From Halobacteriovorax sp. GB3 (GTDB lineage Bacteria; Bdellovibrionota; Bacteriovoracia; Bacteriovoracales; Bacteriovoracaceae), in contig NZ_JAQSLN010000005.1 in NCBI RefSeq assembly GCF_028649655.1, forward strand, positions 1,409 to 65,408: DNA of 64,000 nucleotides. Reading direction: 5' to 3'. The notes below the pieces were generated by a model. It saw nothing but the letters and a program-made list of their open reading frames with translations. It was not told the origin of the DNA and made no database searches. How positions within the stretch are numbered: position 1 is the first letter of the stretch; each line of letters starts with the position of its first letter. Positions 1 to 64,000 of the stretch are shown here, in pieces. Made by a program: the position numbers and the translations under genes.

Positions 1-90
1 TTTTACTTTTACTTTTACTTTTACTTTTACTTTTACTTTTACTTTTACTTTTACTTTTACTTTTACTTTTACTTTTACTTTTACTTTTAG
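1..90. repeat. TTTTAC hexanucleotide tandem repeat
   Basis: Fourteen perfect TTTTAC units run from base 1 to 84, followed by one variant unit TTTTAG. The tract is cut by the left edge of the window, so its true length is unknown. It lies just downstream of the stop codon of the HD hydrolase gene. Read on the plus strand it is open in all three frames. On the minus strand one frame contains repeated TAA stops. A coding role for a gene to the left cannot be tested here. Confidence 0.95.
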
Positions 91-102
91 ATTCTTTTTT
101 TA

Positions 103-741
103 TTATTCAAATGCAACTTCTTCTTTTAGTTTTTCTAAAAAAAGTTTCATAAAATTATTTTTTTCTTTAGCTATTTTTTTTGCCTCTTTTGTATTTAAGA
201 GTTCTTCGATCTTAAAAAGTTTTACAAAGAAATGGTCGACGGCATATTTCTTATCATCTAGATTTCTTTTGTCTGCATAAAAATCATCTTCATCAAAGAG
301 GTGATTTTCTAATTTTCCACTTATATAAAAACAACGTGCAATACCAAGAGCACCTAATGCTTCTAACCTGTCTGCATCTTGAATAATTTTTGCTTCTATT
401 GTTTTTGCCTGAATATTTGCTGAAAAACTATGGGCCTCTATAGCATGCTTCACTTTCTCAATTTTTGAATATTCTAATGAAAAATTCTCTTTCAGAATTT
501 CTTCTGCTTTTTTTGCAGCTAATTTTGAACTTTCTTTTCTTTCGGGATGATTTTTTGGTAATGAAACAATATCGTGGAAATAAGAAGCACAGATTAAAAT
601 ATCATCACACACATCATATTTTCCTTCTTGATTTATTTTCCTCGCAATTTTTAATACTCTTCTAAAATGGCCTAAGTCATGTGAAGCATCTTTTGTTTTA
701 TAATTTTGCTCAAACCATTCGACAATTTTAGTTTCCAACAT
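103..741 (-). CDS. HD-domain phosphohydrolase, YedJ-like
   Basis: A 212-residue soluble protein of the HD superfamily of metal-dependent phosphohydrolases. The metal-binding signature is visible as His21, the His56-Asp57 pair, the two histidines near residues 99-104 and Asp124 in the QDADRLEALG segment. The whole length resembles E. coli YedJ from memory, including the FHDIVSLPKNHP-like stretch. The physiological substrate of that family is not established, so only a hydrolase role is proposed. The gene stands alone: a shared hairpin terminator separates it from the oxidase operon, and a hexanucleotide repeat follows its stop. Confidence 0.85.
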   Translation of the reverse strand: MLETKIVEWFEQNYKTKDASHDLGHFRRVLKIARKINQEGKYDVCDDILICASYFHDIVSLPKNHPERKESSKLAAKKAEEILKENFSLEYSKIEKVKHAIEAHSFSANIQAKTIEAKIIQDADRLEALGALGIARCFYISGKLENHLFDEDDFYADKRNLDDKKYAVDHFFVKLFKIEELLNTKEAKKIAKEKNNFMKLFLEKLKEEVAFE

Positions 742-766
742 CCTATTTCCTTATTTTTTGCCAAAA

Positions 767-796
767 AAAAAAGGAGCACATAATGCTCCTTTTTTA
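767..796. terminator. Intrinsic terminator between HD gene and oxidase operon
   Basis: The stem AAGGAGCA (771-778) pairs with TGCTCCTT (784-791) around a short loop. It has an A run on the left and a T run on the right, so it can work in either direction. Its right arm abuts the stop codon of the 54-residue gene that ends the oxidase operon, which makes it the likely 3' end of that minus-strand transcript. Confidence 0.8.
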
Positions 797-958
797 TTTT
801 CCGTCTCTTTTTTCATCTTTTATGTAGATAAAGGTCTTTAGAATAATAAGTGCAACCACTAAAAAACCAATAATCCACCATGTTTGAAATTCAGGTTGAC
901 CGTCTTTTATAGGAACAGTCTTTGAATCTACTACTGACGATGTTTTTTGTTCTTCCAT
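794..958 (-). CDS. 54-residue single-span membrane protein at end of oxidase operon
   Basis: A small gene with start codon complement at 956-958 and TAA at 794-796. The product begins MEEQKTSSVVDSK, has one hydrophobic span (about residues 27-45, with the segment WWIIGFLVV) and a charged tail ending KDEKRDGK. An AAGGA ribosome-binding site lies just before the ATG. It is the last gene of the minus-strand cytochrome oxidase operon, 24 bases after the subunit IV gene. Small single-span proteins are common accessory subunits or assembly factors of oxidases, but I do not recognise a named family. Confidence 0.7.
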   Translation of the reverse strand: MEEQKTSSVVDSKTVPIKDGQPEFQTWWIIGFLVVALIILKTFIYIKDEKRDGK

Positions 959-982
959 TTTAACATCCTTGTTATATGTTTT

Positions 983-1270
983 TTATCTATAATAAGATTC
1001 TAACATCAAAACCGCAGCATAAAGAAAAGCAGAACATGGAACTGCTGCAATATATTTTAACCATTTCTTTTCTTCATTTAAGTGCATGAAAAAATATCCA
1101 ACAAGAAATGCCTTCCCTAGAGCAAGAGCAACAACTGAAGTCGACTTCTGAAGCTTAGTTAGTGCATCCATTCCAGGAATAATAACCTCTAGAACAGTTA
1201 GTGCTGTTAGAGCAAAGAAAATGATCATGTATAATTTAAAGTGACTTTTGTATGCTTTACCTTCAGCCAT
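983..1270 (-). CDS. Cytochrome c oxidase subunit IV (prokaryotic CoxD/CtaF type)
   Basis: A 95-residue protein with three predicted membrane helices: residues 13-32, about 42-62 (ALGKAFLVGYFFMHL) and 73-92. The central segment with FMHL matches the prokaryotic subunit IV family (COX4_pro) found in aa3 and bo3 oxidases. This subunit is not catalytic and is thought to help assemble or stabilise the Cu-B centre. It lies between the SCO gene and the 54-residue membrane protein in the oxidase operon, supporting the assignment. Confidence 0.8.
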   Translation of the reverse strand: MAEGKAYKSHFKLYMIIFFALTALTVLEVIIPGMDALTKLQKSTSVVALALGKAFLVGYFFMHLNEEKKWLKYIAAVPCSAFLYAAVLMLESYYR

Positions 1271-1285
1271 ATTAGACTCTCCCTC

Positions 1286-1975
1286 TTAAAACGTATTCAT
1301 TCTGTTAACGAGAAGACCTACATCAATCATCATTTGGTCAATGCTTGTCTTATCGGCATCATAGTATCCTCTGATCTCACCATCACCATCGACAAGAACA
1401 AATTTTTCACTATGAGCAATATCCATTAAAGTAACTTCTTCTCCATCGACGAGTCCCTTCATTGGTAATTTTGTACCCATTTTAACATTAAATCCATCTA
1501 CGATGACTTTTTTAAGGTCTTCTTTAGGTCCTGTTAAAAATTTCCAAATGACTGGATTTGCCATTCTGACCCTCGAATATCTTCGAAGAACATCCGGAGT
1601 ATCTGTTTCAGGATCAACCGTAAATGAAACTAGGGCAATTTTATCGCCTAGTCCTCTTACTCTTTTTTGGATTTTCTCCATTTCCTTAGACAGTCTCAGG
1701 CAAGATGATGGACAAGTTGTAAAAATAAAATTTGCAATATAAGTTCTTCCCTTAAGCTCATTTGAACCGAATGGCTTTTTGTATTCATTCGTAAATGTGA
1801 AAGTAGGAACTTTTGCAATTTTAGGTAGAGGAGCAGGAAGCTCTCTATTCATTGATCTGTAAATTGGATAAGAAAAGTTCGCAACAACGAAGATGAGCCA
1901 GAAAAGCTTGCTCTTCACAAGCTTCTCTACCCAATTATTTCTTCTTTCAAATCCTAATTTACTTACTTCAGACAT
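1286..1975 (-). CDS. SCO1/SenC family copper chaperone
   Basis: A 229-residue membrane-anchored thioredoxin-fold protein. A single N-terminal span lies at about residues 23-38. The Cu-binding CPSSC motif is at residues 88-92, and the third ligand is the histidine in DIAHSEKF near residue 188. SCO proteins deliver copper to, or reduce, the CuA site of oxidase subunit II, which is encoded four genes upstream in the same operon. The gene starts 2 bases after the stop of the dihaem cytochrome gene, consistent with translational coupling. Confidence 0.9.
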   Translation of the reverse strand: MSEVSKLGFERRNNWVEKLVKSKLFWLIFVVANFSYPIYRSMNRELPAPLPKIAKVPTFTFTNEYKKPFGSNELKGRTYIANFIFTTCPSSCLRLSKEMEKIQKRVRGLGDKIALVSFTVDPETDTPDVLRRYSRVRMANPVIWKFLTGPKEDLKKVIVDGFNVKMGTKLPMKGLVDGEEVTLMDIAHSEKFVLVDGDGEIRGYYDADKTSIDQMMIDVGLLVNRMNTF

Positions 1976-1977
1976 TC

Positions 1978-2871
1978 TTAGTTACCAATTGCATCCATGA
2001 ATGCTTTTCTCTCAGGCTTGTTTTTCATATCCATAAGATACTTAACGTAGTGAGATACGGCCCAGATGTCTTCATCGCTAATCGTTTCTTTCCAAGATGG
2101 CATAGCTGTTCCACCAATCCCAGCATTTAAACGAATATAAAGTTCTTCAACCGTTGTAGCAGATCTAACTTCATCCCAAGTAAATTCAGGTGGCAATGAT
2201 TTAAATCCCCATTCAGTTTCTTGAAGCTTTACTTGATACATTGAACGATCAATATCAGCGTGAGTAAGGTTTTCACCATTCACTTTCTTACTAATTTCAA
2301 TGAATTCATCTTTACTTACATAAGCTCTGTGACAAGATTGACATTGAGCTACAGTATGAAAGACTTCTTTCCCTCTTTGAATAGCACTATTTTTATGTGC
2401 TGGACCATAAGGGTCTTTAGTAACAACAATTTGTGTTCCTAATTCTTTATCTTTTCCTTCCCATACTTGAGGAGCAAAAGTTTTAATATAAGACACAACT
2501 GCAAACATCTGATCTTCAGTTAGATCCCATGGAAGCATAGCTGTTCCGTGTAGTCCTTTTTCAAGGATCTTATAGAAATGCTTATCGTGTGGAAGTTCAC
2601 CAGTAACAACTTCACCGAATTTAAAAATTCCTTTAGTGAAATCTCTTGGAGGAACTTGTAGACCTTTTGCAGCTACACCCTTTCCATCACCTTTAACACC
2701 GTGGCAGGCCATACAGTATTCAGTATAAATTGACTTACCTTTATTTAGAACTTTGGCCTCAGCAACAATTCCACCTGCGAAGACTTTATCTTCTAGAAAG
2801 TGCTTTTCTGAACATCCTACTAAAGTAGAAATAAGTCCTAGTCCAATAAAGAGTTTATTTGCTCTTCTCAT
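1978..2871 (-). CDS. Dihaem cytochrome c lipoprotein
   Basis: A 297-residue exported cytochrome. I place the start at the ATG complementary to 2869-2871 because a strong GAGGATAGCT ribosome-binding site precedes it; an in-frame start seven codons upstream would overlap the COX3 gene. The signal peptide ends in a lipobox LVGC, so Cys20 is probably lipidated. Two c-type haem sites are visible: CMACH at 53-57 and CQSCH near 179. Methionine-containing segments (TAMLPW, TAMPSW) are likely axial ligands. It probably passes electrons to CuA of the adjacent oxidase. The two-domain layout suggests duplication of a class I cytochrome c fold. Confidence 0.85.
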   Translation of the reverse strand: MRRANKLFIGLGLISTLVGCSEKHFLEDKVFAGGIVAEAKVLNKGKSIYTEYCMACHGVKGDGKGVAAKGLQVPPRDFTKGIFKFGEVVTGELPHDKHFYKILEKGLHGTAMLPWDLTEDQMFAVVSYIKTFAPQVWEGKDKELGTQIVVTKDPYGPAHKNSAIQRGKEVFHTVAQCQSCHRAYVSKDEFIEISKKVNGENLTHADIDRSMYQVKLQETEWGFKSLPPEFTWDEVRSATTVEELYIRLNAGIGGTAMPSWKETISDEDIWAVSHYVKYLMDMKNKPERKAFMDAIGN

Positions 2872-2881
2872 AGCTATCCTC

Positions 2882-3463
2882 TTATAAAACAAACATTACA
2901 ACGTACATTAAAAACCAAACGATTCCCAAGAAGTGCCAAAACTTAGATACATTCGCAACTAATGTCGCTTTTTCATCAAAGTCTTGCTTAATAATCGCTG
3001 GAATCATTAATAATAAACCTAAAAGTCCTGCAACAATGTGAGCCGCGTGAATCCAAGTTAGAGTGTAGAATAAAGATGGGAAAATCCCAGCTTCAACATA
3101 AAGGCCCATGGCCTTCATTGATGCCCATAACTTGAACTGAACACCCATAAATGCAGCACCAAGAGTTAAAGTTACAAGATATAAAGGAAGAAGGATTTGT
3201 TCTTTTTTAAGTTCAAACTCTTTTTCAAATTTCCATAAACTTAAACTGCTTACTGCAATAATGAATGTACTTACCGTTGGAAGAAAGAGTGGAACCCTCT
3301 GCATTCCCATCGGTGGCCAAACATCAGAAGTCAGTCTGTAGATTGCATACCCAAGGAGTAAGGTTGCAAAAAGCATTGAAAAAGAAACGAGAAGAACAAT
3401 CATTCCAATAGATGAAACCATTTTTCTACCTTCTAAATTTCTTATCTCAGTTCTTGCAACCAT
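2882..3463 (-). CDS. ctaE: Cytochrome c oxidase subunit III
   Basis: A 193-residue protein with five predicted membrane helices, the short form of subunit III found in many bacterial caa3 and bo3 oxidases. Characteristic features are the FYTLTWIHAAHIVAGLLGL segment and the conserved glutamate region of the family. It is encoded directly after subunit I with a 13-base gap, as in classical cta operons. Subunit III stabilises turnover rather than catalysing it. A second, divergent subunit III gene lies at 12110-12742. Confidence 0.9.
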   Translation of the reverse strand: MVARTEIRNLEGRKMVSSIGMIVLLVSFSMLFATLLLGYAIYRLTSDVWPPMGMQRVPLFLPTVSTFIIAVSSLSLWKFEKEFELKKEQILLPLYLVTLTLGAAFMGVQFKLWASMKAMGLYVEAGIFPSLFYTLTWIHAAHIVAGLLGLLLMIPAIIKQDFDEKATLVANVSKFWHFLGIVWFLMYVVMFVL

Positions 3464-3476
3464 ACTTTCCTCAGTA

Positions 3477-5204
3477 TTAAGCTAATTCTTCAGTTTGATA
3501 TTGGAAGTCTCTATCACCTGTTAAGTTCGGGTTACCGTACTCATGTGGTCCACACTTAACAACAGGAAGATCCTTGAAGTTATAGTGAGGTGCCGGTGAA
3601 GGAATCGTCCACTCAAGTGTTCCAACTTCCCATGGGTTGTCAGAAGACTTCTCTTTCTTAAAGAAAACTGCGTGTACAAAGTTAACAACGAAAATAATCT
3701 GAGCTAGACCCATAACAATCGCTGACCAAGTAATAAAAGTGTTAATTGGTACTAGATTTGCCATGAAGTCATAAACAAATGGGTTATAAAGGCGTCTGTG
3801 CATACCTGCGTATCCAACAACCATCATTCCCATGAAGATTCCGTTAAGACCTAGCATTGTGATCCAAAAGTGAACTTTCGCCCAAAACTCGTTCATCATC
3901 GTTCCAAACATTTTTGGCATCCAGAAGTAACAAGCAGCAAATCCACCTAGAAGAACAGAAGCGGCCATTGTGTAGTGGAAGTGACCAACTACAAAATATG
4001 TATCGTGAAGATAAAGGTCAGTTGTAACTGTTCCTAGGTAAAGACCAGTAAGACCACCTAGTCCAAATACAAATACAACACCAAGAGAAAATAGCATTGG
4101 TGAATGAAATCTGATTGAACCTTTCCAAATAGTTCCTAACCAGTTTGCAAAGAAAATTGCAGATGGAATAGAAATCGTCATCGTTAGAGTCATGAATGAT
4201 TGAGTCAGAAGTGGAGACATCTGAGTCGTAAACATGTGGTGACCATAAACGATAGTTGAAAGAATTGTAATCGATGTCATTGAAAGAGCTGTCGCTTTCG
4301 CACCGAATGCTGGCTTTCTTGCAAAGAATGAAAGAAGGTCAGATACAATTCCCCAAGCTGGAAGAATAAGGATATAAACTTCAGGGTGACCAAAAATCCA
4401 AAACACGTGCTGAAAAAGGATTGGATCACCAGTACCGCTTGTCGCTGCTGCACCAGCTAAGAAGAAAGTTGTTCCAAATACTCTATCAAAGATAAGAAGT
4501 AGAACACCCGCTCCAAGAACTGGAATGAAGATAGCGTTTAGAATAGCAGTAAGTCCTAGACCCCAAACTGAAAGTGGCATATCAAAGTATCCCATCCCCG
4601 GAGCTCTAAGAACGATAATTGTCGTAATATAGTTAACTGCACCCATTGTAGAACTAACACCAAGAACAAAGATGGCCAATGCCCATAGAGTTTGCCCAAC
4701 CCCTGGAGATCCAATCAATGTTGATAATGTTGGGTACGAAGTCCAACCACCTGCTGCCGCCCCTAGTGGAGTAAACAGTCCAGCTAGAAGCAATAGTCCT
4801 GAAATAAAAGCAATCCAGAACGAAAGCATATTAAGGAGAGGAAAAACCATATCTCGCGCACCAATCATCAGCGGAATGAGAAAGTTCCCAAACGCCCCGA
4901 TAAGAATCGGCGTAATCGCATAGAAGATCATGATCGTACCGTGCATAGTAAATAGCATGGCGTATGTATCAGGTGGAACAACTCCCCCAGTCTCTGGGAA
5001 TAAAAATTGTCCGATCATTGGGAATGGAACCCCTGGGAATGCTAGTGTCCAACGAATCATAAGGGCCATGATTCCACCAACACCTAGGAAGAAAATCCCG
5101 TACCATAAAAACTGCTTACCAATTACCTTGTGGTCGTATGAAAAAATATACTTCGACAAGAAGGTTGTTGGCTTAGCGTGCATGTGCTGTTCAAAAAATG
5201 CCAT
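3477..5204 (-). CDS. ctaD: Cytochrome c oxidase subunit I (aa3 type)
   Basis: A 575-residue polytopic protein carrying the oxygen-reducing haem a3-CuB centre. Visible hallmarks are the low-spin haem His in FTMHGTIM, the CuB His and cross-linked Tyr in GHPEVYILILP, the CuB pair GHHMFT, and the haem His ligands in VVGHFHYTMA. It belongs to the haem-copper oxidase A family. The gene follows subunit II and precedes subunit III, each separated by about 15-35 bases, in one minus-strand operon. Haem A for this protein is presumably supplied by the neighbouring ctaA and ctaB functions. Confidence 0.97.
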   Translation of the reverse strand: MAFFEQHMHAKPTTFLSKYIFSYDHKVIGKQFLWYGIFFLGVGGIMALMIRWTLAFPGVPFPMIGQFLFPETGGVVPPDTYAMLFTMHGTIMIFYAITPILIGAFGNFLIPLMIGARDMVFPLLNMLSFWIAFISGLLLLAGLFTPLGAAAGGWTSYPTLSTLIGSPGVGQTLWALAIFVLGVSSTMGAVNYITTIIVLRAPGMGYFDMPLSVWGLGLTAILNAIFIPVLGAGVLLLIFDRVFGTTFFLAGAAATSGTGDPILFQHVFWIFGHPEVYILILPAWGIVSDLLSFFARKPAFGAKATALSMTSITILSTIVYGHHMFTTQMSPLLTQSFMTLTMTISIPSAIFFANWLGTIWKGSIRFHSPMLFSLGVVFVFGLGGLTGLYLGTVTTDLYLHDTYFVVGHFHYTMAASVLLGGFAACYFWMPKMFGTMMNEFWAKVHFWITMLGLNGIFMGMMVVGYAGMHRRLYNPFVYDFMANLVPINTFITWSAIVMGLAQIIFVVNFVHAVFFKKEKSSDNPWEVGTLEWTIPSPAPHYNFKDLPVVKCGPHEYGNPNLTGDRDFQYQTEELA

Positions 5205-5239
5205 TTTTAAATATCTCCTTCAAGAGTCTTATTTTCTAA

Positions 5240-6049
5240 TTACCAGTCCCATTTCCAACCCCAGAATAGTTCAGGGTTTTCAGGGTCATTCATTGCAAGA
5301 GCTCTTTTTTGAGCTTCATTCATCCATGCTTCGAAGTCTTCTGGAGAATAAGTTGTAAGGTGTGCTTTCATTCTGTAGTGGTAAGTTCCACACATTTCGG
5401 CACAAGCGATATCCCAGTCACCAGCTTTTGTTGGTTCCCACCAAAGGCGAGTTAGACGTCCAGGAATTGCATCAACTTTTCTTCTTGCATTTGGAAAGTA
5501 AAGTGAGTGAATAACGTCTTTAGAAAGAACTTGAAAAATGATCTTTCTGTTTGTTGGAAGTCTTAGATCGTTCAGTTGAACAACATCATCTTCCGTGTTG
5601 AACACACCGTCTTTACCTGCATAACGAAAGTTCCATGCCCATTGCTGTGCAAGAACTTCAACACGAAGTGGATTCTCATCCTTCTTCGGCCAGTTAGCAA
5701 AAACTCCGATGTAGTCATTGTTAGACATTCTTGTAATGTTCATATCGATTCCAATAAAAACCGATAGACCAATGATTGTCGCAACAATTACGTGGATCTT
5801 CTTATTACCGTATGTGTAGTAAGCCTTCGGGTGTCTCTTAGCACTATAAAAGTAAGAGAAACCAAAAAGTCCTGCACAAACAAGCGCAAAGAAAAAGAGG
5901 TTAAGATAGGTTGTATAAGCAAACAACCAATCGATTAGGTTACCATGAACAGAGATGTCTTCAGGTGGCTGCATTCTTTCCCAAAGACTCATGGATTTGG
6001 TTGCAGTATTAACTGCAGCAGCAGAAAGTAACGGCATAAACAAACTCAT
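5240..6049 (-). CDS. ctaC: Cytochrome c oxidase subunit II (CuA subunit)
   Basis: A 269-residue subunit with two membrane helices (about residues 43-65 and 84-104) and a periplasmic cupredoxin domain. The CuA ligands appear as the early His in DVIHSLYFP and the CAEMCGTYHYRMK segment (two Cys, Glu carbonyl, His, Met). The aromatic QQWAWNFRY patch is the usual electron entry site. There is no CxxCH motif, so unlike caa3 subunits it has no fused cytochrome c; the separate cytochromes nearby must donate electrons. It is the first structural subunit gene of the operon. Confidence 0.95.
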   Translation of the reverse strand: MSLFMPLLSAAAVNTATKSMSLWERMQPPEDISVHGNLIDWLFAYTTYLNLFFFALVCAGLFGFSYFYSAKRHPKAYYTYGNKKIHVIVATIIGLSVFIGIDMNITRMSNNDYIGVFANWPKKDENPLRVEVLAQQWAWNFRYAGKDGVFNTEDDVVQLNDLRLPTNRKIIFQVLSKDVIHSLYFPNARRKVDAIPGRLTRLWWEPTKAGDWDIACAEMCGTYHYRMKAHLTTYSPEDFEAWMNEAQKRALAMNDPENPELFWGWKWDW

Positions 6050-6165
6050 AAACTTTTCCCTTCAATAATTATGAAGCATTTAACCAAATATATGTCAGAT
6101 AAAAATCTTTTCTATTCTATATTCAAAACGACGTTTTTTCTATTGATATCGGCGACTAAGTTGCT

Positions 6166-7971
6166 TTATCTAAAAAAAATCATCGATCCCAGTAAAATTG
6201 GTAAATAAAAGATGGACGCCCAAAAATAGTTTCTGGCCCAAGCTTTATGCCTTGCTTCATCTTTTAATATAAATCCCATGAAAGATAAAATAATAAATGC
6301 ACCATTAACAATAACTGATACCCAAGCAAAAACATCTGTCGCAAAGCCCTGTGAATAAGGGAGGTAGGCGACAACGCCAAGCACAACAGTAAAGACAGCA
6401 ATTCCTACATTTGTTAATTCATTTCCACTTTGATTTGGATAAACTTTAATACTCGCTGCGCCATAATCTTCTGCATGATAGATTGAAATGGCCAAAAAGT
6501 GCGGAAGTTGCCAAACGAAGAGAATAGCAAAAAGAATCCAGGCCATCGCATCCATTTCACCCATCACAATAGTCCAACCTAAAATAGGAGGAATTGCTCC
6601 AGGAATTGCCCCAATGTAAACGGCCGAAGGGCTTTTTTGCTTCATTGGTGTATATGCCCACAAATATAAGACTGCAGCCAGAGCTGAAAGATAACAAGTT
6701 GCTGGATTAACGTAAAAATAAATTAAAGGAAGAGAAATTAGTAAACAGGCCCAACCAAAAACTAGCGCGACATAAGGCTTCATTCTTCCAGACGGAAGTG
6801 GTCTGTCTTTTGTCCTCTCCATGAGTCCATCAACATCTCTTTCTATGTAGCAATTTAGTACTGCTGCACCCATGACAACCATGAACACGAGTAGAAAAGA
6901 AAAGATAGAAAAGAAAAAGTTGATCTGTTTTGGTGCCAGTAAAATCCCTACCCCAACAGTAACCATAACAAGGCTCGCAAGCCTTGGCTTAGTAAGCATT
7001 ACCAAATCAGAAAGAAAAGTATTGGCTCCCTTTGGAAAAGCAAGAACTTCATATTCTTCAAGCTTCTTATTTAAAAACCAAAGAAAAATTAGCGAAAGAA
7101 CAGCTAATGAATAGTGAAATGCTATAAAAAGCTCTCTATTTTCAAATCCTAAAACTGATTTAGCGACATAAAATCCAATAGAAGAGAAAGCGAGAAGGAT
7201 ACCACCATAATTTTGAACGGTTTTATACTGACTTCTATAGCGAGACTTCTTATACCTTAGTACGATTACAATACTAAAATAGAGTAACGATAATAATGAA
7301 AGAACACCAATCAGTCTGTGCACCATATGAAGCTCGGCCATTGGTGAGCTTGGCCACAGAAAGAAAGTTCCCACACCTTGCTCCACACATTGAAACAAAT
7401 GGTCAGGTTCAAGGCCGCAGACTTTCCCCGCCCCAGACTTTCTTACTAAAAGACCTAAAAGGGCCTGAAGTAAAAATAGAGCAAAAGTAAAAAGAACTCC
7501 GTGCCTGTCTTTAGCTTTGTACAAAGTCTTTAACTCAAGAATTCTCTCTGAAGTAAGAGATTCCTTAACAAGAATGAATCTCAGGTTGATTAGTGAGACA
7601 ATATAAACAATCGATAAGATAAAATGACAGATCGTCACAACAGTAGGGAGCTTATAAAGAGCGCTTACAGCACCAAGCCCCGCCTCTAAGAAAAGAAAAA
7701 TCAAAGGCAGTGCGGCCTTTCTCTTGAATTCAGATACAGAGTTCTCATTTCTAACTCTTAAAAAAAGTATGAGCGTAGTGATAAAAACAATACCACCAAG
7801 AACTCTGTGGATCGTTGGAAGTAGCCCTTTGACAGTCATTTCTGGTGAATAACAAATTGGCCATGAAGGACACTGAAGTCCAGCTTGGCTCATTTGCATT
7901 AGCCCACCAGCCAGCATTAGGGCAAAAGCTAAAAGTAGCGATATATTAATTAAACTAATATTCTTTTTCAT
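6166..7971 (-). CDS. Fused haem A synthase / protohaem IX farnesyltransferase (CtaA-CtaB)
   Basis: A 601-residue polytopic fusion protein. Residues 1 to about 305 resemble haem A synthase (CtaA/COX15), with the Cys pair in CPSWPIC and all four haem-ligand histidines visible in IHRVLGG, ICHFILS, MVHRLIG and AFHYSLA. Residues from about 320 to 601 are a UbiA-family haem O synthase (CtaB/COX10), with the Asp-rich motif NCYIERDVDGLMERTKDRPL binding farnesyl diphosphate through Mg2+. Together they would convert haem B to haem O and then haem A for the aa3 oxidase. A separate CtaA paralogue lies immediately upstream. The frame is uninterrupted, so this is a true fusion. Confidence 0.9.
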   Translation of the reverse strand: MKKNISLINISLLLAFALMLAGGLMQMSQAGLQCPSWPICYSPEMTVKGLLPTIHRVLGGIVFITTLILFLRVRNENSVSEFKRKAALPLIFLFLEAGLGAVSALYKLPTVVTICHFILSIVYIVSLINLRFILVKESLTSERILELKTLYKAKDRHGVLFTFALFLLQALLGLLVRKSGAGKVCGLEPDHLFQCVEQGVGTFFLWPSSPMAELHMVHRLIGVLSLLSLLYFSIVIVLRYKKSRYRSQYKTVQNYGGILLAFSSIGFYVAKSVLGFENRELFIAFHYSLAVLSLIFLWFLNKKLEEYEVLAFPKGANTFLSDLVMLTKPRLASLVMVTVGVGILLAPKQINFFFSIFSFLLVFMVVMGAAVLNCYIERDVDGLMERTKDRPLPSGRMKPYVALVFGWACLLISLPLIYFYVNPATCYLSALAAVLYLWAYTPMKQKSPSAVYIGAIPGAIPPILGWTIVMGEMDAMAWILFAILFVWQLPHFLAISIYHAEDYGAASIKVYPNQSGNELTNVGIAVFTVVLGVVAYLPYSQGFATDVFAWVSVIVNGAFIILSFMGFILKDEARHKAWARNYFWASIFYLPILLGSMIFFR

Positions 7972-8046
7972 TGTCTCATTTTTGATTTAAGGATGGCTGT
8001 CTTATACCCAAGAGACAATATTTGTGCAACTAAACATGCAAAAGTC

Positions 8047-9015
8047 CTAGCTTTCTTTATGAAGATTTACGTCACAAAAACAAGTGTACTGAAAGCCCAT
8101 AAGCATTACTGCGGCCAATAGATGAAGAGGCTGCATAGAAGCAGGGAAATCAAAGTAAGAAAGACTAATACCACTCAAAATTGAAATGGCTAAAGAGCCT
8201 AACATTCCATAAGCATGAAAGTTCAACTTAGGAATTTTTACAGGTAATTTCAGTAGCTTCATTGTAAAAATGATATGTACAACAACAAGTACTATTGAAT
8301 AAGATCTGTGAACTAAAAACTCTAAACCTAGCTTTGAAACCCAAAACTCTCTCGCAATTGGCATTGCAGCTTTAGCAACATGATCTACTGCTTCCCTAAC
8401 CTGCGTACCAAGCACAACTTGTATAAGAGTCAGACCCATTGCAGCAAGAGCATACTTCTTAAGAACTGCGTGATCTAATCCAGGAATAAAGTCTTTTATC
8501 GCTTCTTTCTCATTAATATATTTCTTTGTTTGCAGTAAAATGAACACGATGAAGATGGCCATAACCATGTGAGCAGTAATGATAACTGGTTTCAAATGAG
8601 TTGAAACCACAACTGCACCCAGCCAACCCTGAAAAATAACGGCGAATAAATTAAAGATTGAAAGTCTAAAGATTCGTTTATCGGACTTTCTGTATGCAAA
8701 AGACATGATCGCCAAAATAAGAATGAAAAAGCCCGTTAACATTCCAAAAAGGCGGTTCAAGTACTCTGTCCAAGTCTTCACGGCATTGAAGTCAGCGATT
8801 TCTTTACCTGAAATAGCAAATTTCGTCTTATAGTCTAGCGGCAATTCAGAAACATGAGTTGGTGGAACTATTTTACCAAAACATGTTGGCCAATCAGGAC
8901 AACCCAAACCAGAACCAGTACTCCTTACGATTCCTCCAATCAAAATAAGAGCGTAAACAGTAACTAGAACAATATTGATAAATCTTTTGAAATTCTTTTC
9001 GCTGACAAAATTCAT
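8047..9015 (-). CDS. ctaA: Second haem A synthase (CtaA/COX15 family)
   Basis: A 322-residue protein with eight predicted membrane helices. The N-terminal GCPDWPTCFG Cys pair is typical of CtaA. Of the four usual haem-ligand histidines, three are seen (ITAHMVMA, LVHRSYS, PLHLLAA). The first is replaced by Asn in EYLNRLFG, a substitution I associate with Bacteroidetes-type CtaA. It may do the haem O to haem A step while the fused CtaA domain has another role, or the reverse. It heads the minus-strand oxidase operon and is divergent from the tryptophan dioxygenase gene. Confidence 0.88.
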   Translation of the reverse strand: MNFVSEKNFKRFINIVLVTVYALILIGGIVRSTGSGLGCPDWPTCFGKIVPPTHVSELPLDYKTKFAISGKEIADFNAVKTWTEYLNRLFGMLTGFFILILAIMSFAYRKSDKRIFRLSIFNLFAVIFQGWLGAVVVSTHLKPVIITAHMVMAIFIVFILLQTKKYINEKEAIKDFIPGLDHAVLKKYALAAMGLTLIQVVLGTQVREAVDHVAKAAMPIAREFWVSKLGLEFLVHRSYSIVLVVVHIIFTMKLLKLPVKIPKLNFHAYGMLGSLAISILSGISLSYFDFPASMQPLHLLAAVMLMGFQYTCFCDVNLHKES

Positions 9016-9105
9016 GATTTTCCTTACCTTGATTCATTGAGGAACCCAATTCAAATACAGTAGAATAGATGAAAAATCAAAGTAACATAAAAGGTGGATA
9101 AGAGT

Positions 9106-10200
9106 ATGACGAGGATCAGTGGCCCAACTTACTATGGAGATTATTTAGAATTAAACAAACTTCTAGATAGCCAGCATCCTAAATCTAAGGAAATTGGAAA
9201 CGAAGCTCACGATGAAACTCTTTTCATCATTGTTCACCAAGTCTATGAACTTTGGTTCAAGCAAATCTTACATGAAATGAAGTCTGTTCAAAAAATTTTC
9301 AACGCTCCAAACGTTGATGAAAAAGATTTGAGCTCATGTGTTTTTCGCCTTGAGAGAATCAAGAAGATTCAAGGACTACTACTCGGTCAACTTGAAGTAA
9401 TGGAAACAATGACACCAATGGACTTCCTAGAGTTTCGTGACCTACTTGTTCCTGCATCTGGTTTTCAATCTGTTCAGTTTAGACAAATTGAAATTATGAT
9501 GGGACTTAAGACAGATGACCGCATGGGTGTTGATAGAGAATACTTCCTTGGACGCCTTGATAAGAAAGACCAAAAAGAATTATTAGAACTAGAAAAAGAG
9601 GAATCTCTCTTGAAACTTGTTGAGAATTGGCTTGAAAGAATGCCTTTTACGACATTTGAAAGATTTGATTTTTGGAAAGAATTTGAATCAACAGTAAACG
9701 CAATGTTTGATGAAGACGAGAACGTTATTAATGAAAACCTCGCTTCACTAAGCGAAAGTGCACTTAAGATACAACTTGATAACCTAGATGCCACGAGGAA
9801 CACATTTAATACTCTTCTCGATGAGAATCTACACAAACAACTTATCCTTCAAGGAAAAAGAAAACTTTCAAGAAAAGCGACTCTCAATGCTCTATTTATT
9901 CTTTTATATAGAAGTGAGCCAATTCTTCACCTCCCATTCGTTTTTCTCAGAAACCTAATGGACATTGATGAAAACTTTACGACATGGAGATATAAGCACG
10001 CAATCATGGCCCACAGAATGCTTGGGACAAAAATTGGTACAGGTGGTTCTTCAGGACATGCCTATCTAAAAAGAGCTGCTGACACAAATAGAGTTTATAT
10101 GGATTTATTTAATCTTTCGACTTTCATTATTCCAAAATCAAAATTACCCGTGCTTCCAAATGAGCTCGAAAACCAACTTGGGTTTCACTTTAGAGGATAG
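9106..10200 (+). CDS. kynA: Tryptophan 2,3-dioxygenase
   Basis: A 364-residue haem enzyme that opens the indole ring of L-tryptophan to N-formylkynurenine. The substrate-pocket segment HDETLFIIVHQVYELWFKQI and the haem/substrate loop HRMLGTKIGTGGSSG are characteristic. I choose the ATG at 9106, because AAGGTGG at 9091-9097 is well spaced for it; the in-frame GTG at 9094 overlaps that site. The next gene, a kynureninase-like enzyme, starts 2 bases after the stop. No formamidase gene is present here, so the middle step must be encoded elsewhere or be spontaneous. Confidence 0.95.
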   Translation: MTRISGPTYYGDYLELNKLLDSQHPKSKEIGNEAHDETLFIIVHQVYELWFKQILHEMKSVQKIFNAPNVDEKDLSSCVFRLERIKKIQGLLLGQLEVMETMTPMDFLEFRDLLVPASGFQSVQFRQIEIMMGLKTDDRMGVDREYFLGRLDKKDQKELLELEKEESLLKLVENWLERMPFTTFERFDFWKEFESTVNAMFDEDENVINENLASLSESALKIQLDNLDATRNTFNTLLDENLHKQLILQGKRKLSRKATLNALFILLYRSEPILHLPFVFLRNLMDIDENFTTWRYKHAIMAHRMLGTKIGTGGSSGHAYLKRAADTNRVYMDLFNLSTFIIPKSKLPVLPNELENQLGFHFRG

Positions 10201-10202
10201 AA

Positions 10203-11357
10203 ATGTTTCAAAAATATTACTCTCGTTTTTTAAATCAAAACCCAGACAAACTTCACATGGCCTCACATAGTCATCACTATTGGCCCGATTGTACTCGAGA
10301 AGCAATGATTCAATACTGGGATGATTCAGCAAAATACGTTGATGAAAAATGGGGTTATATTTTTTCGCAAATTATTCCGAAGGCTCAAAATTTAATTGCA
10401 GATGTATTAAATATCGAAAACTCTGATTTAATTTCGTTTGCACCTAATACGCATGAACTTGATTTTCGTCTTCTAAGTGCACTAGACCTAAGAAAAGAAA
10501 TCAAAGTACTGACAACTGATTCTGAATACCACTCCTTTGAAAGACAGATTCAACGACTTAGTGAATGGAGTAATATAGAAGTTGTTAAAGTCCCTGTTCA
10601 CCCATTTGAAACATTTGAAGAAAGATTTATTGAAAAGGCAGAAGAGAATTTTGACTTTGTTTTTTTTAGCCACGTCTTTTTCAATAGTGGTCTTGTAGTT
10701 AAGAATTTAGAAAAGATAGTCGAAGCTCATTGGCGAGAAGACAATATCGTCGCAATAGATGGTTACCATGGCTTTATGGCCGTACCAACTGACCTTAGTA
10801 AGTTACAAAACAAAGCTTTCTATATCGCCGGAAGTTACAAATACGCACAAGGAGGAGAAGGCTGCTGCTTTATGGTATGCCCTCAAACAAATTTGCGCCC
10901 TCTTCAAACTGGTTGGTTTGCCGAAATGGACCAACTCGACACTAAAGAAGAAGGTCAAAATGTGACCTATTCTAAAAATGGTCTGCGATTTGCCGGAGCA
11001 ACAATCGACTTTTCTCCTATGTATCGACTTATTTCAGTTCTAGAGTTATTTAAAAAGGAAAACATTACAGTTTCAAAAATTCATTTATACGTTCAAAAGC
11101 TACAAAAAAAATTCTACGACTTGCTTCCTGATGAAGGCTCTATTTCCAAGGAAAGTCTTATCTATCAAGATTTAGACCTCCATGGTCATTTTTTGACTTT
11201 TCAACTGGATTCTCACGAAGAAGCAGTCTCATTAAATAAGAAGCTAAAAGAGATGGGAGTCTTAGTCGATTACAGAGCAAATAGAATTCGCTTTGGCTTT
11301 GGAATCTACTTAAAAGAAAATGAAACGTTTAACTTTTTAACCGAAGTTTTTGAGTAA
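10203..11357 (+). CDS. Kynureninase-like PLP enzyme (aminotransferase class V fold)
   Basis: A 384-residue PLP-dependent enzyme. The Schiff-base lysine is probably Lys213 in GSYKYAQGGEG and the pyridine-binding Asp is Asp187 in AIDGYHGF. Length and fold agree with class V aminotransferases. The immediate coupling to tryptophan dioxygenase makes kynureninase (kynurenine to anthranilate plus alanine) the most likely activity. The sequence departs from textbook kynureninase around the active-site lysine, so a cysteine desulfurase-like or other kynurenine-cleaving activity is possible. Its last 21 bases overlap the convergent DUF420 gene. Confidence 0.7.
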   Translation: MFQKYYSRFLNQNPDKLHMASHSHHYWPDCTREAMIQYWDDSAKYVDEKWGYIFSQIIPKAQNLIADVLNIENSDLISFAPNTHELDFRLLSALDLRKEIKVLTTDSEYHSFERQIQRLSEWSNIEVVKVPVHPFETFEERFIEKAEENFDFVFFSHVFFNSGLVVKNLEKIVEAHWREDNIVAIDGYHGFMAVPTDLSKLQNKAFYIAGSYKYAQGGEGCCFMVCPQTNLRPLQTGWFAEMDQLDTKEEGQNVTYSKNGLRFAGATIDFSPMYRLISVLELFKKENITVSKIHLYVQKLQKKFYDLLPDEGSISKESLIYQDLDLHGHFLTFQLDSHEEAVSLNKKLKEMGVLVDYRANRIRFGFGIYLKENETFNFLTEVFE

Positions 11358-11882
11358 GAAATAGATAGCGACACCAGTAAAAGAAACATAGATCCAAATT
11401 GGAAAGGTCCACTTAGCTATTCTTTTATGCTTAGAATAATTCTTTCTTAGACCGTGCCACAATGTTGCAAAGATCATCGGAACCATGATTCCAGAAAGGA
11501 CGATGTGAGTAATCAAGATAAAGAAATAAATAGGTCGAATAAAGCCTTCGCCCATAAATTTAGTATCGCCATGAAAATGATGATAGATAATATATGACAC
11601 TAAAAATAATGCAGAAGTCCCTGTCGCACTAAGCATTGCCTTAATGTGTGCTTTTTTATGTCCTCTTTTAATCAGTATATAACCAACAAATAGAAGAACT
11701 GTTGTTATTGAATTTAGCCCAGCATTAACTGCAGGCATATATTCAACCCAACTATGGTGAGTTGATTGACCTTCATTGAAATAGATTAACCAAGTAAGAA
11801 AAGCTAAAACAACAAAGCTAACTATACCAATTATCGAATAGGCTAATTTATCGTCATTTTGTCTATTAAGAGAGTTATTCAT
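11337..11882 (-). CDS. DUF420 membrane protein (CtaM/YozB-like)
   Basis: A 181-residue protein with five predicted membrane helices and several conserved histidines (YHHFHG, ILITHIVLSG, WHGLRKNYSKHKR). This pattern matches the DUF420 family, which includes B. subtilis YozB and staphylococcal CtaM; the latter is reported to be needed for activity of haem-copper oxidases. It lies last in a minus-strand run after COX3 and a CPxC protein, one base from its upstream neighbour. A role in oxidase maturation is therefore likely. Confidence 0.8.
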   Translation of the reverse strand: MNNSLNRQNDDKLAYSIIGIVSFVVLAFLTWLIYFNEGQSTHHSWVEYMPAVNAGLNSITTVLLFVGYILIKRGHKKAHIKAMLSATGTSALFLVSYIIYHHFHGDTKFMGEGFIRPIYFFILITHIVLSGIMVPMIFATLWHGLRKNYSKHKRIAKWTFPIWIYVSFTGVAIYFLLKNFG

Positions 11883-12107
11883 TTACTTTAGGTCTGACTC
11901 TTTCAACTCATTAAGATGTCTATTCTTAATAATCGTTCGATAAAGAAGATAAAAAGGGATGTAAATCAAAACGATAAATACAATTAAAGAATAAACAAGG
12001 TACTTATCTTTAGGATTTTGCAAAGAACCAGCACATGCAGGACAGGCCATAACCTCTCCTGCAAATACTGTTAATAATGTAATTACTGTTAGAACTAGTG
12101 CTTTCAT
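11883..12107 (-). CDS. Small membrane protein with CPAC motif
   Basis: A 74-residue protein starting MKALVLTVITLL. I use the ATG at 12107 because the longer reading frame runs into the COX3 gene in another phase. A signal peptide-like N-terminus ends near MACPAC, followed by AGSLQNPKDK and a second hydrophobic span of about 20 residues, then a basic-polar tail. The CPAC pair would face the periplasm, where it could bind a metal or take part in thiol chemistry. Its position between COX3 and the DUF420 gene suggests an oxidase assembly role, but I recognise no named family. Confidence 0.65.
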   Translation of the reverse strand: MKALVLTVITLLTVFAGEVMACPACAGSLQNPKDKYLVYSLIVFIVLIYIPFYLLYRTIIKNRHLNELKESDLK

Positions 12108-12109
12108 TT

Positions 12110-12742
12110 TTAAATAAGGTAGATAAATGTAAAAACAAGAATCCAAACAAGGTCAACAAAGTGCCAGAAGAGACCAGCAATCTCTAGCATTCCATAGTCA
12201 CCTTTATCAAAGCGCCCTTCAAGAGCAAGCTTATACATATAACATAGGTAAATAACACCAGAAAGTACGTGAAGACCGTGAAATCCTGTAATCGAAAAAA
12301 ATGTTGAAGAAAACAGGTTATTTCCGTGTGCATAAGTACTGAAAGTCATCCCCATATCAGTCATAAGGTGAGTGTACTCATATGCTTGAATACCAAGGAA
12401 GATTGCTCCACCAATAATTGTAGCAAGTAGCCAGTTTAGCATTGCTTTTCTATTTCTTTGCTTACAAGCATCAATAGAAAGAACCATTGATACAGATGAA
12501 CAAATAAGAATGAATGTCATGAGAGCAGAAAGCTCAACACCACCAAGTGCCTCAACTGGGTTTGGCCAATCTTTTGTTGTTCTTAGAACACCATAAGCAA
12601 TAAGAAGACCAGAGAAAGACATACCGTCTGTCCCAAGAAATAGCCACATTCCAATTTTATTTGGAGAAGCTTTACCAAATTGTGGATCCTCAGGATAACT
12701 GATGACTCCATCATGAGCTTCAACTTTATGATTTGATGCCAT
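12110..12742 (-). CDS. Second cytochrome c oxidase subunit III
   Basis: A 210-residue COX3-family protein with five predicted helices and the conserved QAYEY glutamate and FFSITGFHGLHVLSG segment. It differs clearly from the subunit III encoded at 2882-3463 and has no subunit I or II beside it. It follows the eight-haem cytochrome gene, separated by a strong hairpin whose T run touches its AGGAG ribosome-binding site. It may replace the other subunit III under some condition, or serve a different oxidase encoded elsewhere. Confidence 0.88.
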   Translation of the reverse strand: MASNHKVEAHDGVISYPEDPQFGKASPNKIGMWLFLGTDGMSFSGLLIAYGVLRTTKDWPNPVEALGGVELSALMTFILICSSVSMVLSIDACKQRNRKAMLNWLLATIIGGAIFLGIQAYEYTHLMTDMGMTFSTYAHGNNLFSSTFFSITGFHGLHVLSGVIYLCYMYKLALEGRFDKGDYGMLEIAGLFWHFVDLVWILVFTFIYLI

Positions 12743-12754
12743 TGCACAAACTCC

Positions 12755-12788
12755 TAAAAAACCCTAAGGCCAATTACTTGGCCTCAGG
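12755..12788 (-). terminator. Hairpin with T run between octahaem cytochrome and COX3-2
   Basis: On the minus strand CCTGAGGCCAA pairs with TTGGCCTTAGG (11 bp with one G-U) around loop GTAA, followed by G and six T. It overlaps the stop codon of the octahaem cytochrome. The T run is followed at once by the AGGAG site of the second COX3, leaving no room for a separate promoter after it. It probably attenuates or stabilises rather than fully ending the transcript. Confidence 0.75.
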
Positions 12789-15608
12789 AGAATATTTATC
12801 TTTACTAACTTCTAAGATGTATTTTGTTAGAGCTTCAATTTGCTTATCAGGATCTCCACCTAGGATTCCTGGAGCCATACTTTCTCCATCTTCCCAGAAT
12901 GATGGCATCAGAGTTCCAGGCATAATTGCTTGAGGATCTCTCAACCATTTCTTAATCCATGACTTTCTTAGCCTTCTCTTAGCAAAGTGTAGATCTGGTG
13001 CCGTTGGAGTATCGTTTGTAAATCCAGCAGCGTGACAAGATGTACATGCAAGCTCATTGAAAAGTTGAATCGCAGCTCTCTTCTCACCAGGAAGCCACTT
13101 CACTTCAGCATCATTATCTTCAAATGTTTGCTGTCCTGATTTAGCTTGGAACATTGCTACAATTTTATTTCTTTCATCATTTGTTAAGTTGAATGATGGC
13201 ATTCTTAGCCCATTCTCTTGAACAAACCATGGTCTAATTGGATATACATTCTCAAGGAAGTAATGGAACCAATCAGATTGAACTCTATGACCTTGATCAA
13301 CAAGTCTTGGTGGACCTTGGTTGATGTCATCTTCATAGATTGCAAGGATATCCCCAAACATTCCATCAATTTGGTGACAACCAATACAGTTATACTTTTG
13401 AACAACTTTCATACCCTCAGCAGTAATTGCTTCGTTGGCATCAAGTCTCTTAACACCTTTAAGAGGTACTCTATCGGCAACTTGACCTAGAAGAGCAAGG
13501 GTAATTGAGTCAGCCTGCTTTTCAGTCATGTTAAAGTTAGGCATTCTAAGAAGATCTTTGAATGGTTTATCGACACCGTTATCCCATCTTCTTGGGTTAA
13601 TGAGGTGAGCCTTAATCCAACCATCTCTTGAATGTTCAACATCGTACTCGTGTGCGAAACCAAATTGAGTAAGTGGCTTTGAACCAACTTTAGTAAGTTC
13701 TGGACCAATCGGTGCTCTACCATCAAAACCATCAATCGTGTGACATGAGTAACATCCGTACTTACCAACAGATCTGTAACCAAGCTCTAATGTTCTTTCT
13801 TTATCACTCATTGAAGCAAGCTTCTTCTTTGCTACTTCGACAGTATCGAAAGCTGAGAAATAAGTAACAAGAATCTCATCTCTAAGCTCTTTGTTCATTT
13901 CAGCAAATTCTAGAGATTCAAACTTGTTGTTCTTTAATGTCATTAAGTAAGCTGTAATATCATTTGCTTCTTTATTCGTAAGACGGAAAGAAGGCATGAT
14001 CGTATCTTCTTGGTAGTGAGATGGTTTCTTAAGCCAAGACACGAGCCAGTCAGCATCAACTTTAGAACCAATACCTGTTAGGTATGGACCTTTATAAGCA
14101 TCAACTTTCTTAGATTCTGATGGATAGTCTTCAACACCGTGACAAGACATACACCCAACATCTTTAACTAGTTTCTTTCCGTTTTTAACGTTTCCACCAG
14201 TAAACTTCATGAAAGGCTTATAGCTCTTTGACTTATCAAAGATAAATTCTGCCATAGCATTAACTTCGGCAATATTCTTATTGATAAATTTCTCTGTCTT
14301 AGTATTGTTATCCTGCATGAAAAATGATGGCATCTTTGCATGCTTATTAAATGATTTTGGATCCCATACCCAGTTCTTAAAGAATTTCTTATCTACTTTC
14401 GCAGCGATTTTCTCTAATGATGGACCTGGCTTACGTTTATGCTCCCATCCTTCGATTTTGTGACAAGCATAACATCCAAATTTTTCAATATTTCTGCGTC
14501 CCTCATTAAGAGCAGTTGCTCCAGGAATGTATTGAGTATCTGTGTGACACTTTACACATCCAGCTTCTGAGTATTGCTTCTTAAATTGTACGATAGGTAC
14601 TTTGTGCGGCTCATGCCAGTGATATTTCTTTTCCCACTCTTTCTTTTGTTCTTCATTCTGCGGAATGTGAGCAGCAGCGTTGAAGTCTGTAACTCTGTGC
14701 CCTTCACCACCGTGACATGTAGTACAACCAAAACTCTTCATTGGGTGAGTTGAGTTAGCTCCAACCATAAGCTCTAAATTAGGGTGAGTTTTATGCGGGT
14801 TTGGTTGATCTTCATACCCAGCCTTGTCAATGAATGTGTGACAAGTCATACATCTATCAACTTTAGGAACGTGCTGGAAGTATCTATCATCTGTAATGTT
14901 AGAAAGAACTACTTGTTGAATCTTAATTGTAGGGTCAAGGAAATCAACAAATGGAGCGTTTCTAATTGCAAAGATCGGATCCATTTTTAGTTTATCTTTC
15001 GCTTTACCAAGAAGAGCTGTCTTCATTTCCATATCAGAAATTTTCTTCTCAACTGAAGTTAAAGACTCTTTTTTTCCAGAAATTTCTTTATTCTTAGCTT
15101 TTTCTGCAGTCTGAAGGTTCTTCATTCTGTCTTTTGATTCAGCAAAAAGTCTCTTATTACGACGAAGCTCTTTAAAAAGATCATTAGCATTTGGCTTATG
15201 ATGAGAATGAGCGCCTTCCCATTTAAAAGTTAAAGCAGCAACTTGACCATTTAAACGACCATTAACGATTTGCTCATCTTTAATATCACGTTTAATGATA
15301 GCAAGTTCAGACTCAAGCTTTTTGATTTCGTCTTTCTTAGCTTCTACATCTTTAAGAGCCGCTTCTCTTTCGGCCTTAAGTTCAGCAAGTTTCTTTGCAT
15401 CAAGTTCTTTCTCAGCTTCTTCGATCTCTTTAGCAATTTTTGCTTTTTTGATCTTCATCGCTTCAACTTGAATAGCTTTCCATGGACGAATATAGTCGTC
15501 TAAGAAAACCCATACAACTGTAATAAGGAGGCCCACAGACATGAAGGCAAATACCTTATTCAGTTTATCCATATTAAAGGCCATTCCTGGCTCATTCTTT
15601 TTCGTCAT
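12774..15608 (-). CDS. Membrane-anchored octahaem cytochrome c of the bc-type complex
   Basis: A 944-residue protein. An N-terminal span lies at about residues 19-35. A long charged coiled coil follows (about 45-190, rich in KAEKE repeats). Eight CxxCH sites come next in order: CMTCH, CTTCH, CVKCH, CYACH, CMSCH, CYSCH, CIGCH and CTSCH. Several GCxxCHxIDG repeats followed by MPSF segments suggest class I-like cytochrome domains with Met ligands. The gene follows the two cytochrome b genes and Rieske, where a cytochrome c1 or f would normally be, so it is probably the cytochrome c component of this quinol oxidoreductase. It is far larger than cytochrome c1. Confidence 0.88.
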   Translation of the reverse strand: MTKKNEPGMAFNMDKLNKVFAFMSVGLLITVVWVFLDDYIRPWKAIQVEAMKIKKAKIAKEIEEAEKELDAKKLAELKAEREAALKDVEAKKDEIKKLESELAIIKRDIKDEQIVNGRLNGQVAALTFKWEGAHSHHKPNANDLFKELRRNKRLFAESKDRMKNLQTAEKAKNKEISGKKESLTSVEKKISDMEMKTALLGKAKDKLKMDPIFAIRNAPFVDFLDPTIKIQQVVLSNITDDRYFQHVPKVDRCMTCHTFIDKAGYEDQPNPHKTHPNLELMVGANSTHPMKSFGCTTCHGGEGHRVTDFNAAAHIPQNEEQKKEWEKKYHWHEPHKVPIVQFKKQYSEAGCVKCHTDTQYIPGATALNEGRRNIEKFGCYACHKIEGWEHKRKPGPSLEKIAAKVDKKFFKNWVWDPKSFNKHAKMPSFFMQDNNTKTEKFINKNIAEVNAMAEFIFDKSKSYKPFMKFTGGNVKNGKKLVKDVGCMSCHGVEDYPSESKKVDAYKGPYLTGIGSKVDADWLVSWLKKPSHYQEDTIMPSFRLTNKEANDITAYLMTLKNNKFESLEFAEMNKELRDEILVTYFSAFDTVEVAKKKLASMSDKERTLELGYRSVGKYGCYSCHTIDGFDGRAPIGPELTKVGSKPLTQFGFAHEYDVEHSRDGWIKAHLINPRRWDNGVDKPFKDLLRMPNFNMTEKQADSITLALLGQVADRVPLKGVKRLDANEAITAEGMKVVQKYNCIGCHQIDGMFGDILAIYEDDINQGPPRLVDQGHRVQSDWFHYFLENVYPIRPWFVQENGLRMPSFNLTNDERNKIVAMFQAKSGQQTFEDNDAEVKWLPGEKRAAIQLFNELACTSCHAAGFTNDTPTAPDLHFAKRRLRKSWIKKWLRDPQAIMPGTLMPSFWEDGESMAPGILGGDPDKQIEALTKYILEVSKDKYSPEAK

Positions 15609-15633
15609 CGCTCAACCCTTTTTTAATCTCAAA

Positions 15634-16710
15634 CTAGAGATTCAGCTCCCACTCTGGGAGTGCAACAATATACTTTAAACTGAATAGCCATCTTAAAACC
15701 ATTTTAATTGGTAGTGATGTCATACCTAGAATCAAGATAATGAAGATGTAGTATCTTACCTTTCCCATATCTTGAACGAGTTTCTTACCCCATTTAGTCG
15801 TTGCAGACAGTGGAGGTAGAACCACACAGTAAATAGCAGTAAGTGCAATACCTAAAATCTCTCTAACAATAAGGTTTCCTGGCATTGGCATATTAAGCCA
15901 CTTAACCCATAAGAATTCAGAAAGGTTTACGTTATATTCAGCAACAACCTTATGGAAATCCCAGAACTCGAATGGTCCATAGAATGTCCAGTTAGGTCCT
16001 CTAAGGAAAGTTCCAACAATAATTAGATAAATCCATAGGACTAGCCATCCAAACAAGAAAGCTGTAACGGCCATTTTTCTCTCAACGAAAGTAAAGTAAC
16101 CATTTCCTTTAGGGTTTGTATCAATATAAGGAATTGCAAGTAGACCAACAACAATTAGTCCAGGAAGAACAACACCGGCCATCCAAGGGTCAAAGTATAC
16201 AAGCATTTCTTGTAGACCAAGGAAGTACCAAGGTGCCTTGGCTGGGTTTGGTGCCCAAGTTGGGTTTGCTGGTTCCTCTAGAGGAGCTTTAAAGATAATC
16301 GCCCAAACAATTAAGAAAATTGTCGTTCCGATAATACACATTAGCTCTACGTAAACGAGGTTTGGCCAACACCAAACTTTTTCACGGTTCTCAGGCATTG
16401 CCTCGATCGGACACTCACCGGCTTCAATTCTTTTATCGTTCTCAGCACATCTATAAAGAGAGTACCAAGTTAACCATGCAATTAAGATGATAATGATGTT
16501 AATTGGAATGTTATCTGGCCATAAGATAATCGACATGAAGTTAGAGTCTGAACAAAACCAAGCTACGATTGGAAGTGTTACAGCTAATGCCCAGTATGCA
16601 AACTTTTTAGTCCCGATTTCTCGATAGTACTTAATCATGACAAAGAATAGAATCGTCACAATTGGGAACGATCTAATCGGGTCAGCCATCCAGTTAATAA
16701 ATTCTTTCAT
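15634..16710 (-). CDS. Cytochrome b, C-terminal half (subunit IV-like)
   Basis: A 358-residue polytopic protein corresponding to the C-terminal domain of cytochrome b. The quinol-site loop appears as NPAKAPWYFLGLQEMLVYFDPW, the equivalent of PEWY in bc1/b6f. It is longer than b6f subunit IV, with extra helices at both ends. With the separate 260-residue N-terminal half upstream (37-base gap), it forms a split cytochrome b as in b6f-like complexes. The PWYFLGLQE version suggests a menaquinol-oxidising complex, which is inference from family patterns. Confidence 0.88.
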   Translation of the reverse strand: MKEFINWMADPIRSFPIVTILFFVMIKYYREIGTKKFAYWALAVTLPIVAWFCSDSNFMSIILWPDNIPINIIIILIAWLTWYSLYRCAENDKRIEAGECPIEAMPENREKVWCWPNLVYVELMCIIGTTIFLIVWAIIFKAPLEEPANPTWAPNPAKAPWYFLGLQEMLVYFDPWMAGVVLPGLIVVGLLAIPYIDTNPKGNGYFTFVERKMAVTAFLFGWLVLWIYLIIVGTFLRGPNWTFYGPFEFWDFHKVVAEYNVNLSEFLWVKWLNMPMPGNLIVREILGIALTAIYCVVLPPLSATTKWGKKLVQDMGKVRYYIFIILILGMTSLPIKMVLRWLFSLKYIVALPEWELNL

Positions 16711-16747
16711 TCTATTTTCCTTAACTTAAAAAAGTATTTTCTAATTC

Positions 16748-17530
16748 CTAAAGTGGTGCAGAAATACCACCGTCTTTTCTTACTCTCCAAAAGTGAACCG
16801 CAATAAGCGTTCCAACAACTAGAGGGATGAAAACACAGTGAAGGATATAGAATCTTAGTAGCGCTGGCTCTCCAACGAAACGTCCTGCTAGAAGCTGGAA
16901 ACGAACGTCGTTTTTATCAGATACAAGAACGAAGTCCCCAATCTGAGCAAGAGCAGCACCTGGACCACCGTGTCCTAAGAACGGAGTAGCCTTAGCCATG
17001 TTTGAACCAACGGCAATCGCCCAGATCGCTAGCTGATCCCATGGAAGAAGGTAACCAGTAAATGAAAGTAAAAGTGTAAGAACGAGAAGGATTACACCAA
17101 CACCCCAGTTGAATTCACGAGGTGGTTTATAAGAACCAGTCATGAATACACGGAACATGTGTAGCCACACGGTAATAACCATGGCGTGGGCACCCCATCT
17201 GTGAATCTCACGCATAATCCCCAAAGGCACGTGCTCTTTAAGGGCAATGATATCGTTATAAGCATACTCTGCTGTAGGTCTGTAATAGAACATTAACAGA
17301 AGCCCAGTAACAGTAAGAGCTAGGAAGATAAAGAAAGTTAGTCCCCCCATACACCAAGTATATCCAAGCTGAACACCAGACTTTTTCAGCTTAATTGGGT
17401 GTAAGTGAAGAAAAACGTTTCCAGCAATAACAGATGCTCTGTTACGCGCGTTATTAGGTGGCCCGTGTCTGAAGATCGACTTCCAAACCTGGGTCTCACG
17501 AACTTTGTCAGCAAAACCTTTTCCAGACAT
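16748..17530 (-). CDS. Cytochrome b, N-terminal half (b6-like)
   Basis: A 260-residue protein with four core helices binding two b haems. The haem histidines are seen in REIHRWGAHAMVITVWLHMFRVF and in ILHCVFIPLVVGTLIAVHFWRV. The charged C-terminal RVRKDGG segment is typical of b6 proteins. It lies between Rieske and the C-terminal half of cytochrome b in one minus-strand operon. Together these make the membrane core of a quinol:cytochrome c oxidoreductase. Confidence 0.92.
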   Translation of the reverse strand: MSGKGFADKVRETQVWKSIFRHGPPNNARNRASVIAGNVFLHLHPIKLKKSGVQLGYTWCMGGLTFFIFLALTVTGLLLMFYYRPTAEYAYNDIIALKEHVPLGIMREIHRWGAHAMVITVWLHMFRVFMTGSYKPPREFNWGVGVILLVLTLLLSFTGYLLPWDQLAIWAIAVGSNMAKATPFLGHGGPGAALAQIGDFVLVSDKNDVRFQLLAGRFVGEPALLRFYILHCVFIPLVVGTLIAVHFWRVRKDGGISAPL

Positions 17531-17571
17531 TTCTCTTTTCCTCTATATAAAATATTAAAAATTAATAATTA

Positions 17572-18075
17572 TTAAACTGCTAAATACGAATCAGGGTGAT
17601 CCCACTGACCTTTCTCATAACGGTAGATCTTAGTCTTATCAACTTTGATCTTACCTTCAGGTGTAAGAGCGATCTTATACCTTTCAAGTGGTCTTGGAGC
17701 AGGGCCCTCAAAGTTAATACCGTTCATGTAATAACCAGAACCGTGACATGGACACTTGAACTTTAATTCCGCCGGTAGCCAGTTTGGAACACAACCTAGG
17801 TGAGTACAAATGTTTGATAGAGCAACAAGCTTACCTTCTTGTCTAACCATCCATACACCAAAACCATTCTTCCAACGCTCATCTACACCCTCTTCGTACT
17901 CCGAAGGGAATCCCGCGATAAAGTCCATTTCTGGTTCAAAATTAACGTTTGGATAAGTGTATCTAAACACCAAACTTCCAAGCCCTGCTAATGCAGCAGT
18001 GAAAGCAACCCATCCTACAGTGACAAAGCTAAAGAACTCTCTTCTGTTCAATTGCTGTCTAGTCTCTTCTGCCAT
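17572..18075 (-). CDS. Rieske iron-sulfur protein
   Basis: A 167-residue protein with an N-terminal RREFF segment followed by one membrane span (about residues 17-38), resembling a Tat-exported, membrane-anchored Rieske protein. The [2Fe-2S] ligands are in CTHLGC and CPCHGSGY, with the PAPRPLERY loop of the family. It takes electrons from quinol at the cytochrome b quinol site and passes them to the c-type cytochrome. It is the first gene of the bc core, preceded by a terminator for the HEAT-repeat gene. Confidence 0.95.
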   Translation of the reverse strand: MAEETRQQLNRREFFSFVTVGWVAFTAALAGLGSLVFRYTYPNVNFEPEMDFIAGFPSEYEEGVDERWKNGFGVWMVRQEGKLVALSNICTHLGCVPNWLPAELKFKCPCHGSGYYMNGINFEGPAPRPLERYKIALTPEGKIKVDKTKIYRYEKGQWDHPDSYLAV

Positions 18076-18111
18076 GGCCTTTAACCTCTTTTACGTAAAC
18101 CACAAAACTAT

Positions 18112-18139
18112 AAAAAAGCTGAACACTCAAGGTGCTCAA
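18112..18139 (-). terminator. Intrinsic terminator after HEAT-repeat gene
   Basis: On the minus strand GAGCAC pairs with GTGTTC across the loop CTTGA (18121-18137), followed by AGC and seven T. It lies between the HEAT-repeat gene and the Rieske gene, so the bc operon probably has its own promoter in the short space after it or depends on read-through. Confidence 0.7.
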
Positions 18140-18191
18140 CTTCGTTAAATAATTAAAAAAATATCTATAGCCAGATTATTCAATGAGTCTA

Positions 18192-19067
18192 TCACTTTTT
18201 CAACTGTTTTAAAACTTCCTTGGCCTTAGATACAACCTTTACATCCTTGTCGTTTGTAGAAATTTCCTGAATTAAATCCAAAGGAGCTTTCCACTCAGAC
18301 TTACTAACCGCGTTAAGTATATTCAGTTTTAAAGCTGCAATTTGCTCTACACTAAATAATGGCGATTTATTCTTATCCTGACTAGGAGTAAATTCTAGTG
18401 ATAAAATCTCTTTAATAACTGGTAATGCATTTTCATTTTTAAAGTAAACTAATGATGTTCCGGCAGCAAAGCGAACACCGCGACCATCGTCTGACAACAG
18501 TCCTTGAAGCTTTGGCTCAGCTTCTGCAACACGGTGCGTCCCAAGGGCTAAAATAGCCGCTTGCTTGATTCCATGATCTTCTGCTTCAAGAAAATTTAGA
18601 ACATCTGTCCAATCAACTGTGACACCCTGTGGTATATTTCCAAGGGCCACAACAGCGTGAAACTGAACATTCTTGTCTGTATCTTTTACCGCAGTCTGTA
18701 AAAGTTCCAACGCAAGAGGATTTCTAAGAGCTCCAAGAGCGACTACAACAAAATCTCTTGTTCTAGAGTCAACTGTATTCTTATATACATGAGAAAGGTT
18801 CTCAACTAACCAAGGGATATCTTCCTCTGGAATCTTATTACTTGCAATTAATTTAGATAGTTCTAGTGCTGATACCCACTTATTCCCAAATTGCTTTGAC
18901 TGCATTTCGCGAACGAGGTCTTTATATGATTGATCAGTAGAGAGCATTTTCGTAACACCGAAAATAACGAGTGCACCTACTAATACGATTGCGATTGGAA
19001 CAACAAGACTTCCCACGAAAGGATTCTCGAGCATTTTTTTATCAACTGGATTATTGTTTTTGGCCAT
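18192..19067 (-). CDS. Membrane-anchored HEAT-repeat protein
   Basis: A 291-residue protein with one N-terminal span (about residues 21-41, VVPIAIVLVGALVIFGV) and then helical HEAT-like repeats, for example DKNVQFHAVVALGNIPQG, HGIKQAAILALG and GRGVRFAAGTSLVYF. I place the start at the ATG at 19067; an in-frame TTG at 19088 is the alternative. The repeats would lie in the periplasm and probably bind a protein partner. It lies upstream of the Rieske gene in the same direction, suggesting a scaffold for the bc complex, but this is inference from position only. Confidence 0.7.
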   Translation of the reverse strand: MAKNNNPVDKKMLENPFVGSLVVPIAIVLVGALVIFGVTKMLSTDQSYKDLVREMQSKQFGNKWVSALELSKLIASNKIPEEDIPWLVENLSHVYKNTVDSRTRDFVVVALGALRNPLALELLQTAVKDTDKNVQFHAVVALGNIPQGVTVDWTDVLNFLEAEDHGIKQAAILALGTHRVAEAEPKLQGLLSDDGRGVRFAAGTSLVYFKNENALPVIKEILSLEFTPSQDKNKSPLFSVEQIAALKLNILNAVSKSEWKAPLDLIQEISTNDKDVKVVSKAKEVLKQLKK

Positions 19068-19212
19068 AAACGTCTCAACGCTTTTCAAATTTAAGGATCT
19101 GTTCTATAGAATGTGGTGTCAGATTTAACAAATCTACATAACTATGACAATCAGATTCATGTCATATAACGTTTGAATATATTAATCTTATTATTTTAAA
19201 TAAAGAGTAGTT

Positions 19213-19758
19213 ATGGCCTATTTACTTCGCTCGCTAATTTTACTGATGGTTCTCGCTGTATTGCTAACAGCATCATTGGCCCATGGATACATTACGATGG
19301 AATTCAGCCACATCCAAATTGCAATTCCAACATTCCTTTATACTATTTTTGCTCAAGCATTTGTCATGTTCTACTTCATTGGAGTCTCAAGACTCGTGAA
19401 CAACATTCAAATGATTCTCAAATCTGAAAACAATCTACCGGAGCTATTTGAGAATCCACCTGAAGATCTGACTCCATACGTTAAAAAAGTAGATCGCTTT
19501 GTACACGAAGCAGATCTCGCAAAGAGACAAACAATCCCTTGGACAATGCTCATGCTAATTTTGGGAATGATTGCTTTCTTACTTGGTGGAGCACACGATA
19601 CCAACATGGTCGAAAAGACAACTCACTCAGGTGTTGTTTACGGCTTTCTTGCAGCAATGCTTATTGGTTTCTTCAGACAATGGTGGTTCCTTGGAAAGGC
19701 CCACCTACTTCTTAGAAAAGTTAAAACTCTATTCGATATACCAGATGGTCAAATGTAG
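19213..19758 (+). CDS. Four-span membrane protein of unknown function
   Basis: A 181-residue protein with predicted spans at about residues 5-24, 38-60, 107-126 and 139-158. A charged cytoplasmic-looking loop (LKSENNLPELFENPPEDL) separates the pairs. It is divergently transcribed from the HEAT/bc operon and shares a stop-codon-spanning terminator with the convergent gene. Histidines near helix ends (AHGYI, FSHIQI, GGAHDTN) could bind haem or metal, and the respiratory neighbourhood fits, but no family was recognised. Confidence 0.6.
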   Translation: MAYLLRSLILLMVLAVLLTASLAHGYITMEFSHIQIAIPTFLYTIFAQAFVMFYFIGVSRLVNNIQMILKSENNLPELFENPPEDLTPYVKKVDRFVHEADLAKRQTIPWTMLMLILGMIAFLLGGAHDTNMVEKTTHSGVVYGFLAAMLIGFFRQWWFLGKAHLLLRKVKTLFDIPDGQM

Positions 19759-19784
19759 TCCCTAACGGGGCTACATGCTTTTTA
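19753..19784. terminator. Bidirectional terminator containing both stop codons
   Basis: ATGTAGTCCC (19753-19762) pairs with GGGGCTACAT (19767-19776) around loop TAAC, with T-rich sequence after it on the plus strand. The plus-strand TAG stop at 19756-19758 and the minus-strand TAG at 19771-19773 both lie inside the stem, so the two convergent genes share it. Confidence 0.75.
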
Positions 19785-21084
19785 CCCAAATAAAGACTTT
19801 GTTTTTTCCTGGTGGATTTCTTCGAGTTCTCGTTCTCGACTCATAAATAACAGCGGCATCAACTTCTTCAACTTCTGCCATAAATTCTTTTAGATAAGTT
19901 CTCGGAACATATAAGTTATAATAAAAACCACCCGGAACTGCGATTCCAGGTTTTACGTTATCAACTTGTTTCACGTCATATTTATCAATAAGCTTAGATA
20001 ATCCATTTTTAGCTGTAGTCGCGTCTGAACTTCTCATGAGGATTCGATATACTTTTGTATTTCCGTATCGACTATCTCGATAACCTCTTTTCTTAACTTC
20101 TTCGTAATCGGATTGCTCAAGGTCAGCAGTATCAATATCTTTAGGCAGAGAATCCCAAGAAGTTAGTACAACTTCAGATTCAACCTCGGTACGTTCCACA
20201 TCATCAAGAGTCTCACCTAATTGATTCTCAAACTCTGCTACGTTTTCAATATCTGAGATATCAAGTTTGAAATTGCTATCGACTTTAAGATCATCAACGC
20301 TTTTAAATGAGAGAGTTTTATCGAGCCATTTGAATTGTGGTTCATACACACTGATCTTATCGGCGAGATAATCTTCATACCAATTATTAATTGCTGTCAC
20401 GGCCCAAACAGCAAGGAGACAAAAAAGAATTAAAGCAATCGCTTCTTTTACTATTTTAAGTTTTCCAATAAGGCGATCTTTACTTTCAATCTTTTTTAAA
20501 CCTTTATCACCGTGAGAGAAATCTTTTTTCAGTCTAGCAACAAAGTTTGACCAATCTTCATATAAAGTCACTTCAAGAGAAGGCATAATTTCTTCAACAT
20601 ATGATCCAACATCAAACGTTTCAAAATGAATGGCCTCTTGAATATCTGCGAAAGTCAAAGAAAGGTTGTGGCTTCCAAGGTTTCCAATTTGAAAGACTTC
20701 ACTGAAGTACTCTTCTTTATGAGGAGCAATATCAACGAAGTAGTTCCTTAAAATAACTCCAACAACAGAAGGGGCCATCTTAGATTGCTTAGAGAGCTCT
20801 AAGATGGTCAGCTTCTTTTCTACAAAACAAAAACAAATAAATTTTTCTTTTAACCAGTTAAACCAAGAAATGAGTGGTCCAACTTTAAGGATGGAACACG
20901 AGTAATTAAATCTCTCAATGATCTCACTAATCGTCATATCTCCGGCAAAGAACGTTTGCCAGAATTCTTCAAATTGCGATTTAAAACGACCCTGCCAAGT
21001 AACGCTTTCAAGGTTCAATTTGATCCATTGGCGAAACTCTTCAAAGTCACTTTCATTTAATTTTATTACACTCGCGTTTTCCAT
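19771..21084 (-). CDS. Hypothetical protein with one central membrane span
   Basis: A 437-residue protein. Residues 1 to about 205 are helical and soluble, probably cytoplasmic. One span lies near 214-231 (AIALILFCLLAVWAVTAI). The remainder, about 200 residues, would be periplasmic, acidic at first and ending in a compact domain with GGFYYNLYVPRTYLKEF and a basic TRTRRNPPGK tail. The C-terminal part looks like a sporulation-like or anti-sigma-type periplasmic domain, but I do not recognise it. The layout (cytoplasmic helical domain, span, sensor domain) would suit a transmembrane regulator. Confidence 0.55.
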   Translation of the reverse strand: MENASVIKLNESDFEEFRQWIKLNLESVTWQGRFKSQFEEFWQTFFAGDMTISEIIERFNYSCSILKVGPLISWFNWLKEKFICFCFVEKKLTILELSKQSKMAPSVVGVILRNYFVDIAPHKEEYFSEVFQIGNLGSHNLSLTFADIQEAIHFETFDVGSYVEEIMPSLEVTLYEDWSNFVARLKKDFSHGDKGLKKIESKDRLIGKLKIVKEAIALILFCLLAVWAVTAINNWYEDYLADKISVYEPQFKWLDKTLSFKSVDDLKVDSNFKLDISDIENVAEFENQLGETLDDVERTEVESEVVLTSWDSLPKDIDTADLEQSDYEEVKKRGYRDSRYGNTKVYRILMRSSDATTAKNGLSKLIDKYDVKQVDNVKPGIAVPGGFYYNLYVPRTYLKEFMAEVEEVDAAVIYESRTRTRRNPPGKNKVFIWVKSM

Positions 21085-21093
21085 CCGAACATT

Positions 21094-22275
21094 CTAGCAA
21101 CTTTTTAACAAGAGCGCTATTCCCTGACCTCCGCCAATACAGGCAGATGCGATTCCCATTTTCACATCATAATGCTTCATCTGACGCGCCAATGTAGTAG
21201 TGATTCGAGTTCCGGTTGCTGCGAGGGGGTGACCAATTGCAACAGAACCTCCCCATACATTTAACTTTTCCATCGGAAGCGAAAGGTCTTTAACACAGGC
21301 CAAGGCCTGGGCAGCGAAGGCCTCATTAATTTCAAAAAGATCAATTGAGTTTAGAGAAAGTTTATTTCTTTCAAGCAATTCTGTAATTGCAGGAGAAGGT
21401 CCAATTCCCATAATTGAAGGATCTACCCCAATGACATGACCATCAACAATTTCTGCAATTGGAGTGATTCCCTCTTTCTCACAAAATTCTTCGGAAGCAA
21501 CGAGAACAACGGCAGCGCCATCGACAATTCCAGATGCAGATCCAGGAGTCACAACACCTTCTTTATCAAATGAAGGTCTAAGTGTTGTCATCTGTTCTAG
21601 CGACACGTCAGTTCTTATATGTTCATCTTTTTCACAAGAACCTCTTTTAAGCTCTATCTTACAAAGCTCCCCTTGTAATAGATTATCCTCGTAAGCTTTC
21701 GTGGCCTTTAAGTGCGACTGGTAAGAGAACTCATCACTTTGATCACGAGTTACCTCAAGCTTCTTTGCTAGATTTTCAGCTGTGATTCCCATAGGTGTAT
21801 TTGAGAATTTATCCGTTAAGGCATCCAAAAGCATGTCCACAGATTTTAATCCTCCATACTTTGTGCCAAAGCGCCCACCAAAAGTTAAATGAGGTGTCAT
21901 TGACATATTTTCAGTTCCACCAGCAAGAACACAATTCGCTTCATCTAACTTTATGAGACGAGTTGCATCGAGAATAGACTGAATACCTGATCCACAAAGT
22001 CTATTGACCACCATTCCAGGAGTTTTTTCAACACAACCTAACTTAAGTGCGAGGTGGCGCCCACCATACATAGTATCTGTTGAGGATGTGATTACATTTC
22101 CAAGAATTACTTGATCAATTTTATCGGCCATCACTCCTGTTTCCTCAAGAAGTGACTTACCTGCATAAACAGCTAAATCTACTGGAGTAATATCCTTTAA
22201 AGACCCCCCAAACTTTCCAAATGGCGTTCTTTTACCAGCAATAAGAAAGACTCTTTTCCCTTTATTTAAGGACAT
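21094..22275 (-). CDS. Acetyl-CoA acetyltransferase (thiolase)
   Basis: A 393-residue thiolase-fold enzyme. The acyl-carrying Cys94 is in NRLCGSGIQS, the conserved NEAFAAQAL loop is present, the catalytic His is in GGSVAIGHPLAATG, and the second Cys is in ASACIGGGQG. The length is that of biosynthetic and degradative thiolases, which cannot be separated by motif alone. It would condense two acetyl-CoA or cleave 3-ketoacyl-CoA. It stands just downstream of a divergent promoter region and is not in a visible beta-oxidation operon. Confidence 0.92.
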   Translation of the reverse strand: MSLNKGKRVFLIAGKRTPFGKFGGSLKDITPVDLAVYAGKSLLEETGVMADKIDQVILGNVITSSTDTMYGGRHLALKLGCVEKTPGMVVNRLCGSGIQSILDATRLIKLDEANCVLAGGTENMSMTPHLTFGGRFGTKYGGLKSVDMLLDALTDKFSNTPMGITAENLAKKLEVTRDQSDEFSYQSHLKATKAYEDNLLQGELCKIELKRGSCEKDEHIRTDVSLEQMTTLRPSFDKEGVVTPGSASGIVDGAAVVLVASEEFCEKEGITPIAEIVDGHVIGVDPSIMGIGPSPAITELLERNKLSLNSIDLFEINEAFAAQALACVKDLSLPMEKLNVWGGSVAIGHPLAATGTRITTTLARQMKHYDVKMGIASACIGGGQGIALLLKSC

Positions 22276-22361
22276 ATTTTCCTCCCTTGAGATATGTCGA
22301 TTGAGTTACATAGAATATATTAAGGCGCATCTGTGGCGCATGCAAACTTTTGGATAAAACT

Positions 22362-22781
22362 ATGTCGGATATCGCACAATTAAGAGCTCAAAGATTTAAA
22401 GAAAGCGAAACAAAGCGCTTCGGTCTAGAACTACGCAAAATGCGAAAAGATCATGAGCAGCAATTTAATCTAGAAGTTAAAAAGCATGACAAACAAATCA
22501 CTCGTCTAAAAAAAGACTTCTCTACTGAAGTTAACTCACTTGAAAATGAACTCGAGCAAAAGCTTGTAACAATTCGTGAAAAGCAAAAAGATACAGTCAC
22601 TTCTGAAAGAAAAAGACTTCAAGAAGAGATTGATAATCTCAAACTTGCTCATCAAGACAGAGTCGCTGAACTTCAAGAAAGTCAGGACAATCAAATCAAT
22701 GAAATGATTAGCTCTCACAAAGAAACTCTCGCGAATGCTCAAGAAAAGTATAAGCAAGAGAAAATGAAGTGGGATTCTTAA
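22362..22781 (+). CDS. Coiled-coil protein, FliJ/FliH-like in character
   Basis: A 139-residue, highly charged protein that is coiled coil almost throughout (heptads of Leu/Ile with Lys/Glu). I choose the ATG at 22362 rather than the in-frame TTG at 22350. It lacks membrane spans and cysteines. It precedes the orphan FliG-C-like gene by 34 bases in the same direction. Small charged coiled coils serve flagellar export (FliJ, FliH), but sequence alone cannot assign it; it could equally be a structural filament protein. Confidence 0.6.
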   Translation: MSDIAQLRAQRFKESETKRFGLELRKMRKDHEQQFNLEVKKHDKQITRLKKDFSTEVNSLENELEQKLVTIREKQKDTVTSERKRLQEEIDNLKLAHQDRVAELQESQDNQINEMISSHKETLANAQEKYKQEKMKWDS

Positions 22782-22815
22782 TTAATCACCAAACGATCTT
22801 CGATCAGAGGTTTCT

Positions 22816-23241
22816 ATGGAAAACAACCAAGGTACAATTTTTATCAATGGTAAACAACAAGTAATCGACATGCTCCAGTTTATGACTGAAGAAGAAAGAA
22901 TGGTTCTTGTGAAAAATATTTACAATAGAAATCCGCAATTAGCTAATGAGCTCTTTGAAAAGAGTTTAAAATTTGAAAGTATTGCCAGCTTAACAAATGA
23001 TGATCTTCAAAGATTGCTTGGGTATACAAATGCACAAGTGATGGGAGTTGCTCTTAAAGGAGTTCCCCAAAATCTTCAAAGAAGAGTGCTCTCTTTGGCC
23101 CAAAGAAGCTACGCAGAAGAAGCTTTTAAAGTAATGAATTCAACTTTAAGAAACGAAGCTCGCGATGTGACAAGAGCGCAGGATAGAATCGTTTCGACAC
23201 TGATCAGTCTTTCTAAAAAGAAGGTCATTAAGCTACAATAG
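22816..23241 (+). CDS. Orphan FliG C-terminal-domain-like protein
   Basis: A 141-residue protein whose last ~90 residues resemble the FliG C-terminal torque domain: LTNDDLQRLLGYTNAQV followed by GVALKGVPQNLQRRVL, a helix ending NEARDVTRAQDR, and IVSTLISLSKKK. In FliG the ALKGAS-type turn and the following helices contact the stator. The usual N- and middle domains, which anchor FliG in the rotor, are missing. An AGAGG ribosome-binding site precedes the ATG. It may work in the motor as a regulator, or use the ARM-like fold for another purpose. Confidence 0.65.
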   Translation: MENNQGTIFINGKQQVIDMLQFMTEEERMVLVKNIYNRNPQLANELFEKSLKFESIASLTNDDLQRLLGYTNAQVMGVALKGVPQNLQRRVLSLAQRSYAEEAFKVMNSTLRNEARDVTRAQDRIVSTLISLSKKKVIKLQ

Positions 23242-23264
23242 CTTAAAGACCTTTCTTCTTTTTA
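23217..23264. terminator. Bidirectional terminator between FliG-like and cNMP genes
   Basis: A two-part hairpin: AAGGTC (23221-23226) pairs with GACCTT (23248-23253), and inside it TTAAGCTA pairs with TAGCTTAA around CAA. T-rich sequence follows on both strands. It covers the stop codons of both convergent genes. Confidence 0.8.
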
Positions 23265-23719
23265 TATTCTAGAATTGCTTTTTTAAAATGAACTTCTTCC
23301 TCTGGTTGAAACTCTAAAGACACTCCATCAGAATCATCAAATATTTTATGTGCTCTTAGGACATCCATTGTCGATTCGAGTCTCTCACCCATTGTTTTCA
23401 TCAAGTTTCTAACCCAGTCAGGAAATGATTTCATTGCAGAGTTTAAGTCCTGTCTTTTAATAACAAAAGCCTCTGTATCCTCTGTTGCAATCGCAGTATC
23501 TTTTCTTGATTCATTAGCAAAATATGAATCGAGCCCTACGAAACTCTGCTTAGAAAGCTTCGCGATCACTATCAAGCGATCATCATTTTCTTTTACAAGA
23601 GAGACTGAGCCACTTTTAATAAGATAAACAAAGTGCGACTGCTCTCCTTCAGTATAGAGAACTTGCCCCTTTTTAAAATCAACTGGAGTTGGACCCTCAC
23701 CTGGCCATGAATTGCTCAT
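23243..23719 (-). CDS. Cyclic-nucleotide-binding domain protein without DNA-binding domain
   Basis: A 158-residue protein with a CRP-like beta-roll: FKKGQVLYTEGE, YLIKSGSVSLV and SFVGLDSYF fit the family pattern. It ends in a long charged helix (EFQPEEEVHFKKAILEYKKKK) without a helix-turn-helix. The typical ligand-binding RxA arginine motif is not obvious; DSYFANESRKDTAIA occupies that place. The gene overlaps the end of the Ppx/GppA gene by 23 bases, so the two are probably translated together. It may be a regulatory partner of that phosphatase. Confidence 0.8.
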   Translation of the reverse strand: MSNSWPGEGPTPVDFKKGQVLYTEGEQSHFVYLIKSGSVSLVKENDDRLIVIAKLSKQSFVGLDSYFANESRKDTAIATEDTEAFVIKRQDLNSAMKSFPDWVRNLMKTMGERLESTMDVLRAHKIFDDSDGVSLEFQPEEEVHFKKAILEYKKKKGL

Positions 23720-24605
23720 CTATTTTACCTTTTAAAAGAGTTCCATATCGAAGGCCGTAAGTACAAATCTGTATTTGCTTAACTCCAAGTGCCTCGATAA
23801 AAGATACTGCTGTTTGCTCACCACCTTTCATAACTTTTGCTCTTTTCCCTAAAAATGGAAACTCGCTCAAAAGTTTTTCGGGGGCATATTTCGAATACTT
23901 TTCAATAAATTTCTTAAAATCAGCATTTGAAATTATTGTATCATTAACTTTTTTGGCCTGAAAATCAGATAGGTTTAAATACATCGCACCTATTGATGTC
24001 ATACAACCGGCCACACAAACTAATTTATCTGTTGAAAAGCGATTTTTAATTTCTTCACTCATCAATCCATTAAATTTTTCAAGAAAGATTTCATCTTGAA
24101 TCCATTCTATTGCTCTTGAAGCGCCAATAGGTAAGCTAATTAAGTCAATAATATGGAAAGGCTCTTTTTGAACTTTAATTAACTCTGTTGATGCTCCACC
24201 AATATCCATAATGACAAAGTTTGAGTCATTACAAGATGCTGAGACACCATAAGCAGTATAAAAAGCTTCCCCACTTCCTGAAATTAGTTGAATATTCAAA
24301 CCAAATTTCTCTGCAGCATTTTCGATAAAATCTCGTGAATCTTTCGCCACTCGCGCAGCTTCAGTAGCTGTGACAACGCAATTTTCAGGAGAGATATCAT
24401 GATCTCTAAGGATCTCTTTATACTCTTCCAGTGCTCTATAAGAATCTTCTAACGACTGTTTATCAAAATAGCCTGTTTTATCGATTCCTTTACCCAAAAA
24501 AGTAATTCTTGATTCATCAACAAATTCAACGATTCCTTCTTCGCTTTCCTGTGCAATTAAAAGGAGAATACTATTAGAGCCAATATCAATAGATGCACGT
24601 TTCAT
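23697..24605 (-). CDS. Ppx/GppA family phosphatase
   Basis: A 302-residue actin/ASKHA-fold protein. Phosphate-binding loops are seen in SIDIGSNSILLLIAQ and MDIGGASTELI, with the catalytic Glu region TATEAARVAKDS. The length is that of the short form containing only the Ppx-GppA domain, lacking the HD domain of long exopolyphosphatases. It could hydrolyse polyphosphate or pppGpp. It is encoded between mtnA and the cyclic-nucleotide-binding gene in a tightly spaced minus-strand operon. Confidence 0.88.
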   Translation of the reverse strand: MKRASIDIGSNSILLLIAQESEEGIVEFVDESRITFLGKGIDKTGYFDKQSLEDSYRALEEYKEILRDHDISPENCVVTATEAARVAKDSRDFIENAAEKFGLNIQLISGSGEAFYTAYGVSASCNDSNFVIMDIGGASTELIKVQKEPFHIIDLISLPIGASRAIEWIQDEIFLEKFNGLMSEEIKNRFSTDKLVCVAGCMTSIGAMYLNLSDFQAKKVNDTIISNADFKKFIEKYSKYAPEKLLSEFPFLGKRAKVMKGGEQTAVSFIEALGVKQIQICTYGLRYGTLLKGKIDEQFMAR

Positions 24606-24608
24606 AAT

Positions 24609-25655
24609 TCACCCTAAAACTTTTAAAACATTTTCTTTATCGACAGGCTTTATCAAACCATTTTCACAAAAGATTCCTTCAATCATTTTGTGATCCGTAA
24701 CATCAAAGCTCGGGTTTAAAGCTCTAGAGTCAGCAGGTGCTACTCTAATACCTTTAAATTCTAGAATTTCTTCTTCTGGCCTCATCTCAATAGGTATTTC
24801 ACTTCCTGTCTCCATGTTGATATCAAATGAACTTATTGGAGCGGCGATATAAAATGGAACATTATAATGATTTGCAACGATACTTAGACTTGAAGTACCA
24901 ATCTTATTAGCAGTGTCACCATTTGCAACAATACGATCTGCACCTGCAAAGATAGCATCCACATTTTTTTCTTTTAATAAATATGAGAACGCACCCTCAA
25001 CAGTAACCTCATGAGAGATTCCACTCTTTGAAAGTTCATAAGCAGTTAAACGTACACCTTGCATATAAGGTCGAGTCTCAGAGGCATAAACATGTTTCAC
25101 CTTCCCCTTAGAGTGAAGATAAGTGATAATGCCAAGGGCAGTACCTTGAGGTCCACAGGCTAAATAGCCCGTATTACAAATTGTCATGAGAGTATAAGGA
25201 CCTTCGTGACCAGTTACCTCTTTAAGTTCTTGCTCTGCTCTCTTTGCCATGGCCAAATTTTTATCGTGAAGAACCTTCATTTCATTAATTGCATGGGCTT
25301 CTAAAAGTGTCTTAAATCCCTCTAGAGTTCCATTTTCAGCGCAATACTTAGTTGCCATCTCTACACATACTTTCAATTCAAATTCTAAATTAACAGCTGT
25401 TGGTCTAGCTGAATTGAGGTATGAAGCAGAAGCTTTAAAGTCATCTAGACTTGTGCTCTCATTTAAAGCGAGGACGAGCCCCCAAATTCCGGTAAAACCA
25501 ATAAGAGGAGCTCCTCTTACCACCATATCTTTTATCGCATTAAAGGTGTCTTCTACATTCTTAGCGATTACGATAATCTCTTCCATTGGAAGCTTTCTTT
25601 GATCAATAAGATATAGACATTCGTCTTTCCATTCTAATGGCGTTACTTTTTGCAT
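24609..25655 (-). CDS. mtnA: Methylthioribose-1-phosphate isomerase
   Basis: A 348-residue enzyme of the eIF2B-related isomerase family, converting 5-methylthioribose-1-phosphate to methylthioribulose-1-phosphate in methionine salvage. The RGAP phosphate loop, catalytic Cys in TICNTGYLACG and catalytic Asp in FAGADRIVANGD are present, with NKIGT following. Its ATG overlaps the TAA of asmA (TAATG), implying coupled translation. No other mtn genes are visible nearby. Confidence 0.93.
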   Translation of the reverse strand: MQKVTPLEWKDECLYLIDQRKLPMEEIIVIAKNVEDTFNAIKDMVVRGAPLIGFTGIWGLVLALNESTSLDDFKASASYLNSARPTAVNLEFELKVCVEMATKYCAENGTLEGFKTLLEAHAINEMKVLHDKNLAMAKRAEQELKEVTGHEGPYTLMTICNTGYLACGPQGTALGIITYLHSKGKVKHVYASETRPYMQGVRLTAYELSKSGISHEVTVEGAFSYLLKEKNVDAIFAGADRIVANGDTANKIGTSSLSIVANHYNVPFYIAAPISSFDINMETGSEIPIEMRPEEEILEFKGIRVAPADSRALNPSFDVTDHKMIEGIFCENGLIKPVDKENVLKVLG

Positions 25656-27928
25656 TAGTTAAACAGTCCTTTTAAAAGCTTATCTACTTTTTTCTTATTC
25701 TTACCCTTCAATAATTTATTTAATTCTTTTTGAATCACTTTTTTACCTTGGGTTTTAACAGCTGATTTCGTAGATTTTTTAATTGTATATTCGTAATCTG
25801 GAGTTAATGAAAACCCTTTTCCTATAAGTTTCAAAGGTAGTGAATTCATTCCCAACTCTTTCTTTAATGGTTTAGAGATCTTTCCTGTATTATCGACAAA
25901 ATCAACATAAACGACACTATCCTGATTTAGCATACTTATTTTTCCACTTCCCGACGCCTTCGCCATTTTCTTATCAAGTACAAGAGCGTAGTTATTCATC
26001 GTAATCAACTCATTAGTTACACGACCTTTGAATGAAAGTGACTCTAATTTAGATCCTGCTTTATATGAAAAATCTTTCTTAACATATTTGCTAATACTTG
26101 GAATTCCTCTTATGTACTCAGTAGCGTGCTTACCAAAGTCGACTCCACTAATTCCAACATTCGTCCCATTGAAGACAATATTTGATGAGTAAACTAATGC
26201 CTTTCCAATCGAGAAAGTCCCATTAGTATCAGCTGAGACAACCCCTTGTAGTTTCTCAATTGTATTGTCCGGTAATAATCTTGAAAAAAGATCAAAATTG
26301 AGCTTCTTTAAATTCACAGAGAAATCACCGCTAATCTTTTCAGAAAGAGCTATATTTGAATTAAGGTCGACTCTCCCATCTCCTATATTAAGATAAGATT
26401 TCTTTAAAATTTTCAATCCACTTTTACCCAAAGTTATTTTCAAATCACCATTTACTTTTGCATCTGCGATTTTATTATTCTTCAAGTTAATTTCTAAGTT
26501 CATTGGTGGAATAAGTGGCACACTTTGGTCTTTGGCCTGCTCTTTTTTCACACTATCTGTCTTGGCCCTATTCTGATTCTTTGTTGGTGTTTCTTTTTGT
26601 TCTTTTGGTAATACAAACTTTTTTTGATAATTAATTCCATTAATCGTAACAAGGGCATTAAATGGCTTTAGCTTAGAAAGATCAAAATTATTGATATCAA
26701 CATCTCCATCCAGCTTTGTTGTCACAACTCCATCAAGAGTTTTCGTTGTTGTCGATGATGAAATATTATTTCCTTTAACTCCAAAATCAACTTCTGTACT
26801 TGTATCAATTCCTGATGCACTTACTTTAATCTCAGGGCCGACATGACCACTAAGGTTAGGGATGATTTTTCCATTAATAAGAGCAACATTTCCAGTGACT
26901 TTTAATTTCGTATTTACAATTTTAACTGCATCTAATGATTTTTTTATGTCTCCAAAACCATCAAGAAGACCCATAATGTGTAGATCCGTATCGATACGAT
27001 CAACATTAACTTTGTTCTTATCTATTTTGGCAATAAAGTTGATATGACTACTTTCACCAATGAGCGTTTTAACTGATGCTTCAATACTCTCTGAGATTTG
27101 AACCTTTGTTTCGGCCTTTACGTTTGGAAAGCTTCCGAAATTTTCCAATGAAATATCAGATAATTTAATATTTAAATAACTTTCTATTTTCTTATTTTCT
27201 AAAAGGTCTTTTAACTCAAACTCACCTATAACAAGAGCATTGAGTTTAGCTAACTTTTCTTTTTCAATATGTGTCTTGATTTCAAAGGATGACTTCTTTA
27301 AAAGACTAAGATCTCTAACAAGAACCTTATCAATTGAAACCTTTGATAATGATGTACCGTCGTCATAGCTAACGAGAGCATTTTGAATGGAGATATTTAA
27401 TGAAAGACCAGCTAATGGACCAGCACTAATCATAGCTGAGTCATCACTGTTATTTTCAGAACTTTCTTTGTTTTCTATTTTCGTTTTACTCGATTCTTTT
27501 GATGTTACTTTAGAATCCACTTTCTTTTTACTGCCAAGAGCAAATTCCCAATTTGATTTCTTTCCAATCATCGAATAATAAAGCTTAGGTGAATCAATAA
27601 TAATTTCAGCTTCATTTTTACCAAATAGAAATCCAATCAATGGTAGCTCGGCCTTAAAATCTTTTATATTCGTCATAGGGATGACTTTTTGATTCTTAGG
27701 TAAAGAAATCTCTAAAAAGTTAAAGTGAATTTTAATTTTAAGTCCAAGTGAATAATCAACTTTTCCGAGTGAAACTTTTGCCTTAGGAAAAGCATTTTGA
27801 ATTTGCTCTATTGTTAGAGATCTAATTTTCTCTGGATTAAGCTTTTTAGAGGCGTAGAAAATTCCTCCAGAAATGATGACTGCCAATAGAAGTGCAACTA
27901 TCGCAAGACCTTTAACTAACTTCTTCAT
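25655..27928 (-). CDS. AsmA-family envelope protein
   Basis: A 757-residue protein with one N-terminal span (about residues 7-26) and a large beta-rich periplasmic region typical of AsmA proteins: the initial LNPEKIRSLTIEQIQNAFP and GLKIKIHF parts, many alternating hydrophobic strands, and a C-terminal Lys-rich tail. A low-complexity KESSKTKIENKESSENN linker lies near 145-165. AsmA-like proteins are now viewed as bridges moving phospholipids to the outer membrane. An AGGAGCTC ribosome-binding site precedes the ATG. It begins the operon asmA-mtnA-ppx-cNMP. Confidence 0.8.
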   Translation of the reverse strand: MKKLVKGLAIVALLLAVIISGGIFYASKKLNPEKIRSLTIEQIQNAFPKAKVSLGKVDYSLGLKIKIHFNFLEISLPKNQKVIPMTNIKDFKAELPLIGFLFGKNEAEIIIDSPKLYYSMIGKKSNWEFALGSKKKVDSKVTSKESSKTKIENKESSENNSDDSAMISAGPLAGLSLNISIQNALVSYDDGTSLSKVSIDKVLVRDLSLLKKSSFEIKTHIEKEKLAKLNALVIGEFELKDLLENKKIESYLNIKLSDISLENFGSFPNVKAETKVQISESIEASVKTLIGESSHINFIAKIDKNKVNVDRIDTDLHIMGLLDGFGDIKKSLDAVKIVNTKLKVTGNVALINGKIIPNLSGHVGPEIKVSASGIDTSTEVDFGVKGNNISSSTTTKTLDGVVTTKLDGDVDINNFDLSKLKPFNALVTINGINYQKKFVLPKEQKETPTKNQNRAKTDSVKKEQAKDQSVPLIPPMNLEINLKNNKIADAKVNGDLKITLGKSGLKILKKSYLNIGDGRVDLNSNIALSEKISGDFSVNLKKLNFDLFSRLLPDNTIEKLQGVVSADTNGTFSIGKALVYSSNIVFNGTNVGISGVDFGKHATEYIRGIPSISKYVKKDFSYKAGSKLESLSFKGRVTNELITMNNYALVLDKKMAKASGSGKISMLNQDSVVYVDFVDNTGKISKPLKKELGMNSLPLKLIGKGFSLTPDYEYTIKKSTKSAVKTQGKKVIQKELNKLLKGKNKKKVDKLLKGLFN

Positions 27929-28010
27929 GAAGAGCTCCTAATAATCTATATTTCCAATTATTATACCTATTAAAGATAAGTTTACGAGCTAGGAAACTTT
28001 TAAAGTTAAA

Positions 28011-30260
28011 TTAAAGCAAAGTTAAAGGAGCAAATTTAACCATAAACTTCTTACGGGCCCCATCACTAAATTGAATTGTAACCTTCTCATCTGTACCAAA
28101 ACCTTCAGAATTTAAAATAAGGCCTTCTCCATAGAGAGTATGAACAACCTTTGATCCCTTTGGGTATTTAGCCTTCGGCATATCTGAAGGTGTAGAAGTC
28201 GCAGAATTTCCAACCTGAAAGACGACATCATCATCAAAAGGATTCTCTTGAGAAAAGTCATCCCAGTCCCTATCAAATGAAGAACCTTTAGATAAAACAC
28301 CACCTGTGGCCTTTCTCCATAAATAGTATTTTTCTGGAATTTCATTAATAAAGCGGCTTGGTCCATTAAATTTTAGCTGACCAAATAGCATTCGTGCTTG
28401 AGCGAAAGTGATATAGAGTCTCTCCATTGCCCTAGTCATAGCAACATAGAAAAGCCTTCTCTCCTCTTCAATTCCAATTTCCCCATCATCTAAGCTTCTA
28501 TAACTTGGAAAAACATTTTCCTCAGCTCCAGTAACAAAGACATAGAGGAATTCGAGTCCTTTTGCCCCGTGAATGGTCATTAAAGACACTTCACCAGTAT
28601 CAAGAGCTTCATCTTCAGTAGAAGATTGATCTAATGTGATTGTCTCAAGAAAGCTAGTGAGACTAGGTCTTTCATTTGTATCTTCAAATTGGCAAATTGC
28701 ACTTGTCATTTCTTCCAGGTTTTCAATTCTTGCCATTGATTCATAGTCTTTACTTGATTTTAGAAAGTTATAGTAACCAGATTCATGAAGTAGCTTTTCA
28801 TAAAGATCACTTGGAGCTGCACCTTCCTCTTCTTTAATCTTCACTTCATTAATTAAATGAGTAAAAGAACTTAATGAAGACTTAATCTTTGCACTCAACC
28901 TCAAATGACTATATTTTTCGGGGTTATCAACAATGTCACAAATAACTTCCCAAAGAGAGCTACCAGAAGTGATTGCTTCAGTTTCCAGCTTTCTAAGGCT
29001 TGTCGCACCAATTCCCCTTGCCGGAACATTGATAATCCGACTAAGCGCCAAAGAGTCCTTTCCGTTAACTACAAGTCGCATATAAGCAATTAAGTCTTTA
29101 ATTTCTTTACGCTCATAGAATTTTACTCCACCGACAACCCTATATGGAGTATTATCTCTTCTTAGATAATCTTCTATAATTCTCGACTGCGAATTTGTTC
29201 TATAGAAGACAGCAATTTCTTTGCAAGGAATGCCTTCTTTAATTAATTTTTTTACTTGGCCAGCTACAAACTCTGCCTCTTGTTTATCATTTTGACATTC
29301 AACAACTTCAACAGATTCCCCTTCAGGATTATCTGTCCACATTGTTTTCCCTTTTCTCTGAGTATTTCTAGAAATCACACAAGAAGCTGCTTCAATGATA
29401 TTTTTAGAGGAACGGTAGTTTTGTTCTAGTTTTAGTAGTGTTGCATTAGAAAATGTCTCTTCAAAATCCAAAATATTTCTAATATCGGCCCCACGCCATG
29501 AATAAATCGACTGGTCTTCATCCCCTACAACACAAATATTTTGATGAATATTTGAAAGTTTCTTTACGAGATCAAATTGAGCGCGGTTTGTATCTTGGTA
29601 CTCATCAACTAAAAGATAACGAAATCTTTCTTGATATCTTTTAAGTACATCTGGATACTTTTCAAACAGTTTTAGGACTCCTGTAATGAGTCCTCCAAAG
29701 TCAGTAGCATTCGCCTTGTGAAGCTCTGCTTCGTACTCTTTGTAATATCCATAAAACGGATCAGATTTATCCGTTTCAAAATCTTCAAGATTTTCATCGC
29801 GATCGACGTAATGACCATTATTTTTCAAATCATCAATGTAGTAGAGAACTTCATAGGGAGAAACTTCTTTCAAACTAATTCCGTGTCGACCGAGAATAGC
29901 CTTGGCAACGGCTTTAGATTCTGAAGTATCATAAATTGTAAAATTCTTACTGAGTCCTAAGTAATTTGCTTCACTTCTAAGAACTCGAGCACAGAAGGCG
30001 TGAAATGTCGTAATCTGTAGCGCTCCAATATCACTTTTAACAAGTGTTGAAACTCGATCGCGCATCTCCTTTGCCGCCTTATTTGAAAAGGTTAAGGCTA
30101 AAACTTGATAAGGACTAACGTGCAACTCTTCCAGCATATACGAGATTCTTGTAACAAGTGTTCTCGTTTTTCCAGATCCAGCACCAGCTAAGATCATCGT
30201 AGGGCCTTCAGTATTTAAGACCGCTTCTTTTTGCTGTTTATTTAATCCATCAAGTTGCAC
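28011..30260 (-). CDS. pcrA: UvrD/PcrA-type DNA helicase
   Basis: A 749-residue superfamily 1A 3'-5' helicase. Motifs in order: QQKEAV, Walker A AGAGSGKT, TFSNKAAKEM (Ia), VDEYQDT (II), GDEDQSIYSWRGAD (III), LEQNYRSS (IV), TIHGAKGLEF (V) and YVAMTRA (VI). The C-terminal GSKVVHTLYGEGLI domain is the Tudor-like RNA-polymerase-binding domain of PcrA. Translation appears to start with GTG at 30260, preceded by a G-rich ribosome-binding site. It follows glmS with a 14-base gap, so they are probably cotranscribed. Confidence 0.93.
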   Translation of the reverse strand: MQLDGLNKQQKEAVLNTEGPTMILAGAGSGKTRTLVTRISYMLEELHVSPYQVLALTFSNKAAKEMRDRVSTLVKSDIGALQITTFHAFCARVLRSEANYLGLSKNFTIYDTSESKAVAKAILGRHGISLKEVSPYEVLYYIDDLKNNGHYVDRDENLEDFETDKSDPFYGYYKEYEAELHKANATDFGGLITGVLKLFEKYPDVLKRYQERFRYLLVDEYQDTNRAQFDLVKKLSNIHQNICVVGDEDQSIYSWRGADIRNILDFEETFSNATLLKLEQNYRSSKNIIEAASCVISRNTQRKGKTMWTDNPEGESVEVVECQNDKQEAEFVAGQVKKLIKEGIPCKEIAVFYRTNSQSRIIEDYLRRDNTPYRVVGGVKFYERKEIKDLIAYMRLVVNGKDSLALSRIINVPARGIGATSLRKLETEAITSGSSLWEVICDIVDNPEKYSHLRLSAKIKSSLSSFTHLINEVKIKEEEGAAPSDLYEKLLHESGYYNFLKSSKDYESMARIENLEEMTSAICQFEDTNERPSLTSFLETITLDQSSTEDEALDTGEVSLMTIHGAKGLEFLYVFVTGAEENVFPSYRSLDDGEIGIEEERRLFYVAMTRAMERLYITFAQARMLFGQLKFNGPSRFINEIPEKYYLWRKATGGVLSKGSSFDRDWDDFSQENPFDDDVVFQVGNSATSTPSDMPKAKYPKGSKVVHTLYGEGLILNSEGFGTDEKVTIQFSDGARKKFMVKFAPLTLL

Positions 30261-30274
30261 TTAGCCCCCGCTTT

Positions 30275-32098
30275 TTATTCTACTGTTACAGACTTGGCTA
30301 AGTTTCTAGGCTTATCAATATCTGTCCCTTTAAACTTTGCCATGTAGTAAGAAAGTAATTGATTCACTACGTTTACATATAGAGGCGCAAGCTCTTCAAG
30401 TCCTTCAAAATCCAGTGGAATGTAATAATCACTTACTTCCATTGCACCTTTATGATCTCTTGGACCAATTGTAACGATCAATCCCTTTCTCGCTTTAATT
30501 TCTTGCACGTTTGAAATGGCCTTATCAAGAAGCTCAGGACCAACGATTGCAATATTAACTTTTTTCTCGTCAATAAGAGCAATTGGACCGTGCTTTAACT
30601 CTCCAGAGGCATAACCTTCAGCGTGAACATAAGCGATTTCTTTTAATTTAAGAGCACCCTCAAGAGCAATTGGGAAATAAACCCCTCTTCCTGTAAAAAA
30701 GAAACCTTCAAAATTATAAATCTCTTCTGCAACTTTTTTGATCTCTTCAGATCTAAGAAGTAGCTGGTCAATTCTTTCAGCAAGAAGACTAAACTTAGAA
30801 GCAAGCTTTACTTTAAATTCTTCGCTACCATACTCTTCACTCATTGCTGCTGCAAAAAGTCTTCCCGTTAGGGCCTGCTGAGTGAAAGCTTTCGTACTTG
30901 CAACACCAATTTCAATTCCTGCTCTAATCAGTAAATTTTCTGAACAGTCTCTAAATAGAGTTGAACCTTCGGTATTAACAATTGAAAGTGTATTAAGTCC
31001 GCTTTCTTTACAGAGAGCTTGAGCAGCTAATGTATCTGCTGTTTCACCTGATTGACTGATAAAGAGTCCAAGATCAGATGTATTAATGAGTGGGTTACGA
31101 TAGCGAAACTCACTCGCAAGGTCCGCATCACATGGAATACGATTATATTTTTCAATGTAGTTCTTAATAACAAGACCTGCATAATAAGCAGTTCCACAAG
31201 CACAAATGTGGAAACGATTGGCCTTAAGCTCTTTCGCCTTATCAAGTGATTCTTTTCCTTCACCCTGAAAGTAATACTGGGCCAATGAACGAACAAGCTC
31301 TGGTTGTTCGTGAATCTCTTTAAGCATGAAATGCTCAAACTCACCTTTATCAGATGCATCATGAGTCATATCCTGCTTCTTACTCATATAACGTTTCGAC
31401 TTCTCTTTATCTAGCTCATAGAAGTTAAGAAGGTTTTTATTTGATGCAGATAAGTGACAAAGAACTTTATCCTCTGGGAAATAAAGTTTCTCAACCATTC
31501 CAGCAAGAGCATACGGATCAGAAGAAACAAGAACCTCAGAACTGATTGGATTGATACCACAAACAAGTGGAGCCCCACTTTTAATTGCAAAAATCTCTGC
31601 TGTCTCACTATTGAGAACAACAAATGCTGAATGTCCTTGAACTCTTGAGTAGGCACGAATAATTGAATCGATAATCTCAAGTCCGTCATTTACACCATCA
31701 ACAACAAGAGCAAGAAAGACCTCAGAGTCTGTCTCTGACTTAAACTCATATCCCTTAGCTCTAAGCTCATCTCTAAGCTCAGATGCATTCTCAATAATTC
31801 CGTTATGAACCAGTGAGATTTTATCATTTGAGTGCGGGTGAGAGTTTTGATCATTCACTTCACCATGAGTGGCCCAACGAGTGTGACCAATACATGAGCG
31901 GGCAGTTAAATTGATCCCCTCTAAAACTGATTGCAAATTCGCAATTTTCCCCGTCTTTTTATGAACTTGAAGATCATTATGCTCATCGACAAAGCTAACA
32001 CCTGCCGAATCATAGCCACGATACTCAAGCCTTCTCAGACCCTCTAAAACAACTTCTACTGAATTTTTAGGTCCTAAGTGGCCAACAATTCCACACAT
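30275..32098 (-). CDS. glmS: Glutamine-fructose-6-phosphate aminotransferase
   Basis: A 607-residue enzyme making glucosamine-6-phosphate. I use the ATG at 32098 so that the catalytic cysteine is residue 2 (MCGIVGHLG), as required after Met removal; AAAGGAATG precedes it. The class II glutamine amidotransferase domain covers residues 1 to about 240 and the two SIS sugar-isomerase domains follow, with the family C-terminus DKPRNLAKSVTVE. Together with glmU upstream it feeds UDP-GlcNAc synthesis for peptidoglycan and LPS. Confidence 0.97.
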   Translation of the reverse strand: MCGIVGHLGPKNSVEVVLEGLRRLEYRGYDSAGVSFVDEHNDLQVHKKTGKIANLQSVLEGINLTARSCIGHTRWATHGEVNDQNSHPHSNDKISLVHNGIIENASELRDELRAKGYEFKSETDSEVFLALVVDGVNDGLEIIDSIIRAYSRVQGHSAFVVLNSETAEIFAIKSGAPLVCGINPISSEVLVSSDPYALAGMVEKLYFPEDKVLCHLSASNKNLLNFYELDKEKSKRYMSKKQDMTHDASDKGEFEHFMLKEIHEQPELVRSLAQYYFQGEGKESLDKAKELKANRFHICACGTAYYAGLVIKNYIEKYNRIPCDADLASEFRYRNPLINTSDLGLFISQSGETADTLAAQALCKESGLNTLSIVNTEGSTLFRDCSENLLIRAGIEIGVASTKAFTQQALTGRLFAAAMSEEYGSEEFKVKLASKFSLLAERIDQLLLRSEEIKKVAEEIYNFEGFFFTGRGVYFPIALEGALKLKEIAYVHAEGYASGELKHGPIALIDEKKVNIAIVGPELLDKAISNVQEIKARKGLIVTIGPRDHKGAMEVSDYYIPLDFEGLEELAPLYVNVVNQLLSYYMAKFKGTDIDKPRNLAKSVTVE

Positions 32099-32184
32099 AA
32101 ACATTCCTTTGCCATGCACAAGATATGCGAGATGATAAGATCATTAAAAATAGCATTAACAAAGGGATTTTCCAAGATTTGGCC

Positions 32185-32216
32185 AAAAAAAAGGCCGTCA
32201 AAAGACGACCTTTTTC
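32185..32216. terminator. Intrinsic terminator between glmU and glmS
   Basis: AAGGCCGTC (32191-32199) pairs with GACGACCTT (32204-32212) around AAAA, one mismatch, with an A run on the left and T run on the right, so it can act on both strands. It follows the glmU stop codon and would separate glmU from glmS transcription. Confidence 0.8.
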
Positions 32217-32218
32217 AT

Positions 32219-33610
32219 TTAATCTTTTTTCTTAATGAAGCGATGGGCCATTCCCTCTTTCGTTGTTTGCTTTCCCCTGGAAATAGCAAATGATCCATCT
32301 GGCATGTTATGAGTTACTGTTGAAGCACTTGCAACGAAGCAATTTTCACCAATTGTCACAGGAGCAACAGTCTGAGAATCGGAACCAATAAATGACCCCT
32401 TCCCTATAATCGTTTTATGTTTACTCGCACCGTCGTAGTTACAAGTGATGAATCCACATCCAATATTCACTTCCTCACCAATTTCAGCATCTCCAACATA
32501 GCTTAGATGTGAGACCTTAACGCCTTTTTCAAGTTTCGACTTCTTGATTTCGACAAAGTTACCGATTTTTGACTCGGCTCCAATATCTGCTCCAGGTCTC
32601 AAATGAGCAAAAGGTCCAACTGCGGCGCTATTTCTAACATGGGCATCAGTGATATAAGAGTAAGCCTTAACATGAACACCATCCTCAATGATGGAGTTCT
32701 TTATAACTGCCCCTTGTTCGATCACAACATTCTTCCCAATTTTACAATCAGAATCGATTGAAACAAGCGCATTAATAATTGTCCCATTACCAATTTCCGT
32801 CGTTTCGATGTTAACACTTGAAGCAGCTCTTACAATGACTCCTCTTTCAAGCATTAATCTCTTATTGATTCTCTCTTTATAGAGCTCTTCAGCTTTAGCA
32901 AGTTGAGAGAGGTCATTAACACCAAGAAAGAAGCTCTTATCATCGAATAATAAAGGCTTTACAGCTTTTCCTTCTTTAAATAAATCAGTCAGGTAAAATT
33001 CTCCAGAATTATTCTCGGAATCAATACTATAAAGATGCTCCTTAATATATGATGTTTTTAGAACATAGATTCCTGAGTTCACTTCATCAATTTTTTGAAT
33101 TTCTTCACTTGCATCTTTTTGTTCAACAATGCGAAAGCCCTTATCTGATCGTACGATTCGGCCATATCCAAATGGATTCTCCTCTTTAAATGTAGCCGCA
33201 ACTCCATCTAAACTCTCCTCACTAATCAAGTTGCACATTTTTTCTATAACGTGTTCTTCAATTAATGGAGTGTCTGCACAAAGAACAATTGTATATTCAC
33301 AATCAAACGCATAATCACATTTATCAAAGTAACTTTTGAGAGCATCAGCTGTTCCGAGTTGCTTCTCTTGAAAGGCAAAGGAAAGATCATTTTCACTTTT
33401 AAGATGGTCCTCTAAAAGCTCTCTTTTATGTCCTGTAACAACAGCAATTTTTCCGAATTCTTTGGAATTCTTAAGATAATTATTAACAGGCTTTAAGACA
33501 TAATTAATAAGAGATTTGCCCATAAATGGTGCTAGTGGCTTGGGTACTTCTAGTTTTAATCTCGTTCCCATACCCCCGGCAAGAATTACCACACCATATT
33601 TCGCTGACAT
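32219..33610 (-). CDS. glmU: Bifunctional UDP-N-acetylglucosamine pyrophosphorylase / GlcN-1-P acetyltransferase
   Basis: A 463-residue enzyme. The N-terminal uridyltransferase domain has the LAGGMGTRLK signature, and the C-terminal left-handed beta-helix has hexapeptide repeats (IGNFVEIKKS, GCGFITCNYDG). The acetyltransferase residues near KTIIGKGSFIGSDSQ are present. It catalyses the last two steps to UDP-GlcNAc. Its presence next to glmS is a common arrangement, although a terminator lies between them. Confidence 0.96.
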   Translation of the reverse strand: MSAKYGVVILAGGMGTRLKLEVPKPLAPFMGKSLINYVLKPVNNYLKNSKEFGKIAVVTGHKRELLEDHLKSENDLSFAFQEKQLGTADALKSYFDKCDYAFDCEYTIVLCADTPLIEEHVIEKMCNLISEESLDGVAATFKEENPFGYGRIVRSDKGFRIVEQKDASEEIQKIDEVNSGIYVLKTSYIKEHLYSIDSENNSGEFYLTDLFKEGKAVKPLLFDDKSFFLGVNDLSQLAKAEELYKERINKRLMLERGVIVRAASSVNIETTEIGNGTIINALVSIDSDCKIGKNVVIEQGAVIKNSIIEDGVHVKAYSYITDAHVRNSAAVGPFAHLRPGADIGAESKIGNFVEIKKSKLEKGVKVSHLSYVGDAEIGEEVNIGCGFITCNYDGASKHKTIIGKGSFIGSDSQTVAPVTIGENCFVASASTVTHNMPDGSFAISRGKQTTKEGMAHRFIKKKD

Positions 33611-33661
33611 ATATTTTTCCTTTTTTCACAAAGTCCTAGGTTTTTTGTCTAGTACTCTAAG

Positions 33662-33684
33662 TTCCCATCATAAGGGAATATAAT
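33662..33684 (+). promoter_or_regulatory. Candidate lon promoter -10 with adjoining inverted repeat
   Basis: A TATAAT hexamer at 33679-33684 is directly preceded by the inverted repeat TTCCC-N7-GGGAA (33662-33678), which would occupy the space between -35 and -10. No good -35 hexamer is seen, as might be expected for an activated or repressed promoter. About 165 bases of leader follow before the lon start codon. The operator role is a guess. Confidence 0.4.
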
Positions 33685-33848
33685 ATAAGTAATAAAACTA
33701 TAAGGAGCTATTAAACTGAATTAGTCAATTTTGTAATTCAAAAAAACTTTAACAAACATTGCAAAAAGTTTAAAGAGTTCTGTCGATTTCCCGATTGGTT
33801 TAGCTGAAAGCAGTTGTGATTGCAAGGCCATTATGTGGAGGAAAAGAT

Positions 33849-36296
33849 ATGGTAACAAATTATGAGGGTGATAACATTGAGTTTAAGGATACACTACCCC
33901 TCCTCCCAATTAGGGATTTAGTCGTATATCCGTTTATGATCCTCCCACTATTCGTTGGAAGGGATTCCTCAATTAAAGCAGTAGAGCACGCGCTCAATAA
34001 TTCTGAAAGACTAATTCTTTTAGCTTCTCAGAAAGACATTGTCGCTGAAACTCCTGCGCCATCCGAGATCTATGAACTTGGAACTGTAGCGATGATCATG
34101 AGAATGAGAAAGCTTCCTGATGGAAGAATCAAAATTCTTGTACAAGGTCTTTCTAAAGCTCGTATTCTAAACTACGAACAAACAGACCCATTCTTTGTTA
34201 CTAAGATTGAGAAAATTGAAGATAAACAATGTGAAGAAGATATGATTGCAGTTAATGCACTCATGAGAAACATCAAAGAGCAGCTTGAAAAAGTTATCAC
34301 TCTTGGAAAAGTTCTCTCACCTGATATTCTCATGGTGCTAGAAGATATCCAAGACCCAGGTAGACTCGCTGATCTTGTTGCTTCCAATTTAAACCTCCAC
34401 GTTGGCGAAGCACAGATCATTCTTGAAATCTTGGATCCAGTTGAACGACTTCATAAAATTAGCGAAATTCTTTCGCGCGAGCTAGAAATCCTAGCGATGC
34501 AGCAAAAGATTAGAAGTGCGGCGAAAGATGAAATTAATAAGAATCAAAAAGAGTATTTTCTTAGAGAACAGATTAAAGCAATTAAATCTGAGCTCGGAGA
34601 AAATGGTCAACCGATACAAAGTGAACCTGAAGATGAAATCTCAGAATTCAGAGAAAAGATTCTAAAGTCAGGAATGCCAGAAGAAGCTGAAACGGAAGCT
34701 CTCAAGCAACTTACAAGACTTGAGAAGATGCACCCGGACAGCTCAGAATCGACGATTACAAGAACTTATCTCGAGTGGCTAACAGATCTTCCATGGTCAG
34801 CGGAATCGACTGAACACTACGATCTAGACAAGGCCCTTGATATTCTTGATGAAGATCATTTTGATCTTAAAAAAGTAAAAGAACGTATTCTAGAATTCCT
34901 TGCAGTTAAAAGACTTAAAGGAAAAGATATGAAAGGACCTATCCTTTGTTTCTCAGGGCCTCCAGGTGTTGGTAAAACATCTCTTGGAAAGTCTATCGCA
35001 AAGGCTACAGGTAGAGAGTTTGTTAGAATTTCTCTTGGTGGAGTGAAAGACGAAGCTGAGATGAGAGGACACAGAAGAACTTATGTTGGTTCAATGCCTG
35101 GTCGCTTCATTCAAGCTCTTAAGCAAGCGGGAACGAATAATCCAGTAATCCTTCTGGATGAAGTAGATAAGCTTGGTGGTGATTACAAAGGTGATCCTGC
35201 GAGTGCACTACTTGAAATTCTAGACCCTGAGCAAAACAAACAATTTAGAGATCACTACCTTAACGTAGCTTTTGATCTTTCAAATTGTATGTTCATCGCA
35301 ACTTCTAACGTCCTAGAAAATATTCCAGGACCACTTAGAGACAGAATGGAAATCATTAATCTTTCTGGGTACTCTCAGGAAGAAAAGCTTCAAATCTCTA
35401 AAAAGTATCTTATTCCAAAACAAATGGATGAGAATGGTATCACTGATGACCATGTCAACTTTGAAGATGAAGGAATTGAAAGCGTTATTAGACACTATAC
35501 TTCTGAAGCAGGTCTTCGTAACCTTGAAAGAAGAATTGGTGCTCTTTGTAGAAAAGTAGCAATGAAGATTGCTAAAGGTGAAGAAGAAACAACAAGTATC
35601 ATTCACGAAACTGTTGAAAAGTTCTTAGGACCACCACTCTACACAAAAGAAGATCATCACGATCGCGACGAAGTCGGTGTTTGTACAGGTCTAGCTTGGA
35701 CAGCACATGGAGGAGAAATTCTTCATATTGAGTCGACGATGATGAAAGGAAAAGGGCTTACTCTTACAGGTCAACTTGGCGATGTAATGAAAGAGTCTGC
35801 ACAAACTGCGATTGGATATATTCGCTCAAGAGCTGAGTACCTTGGCATTGACGATGAGATCTTCGAGAAAAACGAAGTGCATATCCACCTTCCAGCTGGT
35901 GCAATTCCAAAAGATGGACCAAGTGCGGGGATAACTCTTGCAACGACTCTTGTTTCACTCTTCACGGGTACGCCAATCAGCAAAGATGTGGCCATGACTG
36001 GTGAGATCACTTTAACTGGAAAAGTTCTTCCTATTGGTGGTCTAAAAGAGAAGGCCTTAGCGGCCATGAGAATGAATATTGGAACAGTAATCATTCCTTG
36101 GAAAAATAAGAAAGACCTTGTTGATATCCCAGACGAGTACAGAGAAAAGATCAACTTTGTACCAGTAAAGACGATTGACCAAGTTCTTGATATCGCCCTT
36201 GTCGATTGGAAGGAAAAGAAAAAGTCCTTCACAAAGAAGATTGGCGAAAGCACAGCGTCCAAAAAAGATACAGATCTACCACCGGTAGCAGCATAA
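33849..36296 (+). CDS. lon: ATP-dependent protease Lon
   Basis: An 815-residue AAA+ protease. I choose the ATG at 33849 because GGAGGA lies just before it; an in-frame GTG at 33816 has no such site. The LON substrate domain begins at LPLLPIRDLVVYPFM. Walker A is GPPGVGKTSLG, Walker B is VILLDEVDKLG, and the proteolytic Ser-Lys dyad is in PKDGPSAGIT and the following GLKEKALAA segment. It degrades misfolded and regulatory proteins in the cytoplasm. A strong terminator follows. Confidence 0.97.
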   Translation: MVTNYEGDNIEFKDTLPLLPIRDLVVYPFMILPLFVGRDSSIKAVEHALNNSERLILLASQKDIVAETPAPSEIYELGTVAMIMRMRKLPDGRIKILVQGLSKARILNYEQTDPFFVTKIEKIEDKQCEEDMIAVNALMRNIKEQLEKVITLGKVLSPDILMVLEDIQDPGRLADLVASNLNLHVGEAQIILEILDPVERLHKISEILSRELEILAMQQKIRSAAKDEINKNQKEYFLREQIKAIKSELGENGQPIQSEPEDEISEFREKILKSGMPEEAETEALKQLTRLEKMHPDSSESTITRTYLEWLTDLPWSAESTEHYDLDKALDILDEDHFDLKKVKERILEFLAVKRLKGKDMKGPILCFSGPPGVGKTSLGKSIAKATGREFVRISLGGVKDEAEMRGHRRTYVGSMPGRFIQALKQAGTNNPVILLDEVDKLGGDYKGDPASALLEILDPEQNKQFRDHYLNVAFDLSNCMFIATSNVLENIPGPLRDRMEIINLSGYSQEEKLQISKKYLIPKQMDENGITDDHVNFEDEGIESVIRHYTSEAGLRNLERRIGALCRKVAMKIAKGEEETTSIIHETVEKFLGPPLYTKEDHHDRDEVGVCTGLAWTAHGGEILHIESTMMKGKGLTLTGQLGDVMKESAQTAIGYIRSRAEYLGIDDEIFEKNEVHIHLPAGAIPKDGPSAGITLATTLVSLFTGTPISKDVAMTGEITLTGKVLPIGGLKEKALAAMRMNIGTVIIPWKNKKDLVDIPDEYREKINFVPVKTIDQVLDIALVDWKEKKKSFTKKIGESTASKKDTDLPPVAA

Positions 36297-36298
36297 AA

Positions 36299-36328
36299 TA
36301 AGGCCCGCAAAAAGCGGGCCTTTTTATT
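36299..36328. terminator. Intrinsic terminator after lon
   Basis: AAGGCCCGC pairs perfectly with GCGGGCCTT around AAAAA, followed by T5ATTT. It ends just after the lon stop codon and is the strongest terminator in the window. Confidence 0.9.
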
Positions 36329-36397
36329 TCCCACCTTTTCTTTTTCAAAACCTCAGATAAAATTTAAAGAGATTAAAAATTCATCAATGGATTGATT

Positions 36398-36796
36398 ATG
36401 AGCAACACGAGAAATCAAGAGTTTAAAATAGTTGTAGTAGATGACTCAGATATTGCAAGAAATGCTACAGTTAGTTTGCTAGAGAAGCATGGGTTTAATG
36501 TCGTAGGAAGCGCTGATAACGCCGAGAAAGGCCTGCAACTTGCAGCCTCAACTGGTGCCCAGCTCTATCTCATCGACGTCGTTATGCCTAAAATTGGCGG
36601 TATTGAATTAGCAAAAAATATTCTTGAGCTTAAGACCGGAGTCTATATCATCATGACTTCATCTCTAGATATGGAAAGTATAGTTATTGAGTCGGTTTCT
36701 ACCGGGGCCCTGGATTTTTTAACAAAGCCATTTTCAGAAGAGGATTTGATTAAATCTGTTAGTAAAATTGAATACGAATTCGAGAAAGAATCATGA
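36398..36796 (+). CDS. CheY-like response-regulator receiver protein
   Basis: A 132-residue stand-alone receiver domain. The acidic pocket is in VVVDDSD, the phosphorylated Asp in LIDVVMP, the conserved Thr/Ser in MTSS and the Lys in LTKPFSEE. No output domain is attached, so it acts by protein contact, as CheY does on the flagellar motor. I choose the ATG at 36398; the in-frame TTG at 36392 is less likely. It overlaps the next gene by four bases (ATGA). Confidence 0.88.
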   Translation: MSNTRNQEFKIVVVDDSDIARNATVSLLEKHGFNVVGSADNAEKGLQLAASTGAQLYLIDVVMPKIGGIELAKNILELKTGVYIIMTSSLDMESIVIESVSTGALDFLTKPFSEEDLIKSVSKIEYEFEKES

Positions 36797-37134
36797 TGTT
36801 TATTTTTAGGTTTTTCTTTTATTTTGTACTGAGCTTTCTTATTTTAGCTTTTCCAGTGAAAGACAAACAAGTCTTCCACTACATTTATAAGCACGCTGCC
36901 CCTTTAACGAAAAGTGCTTATCAATTTGGAGAGCAATCCTTTGATAGTCTCTTTATCCAGGTCTCAGGAATTCTTAAAAAGAGCTATCAAAATTCATCTC
37001 CTGAGGACATTTACCAGGAAGAAGCACTTAGCTTTAGTGCCTCTGCCGCTTCTGAACTAGAGGAATCAAGCGATTCCTACACTCCAGAAGAAAAGGAAGC
37101 CCTCAAGAGAATCCTTCAGGATCACAATCTTTAG
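36793..37134 (+). CDS. Small hypothetical membrane-anchored protein
   Basis: A 113-residue protein with an N-terminal hydrophobic segment (FRFFFYFVLSFLILAF) that could be a signal anchor, then a polar, acidic C-terminal half with many Ser and Glu (SASAASELEESSD). It is translationally coupled to the receiver gene by a four-base overlap, so the two probably act together. Family not recognised. Its last bases overlap the convergent small exported protein gene by four bases. Confidence 0.6.
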   Translation: MMFIFRFFFYFVLSFLILAFPVKDKQVFHYIYKHAAPLTKSAYQFGEQSFDSLFIQVSGILKKSYQNSSPEDIYQEEALSFSASAASELEESSDSYTPEEKEALKRILQDHNL

Positions 37135-37322
37135 TCTCTATTTACAGACTGAGTTTTTGACTCTTCTTCCTTCTTTGGAACTTCAAAGTTAGCTGATTGA
37201 GCTTTCACATTACTCGTTCTCATGAGTGCTGAGATCTTTGAGCAGTCCTCTGTATTTACCTGACCTTCTGCAAATGAATAACCTGAAGTAAGTAGTAGTG
37301 TTGCTAAGATTAATTTTTTCAT
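37131..37322 (-). CDS. Small exported single-cysteine protein, paralogue A
   Basis: A 63-residue protein with a Sec signal peptide (residues 1-18, ending YSFA) and a mature part of about 45 residues. The mature protein has one cysteine in the motif TEDCSKI, then a polar, charged tail ending SVNRD. It shares GQV(N/S)xEDC(S/T) with the 37545-37745 gene and DC(T/S)KI with the 37948-38184 gene, so the three form a family. AGGAG precedes the ATG. A sigma-54-type promoter lies 35-50 bases upstream. Function unknown. Confidence 0.75.
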   Translation of the reverse strand: MKKLILATLLLTSGYSFAEGQVNTEDCSKISALMRTSNVKAQSANFEVPKKEEESKTQSVNRD

Positions 37323-37356
37323 CGTTTTCTCCTGTTGATTCTCTTAGCTTATATAA

Positions 37357-37372
37357 AGCACGAATCATGCCA
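37357..37372 (-). promoter_or_regulatory. Sigma-54-type promoter for paralogue A
   Basis: Read on the minus strand, TGGCATGATTCGTGCT matches the sigma-54 consensus TGGCAC-N5-TTGC, with the invariant GG and GC separated by the required 10 bases. Transcription would start near 37346, giving a leader of about 25 bases. A GACTTAA element at 37395-37401 and a TAGACAGT element at 37424-37431 upstream are shared with the paralogue B promoter. Confidence 0.7.
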
Positions 37373-37544
37373 AACTTGGCATCCTGATATTAAGGACTTA
37401 ACGATATTGGTTTGAATTTATTTTAGACAGTGACTAATCATTGAACAAAATCGGAAGAGCGCAAATCTTTTTCGGGGGGGAAGGAATTTGCACTCTCCCA
37501 ATTTTTTTTAGGGGGGAAATATTCTGCCAAAGCAGAATTCTAAA

Positions 37545-37745
37545 TTAATGTCTTACAGTTGCTTTATTATCTTCTTTTACCTCTTTTACATTCTGAACTG
37601 CAGGCTCATTAGCACTTGAGCTTAAACGCCCTTCAGTACGTGCTCCCTGGAATCCACCTGTACAGTCTTCCATTGAAACCTGTCCGTTAGAAGCGAAAGA
37701 AAGAGTAGTAAATAAAAGTCCAAATACGATAGTTAGTTTTTTCAT
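37545..37745 (-). CDS. Small exported single-cysteine protein, paralogue B
   Basis: A 66-residue protein with signal peptide (residues 1-18, ending LSFA) and one mature cysteine in SMEDCTGGF at residue 28. The tail is polar and lysine/glutamate-rich, ending ATVRH. It is the closest relative of the 37131-37322 gene: both mature parts begin (SN/E)GQV, have EDC, an Arg-Thr pair and a SAN segment. GGGAGG precedes the ATG and a sigma-54-type promoter precedes that. It may form a disulfide-linked dimer. Function unknown. Confidence 0.75.
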   Translation of the reverse strand: MKKLTIVFGLLFTTLSFASNGQVSMEDCTGGFQGARTEGRLSSSANEPAVQNVKEVKEDNKATVRH

Positions 37746-37785
37746 AATAGCCTCCCAAGCATATTAAGTTATTTGCTTATATATA

Positions 37786-37801
37786 TGCATAGGGCGTGCC
37801 A
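37786..37801 (-). promoter_or_regulatory. Sigma-54-type promoter for paralogue B
   Basis: On the minus strand TGGCACGCCCTATGCA is an almost exact sigma-54 site (TGGCACG, then GC after 10 bases). It is followed by TATATAAGC, also seen after the paralogue A promoter. The upstream elements GACTTAA (37826-37832) and TAGACAGT (37862-37869) are shared with the A promoter and could be activator sites. Confidence 0.8.
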
Positions 37802-37894
37802 AAAACAGCTTTTCGTAATTGCGATGACTTAAGGATTACATAGGTGAGTTTGTGTGTTTGCTAGACAGTCAGGTGTATGAAAAATAGGCAAAAA

Positions 37895-37920
37895 AAAGCC
37901 CTCTCGTAGTGAGAGGGCCA
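37895..37920 (-). terminator. Intrinsic terminator after paralogue C
   Basis: GCCCTCTC (37898-37905) pairs with GAGAGGGC (37911-37918) around GTAGT. On the minus strand it is followed by seven or eight T. It ends the transcript of the 37948-38184 gene and so separates it from the paralogue B unit. Confidence 0.85.
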
Positions 37921-37947
37921 TTTATTATTTTATACTTTTTTAGATAC

Positions 37948-38184
37948 TTATTGAGATCCACCACGATTTATACTGTTCGAACTATCGTTTTGTTGAGGCT
38001 GAGCAGGGTCTTGATTCAAGTCTTGCCCCTTATCACCAGCAGAATCTCTTGTAGTACGTAAAATCTTTGTACAGTCATCTGGGTTATCAATATCATCTCC
38101 TCTAGCTGTAACTGCTGCTTCGTTTGCGAAGGCTTGAGTTGCAAAGAGACCTAAGAATAAAAAAGATGCTAATAGTTTTTTCAT
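37948..38184 (-). CDS. Small exported single-cysteine protein, paralogue C
   Basis: A 78-residue protein, using the ATG at 38184 preceded by GAGGT; a start four codons further upstream lacks that site. Signal peptide residues 1-20 end in QAFA. The single cysteine is in NPDDCTKI at residue 38. A tail rich in Gln, Asn, Asp and Ser follows (DLNQDPAQPQQNDSS), suggesting a disordered mature protein. It shares the DC(T/S)KI motif and the following Arg-Thr with paralogues A and B. Its promoter looks sigma-70-like rather than sigma-54. Confidence 0.72.
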   Translation of the reverse strand: MKKLLASFLFLGLFATQAFANEAAVTARGDDIDNPDDCTKILRTTRDSAGDKGQDLNQDPAQPQQNDSSNSINRGGSQ

Positions 38185-38203
38185 TTTATACCTCACATAT
38201 TCA

Positions 38204-38232
38204 ATTATAATCGAGTTTCATATAATCCCCAA
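38204..38232 (-). promoter_or_regulatory. Sigma-70 promoter for paralogue C
   Basis: On the minus strand TTGGGG (38227-38232) is separated by 17 bases from a perfect TATAAT (38204-38209). Transcription would start near 38197, leaving a leader of about 13 bases before the ATG at 38184. Confidence 0.65.
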
Positions 38233-38277
38233 ATAGAGCCTATTTGCGGACAGAGTGCGACTTAAAAAGTTGCCACT

Positions 38278-39903
38278 CTACATATTTAAGTTAACACCAG
38301 CAGGCTTAACAATCGTCAGTAGCGACTGGAATGCCTTTGTCACTTGTAACGCCATTTTGTGCCCAGCCTTGGACTCGACCTTCTTGATTTCTCCGAAGTT
38401 GTCATAAGCAACGTTGATCTTACCTACTCTTTCCATAGCAATCTCAACAGGCTTACCTAGAGAGTTGTACTTGAATGAAAGAACTCTCTTCTTCTTAGTT
38501 TTTACTTCTTGGTCAATCATTTTAGTAATTCGACCTTTGCTATCATAGATAAGAAGAACAGCATTCTTCTTATTATATGCTTTTTTCAAGTTACCTTTTT
38601 TGTCATATTCAAAAGCTGTACGCCCTTTTCTATTAACGACTTCAGTAATCTTATTAAACTTCTTGTGGTACTTAAGCTCTACATACTCCCCTCTAGAAGA
38701 TGACTTCTTAGTTAGGAGACCTTTGTCATTATAGTCAAAAGTTGTAACTTCTTTTCCACGAGTAATTTTAAGTGGTAGTGAACAACACTCTGAGTAGATA
38801 GTTTCAGTTCTAAGACCATTGATGTCTGTTAGAATTCTATAAGTATAGTGAGCACCATCTGGTTTAGTTTTGATTTCATACTCATATCTATTACTTACTT
38901 CTCTACCTGTTGGAGATTTCTTCTTAACAATTGTCCAGTAGTGAAAATCAGGATTCTTTGGATTTGAATCGTAATCATAACTTGTTAGCTCACCATTTTT
39001 CTCTTTCACTGAAGCTACGAACATCGTTTTCTTATGGTATTTGATGTCCATAGAGCTACCGTCTTTATAAGTAATCTTCTCTAGGTTGTGATTAGAGTCA
39101 TATGAATACTTAAATACGTTTCCAGCAACATCTGTAGATTCAACAAGATTATCGCCCTCATACTTGTAAGTTGTCTTTTTCTTACCTGTAGAGCTGATGT
39201 GCTTAATTTTATTGTCTGGATACCACTCGAAGAAAAGTTGCTTTCCTTGAGAGTCTTTGATCGACTTTAACTGCTTATTAGACCAGTTAAGGTTTACATA
39301 GTAACCATTCTTATTTTTAACTCTAATTAGTTTCCCATCAGAGTTGAAATCTTCTACTTTTCCATCATTAAAGCTTCTTCTATAACCCTTAGATGTTTTT
39401 TCAACTTTCTGAAGACCTCTATTATTAGAGTAAAGAACCGACCCAACAGCAATATTAGCTTGAACCTTCCATCTCTTAGCGTAGACTTGTCTAAGCTCAG
39501 CATTGTTCGTTAGGTTTTTAATGAGTTTGTCTGCAACGTTTTGAGGTACCTGAGACTTCTTTCTCATTGCTTCAACAATTTCTTGAGCCGCTTTCTTTGG
39601 GTCTACTGCCTTTTTTGGAACAAATCTAGACTGAGCCCCTGAACCACTTTCATAAATGACTACTGAACCGTCAGCTGATGGAACGAGATATGTTTCATAA
39701 TCTGATCCCCAACCAAATCCAACCCAACCTTTATGTGGTGATTTCGAGTTATAATTTCTTAAAAACTCTAAATCTTGTCCTCCACCTGGGACAACAATAT
39801 CAGAGTAAGAAATATAGAAGTTACCATTTTTTACGTTAACTCCGGCCATTGCCGTGAACGGAATCAACAATAGGAGTAGCAATTTTTTAAGAAAGTTCAT
39901 CAT
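38278..39903 (-). CDS. Secreted YD/RHS-repeat protein
   Basis: A 541-residue protein with a signal peptide (residues 1 to about 20, ending AMA). An RHS N-terminal type segment follows (GVNVKNGNFYISYSDIVVPGGGQDL, LRNYNS...GWVGFGWGSDYE). About a dozen YD-like repeats come next, for example FNSDGKLIRVKNKNGYY, YDSNHNLEKITY, YDKKGNLKKAYN, YDSKGRITKMID and YNSLGKPVEIA. It lacks the core RHS PxxxxDPxG cleavage motif and any toxin tip; it ends soon after the repeats. AAGGAC precedes the ATG. It may be a surface shell or adhesin rather than a toxin-delivery protein. Confidence 0.82.
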   Translation of the reverse strand: MMNFLKKLLLLLLIPFTAMAGVNVKNGNFYISYSDIVVPGGGQDLEFLRNYNSKSPHKGWVGFGWGSDYETYLVPSADGSVVIYESGSGAQSRFVPKKAVDPKKAAQEIVEAMRKKSQVPQNVADKLIKNLTNNAELRQVYAKRWKVQANIAVGSVLYSNNRGLQKVEKTSKGYRRSFNDGKVEDFNSDGKLIRVKNKNGYYVNLNWSNKQLKSIKDSQGKQLFFEWYPDNKIKHISSTGKKKTTYKYEGDNLVESTDVAGNVFKYSYDSNHNLEKITYKDGSSMDIKYHKKTMFVASVKEKNGELTSYDYDSNPKNPDFHYWTIVKKKSPTGREVSNRYEYEIKTKPDGAHYTYRILTDINGLRTETIYSECCSLPLKITRGKEVTTFDYNDKGLLTKKSSSRGEYVELKYHKKFNKITEVVNRKGRTAFEYDKKGNLKKAYNKKNAVLLIYDSKGRITKMIDQEVKTKKKRVLSFKYNSLGKPVEIAMERVGKINVAYDNFGEIKKVESKAGHKMALQVTKAFQSLLTIVKPAGVNLNM

Positions 39904-39991
39904 TATGTCCTTTTTAAACCCATTAAGTTTTTTGGTTCCTCTATCTACAGTTCGGAATAACTTTACTCGGACTTTAGGGAATTATAGAAAA

Positions 39992-40882
39992 TTACATCTT
40001 TATTTTTACAATTTTTAGAATAATTATAAATCCGACTGCATCTAGTATTAATGCCCCTATCATAATGGCAATTCCCAGAAACGAGTCAAACATTCTAATC
40101 ATAGACTGAGGATCGGAGGCTGCATAAATCCCTCCTATTGCGAATGGCATCGCTGCAATAGTCATTCCTTGGAACATCCCTTGCGCGGTATAAGTATCTA
40201 CTTTTTGTTGAAGACGAACACGTTCTCTAATAACGTTAACAATAGTGTCAAAAACTTCGGCAAGATTACCACCTGACTCACGAAGAATGTTGATACTTGA
40301 GACGAACATCTCATTGTCTTCTGTCGGAATTCTTTTTGCTAAGTTATCAAAGCACTCCTCTAGAGGAACACCAATTTTATTTTGTTGAAGGATTACATTG
40401 TACTCTTGCGAAATTGGCTCCGGCATTTCATCTACAACCATACCAACAGACTGAGGAAGAGAGAGACCAGCTCTAATTCCATTAGAAAGAAGTGTTAGAG
40501 CATCAACCATCTGAGATTGATATAACTTAACTCTTCTACTGACGAGATAATCAACAAATGGTTTTGGAATTTTAAATCCAATAAATGAAAGAAGAATTCC
40601 TAAAAAGAGCCCGAGACCCCATTTACTCAGCGCCCCTAATACTAAGAAAGTAAATCCACCTATTCCAACAGAAAGAAACAATAAAATATAAGTAATTCTC
40701 TCTGGCGCAATATCAATAAAAAGAAGCTCTAACTTTTCGAGAATATAAGTTCTCGTTCCAAGAGTTTGTCTTTCGATAAAATCGAAAATATGAACAGAGT
40801 ACTTGTAACAAAAAGCAAAAATCATGATTCCCACGAGGGCAACCATTCCTTTAAAACCTAATAGTTGTAAAAATACACTCAT
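39992..40882 (-). CDS. Tad pilus inner-membrane platform protein (TadB/TadC, T2SF family)
   Basis: A 296-residue protein with membrane spans near the N-terminus (about residues 8-28, 62-97) and a C-terminal pair (about 240-290). The cytoplasmic T2SF domain includes MVDALTLLSNGIRAGLSLPQSVGMV and RESGGNLAEVFDTIVNVIRERVRLQQKVDTYTAQG. It is the platform that works with the CpaF ATPase, whose gene ends 5 bases upstream. Most Tad loci encode two such proteins, TadB and TadC. Only one is present here, with TadB-like features. Confidence 0.85.
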   Translation of the reverse strand: MSVFLQLLGFKGMVALVGIMIFAFCYKYSVHIFDFIERQTLGTRTYILEKLELLFIDIAPERITYILLFLSVGIGGFTFLVLGALSKWGLGLFLGILLSFIGFKIPKPFVDYLVSRRVKLYQSQMVDALTLLSNGIRAGLSLPQSVGMVVDEMPEPISQEYNVILQQNKIGVPLEECFDNLAKRIPTEDNEMFVSSINILRESGGNLAEVFDTIVNVIRERVRLQQKVDTYTAQGMFQGMTIAAMPFAIGGIYAASDPQSMIRMFDSFLGIAIMIGALILDAVGFIIILKIVKIKM

Positions 40883-40887
40883 ATAAT

Positions 40888-43086
40888 CTACTTCTTAACC
40901 GGCTTCTTTTGAGGAGGTCTCTTACCGCCAGGAGGAGCCTTTTTCTCTGGAGGTTTCACTGGAGCACCGGTATGTCTTGGTTCGTTACTAAAAAGTCCTC
41001 TCGGCACGTTATATCCCTTTTTTTCAAGGATCTCGATAAACTTAGGGATAAATCCACTTGCTTGGAACTCTCCAACAATTTTCCCGTTTTTATCCATATC
41101 TTTTTGATTGAAAGTAAAAATATCTTGAAGTGTGACAACTTCCCCTTGAATCCCACCAATTTCTGTTACATGTGTGACTTTACGAGAACCATCATCTAGA
41201 CGCTTCTGCTGTACAATCAAGTGAACAGCACTAGCGATCATTTCTCTAATTGCCTTTGGAGTTAGTCCAGCACCAGCATACTGTACAAGTGTTTCTACAC
41301 GCCCAATACACTCTCGCGGATTGTTTGAGTGAATTGTTGTCATCGAGCCGTCATGCCCTGTTCCCATGGCCTGAAGCATATCGAGAGTTTCACCACCACG
41401 ACACTCACCAACGATAATTCTATCTGGTCTCATTCTCAGCGTTTGTTTTACAAGACAGCGGATATCAATTTCACCGTCACCTTCTAGCGAAGGTGGTCTC
41501 GTCTCAAGGCGGACAATATGATCTTGAGGGAAGTTAAGTTCGGCAGAGTCCTCACAAGTAATAATGCGTTCATTTGCTTGAATAAAGCTTCCAAGGATGT
41601 TGATAAGTGTCGTCTTACCTGATCCAGTACCACCACTTACAATAATATTTCTGTGAGCTTCAACTGCAATTCGCAGAAAGTCGGCCATATTCTGAGTGAC
41701 AGAGCCAAATTTGATTAAGTCTTTGTAAGTTAGTCTTTCTGTTGGGAACTTACGAATTGTAATACAACAACCATCAATAGCAGATGGAGGAATAATCGCG
41801 TGAACCCTTGATCCATCGTGAAGTCTAGCATCTACATATGGAGTTTTCTCATCGATCCTTCTACCAATAGGAGCAACGATTCTTTCAATAACATTTAGAA
41901 CCTGTCGATCATTAGTGAAAGTAATATCTGACTTTTTAATTTTTCCACTATGCTCATAAAAGATCTTATCTGGGCCAACGACCATAATTTCAGTACAATC
42001 ACTATCTGCAAGAAGGTCTTCTAAAGGTCCTAATCCAAGAGCTTCATCGAGAATCTCTTTAACAATTCTATTCATATCTTCTCTAGATTTTAGAATTGTT
42101 TTTGTATCTTCTTTATTAAGGAGTTCAACGACTTTTTTCTTTGTCTGCTCTCTTAAAATAACTTGAGCTTTAGGATCATTGTCATCACTCTTTTTTAGAT
42201 CCATCTCATCAACAAGACTTTTATGAATTCTTGATTTTAAATCTGTCCATACACTTTTAGACTTAGGATCAAGAGCTCCACCAGCGGTTCCACCACTCTT
42301 AGTTCCAATATCTGCAGGTTTATTAAGGCTAGAAAGAGTTCTAAGAACGTTCTTTTGTTGAAGTTTATTAACTACTTCAATAACACCTTTTGCGAAAGAT
42401 GAATTCTTAGCGACAACAAGTGCTGGTTTTTTTTGGTTTAGAGCAAGAACACATGTTTGATCATCTTTTGGAATTGCTGAGAACACTCCTTTACCAATAG
42501 TTTTACCTACAACTTCAGGAGTAACGGGATGCCCTTTCTGATGCTGGTTTAAAATAACTTGCATCATATCTTTTGGAAACATCATCGTAACAAGTTCAGA
42601 GTACAATCTTTTTGTCTGATTTAAAGCGAGAATATCAGGAGTTACAACAATGAAAATCAATGTCGAATATTCCAAGGCCTTGAGAGTTAAAGGCGTTAAT
42701 TCAGAACCACCATCAATAATTGTATATGGAAAAATTCCAGTACAGGCCTTCAGCGTTTTCCCAATACCTTCCGAATCAACACTATCACTTTCATTTGGAT
42801 CACTTGGCATTCCAATATAATTCACTCCCGAAGGGTGTGGTGAAACAAATTGAATAATAGATCTTGGATCAATTGCTCCAGGAAACGAAGCAATATCTCG
42901 AACTGTCTTTTTCGGCTTTATTCCCGTAATAAAGTTCTGATCCCCACTGGCCCTTTGATCAAAGTCCATAAGTAGAACTTTACTTCGAGTTGAAGTAGCA
43001 TAAGCAAAAGCAAGGTTCGCTGCAATTTGCGACTTCCCTTGTCCTCCCTTACCACCAATAACTGTTATAATATGACCTTTGGCCAT
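40888..43086 (-). CDS. CpaE (TadZ)-CpaF (TadA) fusion ATPase of the Tad pilus
   Basis: A 732-residue two-ATPase fusion. Residues 1 to about 255 are a MinD/ParA-like CpaE/TadZ domain with the deviant Walker A GGKGGQGKS (residues 11-19). After a linker, residues from about 320 to 690 are the CpaF/TadA secretion ATPase with Walker A GGTGSGKTT (near 480), ECRGGETLDMLQAMGTGHDGSM and GRVETL. The end is a proline/lysine-rich tail (PPEKKAPPGGKRPPQ). The TadZ part localises the machine and the TadA part powers pilin assembly; here the two are covalently joined. Its ATG overlaps the secretin stop (TAATG). Confidence 0.9.
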   Translation of the reverse strand: MAKGHIITVIGGKGGQGKSQIAANLAFAYATSTRSKVLLMDFDQRASGDQNFITGIKPKKTVRDIASFPGAIDPRSIIQFVSPHPSGVNYIGMPSDPNESDSVDSEGIGKTLKACTGIFPYTIIDGGSELTPLTLKALEYSTLIFIVVTPDILALNQTKRLYSELVTMMFPKDMMQVILNQHQKGHPVTPEVVGKTIGKGVFSAIPKDDQTCVLALNQKKPALVVAKNSSFAKGVIEVVNKLQQKNVLRTLSSLNKPADIGTKSGGTAGGALDPKSKSVWTDLKSRIHKSLVDEMDLKKSDDNDPKAQVILREQTKKKVVELLNKEDTKTILKSREDMNRIVKEILDEALGLGPLEDLLADSDCTEIMVVGPDKIFYEHSGKIKKSDITFTNDRQVLNVIERIVAPIGRRIDEKTPYVDARLHDGSRVHAIIPPSAIDGCCITIRKFPTERLTYKDLIKFGSVTQNMADFLRIAVEAHRNIIVSGGTGSGKTTLINILGSFIQANERIITCEDSAELNFPQDHIVRLETRPPSLEGDGEIDIRCLVKQTLRMRPDRIIVGECRGGETLDMLQAMGTGHDGSMTTIHSNNPRECIGRVETLVQYAGAGLTPKAIREMIASAVHLIVQQKRLDDGSRKVTHVTEIGGIQGEVVTLQDIFTFNQKDMDKNGKIVGEFQASGFIPKFIEILEKKGYNVPRGLFSNEPRHTGAPVKPPEKKAPPGGKRPPQKKPVKK

Positions 43087-44579
43087 TAACGTGTTCTCCT
43101 TCTGAACTTTCTTTTAATTTCTTCTGTTCCTTGAGAAGCAGACTGAATGATCTCAGGAGTGACGAAAACAACAAACTGACTTTTACCAGATGTATAGTTT
43201 TTCGATCGGATGAAAGAAAGAAGTCCAGTACCATTTTCAACTTGATCTGCTCCGTCAGGTGCATTCTTGTCAAAGTCTGTACTACTTGTACTTACAACAA
43301 CTCCACCTACAACTGCTGATTCTTTCGATTTAACAACAACTGAAGTAGAGATATCATTTGAAAGTTTTGTTGGCGGACTCCCCACAGTTGAACTTACAGA
43401 AATGCCTAGAGCAAGATCAATACTCTCTCCTGATAATATTGTAGGCGTAACATTTAAATTAAATCCTGCGGTAACCGACTGAGCTCTTGTAAACTCATTT
43501 GTTCCAACACTAAATGTTTGTTCAGAGTTTTTCTTAATTGTTCCTCTTGTTTTATCTTTCGTTACAAGAATCCCTGATTGAACAATACGTGCATAACCTG
43601 CGGCCTTAGCTGAAGATAACTTTGGAAAAAGGTTCGCAATTGTCCCAGAGAGAGTTCCATTAGACTTAGTTGTAACTCCTCCATCTGTCGTTTTCCCGAA
43701 AGAAATCGACCCTCCTCCTTCACTTAAGCTAGGAGTCCATTTGAAACCAAAGACTTTATTATATTCTTTTTTAAGCTCAACAAACTGAGCCGTAATTTTG
43801 ATAAGCTTTGGTGGGGGTTGTGGTTTCTGCTTCTGATTAACAACAATAAAGTTATTAATAATAGGTCTATTCTCAACTGTTTGAACTGCTTCAGTTCTCT
43901 GAGAGAGTGTTTGAATTCTATCAGGTAGGTAGGCAACAGCAATCTGTTCTGCTCTAACCTTATCTGCTTCATTAGTAACAATACCTTCTAACCAGTAAGC
44001 ACTGTTTACAACTCTTACTGAAACGTCTTTCATATTAGATCGTTGAATTTCTTCTTGCATTTTTTTTGCAATATATCGTTGCGTCTGAGGTGAGAGTTCA
44101 ACAAGCCTTAAAACTTCGGGATACTTATCCAAAACCAGAACGACCAGACCAATATCATTGGGAACAACGATATTCCCACCAACATAGACGTCTCCGCCTT
44201 TAATTCCAACTTCAATACCTTCAACTTTTGCAAGTTGCTCTTTAATTTTTTGAACTAATTTCGATTGATCAGTAGCTGTAACATTAACAAGAAATTTTGC
44301 CTTAATATCACCGGCCGTATTTCTGATTGTTACAGACGTTTGTCCAGGACCTCTACCTTTTAAGGTAATCTCCCTCTTTTGAGGTATGAGTTGATATGAG
44401 AGAATTTTCTCATTACCGATTTGAACCTTAGTAGAAGGTGCAAAGTTCAATTTCTCAATATGATCAATCCCAAGGACAAGTTCTACTACAACCTCTTTAG
44501 GCTCTTTATCTTGTGCCCAAGACATTGAGCTCATAGCGACAAAGATAAATATTAGAACTCTTGGAAAGATAGATCTCAT
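43086..44579 (-). CDS. Tad pilus outer-membrane secretin (CpaC/RcpA)
   Basis: A 497-residue secretin with a signal peptide (residues 1-22, ending SWAQ). A pilus-formation N-terminal domain follows (VELVLGIDHIEKLNF), then BON-like segments (YVGGNIVVPNDI, WLEGIVTNEADKVRAEQIA), and the C-terminal secretin domain (GYARIVQSGILVTKD, FNLNVTPTILSGESIDLALGISVSS, VGGVVVSTSSTDFDKN, QFVVFVTPEII). It forms the outer-membrane channel for the pilus. Encoded between CpaB and the CpaE-CpaF fusion as in typical Tad operons. Confidence 0.92.
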   Translation of the reverse strand: MRSIFPRVLIFIFVAMSSMSWAQDKEPKEVVVELVLGIDHIEKLNFAPSTKVQIGNEKILSYQLIPQKREITLKGRGPGQTSVTIRNTAGDIKAKFLVNVTATDQSKLVQKIKEQLAKVEGIEVGIKGGDVYVGGNIVVPNDIGLVVLVLDKYPEVLRLVELSPQTQRYIAKKMQEEIQRSNMKDVSVRVVNSAYWLEGIVTNEADKVRAEQIAVAYLPDRIQTLSQRTEAVQTVENRPIINNFIVVNQKQKPQPPPKLIKITAQFVELKKEYNKVFGFKWTPSLSEGGGSISFGKTTDGGVTTKSNGTLSGTIANLFPKLSSAKAAGYARIVQSGILVTKDKTRGTIKKNSEQTFSVGTNEFTRAQSVTAGFNLNVTPTILSGESIDLALGISVSSTVGSPPTKLSNDISTSVVVKSKESAVVGGVVVSTSSTDFDKNAPDGADQVENGTGLLSFIRSKNYTSGKSQFVVFVTPEIIQSASQGTEEIKRKFRRRTR

Positions 44580-45389
44580 TTACTTCCCTTGGTATTTTTC
44601 AGAGAAAAATTGCTTTGCTCTTACACCTGTATCATCCCCTAAGACATCAAAGATCTTCGTTTCTCCGATATTAACTTTTGTTTTATCGTTAATATTTCTA
44701 AGAGAAAGATATGGCGGATACGGTGAGTACGTTAAAAGAAAAATAAGCTTTTGAACCTGAAATGGATCGAGTTCAATCGTTACTGTATTATAATTTGCAT
44801 ACGTATTAAGTTTCATCTTCTTAATAACTGTTGGTGTTTTAACTCCAATGAGAGGAAGGTTATTTGAAACACTCATTCCCGTTGAAAGAACTCTTACATC
44901 TTGAAGAATAGTCTTTGTTGTTTGTAAGTCTTTACGTCCAGAGGCATAGTCAATAGAGGCGATAATATCAACTCGATCCCCAGGTTTAATCAGCTTCGAA
45001 ACCGCCTGTTTATCAGTAATACTGATTGCGATGGCCCTTTTTTCTACAGAGACCTCTCGAGATAGTCCTGTTTTCTCACCAGGAAATGTTAATCGAGGCT
45101 TCGTAATTTGCTCACCTTTCAAGATAGGAACAGTTGCAATAGTATTTTCAACTTCCCTCATTGTTTTAAAGTGACCGGGAGCAAGGAATTTTTGAGGAAC
45201 ATTCATTACCGTTACTTTAGAATCATCAAGAAGTTCAAATTCCTTAATATCTGTCTTAGCAACAACAACAGAGCTCATCGTCCCATACTTCAATGTCAAT
45301 GATGCTTTTTGGTCTTCTACATAGGTATAAACCATAAACATTGCAAAGACTGCGATGATCAAGGCCAGTGTAAACGATCTAGTATTCAT
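44580..45389 (-). CDS. Tad pilus assembly protein CpaB/RcpC (SAF domain)
   Basis: A 269-residue periplasmic protein with an N-terminal span (FTLALIIAVFAMFMVYTYV) and a SAF-type domain (VVVAKTDIKEFELLDDSKVTVMNVP and KGEQITKPRLTFP). Then comes the RcpC domain (EKRAIAISITDKQAVSKLIKPGDRVDIIA) typical of CpaB. It is thought to gate or stabilise the secretin. The gene abuts the secretin gene directly. Confidence 0.9.
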   Translation of the reverse strand: MNTRSFTLALIIAVFAMFMVYTYVEDQKASLTLKYGTMSSVVVAKTDIKEFELLDDSKVTVMNVPQKFLAPGHFKTMREVENTIATVPILKGEQITKPRLTFPGEKTGLSREVSVEKRAIAISITDKQAVSKLIKPGDRVDIIASIDYASGRKDLQTTKTILQDVRVLSTGMSVSNNLPLIGVKTPTVIKKMKLNTYANYNTVTIELDPFQVQKLIFLLTYSPYPPYLSLRNINDKTKVNIGETKIFDVLGDDTGVRAKQFFSEKYQGK

Positions 45390-45470
45390 ATTTCCTCTTT
45401 CAACCTAAATACGTGTTTTAATTAAATTTTAACATTCCCTTAGGTCAAAAGGAGGGAGGCAAGAAAGTTC

Positions 45471-45974
45471 TCATTTATATGTACAGATGTCGCGAGCGCG
45501 ACCAATATAATCCCGACGATAATAGGCGCCTTCTTTAACGTAGCTTTCGCCACAAATTCCAAAAAAGGTATAGGCCCTAACATATGCTGTCTTGGTTTGC
45601 CCTGGAATTGGATTTTTACAATCTTCGGAATCACTCAAACCGTCTCCAGGCATACTAGGAAATTTATAGCAAGCACCATGGTACACATCACCCTCTTTAC
45701 TTGCTCCCCAGCCAATGATGTAAGTTGATGTCTTAACTAGACCCGCGCCATTAGCAATATCCAAGTCGGCAACAGTTGGAACATTCGAGTTTCCAGATAA
45801 GAGGCGAAAGGCATATCCTCGCGTAGCTTTTTGTTGATTAATCGAAGCATTTATCGCGTTTCCAGCATTCATCATGACCGCAACAATATACAAAATAAAA
45901 GGGATGAATATGACAAATTCAAATACTGACTGACCACTTTCATCAAGAAATTTATTTTTAATTTCTTCTTTCAT
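45471..45974 (-). CDS. TadE/TadF-like pseudopilin (second)
   Basis: A 167-residue minor pilin-like protein. The N-terminal SGQSVFEFVIFIPFILYIVAV shows the prepilin pattern (Gly-Gln, Glu at +5 or so, hydrophobic helix). The rest is a soluble periplasmic domain with five cysteines. I use the ATG at 45974, which overlaps the TAA of the upstream gene as TAATG. It lies between the first TadE-like gene and CpaB. Confidence 0.75.
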   Translation of the reverse strand: MKEEIKNKFLDESGQSVFEFVIFIPFILYIVAVMMNAGNAINASINQQKATRGYAFRLLSGNSNVPTVADLDIANGAGLVKTSTYIIGWGASKEGDVYHGACYKFPSMPGDGLSDSEDCKNPIPGQTKTAYVRAYTFFGICGESYVKEGAYYRRDYIGRARDICTYK

Positions 45975-46534
45975 TAACATCCATTATCAAAAAACGTTAC
46001 ATATTGATTACAATTCGTCCCAGCGGCCGTAAGCGCTTCACATATTCTCTCAACACATTCACTTCTTGTTGGCTCTCTCCCCAGAAAAGACTCTGAAGTA
46101 AGATTCAACGTCTGATTCGTTCCCACTAATGAAGGAGAAGGGAATCTTTGTTTAAATTTAACATAGGGTCCGACATAGGACTTTCTCCCACCAAAATCAG
46201 GAGAATTGACTTGAAAATCAACATTACTAGCATCTAATAAAGACAGGACTTGATAACTTTCAAATACTTTTTTGGCTTCATCAGCAGCAACTGGATCTGC
46301 AGTAGATGAACCAGCGAGATTGTTATCTATAACAAGATAAGATCGACTCGCCATAAATGTTGCATAATGAACAAGAAACCCATTCGTATAAACTAGGGCA
46401 AGACGGACAACAAAGAAAACCAGTCCAATGGCAAAGGTCATTGTTGTCAAAAACTCAATTGTTGATTGTCCGCTTTCTTTTCTAATACTCTTCTCTTGGA
46501 GTAAAGAATCGCGACTCTCCAGAGATTGGATCAT
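45974..46534 (-). CDS. TadE-like pseudopilin (first)
   Basis: A 186-residue minor pilin-like protein with the segment ESGQSTIEFLTTMTFAIGLVFFVV. I propose the ATG at 46534, because the reading frame further upstream runs out of phase through the 46482-46799 pilin gene and looks non-coding there. Overlap with that gene would be 53 bases. A start nearer SIRKESGQ would need an unusual codon, so the start is uncertain. The C-terminus has four cysteines near its end (CVERIC, NCNQY, DNGC). Confidence 0.68.
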   Translation of the reverse strand: MIQSLESRDSLLQEKSIRKESGQSTIEFLTTMTFAIGLVFFVVRLALVYTNGFLVHYATFMASRSYLVIDNNLAGSSTADPVAADEAKKVFESYQVLSLLDASNVDFQVNSPDFGGRKSYVGPYVKFKQRFPSPSLVGTNQTLNLTSESFLGREPTRSECVERICEALTAAGTNCNQYVTFFDNGC

Positions 46535-46799
46535 AATATGTCTCATGTTGTTCATTACCATAAACACTAGTCGTAGCATCCGTTCCAGGTGAGCCATGAC
46601 GATAAGAATATTCAAATTGACTTCTAAGAGATGCAAAGAGATTTGAATTGTCTCCAAATAACTGCTTAAAGGCATTACTTTTAAATACTGTTGCACCAAT
46701 TGCTATGACAACAACGAGAACTAAAATATACTCAACAGTACTTTGCCCTTTTTGATCTACACAATGTCTTTGAATAGATTCCATCCTAATATTAGCCAT
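46482..46799 (-). CDS. Flp-type pilin-like protein with extended tail
   Basis: A 105-residue protein with GQSTVEYILVLVVVIAIGATV, a clear pilin/pseudopilin prepilin helix. A polar soluble tail of about 60 residues follows. It starts inside the TadV gene (43-base overlap if 46799 is used; an ATG at 46784 is the alternative). It may be a minor pilin or pilus tip protein. Confidence 0.75.
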   Translation of the reverse strand: MANIRMESIQRHCVDQKGQSTVEYILVLVVVIAIGATVFKSNAFKQLFGDNSNLFASLRSQFEYSYRHGSPGTDATTSVYGNEQHETYYDPISGESRFFTPREEY

Positions 46800-47260
46800 C
46801 CTAGTAAAATAACTGGTGCATAGGAAAATCGTTTTCCAAAAACACCTTTAATGAAATTTCTATCTTTCATTCTAAGGAATAATATAAAAGATTGAAAGTT
46901 CTTCAATAGATTAATCACAAATAGAGTTCCACCGACTAAAACAGTCGCATATAAAAGATATTCAAATGCCTGATCGTGTAAAGATATTGGAACACATAAA
47001 AATAGAGTCGCAAGATATTTTGCATCTCCACCTCCCATGATCCCGAGAGCAAACATCACAAAACCACCAAAAAAGAAAAGTAGCGGAAACTTTATTAATT
47101 CAAGGCCTAATTCATAAGAAGAAGGAAAGATGAAAAGAAAAAGAACAGCAAAAGCTAGATGGAGATAAGACCAATTATTAGAAATCTTTCCCTTTTTAAA
47201 ATCGATATAGGAGACGACAACAAGCTCTATTAAGAAGAAGAGGTAAATTGAAAGAGGCAC
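46757..47260 (-). CDS. Prepilin peptidase (TadV/CpaA, A24 family)
   Basis: A 167-residue membrane aspartic protease. The two catalytic aspartates are seen in SYIDFKKGKISN and in the GxGD-type motif MGGGDAKYLA. About five membrane spans are predicted. It removes leader peptides from the Flp pilins encoded on either side and lies one base from the preceding pilin stop. Confidence 0.9.
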   Translation of the reverse strand: MPLSIYLFFLIELVVVSYIDFKKGKISNNWSYLHLAFAVLFLFIFPSSYELGLELIKFPLLFFFGGFVMFALGIMGGGDAKYLATLFLCVPISLHDQAFEYLLYATVLVGGTLFVINLLKNFQSFILFLRMKDRNFIKGVFGKRFSYAPVILLGWLILGWNLFKDIV

Positions 47261-47469
47261 TAGAAGTTCCTATTCCCAAAGGCCTTATGTAAACATTGAC
47301 CTTCACATGCACCAATCGTAAGTTGTTGTGTCAAATGATAGGCCATGCTTCCAACTGAAGAACCTAGATAACTACCAATCCCCTTCACCATTCCAACAGC
47401 AAGTAAGGCCATAAAGCTAAAGAGTAATAGGTATTCAATTAAAGCTTGTCCGCTTTGTTTTTTATTCAT
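47260..47469 (-). CDS. Small pilin-like protein
   Basis: A 69-residue protein with SGQALIEYLLLFSFMALLAVGM, a pilin-type helix, and a short soluble tail with two cysteines (GACEGQCLH). Its length is near that of Flp major pilins. It overlaps TadV by one base. Which of the two short pilins forms the filament cannot be told from sequence. Confidence 0.78.
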   Translation of the reverse strand: MNKKQSGQALIEYLLLFSFMALLAVGMVKGIGSYLGSSVGSMAYHLTQQLTIGACEGQCLHKAFGNRNF

Positions 47470-47547
47470 GAGAAAATTTTAATCGACAAACGCGAGAATG
47501 CGCAACACAAGGCATCTCCTTCTTTAAGCGAAGAAGATAATAGGAAA

Positions 47548-47595
47548 TCCAGACTTTCTTTTAGATAAACTAAAATTAATTATTGAAAGTCTGGA
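47548..47595. other. Long inverted repeat at end of flp gene
   Basis: TCCAGACTTTC (47548-47558) is the perfect inverse of GAAAGTCTGGA (47585-47595), with a 26-base loop. It covers the last codons of the 62-residue pilin gene. On the minus strand it is not followed by a T run, so it is more likely an mRNA-stabilising or attenuating hairpin than a simple terminator. It would limit how much of the operon downstream is expressed relative to the pilin. Confidence 0.6.
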
Positions 47596-47768
47596 TCATC
47601 GAGAATGTTGTCAGCTTTTTCAAACACTCCACCCGTTAAAGCGGAAAGCTTTTCTGTAGCTTCTTTCTTGAATTTGAAAACGATCAAAGCAACAACTGCA
47701 ACGAGTAGGATATACTCTGTTGACGTCTGCCCATCTTCATTTTTCAGAAATTCGTAGAACTTCTTCAT
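47580..47768 (-). CDS. Flp pilin
   Basis: A 62-residue Flp-type pilin with a short leader MKKFYEFLKNEDG, the processed TSTEYILLVAVVALIVF helix and a short tail (ATEKLSALTGGVFEKADNIL). It is the promoter-proximal gene of the Tad locus and has its own strong GGGAGC ribosome-binding site, as expected for the major filament subunit. Its 3' end lies inside a long hairpin. Confidence 0.85.
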   Translation of the reverse strand: MKKFYEFLKNEDGQTSTEYILLVAVVALIVFKFKKEATEKLSALTGGVFEKADNILDDPDFQ

Positions 47769-47874
47769 AGTTGCTCCCTTTATGAACCTATCTCCTTATC
47801 GTCTGTGTTTAAAAAAAGTTGAGGGATTTCTCTCACTTTTTCACCATACAGCTCCATTTCAATCATTATAACCC

Positions 47875-47880
47875 GACGCA
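47875..47880 (-). promoter_or_regulatory. Candidate -10 element for the Tad operon
   Basis: A TATAAT hexamer on the minus strand lies about 110 bases before the flp start codon. No convincing -35 hexamer is seen at 16-18 bases, so activation is likely or this is a weak promoter. The leader includes a possible short hairpin with GAGAG and CCCTC arms. Confidence 0.4.
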
Positions 47881-47958
47881 TCATCATATAAAATGAAAAA
47901 GTATTTGAAATCACCTAATTTCAGCAACCTATCATAATTACAAGAAAAATTTGTTTTC

Positions 47959-47988
47959 TTGAGTGCTGACCCCAAAATCTAGTATAAT
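47959..47988 (+). promoter_or_regulatory. Sigma-70 promoter of 6S RNA
   Basis: TTGAGT (47959-47964) is followed after 18 bases by a perfect TATAAT (47983-47988). Transcription would begin near 47995, exactly where the terminal stem of the 6S-like RNA begins. Confidence 0.75.
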
Positions 47989-47994
47989 CTTAGC

Positions 47995-48182
47995 TGGGTC
48001 CGGTAGTTGGCAAATGACGAGTTTCGCCCTACAAATTATGTAATCGGAGTGGTCCCTGATTACTGTGAGCAAGCTCATAACTAGACCATTGGTCTTTTTC
48101 AGTGAGAAGCCTAACGTAGTTACTAACCGCTGCCACCTGTCAAATGACGGGCGGAACCGAGAGATCAACTATCGGACCTGTA
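47995..48182 (+). ncRNA. ssrS: 6S RNA
   Basis: A structured RNA of about 188 bases in a 477-base stretch with no gene. Its ends pair: GGTCCGGTAGTTG (47997-48009) with CAACTATCGGACC (48166-48178). A second helix joins GTTTCGCCC (48021-48029) with GGGCGGAAC (48149-48157). The central part holds GTGAGCAAGCTC and GAGAAGCC, which match the conserved GTGAGCATGCTC and GAGAAGCC parts of enterobacterial 6S RNA, and a GTAATC/GATTAC hairpin on the 5' side of the bubble. Length matches E. coli 6S (184 bases). 6S RNA mimics an open promoter and binds sigma-70 RNA polymerase. Bases 47769-47994 otherwise hold the Tad promoter and this promoter; 48183-48245 show nothing clear. Confidence 0.85.
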
Positions 48183-48245
48183 TTCCCTACCTTTTAACTC
48201 ATCCAATTTATTGACAGTCAATCTCCATCCATTCATTATTAGAGT

Positions 48246-48776
48246 ATGGATAGTATGACTTCTACTGAACAAATTTCCACGAAATGGATTGAAAACCTCG
48301 CTCTTGAAGAATTAAATATGGAAGAGTCTGGTATTGTTAATTTTAACAACCACCTAAACCCTGCCTATCTTCTCGAAGAGTCTTCAATTGATTTCATGAA
48401 TCAACTGCGTGATCGCTTTGAACTTTATACAACTAAGTTCAATGAGTATCGTGGTATGCATACAGGAAATGGTATTAAGATTTTCAAAATTTCTAATACA
48501 GTTAATGACTTCATGCTATTTCGTAATTCTTTAAGATTGATTTTTGCTAGAAAAGCTCATGATCTTATTAACATTGGCTTTCTTGCCAATGGTAAAGATC
48601 TTTTTTCAGCAAGAATGTCACATGAAGAAGATCACGGAGCACCAAACGTACATGAAATTAGGGCCCATATCGGTCCATTTAATAATATTACATGGCGTTT
48701 TAATGGTGAGATCGTTGATCCTGATGCACTTGTAAGGCATTACATGACAGAGTTCATCACAAACTCTGCTAGATAA
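48246..48776 (+). CDS. Hypothetical protein
   Basis: A 176-residue soluble protein with no signal peptide or spans, mixed alpha/beta in appearance. Notable stretches are WIENLALEELNMEESG near the start and HEEDHGAPNVHEIRAHIGPFNNITW near the end, which contains several histidines and acids that could bind a metal. A second ATG nine bases downstream is an alternative start. It follows the 6S RNA and its end overlaps the convergent RmlD-like gene by 8 bases. Family not recognised. Confidence 0.6.
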   Translation: MDSMTSTEQISTKWIENLALEELNMEESGIVNFNNHLNPAYLLEESSIDFMNQLRDRFELYTTKFNEYRGMHTGNGIKIFKISNTVNDFMLFRNSLRLIFARKAHDLINIGFLANGKDLFSARMSHEEDHGAPNVHEIRAHIGPFNNITWRFNGEIVDPDALVRHYMTEFITNSAR

Positions 48777-49764
48777 AGTTAACACCACCAGTATTCTTAT
48801 CTTTCTTCGATTCTTTCTTCACTCCATGAAGTCTTTTAAACGTATAGTTAAGTGATTCTTCAATACTTGGAAGTTTAATATTTAAAAACCCTTCTAAGTT
48901 TGAAACATCGAGATCAAAGTAAAATTTTTCAGCAACGTGTGTCGCTGCACTTGTTAGAATGGGATAAGACCACTTTCCTTTAGTAATAAGGGTACTTTGA
49001 TCATTGAATATTTCGGCGTACTTCTTAGTAAAGTTATAAAGTGTCATCTGGTCTGTACTACTGACTTGAAAGAGTCTGTTCTTTACTTCTCGGTCAAAAC
49101 AGATTTTTAAAATCATGGCCAGATAGTAAACATCTAAATAACCGGTTGAAACATAGTCATCCAATTCGATTTGTTCTTTTTGAGACAATTTCATTTGGAT
49201 TAAATCAAACCAAGTGAATCTTTTAGGATTATTAGATCGCCCATAAAGTTTTGAACTTCTAAACAAGATGTAATTCAATGACGTTTTTTGTATATAAAAT
49301 TCTGCGGATGCCTGAGTTTTTCCATAGATCGTGTTTGGATCAGGAATATCCATTTCTAGATAATTTTTCTTCTCACCTGCAAATACGTTGGCCGAAGAAA
49401 TAAAACAAATTTGAGATTTATAACGAGCACAGTAGTCAACGACATTAAAGAGTCCCGAAGTATTGAGGGCATCAGCTCTTTCTGGCTCTAATGCACAATC
49501 GACAACTGATGACATACCGACAGCATATATTGTGATATCTGGTCGAAATGCAAAGAGAACTAACTGAACCTCATCTTTTTGTAAGACGTCACAAGGAATC
49601 GTTAAAATTCCAGGAATACGAACTGGGTTTTTATTATATGTTCCAACAACTTTATACTCATCTTTAAAAAATTCAGCGAGATTTGAACCTAGGAAAGAAG
49701 AGATTCCAAAAATTAATATCGTTTTTTTTCTTTTTGGCTTAATGGCCTTAACTTCATTATTCAT
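48769..49764 (-). CDS. Extended SDR, RmlD-like reductase/epimerase
   Basis: A 331-residue NAD(P)-binding protein. The nucleotide-binding GISSFLGSNLAEF motif is near residue 20, a Ser and YGKTQAS (YxxxK) supply the catalytic residues, and the RmlD-type RSSKLYG segment is present. It probably reduces or epimerises a nucleotide sugar. It lies next to the flagellin genes in the same direction, so it could supply a sugar for flagellin or surface glycans; this is position-based inference only. Confidence 0.75.
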   Translation of the reverse strand: MNNEVKAIKPKRKKTILIFGISSFLGSNLAEFFKDEYKVVGTYNKNPVRIPGILTIPCDVLQKDEVQLVLFAFRPDITIYAVGMSSVVDCALEPERADALNTSGLFNVVDYCARYKSQICFISSANVFAGEKKNYLEMDIPDPNTIYGKTQASAEFYIQKTSLNYILFRSSKLYGRSNNPKRFTWFDLIQMKLSQKEQIELDDYVSTGYLDVYYLAMILKICFDREVKNRLFQVSSTDQMTLYNFTKKYAEIFNDQSTLITKGKWSYPILTSAATHVAEKFYFDLDVSNLEGFLNIKLPSIEESLNYTFKRLHGVKKESKKDKNTGGVNFI

Positions 49765-49819
49765 GTGACCATTTTACTTTAAATTCGTTTTGATAGATGT
49801 ATGGGAAGAATTTGCGATA

Positions 49820-49867
49820 AGCAAAATAAAAAGAAGGTACCCTTGCCTCATTCAAGGCCAAGGGTAC
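49820..49867 (-). terminator. Terminator after flagellin 2
   Basis: GTACCCTTG (49837-49845) pairs with CAAGGGTAC (49859-49867), with an inner CCT/AGG pair around CATTCA. On the minus strand it is followed by CTTCTTTTTATTTT. It lies just downstream of the flagellin stop codon. Confidence 0.8.
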
Positions 49868-49882
49868 AAGAGAAAGACTAAA

Positions 49883-50716
49883 TTACTTCAGTAAGCTTAG
49901 AGCCACATTTGGGAACTGATTAGCCTGTCCAAGGACAGAGGCTCCCGCCTGCATTAGGATATTGTTCTTTGTCATTTTCGCTGACTCTGAAGCGATATCC
50001 ACATCTCTAATTCTTGATTTCGCAGCACTTAGGTTTTCATCACTGATTCCTAAGTTATTCACTGTCGAACTCAAGCGGTTCTGTAAGGCACCAAGATTTG
50101 ATCGCACTCCGTTGATTTGCACAAGAGCATCATCAAGTTTCTTGAGTGATGTTTGCGCTCCTTCTTTAGAGCCGATAGTCTCAGCGGAAATTCCAAGCGA
50201 AGCGAGCGTTGCATCTGAACCAGTTCCGTCATAAGTAAGCCTATCCAAGATTGGATCATTGTTGATTCCAACTTGAAATTCCATTCGCCCACTCGTTCCA
50301 TCAAGAAGCTTCTGACCGTTGAACTCACTAGAGCGAGCGATACGATCGACTTCTTCTTTAAGGTTCTGAAACTCAATGTCTGCAAACCTTCTCTCCTCTG
50401 GCCCGAGCGTGTCGTTGGCTGCTTGAACAGAGAGCTCTCTAAGTCGAATAACGATGTTAGATATCTCACTCAAGCCTCCTTCTGCCGTTTGGATTAAAGA
50501 GATTGCATCACTTGCGTTTCTCTTTGCTTGTCTCATACCTCTGATTTGTGCTCTTAAATTTTCACTAATCGCCAAACCAGCGGCATCATCACTTGCTCTC
50601 GTGATTCTTTCACCACTTGAGAGTTTTCTTAAGTTATCATTTAATCTTCTATTAGTTGTTGAAAGTGTTCTTTGCGCAGCTAATGAAGATACGTTTGTAT
50701 TTATTCTAAGACCCAT
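49883..50716 (-). CDS. Flagellin
   Basis: A 277-residue flagellin of the short type that has only the D0/D1 helical domains. The N-terminal MGLRINTNVSSLAAQ and the SGERITRASDDAAGLAISE region, and the C-terminal MTKNNILMQAGASVLGQANQ region, are conserved. The central part (about residues 130-200) is short, lacking D2/D3. Its ribosome-binding site GAAGGAG lies inside a five-codon leader frame (see 50719-50736). Together with the upstream paralogue it forms the filament; multiple flagellins are usual in this group. Confidence 0.96.
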   Translation of the reverse strand: MGLRINTNVSSLAAQRTLSTTNRRLNDNLRKLSSGERITRASDDAAGLAISENLRAQIRGMRQAKRNASDAISLIQTAEGGLSEISNIVIRLRELSVQAANDTLGPEERRFADIEFQNLKEEVDRIARSSEFNGQKLLDGTSGRMEFQVGINNDPILDRLTYDGTGSDATLASLGISAETIGSKEGAQTSLKKLDDALVQINGVRSNLGALQNRLSSTVNNLGISDENLSAAKSRIRDVDIASESAKMTKNNILMQAGASVLGQANQFPNVALSLLK

Positions 50717-50718
50717 TG

Positions 50719-50736
50719 TTAATCTCCTTCAAACAT
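50719..50736 (-). promoter_or_regulatory. Five-codon leader frame coupled to flagellin 2
   Basis: A micro-frame MFEGD-stop with its own CAGGAGG ribosome-binding site. Its stop TAA ends two bases before the flagellin ATG and its GAAGGAG codons are the flagellin ribosome-binding site. Upstream (50739-50753) AAAAC-AGGAG-GTTTT can fold with the AGGAG in the loop, a pattern like CsrA sites. Whether the peptide is made is unknown; translational coupling is plausible. Confidence 0.45.
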
Positions 50737-50867
50737 ATAAAACCTCCTGTTTTGTACAGCGAACCTCTTGTTCACCAAAATTGTTAATTGTTCTAAAGTT
50801 CTCATTTTTGCTTTAAGCTTTTTGAGTAATTAACTAGTCTTCCTCTATAATCTTCTTTTTTATTTTT

Positions 50868-50934
50868 TCCGGTGCAACCGTACCTTGCAGGGTGGACGGC
50901 TGCCCCTCAGGTTTTAACCCGTTGAACTAGTCAT
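50868..50934 (-). other. GC-rich structured element and six-codon leader between flagellins
   Basis: In an otherwise AT-rich spacer, a block of about 50 bases at 50868-50917 is strongly GC-rich. On the minus strand it contains TGCAA-GGTACGG-TTGCA and GGGG-CAGCCGTCCA-CCC style pairings with alternative folds. It is preceded by a frame MTSSTG-stop (50914-50934) with a TTAGGAG ribosome-binding site. The rest of the 280-base spacer holds the five-codon leader and AT-rich sequence. It may be a structured leader or processing site; no known riboswitch class was recognised. Confidence 0.4.
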
Positions 50935-50996
50935 CTTAAACTCCTAAGCAAAACAATCTTAATTACATAAAGCCTTAATCAGTTAGCGATCACGGA

Positions 50997-51845
50997 TTAA
51001 CCGTTAGACGCTGCTTGGATTAGACTTAGGGCACTCTTTGTACTTGTGTTGGCCTGTGATAGAACCGAAGTACCTGCCTGCATTAGGATGTTTTGTTTAG
51101 TAAGCTCAGCAGTTTCTGCAGCAATATCAGTGTCTCTAACACGAGAGTTTGCAGCAGATAAGTTTTCAATACTTACTTGAATGTTGTTTACCGTTGATTG
51201 AAGTCTGTTCTGAAGAGCACCAAAGTCAGCTCTAATTCCAGATACAGATACAATTGCTTGGTCAATTGAAGATAGAGAGTTCTGTGCAGAAATCTTATCA
51301 GCAACTGAAGCAAGGTTTAAACCAAGGGCCGCTACGTTTACGTCTGCACTTGAAGCATCAAATGTTAGACGGTCACTAATAGGGTCATTTCTTGTTCCAA
51401 TTTGGATATCAAAAACAGCACCTGTTCCGTTTAGTAGTGGAACACGGTTGAATTCTGTAGAGTTTGCGATACGGTCAACTTCAGATGTTAACTGTTCGAA
51501 TTCAACGTTAAGAAATTTTCTTTCCGTTGCACCGATAGTATCAGAAGCAGCTTGTACAGCTAGTTCTCTAAGACGAATAAGGATGTTAGATACTTCACCT
51601 AATGCACCTTCAGCAATTTGAACTAAAGAGATACCATCTTCAGCGTTTCTTTCCGCTTGTCCAAGACCTCTAATTTGTGCTTTTAGGTTTTCTGAGATTG
51701 CCAGACCGGCAGCATCGTCACCAGCTCTGTTAATTCTTTGACCCGATGAAAGTTTCTCTAAAGATTTGTTCATCGATAGACGTGTTCCACTCAAATTTCT
51801 TTGAGCATTAAGTGACGCCACGTTTGTGTTAATACGAAGTCCCAT
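50997..51845 (-). CDS. Flagellin
   Basis: A 282-residue flagellin, paralogue of the gene at 49883-50716, with MGLRINTNVASLNAQ at the start and TELTKQNILMQAGTSVLSQAN near the end. D2/D3 domains are missing. A sigma-28 promoter and a leader with GGA-loop hairpins lie upstream; AAGGAGG precedes the ATG by 5 bases. No clear terminator follows it, so it may be cotranscribed with the second flagellin. Confidence 0.96.
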   Translation of the reverse strand: MGLRINTNVASLNAQRNLSGTRLSMNKSLEKLSSGQRINRAGDDAAGLAISENLKAQIRGLGQAERNAEDGISLVQIAEGALGEVSNILIRLRELAVQAASDTIGATERKFLNVEFEQLTSEVDRIANSTEFNRVPLLNGTGAVFDIQIGTRNDPISDRLTFDASSADVNVAALGLNLASVADKISAQNSLSSIDQAIVSVSGIRADFGALQNRLQSTVNNIQVSIENLSAANSRVRDTDIAAETAELTKQNILMQAGTSVLSQANTSTKSALSLIQAASNG

Positions 51846-51930
51846 TTCATCCTCCTTGATTTGGGTACTGACAAGAATCCTTCTAGTCAGAGAACTTCAC
51901 GCAGTGATTTCCATATCACTAACGTTCTTA
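51846..51930 (-). promoter_or_regulatory. Flagellin 1 leader with two GGA-loop hairpins
   Basis: On the minus strand the leader can form AGTGAT-ATGGAA-ATCACT and then GACTAGAA-GGA-TTCTTGTC (one mismatch). Each presents GGA in its loop, and a third GGA lies in the AAGGAGG ribosome-binding site. This is the arrangement by which CsrA represses flagellin translation in B. subtilis (hag). The CsrA role is inferred from the pattern alone. Confidence 0.5.
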
Positions 51931-51936
51931 ACTACC

Positions 51937-51963
51937 CTATCGTCGCTAATTCTTGGAACTTTA
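51937..51963 (-). promoter_or_regulatory. Sigma-28 (FliA) promoter of flagellin 1
   Basis: On the minus strand TAAAGTTC, 11 bases, GACGATAG closely matches the flagellar sigma-28 consensus TAAAGTTT-N11-GCCGATAA. Transcription would begin near 51930, giving a leader of about 85 bases that contains the GGA-loop hairpins. Confidence 0.8.
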
Positions 51964-52001
51964 GAAAAAAATGTAAAATAATTAGACACCAATATCAGGT
52001 A

Positions 52002-52066
52002 GGCAAAAACTGCCAAAGCACCTCTATATAGGGCTATAGAGGATTCAACCGACTTATAGCATCGGT
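52002..52066. repeat. Three consecutive inverted repeats
   Basis: GGCA-AAAAC-TGCC (52002-52014), CCTCTATA-TAGGGC-TATAGAGG (52021-52042) and ACCGA-CTTATAGCA-TCGGT (52048-52066) lie between the flagellin promoter and the GNAT gene. They are outside any gene and have no T run, so they could be operators for either divergent transcript. Confidence 0.6.
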
Positions 52067-52131
52067 TATTGTTTTGAAAAAAATGTATTTTTTTTTACAG
52101 TTTTTTAAAGAGAACGTTTAAAATTTAATCA

Positions 52132-53169
52132 ATGAAAGCGGTTTTAAAAGAATATATTCATACAAATTTGGCTAGAAACCCAGAATTTCTAATTCAAACA
52201 CTTGGACTCATTGAAAAATCTTTTCAATATCCTAAAGAACATTCTTTTGAGACTGATTTCTATCCTCTTTTAAACCCTCATAACTATAAGAACTGTCACA
52301 TTCTTCTTAACGAAAACAAAGAGGTTATTGCACATGTTGGCGTAAAGCTTCGAACCTTAAACTTCAAAGAGACTAACTCTCCAGTTGCATTGCTTGGTGG
52401 AATTTGTATGCGAGAAGACTATAGAGGTAAAGGAATCTTTAAGGCCTTCTTTAATGAATGCATCAATATATATTCTACTAAGGTAAGCTTCTTCCTTTTA
52501 TGGAGTGATAAAAGTGAGCTCTATGGTAAGTTTTCCTTCTTTCAAGCAGGAGGAATTATTCAAACTGGCGATATGATTATCGATCCAGAGTATCTGCCTC
52601 CTTATTTAGAAAAAGCTGAATTAAGTCCAAAGACAATGCCCGATATAAGATACTGTTATAAAAGTGGTATAGAGGGGCGTTTCCTCACTTTAAAAAGAGA
52701 AGAATCAGACTGGAATGACTTTATGAATATCAAGTCTGCAAATCTCTACTTTATAAAGAACTCATCTAGCGTCGATGGTTACCTTCTCTGTGGAAAGGGT
52801 GCCGACTTAAAAGATGTCATTCACGAGGTCGCTTTTGCACAAAATGAGGCATTTCATCTAGAGAAACTTTCAGAGTATCAACTCTGGCTTTCTGAAAGTG
52901 AGTATAAGAGATTCAAGTCAAAGAAAACCATTTACATGGGTCTCTTTAAAGTTGGAAATCATCTTTTGTTTCAAAATTTTATCAATGCCTACACAAGAGG
53001 ATTAATAAAAGTCATAAAAATAGATCAAGACAATGTCCATTTTAACTTTGAGAATTCGAATATCACAATGGATATGAGTGAGTTCTTACAAATTATCTTC
53101 GGTCCATCAAGAGCAACAGAACTGTCTAAGTGCGAACCACTATACATAAGTGGAATGGACAGTATCTAA
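52132..53169 (+). CDS. GNAT-family acetyltransferase
   Basis: A 345-residue protein. The GNAT fold is in the N-terminal half, with the acetyl-CoA binding region VALLGGICMREDYRGKGIFKAFF (RGKGIF near residues 103-108). The C-terminal ~170 residues are a separate domain of unknown type. It is divergent from the flagellin genes. Acetyltransferases at flagellin loci can modify flagellar glycans or lysines, but the substrate cannot be read from sequence. Its last four bases overlap the convergent UbiB gene. Confidence 0.8.
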   Translation: MKAVLKEYIHTNLARNPEFLIQTLGLIEKSFQYPKEHSFETDFYPLLNPHNYKNCHILLNENKEVIAHVGVKLRTLNFKETNSPVALLGGICMREDYRGKGIFKAFFNECINIYSTKVSFFLLWSDKSELYGKFSFFQAGGIIQTGDMIIDPEYLPPYLEKAELSPKTMPDIRYCYKSGIEGRFLTLKREESDWNDFMNIKSANLYFIKNSSSVDGYLLCGKGADLKDVIHEVAFAQNEAFHLEKLSEYQLWLSESEYKRFKSKKTIYMGLFKVGNHLLFQNFINAYTRGLIKVIKIDQDNVHFNFENSNITMDMSEFLQIIFGPSRATELSKCEPLYISGMDSI

Positions 53170-54899
53170 TTACTTCTCTTTAAGATTCTTAAGGCATTAA
53201 GGATTAACACAGTAGAAATCCCCCAGAAGATCCAAGCAATTGTTGGAATATCTTTTAAAGAATGCACATTAACATCTTTAATTAATAGAACTCCTGCTAA
53301 AACCATGATTCCACTTAATAAAGAGTTTCCTAAAAAGATAAGTGAAGAACTTAACATAGAGAGTTGTTCTTCATGTCCTCTATGAATGATCTCAAAAGCA
53401 TAACCTTTTTTCGACCACTCCTTTAAAAACCACTTTAAGTGTCTTGGAACTGTCCTTGATGCAGACAAAATATCGCGTCCAGACCACATGGCCTCTTCTA
53501 ATAATTCCTCTTTCTTGAAATTACTTTTTACGATTCCGCTAATATCTTTATTAAAAAGTCCAAAGAGATCAAGATCCATATCTAAAGACTTTCCAACTCC
53601 ATCGAGAGTAATGAGAGCTCTAAATACAATGAACCAATCTCGAGGTAAGTAGATTCGATGAGTTCTTAATGTCTCGGCTAATGTTCTTAGAACAATTGTG
53701 AAGTCTGTTTGTTGAACAGTTAGACCCACAAAGGGAGAAAGAGAATCTCTTAAGTCCTTAACTAATGTATCTACATCAGGAATCTCATCATATTCTGCGA
53801 CATCAAGAAATTCATAAACTAAGTTTTCATAATCATTGGTAACAAGAGCATATAAAATCGCAACAAAATTCATGCGACTTTTTTTACTTAATGTTCCCAT
53901 TAAACCGTAGTCTATGATTCCAACTTTTCCATTTGGAAGATAAAAGAAATTTCCGCCATGTAAATCAGCATGAAAGAAACCATCTAAAAGAAAAGTTTTG
54001 ATGATAACACCAACACCCTTTTCAATCTTTTCTTTAATCGAGTCTATTTCTTTATTTACATTATCTATGTCACTAAAGGCGAAGCCTTCGAGCTTTTCCA
54101 TAACAAGAAGATCTTTTGAGCAGAACTTCTTATAAATTTTTGGAATATAGAAGATTTCTTCTGGATCATACTTTGCAAGGTTTTGAGCAAAGCGAGTGCA
54201 GTTCAGTGCCTCGATATTAAAGTTAAGCTCATTTTGTAAGGAATGAGCGAAGTCTTTTAGAATACGACTGATTCCTAAATAACGAATATCTTCACTGGCC
54301 CTTTCCAGTTGAGAAACGAGAAAGATAACAATTGAAAGATCTGTTGTTATATCTTTTTCAATTCCCGGTCGCTTAACTTTGATAACAACTGGCTCACCTG
54401 TTTTTAGAAGCCCCTTAAAAACGACTCCAATAGAAGCTGTTCCAATCGGATTTGGGTCAATAGATTCGAAAACTTCTGTCCAATCTTTTTCTAGAGACTC
54501 ACTAATGACATCTTGAACCTCGTTAAAAGGAACTGGTTTTACTTTATCCCTTAGCATTTGCATTTGTTCAATAAATTCTGCAGGAAAAATGTCTTCTCTT
54601 GATCCCATAAGTTGACCTAGCTTAATAAAAGCTGGCCCAAGCTCTTCAAAACTTTTCCTAAGTCTCTCGCCAACATCTCGTGCTAGATCTTCATCAGTCT
54701 TACCTTTTTTAATCTGCTCTTCAATTGTATCAGTGCCACTCGCCTTCTCAGGAAGCGATAATCCAGGAATCTTTGACATGGTGGCCCTTAGAACCAAACT
54801 ATCAAATCCATTGCGCATAAGTACTGAGATGATTTCTCGCAATCTCCCAACGTTTCTTATTGTTTTAGAAAGTTGAATACCTGTCTTTATAAGGCCCAT
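53166..54899 (-). CDS. UbiB/AarF/ABC1 atypical protein kinase
   Basis: A 577-residue member of the UbiB family. The KxGQ motif is in LGPAFIKLGQLMG, the alanine-rich loop in GTASIGVVFKG, the invariant Lys in VVIKVKRPG, and the catalytic and metal sites in DGFFHADLHGGNFFY and IIDYG. Two C-terminal spans lie at about 522-570. The family supports quinone biosynthesis or lipid homeostasis through ATPase activity at the membrane. It is monocistronic as far as seen. Confidence 0.9.
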   Translation of the reverse strand: MGLIKTGIQLSKTIRNVGRLREIISVLMRNGFDSLVLRATMSKIPGLSLPEKASGTDTIEEQIKKGKTDEDLARDVGERLRKSFEELGPAFIKLGQLMGSREDIFPAEFIEQMQMLRDKVKPVPFNEVQDVISESLEKDWTEVFESIDPNPIGTASIGVVFKGLLKTGEPVVIKVKRPGIEKDITTDLSIVIFLVSQLERASEDIRYLGISRILKDFAHSLQNELNFNIEALNCTRFAQNLAKYDPEEIFYIPKIYKKFCSKDLLVMEKLEGFAFSDIDNVNKEIDSIKEKIEKGVGVIIKTFLLDGFFHADLHGGNFFYLPNGKVGIIDYGLMGTLSKKSRMNFVAILYALVTNDYENLVYEFLDVAEYDEIPDVDTLVKDLRDSLSPFVGLTVQQTDFTIVLRTLAETLRTHRIYLPRDWFIVFRALITLDGVGKSLDMDLDLFGLFNKDISGIVKSNFKKEELLEEAMWSGRDILSASRTVPRHLKWFLKEWSKKGYAFEIIHRGHEEQLSMLSSSLIFLGNSLLSGIMVLAGVLLIKDVNVHSLKDIPTIAWIFWGISTVLILNALRILKRSN

Positions 54900-55052
54900 A
54901 ATTTGTCCATTTGAAATTTCATATACTTATATTTTAATCAGCATTCCTCTAAATGCCTAGACGGCAAGGCTTATACAATTCATTTGGTCTATTCTCGTAG
55001 AAATTCACGACTTAAAATGGTAAAAAGAATATTCAAGCATTGGAGACAATAG

Positions 55053-55562
55053 TTGAGTAAATTTATTTTTATTATTTTAGCTTTTTCACTTTCACTAACT
55101 TCATTCTCACAAGAGACATGTAGTCGTGTTGCCGTTATCAATTATCAAGAAGTTCTTGTGGATACGAACTCAACTCAAAAAGGTGAAGGACTGCGTTATC
55201 ATCTTGAAAAAGATGAAGTCGCAATGAAGTATCTAAATAAATATCAAGAGGGCACTAAGACAAAGTGGCAGAATGCCGCACTTGGAACTGTTGGAACATC
55301 TTTATTATTAACAGGACTTCTTAGTAGCAGCAGTAACTCGACAAAAAAGACTCTTCTTATCGGTGGAAGTGCAATTATCCTTGTAAACTTCCTCATAGCT
55401 AAAACCTATGAAAGGGCCAACGAAGAAAATTTGAACAGAGCGATTGAAGAATATAACAAAAGAAACTTACCAAGAATTTACTTTGGTCCCGACCTCGACT
55501 CCAGTGGGGAAAGCGAGAAGACGGGAGCAAAGTTTTTTATCGACAAGAGCTGGAGTTTTTAA
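55053..55562 (+). CDS. Hypothetical exported protein with glycine-rich hydrophobic region
   Basis: A 169-residue protein starting with TTG at 55053, preceded by TTGGAG. Signal peptide residues 1-18 end SFSQ. The mature part has a central pair of hydrophobic stretches (ALGTVGTSLLLTGLL and TLLIGGSAIILVNFLIA) and a basic-acidic C-terminus with FGPDLDSSGESEK. It overlaps the next gene by one base. Family not recognised. Confidence 0.6.
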   Translation: MSKFIFIILAFSLSLTSFSQETCSRVAVINYQEVLVDTNSTQKGEGLRYHLEKDEVAMKYLNKYQEGTKTKWQNAALGTVGTSLLLTGLLSSSSNSTKKTLLIGGSAIILVNFLIAKTYERANEENLNRAIEEYNKRNLPRIYFGPDLDSSGESEKTGAKFFIDKSWSF

Positions 55563-55864
55563 TGTTTAATGATAATAAGGCAATAACCTGCTATAATTGC
55601 AATAAAGAACTTAGCTTAACGACTGGTCAGAAAATTCTACGTAGTGAGGAATGTCCTCATTGCTACGCCTCTGTCCATTGTTGTAAAATGTGTAACTTCT
55701 ATGACCCGTCTGCATATAATGAATGTCGTGAATCGAGTGCAGACAGAATTGTTGATAAAGAGAAGGCAAATTTCTGTGACTACTTTATTCTTAAAGGAAC
55801 CGGAAATAGCGGTAGTGATAGCGACGATATCATGGCCCAGGCAAATGCCCTATTTAAAGATTAA
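55562..55864 (+). CDS. Cys-rich zinc-ribbon-like protein
   Basis: A 100-residue soluble protein with nine cysteines: CYNC, CPHC, CCKMC, the segment FYDPSAYNECRE, and FCDYF. The first four would make a zinc ribbon. The later part (CNFYDPSAYNECRE, DKEKANFCDYF) recalls an uncharacterised family I associate with deltaproteobacteria-like genomes. It lies between the exported protein and greA, 11 bases before the greA ATG, so it probably shares the greA transcript. Confidence 0.72.
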   Translation: MFNDNKAITCYNCNKELSLTTGQKILRSEECPHCYASVHCCKMCNFYDPSAYNECRESSADRIVDKEKANFCDYFILKGTGNSGSDSDDIMAQANALFKD

Positions 55865-55875
55865 CGGAGTAAATT

Positions 55876-56355
55876 ATGAGTTTAAATGGATCACCAATGA
55901 CAAGAGAAGGTTTCGAAGTAGTTCAAAAAGAACTCGATCACCTTATTAAAGTTGTCCGTGAAGAATTAAAAGTAACGATTTCTGAAGCCAGAGAGCTTGG
56001 CGACTTAAAAGAAAACGCTGAATATCATGCTGCAAAAGAAAAACAATCGGTAGTTGAAGGAAGAATTCTTCTTCTTCAAGGAATTGTTGCTGGAAGTAAA
56101 GTTATTGACGTTGAGTCAACAGATAGTGATACAATCGTATTTGGTGCTACTGTAACACTGATCAACGTAGATAAAGATGAAGAAGTGACTTACCAAATTG
56201 TTGGAGAGCATGAATCTGATATGTCTAAAGGAAAAATCTCTTTTACTTCTCCTCTAGGAAAAGCATTGCTAGGAAAAGAGGAAGGAGATACTGTTGTCGT
56301 AAAAGCACCAAAAGGTGAAGTTGAATATGAGGTCGACAGTTTCGAATACAAATAA
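55876..56355 (+). CDS. greA: Transcription elongation factor GreA
   Basis: A 159-residue protein with the N-terminal coiled coil carrying the acidic tip (ARELGDLKENAEYHAAKEKQ, Asp and Glu that coordinate Mg2+ in the RNA polymerase channel) and the C-terminal FKBP-like domain (GDTVVVKAPKGEVEYEV). It promotes RNA cleavage in stalled elongation complexes. It overlaps recG by 29 bases. Confidence 0.95.
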   Translation: MSLNGSPMTREGFEVVQKELDHLIKVVREELKVTISEARELGDLKENAEYHAAKEKQSVVEGRILLLQGIVAGSKVIDVESTDSDTIVFGATVTLINVDKDEEVTYQIVGEHESDMSKGKISFTSPLGKALLGKEEGDTVVVKAPKGEVEYEVDSFEYK

Positions 56356-58453
56356 ATTATTATGGAGTTCCCCCCTCGAAAGTCTATTTACTCGAGGGGG
56401 CTCTAAAACTCTTACAAGTCTTCAGCAAGCAAATATAGATAAAATTGAAGACTTACTCTGGATACTTCCCTTAAAAATTCATTTTATTCCAGATGCTCAT
56501 TCTTTTAATAAAGCATCAATAGACCAATACTTTCGTGGAAGAGGCAAGATCGTCTCAATTCAAAGTAGACCGAATTTCAAGGCCCGCGGAAAAGGTAGAG
56601 CGATGCTCTTGAATATTACAGTCATCGTTCAAGATCTAAACAGTACGCAAACCTTAACCCTCAAATGGTTCAACTCTTATGGTTCTGTAAATGATAAACT
56701 TAAGAAGATCGACACAATTGAGTTTGTCGGTGTCATCACAGAATATATGGGTCAATTACAAATATTAAATCCAGAGTTTCAAGAATATCAAGAGAGTTTA
56801 GAATCAACCTCTTCCAATACTTTAAAGATTCAATATCCGACTATTAATGGCGTTAATACAACTAATGTCAAAAGAACAATCGACAAGATTCCAAAGTATC
56901 TTTGGGACTCAATTGATGAGACTCTTACGCCTGAACTTATAACACAAAGAAGTTTTCTAACTCTAGAAGATTCATTCAAAATTATGCACGGAAAGATTTC
57001 AGCAGACAGTTGGAGTAATGAATTAGTTGACCGTGCAAAAGAAAGACTTATTTATGAAGAGTTCTTTTTAGAACAAATTAAAATAAAGCTTAGAAAAGAT
57101 AAGAATGCTCTTCTTCCAGGAATTGAGATAAAAGTAAATGATGAGAACTTTAACAAAGCGCTCAATATTTTTCCATACCAATTAACAGAAGATCAGAACA
57201 AGACAATTAATGAGGTCCGACACGATTTACTCGGAGAGAAGCCAATGATGAGGTTGGTTCAAGGTGATGTCGGATGTGGGAAAACCTCTGTCGCTCTTAT
57301 TAGCGCCCTATTATGTCACTATGAAAATTATCAAAGTGCGCTAATGTGTCCTACAGAATCACTTGCACTTCAACATTATCAGGAAGCACAAGAGTTCTTA
57401 TCTCCACTAGGAATGAAGATTGCTCTTCTTATCGGAAGTACAACTGAAAAAGAAAAAAAGAATATCAAAGAATGTCTACTCTCTGGTGAAATTGATCTCA
57501 TAATTGGAACACATGCGCTTTTTCAAGATAGTGTTCAATTCAAAAATCTAGGTTTATCTATTATTGATGAACAACATAAGTTTGGTGTTGAACAAAGGCT
57601 TAAATTAGCAAATAAGCAAAAAGGTAGCCACTGTCTAATTATGACAGCAACACCTATTCCACGCTCTCTTAGCCTAACTCAATATGGAGATCTTGATATC
57701 TCGATAATTAAGACAATGCCCAGTGGTAGAAAAGGTTGTAAAACGCGAGTCGTAACACCAGGGACATTTGAGAAGTTTCTAAGCTTCATCAATACTCGTC
57801 TTCAAATGTCTGAACAGGTCTATATTGTTGTTCCAGCAATTAATGAAAGTGAGACACAAGAGTTTCTTTATTTAGAACAAGTCTTAAAAAGATTCGAAAA
57901 TTTCTTTCCAAACTATAGAATTAAGGGTCTTCATGGGCAACTTTCACCAGATGAAAAGTCAGAGGCTTTCAAAGATTTCAAAACACATAAAATTGATATT
58001 CTTATCGCTACAAGTGTAATTGAAGTCGGTATTAACGTCACGAATGCAACGGTGATGGCCATAATGAACCCTGAGAGATTTGGACTTTCTTCGCTCCATC
58101 AACTTCGAGGTCGCGTAGGACGTGGAGATAAGCCTGGCTTCTGTTTTCTAGTTAACGATCGCCAAGTTTCACCAGAGAGCTTACAAAGACTTCAAGTTAT
58201 AGAAAAATACACTGATGGATTTAAAATAGCAGAAGAAGATTTAAAAATTAGAGGCTCAGGAGATCTTTTTGGTACAAACCAATCAGGAATCCAGTCAACT
58301 AAAAGACTCGCAGATATCGTCCTTCATCAAAATCACTTACTACAAGCTCGAGAGGATGTTGATGAAATTCTTGATAAAAATAATATTAGTGAAAAACTCT
58401 CTAAGCTTATTGAATCTTTTAAAAATGACGAGAGAATTTTTTCTACTATATAA
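56327..58453 (+). CDS. recG: ATP-dependent DNA helicase RecG
   Basis: A 708-residue branch-migration helicase. The OB-fold wedge domain is N-terminal. Helicase motifs follow: Walker A GDVGCGKT, DEQHKFG (II), TATPIPR (III), and HQLRGRVGRGDKPG (VI). I use the ATG at 56327, with AAAGGTGAAG before it; a GTG at 56315 is in frame too. A 9-base-pair hairpin, CCCCCTCGA (56371-56379) with TCGAGGGGG (56392-56400), lies near the start. RecG remodels stalled forks. Confidence 0.95.
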   Translation: MRSTVSNTNKLLWSSPLESLFTRGGSKTLTSLQQANIDKIEDLLWILPLKIHFIPDAHSFNKASIDQYFRGRGKIVSIQSRPNFKARGKGRAMLLNITVIVQDLNSTQTLTLKWFNSYGSVNDKLKKIDTIEFVGVITEYMGQLQILNPEFQEYQESLESTSSNTLKIQYPTINGVNTTNVKRTIDKIPKYLWDSIDETLTPELITQRSFLTLEDSFKIMHGKISADSWSNELVDRAKERLIYEEFFLEQIKIKLRKDKNALLPGIEIKVNDENFNKALNIFPYQLTEDQNKTINEVRHDLLGEKPMMRLVQGDVGCGKTSVALISALLCHYENYQSALMCPTESLALQHYQEAQEFLSPLGMKIALLIGSTTEKEKKNIKECLLSGEIDLIIGTHALFQDSVQFKNLGLSIIDEQHKFGVEQRLKLANKQKGSHCLIMTATPIPRSLSLTQYGDLDISIIKTMPSGRKGCKTRVVTPGTFEKFLSFINTRLQMSEQVYIVVPAINESETQEFLYLEQVLKRFENFFPNYRIKGLHGQLSPDEKSEAFKDFKTHKIDILIATSVIEVGINVTNATVMAIMNPERFGLSSLHQLRGRVGRGDKPGFCFLVNDRQVSPESLQRLQVIEKYTDGFKIAEEDLKIRGSGDLFGTNQSGIQSTKRLADIVLHQNHLLQAREDVDEILDKNNISEKLSKLIESFKNDERIFSTI

Positions 58454-58481
58454 GAATGAGAATAAGTATTAAAATAATACT

Positions 58482-58913
58482 ATGATAAAACTTAAAGTTC
58501 TTAAATCACCAGATATAGAGAAGCTCGTACCCTTCACTTTCAATTTTGATCAAATCAAGATTGGGTCAAAAAAATCCTGTGATATTTACTTGAAAGATAT
58601 GGCCATAAAGAAACAGGTTTTAACTTTAAAAGTTAAAGATGATAGAGTTCTTGTTACAGGTGAAAACTCGGAGCTTTTTTACAAAATAAATGGAAAGAAA
58701 ATATCTGGGTCTAAACTTCTAAGAGTTGGCGATTTAATTACGATCGGTGAAACTCAGTTATTATTAGAATCAGCGAAGGAAAACTGGAATCCAATTACAG
58801 TTAATTTTGAAGAAAAGATTTCAAATGCAATAAATGAGACTCCTGAGATGAAAGAGATTTTTGATCTCCTTGAAAAAGAAGTCATCATAGCTGGAAAAGA
58901 AAAAGATGCTTAA
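58482..58913 (+). CDS. FHA-like domain protein
   Basis: A 143-residue protein with the forkhead-associated pattern: IKIGSKKSCDIYLKD near residues 25-39 (Gly and Ser of GxxxxCDI), then a core of beta strands. The usual SxxH motif is not clear: AIKKQVLTL stands where it should be, so phosphothreonine binding may be weak. A helical C-terminal tail (NAINETPEMKEIFDLLEK) follows. Its end overlaps the hydrolase gene by eight bases. Confidence 0.65.
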   Translation: MIKLKVLKSPDIEKLVPFTFNFDQIKIGSKKSCDIYLKDMAIKKQVLTLKVKDDRVLVTGENSELFYKINGKKISGSKLLRVGDLITIGETQLLLESAKENWNPITVNFEEKISNAINETPEMKEIFDLLEKEVIIAGKEKDA

Positions 58914-59790
58914 AACAAATTATAGTGCCTATAAATACACAGACCAAAACACCAAAATCCTGTACTCAACTAATTTTGAAATCAAGAACATAAAAAAGGA
59001 TGAGCCTTTACTCGTTTTTAATTACGGCCTAGTTTGCTCCAATGCACACTGGATGTATCAACTACCCTACTTTGAAAATCTAGGATATCAAATCCTCATT
59101 CATGATTATAGATGTCACTTTTCATCTGAATGCAGTGATGGAATTGAGACTTGCACCTTTCAAAATATTGCTAACGACCTTCATTCAATTTTAAAAGATA
59201 TTAATTCGAAAAATGTTCACATGATCGGGCATAGTATGGGCGTGAATGTGACATTAGAATACGCACGTCTCTACCCTGAATTCATAAAATCACAAACACT
59301 GATATCCGGAACAGTCTTACCACCACAAGATATTATGTTCGACTCGAATATTGTCGACATAACATCGCCTTATATTGAAGATGTTGCTAAGAACTTTTCC
59401 GATCTATTCGAATCTATTTGGAAAAGTTCATATAAAAACCCCATTGCAAGACTTGCTGTTTTAAGAGGTGGGTTTAATCCGAAAAAAACAAGTGATGATT
59501 TTGTTCAACTGTATATGAAGAGAATTGGTGAACTTAATAGCGATCTCTTTTTTCATCTACTTAATCAGATGAAAGAGCATGATATTATAAATGATCTCGA
59601 GAAGATAAAAACACCTACTCTCATCATTGGTGGCGATAAAGATAAAGTTATTCCTAACTATCTTCAAAAAATTCTCTATCAATATATTAAGAATTCAGAA
59701 CTCTATATCGTAAAAGACGGAAGCCATGTTCCTCAAGTCGATTTTCCAGACTCTATTAATGATAGAATTTCACGATTTTTAAATTCTTAA
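58906..59790 (+). CDS. Alpha/beta hydrolase
   Basis: A 294-residue hydrolase-fold protein. The nucleophile elbow is GHSMG (Ser near 105), the acid is in GGDKDKVIP and the catalytic His in DGSHVPQ. No signal peptide is seen. It overlaps the FHA protein gene, so they are cotranslated. The substrate is not known; esterase, lipase or epoxide-type activities are possible. Confidence 0.85.
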   Translation: MLKTNYSAYKYTDQNTKILYSTNFEIKNIKKDEPLLVFNYGLVCSNAHWMYQLPYFENLGYQILIHDYRCHFSSECSDGIETCTFQNIANDLHSILKDINSKNVHMIGHSMGVNVTLEYARLYPEFIKSQTLISGTVLPPQDIMFDSNIVDITSPYIEDVAKNFSDLFESIWKSSYKNPIARLAVLRGGFNPKKTSDDFVQLYMKRIGELNSDLFFHLLNQMKEHDIINDLEKIKTPTLIIGGDKDKVIPNYLQKILYQYIKNSELYIVKDGSHVPQVDFPDSINDRISRFLNS

Positions 59791-61031
59791 TCTACGTTCA
59801 TATTTTTGTATTGAAGTAAGTCTTTAAAAACTCTCTTCATAGCAGATATTTTTTGACTTCTCTTATACTCTTGGTGAGATGCCTCACCTTCAGTATTTTG
59901 CTTATGAGCATCGACATCTACAACTTGAACTTCAAATGGGTAAAAGAATCGAACATCTCTAGCAATAAGAGAGAAATCCATTGAAAGAATCTTCTTTCTG
60001 AGTTCATCATTTTCATCGGCCTTCTTAGCTAGTTTACGAAGGTCATGAAATTCTGTCATAAATGGATTTTTATATTTGATCAACTGTCTACATGTGAACT
60101 GAATTGATTGATAACCTTTCTTAGAGTGAAGATTTCGATCAGAGTTTTTACTAGAAAATCCATTTTCCATAATCTCTCTATTTAGAGCCTGTAAAAAACG
60201 CTCTTCTGAAAGATTATTACGTAATGCCATTCTTAGAATTTCACTATGTCTTCTTCTAAAATTATCCAGATTCACCATCGTATTTACTGAACGACTAGGC
60301 TTGATATTGTGAGGAATGATGACGTTATTCTCAACAAAAAACTTCACAGCAAGAAGCGAGTCGAAACGAGTTTTGGTGATGACTCTTACTCCAATTCTAT
60401 CAAATAATTCTTCAGCGACATTTTCAGCCTTATGAAGAAGTTTAATAATAACACTATCACGAGTTTTCTTAGACTTCGTTTCAAAATCTATTAATGGGAT
60501 TTGATATTTATTATCACTTGTCCCTAGAAATAAATTTTGCTCTTCATCGCGATACAGATACTTATAAAACTTATCAAAAATCTGAGTCTGAATGACATTA
60601 AAGTAGCTAGAACGGAGATCCTTATCAACATGTAAAATAGTATGCATGATTTTTAAAACGATCTCACACCATAACTTCTCCTCATAAGTCTTTGAAGGAT
60701 CAGCACCTGTGGCCGTTAAAAATACATCACTGATATCAGTAACCATATATAGTGAATTTGGTATTTTAAGATCAAGGCCATCACGACTTCCCTCTTTAAG
60801 GAAATAACGTCGGATAAACTGAAGGGCCTCTTGAAAGTTCCCAAAGAGCTCAGCTTTACTAATATTATCACTTGGATCAAGACCATAACTCTTAAGAAAA
60901 GAGTTCACCTTATCTATATTGAATTTCTGATCTCCCAGGAACTTTGAATCAAGCGAAGACTTGCCGCCAATAACAACATCAAAAACTTCCCAGTCAAAAA
61001 TATATTTAGATAAATAATCAGGTCTATTCAT
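59787..61031 (-). CDS. RelA/SpoT-type (p)ppGpp synthetase-domain protein
   Basis: A 414-residue protein. Residues 1-180 are a helical domain I do not recognise. Residues 183-395 align by eye with the RelA/SpoT synthetase fold: KSKKTRDSVIIKLLHKAEN (ATP site), Asp211 in DRIGVRVI (the Mg2+ Asp of DIAGIR), KKGYQSIQF with Tyr307 (the Tyr that stacks on GDP), Glu367 in FEVQV (of EVQIRT), and HQEYK near 386 (of AHWxYK). All main catalytic residues are kept. It lacks an HD hydrolase domain and the TGS and ACT domains, so it looks like a stand-alone synthetase with its own N-terminal regulator. Confidence 0.7.
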   Translation of the reverse strand: MNRPDYLSKYIFDWEVFDVVIGGKSSLDSKFLGDQKFNIDKVNSFLKSYGLDPSDNISKAELFGNFQEALQFIRRYFLKEGSRDGLDLKIPNSLYMVTDISDVFLTATGADPSKTYEEKLWCEIVLKIMHTILHVDKDLRSSYFNVIQTQIFDKFYKYLYRDEEQNLFLGTSDNKYQIPLIDFETKSKKTRDSVIIKLLHKAENVAEELFDRIGVRVITKTRFDSLLAVKFFVENNVIIPHNIKPSRSVNTMVNLDNFRRRHSEILRMALRNNLSEERFLQALNREIMENGFSSKNSDRNLHSKKGYQSIQFTCRQLIKYKNPFMTEFHDLRKLAKKADENDELRKKILSMDFSLIARDVRFFYPFEVQVVDVDAHKQNTEGEASHQEYKRSQKISAMKRVFKDLLQYKNMNVD

Positions 61032-61081
61032 AAGCTTTTAAAACCTTTAGTAAACGTTCGAAATAAGATATCATAATTACC

Positions 61082-61570
61082 ATGAATGACAATAAGAGAC
61101 TTAACGCCCTTAGCCTAGAAAACCTTTTCCTCTCCTTTTTTGGAGTTGGCCATATCCCATGGGCCCCTGGAACTTTTGGAACACTAGCTACAATGCCATT
61201 TCTCTATGCTCTTGGTGCATTTGGTACACCATTCTTTTTTCTTATTCCTTTTATTGTTATTACCTTTATTATCTCGTGTTTTATTACTGACCATGTTCAA
61301 AAACAGTTAAAAGTTGAGGATCCATCATGGATCGTTATCGATGAAGTACTCGGGATCATGGTTACATGGTTGTTTCTACAATCGCATCACTGGATTCATT
61401 ACGTTGTCATTTTTATTTTCTTTCGATTTTTCGATATTGTGAAAATTTGGCCAGCAAATTACGTCGATAAAAACGTCAAAAACGGTATTGGTACAATCTT
61501 AGATGATATTATAAGTGGTGTTTACGCAGGGCTCCTATACCTAATTCTTACAAAATTAAACATTCTCTAA
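61082..61570 (+). CDS. pgpA: Phosphatidylglycerophosphatase A
   Basis: A 162-residue membrane enzyme removing phosphate from phosphatidylglycerophosphate. Family motifs are visible: GVGHIPWAPGTFGTLATMP, WIVIDEVLG and the C-terminal FRFFDIVKIWPANYVDK with GTILDDIISG. Three or four membrane spans are predicted. It is divergent from the RelA-like gene and its end is near the recA promoter repeats. Confidence 0.93.
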   Translation: MNDNKRLNALSLENLFLSFFGVGHIPWAPGTFGTLATMPFLYALGAFGTPFFFLIPFIVITFIISCFITDHVQKQLKVEDPSWIVIDEVLGIMVTWLFLQSHHWIHYVVIFIFFRFFDIVKIWPANYVDKNVKNGIGTILDDIISGVYAGLLYLILTKLNIL

Positions 61571-61571
61571 G

Positions 61572-61610
61572 TTACGCAAATTACCCCTTGACTTACGCAT
61601 AACTTACGCA
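61572..61610. repeat. Three TTACGCA repeats upstream of recA
   Basis: TTACGCA occurs at 61572-61578, 61593-61599 and 61604-61610, spaced 21 and 11 bases apart, that is two turns and one turn of the helix. The last two lie inside the spacer of the likely recA promoter (TTGACT at 61588-61593, N17, CAAAAT at 61611-61616). Confidence 0.7.
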
Positions 61611-61636
61611 CAAAATAAACTTACTGAACGAAGTAA
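61588..61636 (+). promoter_or_regulatory. recA promoter and candidate LexA operator
   Basis: TTGACT-N17-CAAAAT gives a plausible sigma-70 promoter with a start near 61623. The palindrome TTACT-GAACGA-AGTAA (61621-61636) covers the start site, where a repressor would block transcription. Its half-site TTAC resembles the published Bdellovibrio LexA box TTAC-N3-GTAA, but with a longer spacer. A leader of about 170 bases follows, with two competing hairpins (61717-61755 and 61740-61768). Confidence 0.5.
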
Positions 61637-61794
61637 ATATTTGAAGCTGCCCTAAATTTAAGCCCGAAAATACAAGGTCTTGAAATCTGTGAAGTCTCTT
61701 CAATTTGCATAACTTTGTCCGTGAAACATTGAAACCATCGTGATAGCGTACGGACGCTTTGCGATCACCATAAATCATATTAATGAGGTACTTA

Positions 61795-62922
61795 ATGGCA
61801 ACAAAATCTACTACAGTCGATGCAAACAAAAAGAAAGCACTAGACCTAGCTCTTTCATCTATTGAAAAGCAATTTGGTAAAGGTGCCATCATGAAGCTTG
61901 ATGCTGACTCAAATACTCCTGAGAAGATTCCTGCAATCTCTACTGGATGTCTTGGTTTAGACCTTGGTCTTGGAATTGGTGGAGTGCCTAAAGGTAGAAT
62001 CATTGAAATTTATGGTCCAGAGTCTTCTGGTAAAACAACACTTACTCTTCATATCGCAGCTGAGTGTCAAAAAGAAGGTGGAACAGTTGCCTTCGTTGAT
62101 GCTGAACATGCTCTAGATACGGTTTATGCTTCTAATCTGGGCGTTGACATCCCTAACACACTTATTTCACAACCAGATAGTGGTGAACAGGCTCTAGAAA
62201 TTGCGGATATGCTCGTACGCTCAGGCGCAGTAGACCTTCTCATCGTTGACTCTGTTGCAGCACTTACTCCAAGAGCTGAACTAGAGGGAGACATGGGAGA
62301 CACACACGTAGGTCTTCAAGCTCGTCTAATGTCACAAGCTCTTCGTAAACTAACTGGTTCAATCTCAAGATCAAACTGTACAGTTATTTTCATCAACCAA
62401 CTTAGAATGAAAATTGGTGTTATGTTCGGTAACCCAGAGACAACAACTGGTGGTAACGCTCTTAAATTCTACTCATCTGTGAGACTAGATATTAGAAGAA
62501 CTGGTGCTATCAAAGATGGAGACAATGTTGTTGGTAACAGAACGAAAGTTAAGGTTGTAAAAAACAAAGTAGCTCCACCATTCAAAGTCATCGAATTTGA
62601 TATAATGTACGGACAAGGTATTTCAAAAAGTGGTGACCTTCTTGACCTAGCTGTTGAAAACAAAATCGTTGATAAAGCTGGTGCATGGTTCTCTTACAAC
62701 AATGCAAAAATTGGTCAAGGACGTGAGAACTCGAAACGCTTTTTAGAAGAGAATACTGAAATTATGGAAGAAATTAAAAACAAAATTTTAGTTATTCACG
62801 GACTAGCAGAAGGACCTGTCGAAACTCTAGCAGAAGAAGTAAATACTGAAACTGGAGAGATCATCGAAGAAGAAGTGACAGCTACAAAGAAGACAAAGAA
62901 AAGTAAAAAAACTGTTCAATAA
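61795..62922 (+). CDS. recA: Recombinase RecA
   Basis: A 375-residue protein starting MATKSTT at 61795, preceded by GAGGT; an in-frame ATG at 61783 overlaps that site. Walker A is GPESSGKTT, Walker [11 protein letters not shown], with the loop [23 protein letters not shown] and the L2 region [16 protein letters not shown]. It drives homologous recombination and SOS induction. The leader is about 170 bases and structured. RecX, its negative regulator, is encoded downstream. Confidence 0.97.
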
Positions 62923-62947
62923 TCCAATTTTAAGTTGAGGATGAGTG

Positions 62948-63019
62948 ATGTCACTACTGAATAGTAGGCCACCATTCTCCTCAGCTCTTTATTATGTTCC
63001 AAAGCAAATACAAAGTTAA
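62948..63019 (+). other. Possible 23-codon leader frame overlapping recX start
   Basis: A frame starting ATG at 62948, with TTGAGG before it, reads MSLLNSRPPFSSALYYVPK and a little more, ending TAA at 63017-63019. It overlaps the first codons of recX in another phase. Because recX has no ribosome-binding site, ribosomes may reach its start by coupling to this frame. It could equally be non-coding. Confidence 0.35.
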
Positions 63020-63500
63020 AGAATCTTCAACAAAGAAGGCTTACAATTACCTTATTAATCTCATCGCTAAGAGAGATTATAGTGAGTACAAGCTAAGAGA
63101 GAAGCTAAGACTCAAAGGTTATGAGAGTTCTCACATTGATGAATCAATACAAAAGCTCATCGATGATGGATACTTAAGGGAAGACTTTTATACAGATGCC
63201 CGAATAAGAGGGCTTATGTCTAAAAACTACTCTCCATCTCATATTAAAAGATCACTAGAGCAAGAAAAGATATATGTGGACGAGAGCTATATACTTTCGA
63301 TCTTTGGCGATAACTATACATCAGTTGATGACCAGGTAGACTATCTCGTAAGCAAGAAAATAGGATCAAAACCTATTCCTGAAGGAAGAGAAGAATTCTA
63401 TAAATTCAAAAATAAAATCATTACTTTTATTGTCTCAAAAGGACACAGTTTTTCTGCGGCATCCGATGCCTTTAATCGTTATCTCGATAAGACGGATTAA
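62994..63500 (+). CDS. recX: Regulatory protein RecX
   Basis: A 168-residue helical protein of the RecX family with its three-helix repeats: KAYNYLINLIAKRDYSEYKLREKLRLKGY and IDESIQKLIDDGYLREDFYTDARIR are typical. RecX binds the RecA filament and limits its activity. The ATG at 62994 has no ribosome-binding site in front of it; it may be translated by coupling to the preceding short frame. The position right after recA is the usual one. Confidence 0.88.
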   Translation: MFQSKYKVKESSTKKAYNYLINLIAKRDYSEYKLREKLRLKGYESSHIDESIQKLIDDGYLREDFYTDARIRGLMSKNYSPSHIKRSLEQEKIYVDESYILSIFGDNYTSVDDQVDYLVSKKIGSKPIPEGREEFYKFKNKIITFIVSKGHSFSAASDAFNRYLDKTD

Positions 63501-63545
63501 AAAAGTTGTGTTAGCCTATCTCCGACATCATGAAGGAGACAACAC

Positions 63546-64000
63546 ATGGGAAGACTACTCATTAGTCTGATTTTAACTTTTTCGATCTTTTCTTGTACGA
63601 AAAGCTCAAAACTAGATGAAAATACTCTTAATGTTCCAATCGCTGGACAAATTTCGACTTTAGATCCAGCACAATCATTTGATACAATTTCAGCTTCAGT
63701 TATCTATCAAGGTTATGACCAACTCTTTGAATATCATTATTTAAAAAGACCGTACCAAGTTCAACCACTTCTTGCGACGTCTATGCCTAAAATAGAAAAT
63801 GATGGCACTCGCTACATTATTAATATCCGCTCAAATATTCGCTATCACGACGACCCTGTTTTTGAAGGAAAACCTCGCTACGTTAAAGCTGAAGACTTTA
63901 TCACTCAAATAAAAAGACTGGCCTTCCTTCCAACAAATAGTAATGGGTGGTGGCTTTTTAAAGGAAAGATTAAAGGTATTGACGAGTTTAGAAAGCAAGC
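63546..64000 (+). CDS. Oligopeptide-type solute-binding lipoprotein (partial, right edge)
   Basis: The 5' part of a gene running off the window. AAGGAG precedes the ATG. The signal peptide has a lipobox IFSC, so it is a lipoprotein. The mature start LNVPIAGQISTLDPAQSFDT and the following YQGYDQLFEYHYL match the SBP_bac_5 family of dipeptide/oligopeptide ABC transporter binding proteins. At least 151 residues are seen. Confidence 0.85.
   Translation, partial: MGRLLISLILTFSIFSCTKSSKLDENTLNVPIAGQISTLDPAQSFDTISASVIYQGYDQLFEYHYLKRPYQVQPLLATSMPKIENDGTRYIINIRSNIRYHDDPVFEGKPRYVKAEDFITQIKRLAFLPTNSNGWWLFKGKIKGIDEFRKQ

Follow-up and report, generated by a model that had tools for sequence, protein, structure and literature searches.

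The window, a 64,000-nucleotide stretch of genome, encodes a 414-aa protein that belongs to TIGR04552/TIGR04562, a named family whose names carry no function. Its relationship to RelA/SpoT proteins is real and beyond chance, with a core fold that is predicted to be of this type. We infer catalysis and pyrophosphate transfer: the protein is probably an active ATP-dependent pyrophosphotransferase from a diverged, lineage-wide branch of the RelA/SpoT superfamily, formed by the TIGR04552 family. Judged from its residues, this is no standard (p)ppGpp synthetase, as most of the ATP side appears to be retained and the acceptor side to be rebuilt.

Family membership and predicted fold

The gene is an intact ORF of 414 codons (Table 1), whose C-terminal end lies 13 residues past the synthetase-like core. 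In an NCBIfam search, its translation matches TIGR04562 (4e-135, 450.6 bits against a cut-off of 140, model positions 1-356 of 356) and TIGR04552 (1.8e-129, 432 bits against a cut-off of 125, model positions 1-352 of 352). The initial annotation had called the protein unannotated, which holds for function, on which the family names are silent, but not for family, since both models span the full protein. The Pfam domain RelA_SpoT (PF04607) matches residues 189-246 with E=8e-4 and 20 bits, under the curated cut-off of 27. Among 70 homologues, down to 26% identity, RelA_SpoT matches 64 at E<=1 (best 4e-9), and four homologues exceed the Pfam cut-off in a search of genomes. Searches relying on this cut-off would overlook most TIGR04552 members. 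Besides RelA_SpoT, Pfam found no HD hydrolase, TGS, ACT or other known domain in the protein or the 70 homologues, in agreement with the lack of a hydrolase domain noted at the outset.

A profile search of the PDB placed YwaC first (0.013) and RelSeq second (0.079), both weak, and a search with the single sequence gave one chance match only. In a profile-profile alignment, FEVQVVDVDAHKQNTEGEASHQEYK pairs ungapped with a 25-residue Rel motif, the match to Rel covering 37 columns only at 36% probability. The AlphaFold (AF2) model built from the 70-sequence alignment has a mean pLDDT of 90.4 and a pTM of 0.83. When compared with the PDB by Foldseek, this model retrieves S. aureus RelP first, then B. 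subtilis RelQ and Rel proteins; RelP accounts for eight of the nine chains matched at E<=1e-3 and RelQ for the ninth, with probability 1.00 and a best E of 3.7e-5, while Rel ranks lower. The N-terminal region and the insertions keep the whole-model TM-scores low (0.2-0.3, Foldseek). By VIA, the core matches RelQ at Z 11.7 (2.5 A over 145 residues) and RelSeq at Z 11.3. The stand-alone RelA/SpoT-type synthetase fold that had been proposed, with structure prediction as its check, is hence what the model predicts.

Table 1. Location in the window of the TIGR04552/TIGR04562-family gene, its parts and its neighbours.
Feature	Position	Strand	Basis
TIGR04552/TIGR04562-family gene, 414 aa, RelA/SpoT-type synthetase fold (predicted)	59787..61031	-	translation, NCBIfam, model
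N-terminal helical region, residues 1-158	60558..61031	-	fold and sequence searches without match
Synthetase-like core, residues 178-401	59829..60500	-	predicted model, structure searches
Donor-site motif K189-x3-S193-x3-K197-x3-K201	60429..60467	-	conservation in 70 homologues; RelP equivalents PMC5794853
D211-x4-R216, metal Asp and adenine-stacking Arg (RelP Asp107, Arg112)	60384..60401	-	70/70 both; role by homology
Insertion splitting the acceptor (G-loop) region, residues 251-299, between N250 and N300	60135..60281	-	homologue spacing, model helices
Tyr307, putative acceptor-base tyrosine of the G-loop	60111..60113	-	Tyr 60/70, Phe 10/70
Second, variable insertion, residues 322-358, between two strands	59958..60068	-	model, homologue spacing
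E367-x-Q369...G382...H386-x2-Y389, catalytic-Glu motif and ribose-contacting His	59865..59933	-	ungapped to Rel; conservation; role by homology
PgpA (phosphatidylglycerophosphatase A), divergent neighbour, 50 nt between starts	61082..61570	+	domain match; common to 43/82 homologous loci
Alpha/beta hydrolase, convergent, 3' ends overlap by 4 nt	58906..59790	+	ORF list, domain match

A conserved donor side

In RelP, Arg78 and Arg112 stack on the adenine, Lys80, Lys88, Arg91 and Ser84 hold the phosphates, Asp107 and Glu174 hold magnesium, His190 holds the ribose, and guanosine nucleotide binding depends critically on Tyr151 (PMC5794853). With equivalences set by sequence spacing and not by superposed coordinates, five of these positions are invariant in the 70 homologues: K189 (Lys80), K197 (Lys88), D211 (Asp107), R216 (Arg112) and E367 (Glu174). 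S193 (Ser84) is found in 67 and H386 (His190, paired via the Rel motif) in 69, and K201, which corresponds to Arg91 with an offset of one residue, is Lys in 67 and Arg in 3. Tyr307, placed opposite Tyr151 by sequence only, is replaced by Phe in a minority of homologues (Table 1). The motifs quoted in the initial annotation sit where it put them (DRIGVR 211-216, GYQS 306-309, FEVQ 366-369, HQEYK 386-390), and the key synthetase residues that it singled out are kept, strictly for D211 and E367 and as Tyr or Phe for Tyr307.

This donor side, made of K189, S193, K197, K201, R216, H386 and the magnesium ligands D211 and E367, would bind ATP-Mg, and the beta,gamma-pyrophosphate of ATP would then be moved to an acceptor hydroxyl.

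A rebuilt acceptor side

The protein resembles RelP (YwaC/SAS2) and RelQ (YjbM/SAS1) in its predicted core fold, in standing alone without a hydrolase, and in the presence of K-x3-S-x3-K, D-x4-R, the G-loop Tyr, the metal Glu and the ribose His. However, it is about twice their length, with an extra N-terminal helical region, a 37-53-residue insertion in the G-loop and a second insertion, it lacks the Arg of both R-x-K and ExQIR, and it has mostly lost YxxxH. With the long RSH proteins (Rel, RelA, SpoT) it shares the ExQ...G.A.H..YK block, ungapped and with the same Glu-to-His spacing of 19 residues, whereas HD hydrolase, TGS, ZFD and ACT are missing and the acceptor stretch GRFKDYIAxPKxN is replaced.

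The Arg of R-x-K (RelP Arg78) has no equivalent, position 187 being mostly Pro, Ser or Ala; Lys186, one residue off and present in 69 of 70 homologues, may act as a stand-in. The Arg that all 21 of the compared Rel proteins have in ExQIR is replaced as well: ExQ is kept, but x-Asp takes the place of the Arg-Thr of ExQIRT, and this Asp (D372) is found in 67 of the 70 homologues. The metal Asp and the G-loop Tyr lie 83-99 residues apart, against 44 in Rel and 44 in RelP (published residue numbers), because of the insertion between N250 and N300, two invariant residues that are separated by 37-53 residues in all 70 homologues. In the model, this insertion holds two predicted helices (255-272 and 276-289). 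The distance from Tyr to Glu is also larger, 27-70 residues against 16 in Rel. Given the loss of two Arg that are both conserved in Rel, the first also in RelP and toxSAS according to published residues, and the rebuilt acceptor region, the original label of alarmone ((p)ppGpp) synthetase exceeds the evidence. The acceptor may be held by Tyr307 together with the rebuilt region carrying N250 and N300, and the helical insertion and the N-terminal region may serve to choose the acceptor or to regulate the site.

The N-terminal region

Residues 1-158 are mostly helical (pLDDT 83 when modelled separately) and include a series of conserved positions (G23, S25, D28, Y49, G50, P91, W121, H130, H134, D138, Q148 and Q150). 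Sequence searches with this region returned nothing better than chance (best E 0.3), Foldseek gave no match under 1e-3 in the PDB, and the best VIA match reached Z 4.7. As sequence and fold searches did no better than chance, we do not name a domain here, and the early statement that this part differs from the usual regulatory domains is borne out within the sequence, Foldseek and VIA searches. The pattern H130-x3-H134-x3-D138 (window 60618-60644) is near-invariant (69, 69 and 67 of 70, respectively), and from its sequence it could be a metal or ligand site.

Distribution and other RelA/SpoT proteins

The TIGR04552 family is present in 172 of 192 sampled genomes of the phylum Bdellovibrionota, nearly all with one copy, and in 148 of the 158 that are of good quality; genomes without a match mostly measure 1.2-2.8 Mb. 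No match to the family was seen in any of 14 named control genomes. The ORF is intact in nearly all homologue matches listed. The labels of the public contigs that carry close homologues read Bacteriovoracaceae, Halobacteriovoraceae or Oligoflexia, which places the window in this group. This is therefore a lineage-wide protein, and not an extra synthetase peculiar to one organism, as had first been suggested.

The plasmid and viral collections searched contain no homologue, aside from one record labelled phage. This record, MW495066.1 ('Microcystis phage MaAM05', 274 kb), bears a TIGR04552 homologue that is 28% identical, as well as glyS, secD/secF, scpA/scpB, acpS, fabI and mtgA. On this gene content we reject its assignment to a phage; it is almost certainly a bacterial contig, whose source is perhaps a relative of the predators.

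The genome from which the window comes has one other RelA/SpoT protein, a 728-aa Rel with an HD motif (FLHDVVED) and the synthetase motif set. Given this intact-looking bifunctional Rel, the TIGR04552 protein would indeed be a second synthetase-type enzyme, as initially supposed, and a (p)ppGpp hydrolase is available. Some genomes of the taxonomic family to which the window belongs (loci L122, L123 and L125) encode a further RelA_SpoT protein of 331-346 aa, with the motifs YR(S/G)IH and ExQ(I/L)R, which is distinct from both TIGR04552 and Rel. Another locus (L128:1237-2574, - strand) encodes a protein of 446 aa whose N-terminus resembles a signal peptide and which matches RelA_SpoT at 2.4e-7; it is possibly an exported RelA/SpoT-type enzyme.

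Gene context and possible activities

If the protein is a pyrophosphotransferase, it may be a pyrophosphokinase whose acceptor is not GDP/GTP but an adenine nucleotide, the 3' end of an RNA or some small molecule, perhaps with a role connected to phospholipid synthesis; we regard this as quite plausible, if short of probable. It is consistent with a conserved donor side next to a rebuilt acceptor side, and the toxSAS/CapRel proteins of the same superfamily provide a precedent for acceptors besides GDP/GTP, as toxSAS act on tRNA, which they pyrophosphorylate, or produce (pp)pApp (PMC11782079). However, the present gene is chromosomal and phylum-wide unlike those of toxSAS/CapRel, it has no PADLOC match, and the structural score is lower (VIA Z 8.1). 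As for phospholipids, 43 of the 82 homologous loci have a divergent pgpA no more than 164 nt away; at 12 other loci, the same strand carries a gene for a PlsC-like acyltransferase that starts -13 to 64 nt from the stop. The latter arrangement, as at L046:3113-3847, belongs to a Bdellovibrio-like subset, with stop and start often overlapping. Both neighbours are phospholipid genes, which gives a hint of a link to phospholipid synthesis but amounts to guilt by association; moreover, pgpA is part of a conserved gene order towards recA in the group, and finding it next to the TIGR04552 gene may thus say nothing about the latter. The conserved neighbours are housekeeping-type genes, with no conserved antitoxin-like partner seen, and a promoter scan gave sites no more numerous than in shuffles.

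Alternatively, the pyrophosphotransferase could be a true (p)ppGpp synthetase, i.e. a small alarmone synthetase acting on GDP/GTP with the bifunctional Rel as its hydrolase, which we consider possible but somewhat doubtful. The G-loop Tyr is kept, as are the residues for catalysis and metal binding, RelP and RelQ are the best structural matches of the predicted model, and the Rel of this genome, whose hydrolase and synthetase motifs are apparently intact, could turn the product over. GDP/GTP is therefore a possible acceptor, although not one that is specifically indicated: the GRFKDYIAxPKxN stretch of Rel is wholly replaced and split by the helical insertion, the fifth position of YxxxH is Gln in 39, Lys in 18 and His in 13 of the 70 homologues (Gln or Lys in 57), the Glu of AExG, invariant in Rel, is mostly Thr or Leu and is found in 7 of 70 only, and ExQIR has lost its Arg.

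That the protein retains the RelA/SpoT fold but is catalytically dead, with a regulatory or binding role, is improbable. This reading would fit the absence of two Arg conserved in other synthetases, and also an observation on the TIGR04552 member of Bdellovibrio sp. NC01, in which a one-base deletion is among the mutations reaching high frequency in evolved predatory populations (PMC9888234). This suggests that the member can be dispensable in that laboratory coculture, but a gene may be dispensable in one condition and still encode an active protein, and a dead site is not expected with D211, E367, K189, K197 and R216 invariant in all 70 homologues. The growth-phase switch evoked in the initial annotation did not gain from the analysis either, as no link to it emerged and it is in a Bdellovibrio homologue that the one-base deletion reached high frequency. 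In the open-access literature searched, TIGR04552 is named in that paper only, in a mutation table, and nothing was found on Bdellovibrio small alarmone synthetases. Finally, DNA polymerases of the same superfold align with the model at Z 6 to 7.5, but a nucleotidyltransferase transferring NMP rather than pyrophosphate is likewise improbable, since most RelA/SpoT matches score above this (Z 7.4-11.7) and the pattern of K-x3-S-x3-K, D-x4-R and ExQ...G...H..YK is RelA/SpoT-like.

Implications for Bdellovibrionota

An active pyrophosphotransferase is the reading that we favour. A more far-reaching version, a phylum-wide Bdellovibrionota pyrophosphokinase that produces a non-(p)ppGpp signal or uses another acceptor, senses an input through its helical domain and is possibly coupled to phospholipid synthesis, is speculative and on the whole unlikely to be right in full. 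If the enzyme is active, a phylum of predatory bacteria would carry a second conserved enzyme of nucleotide-signal type in addition to Rel, and the loss of Rel alone would not reveal all alarmone-type signalling in this phylum.
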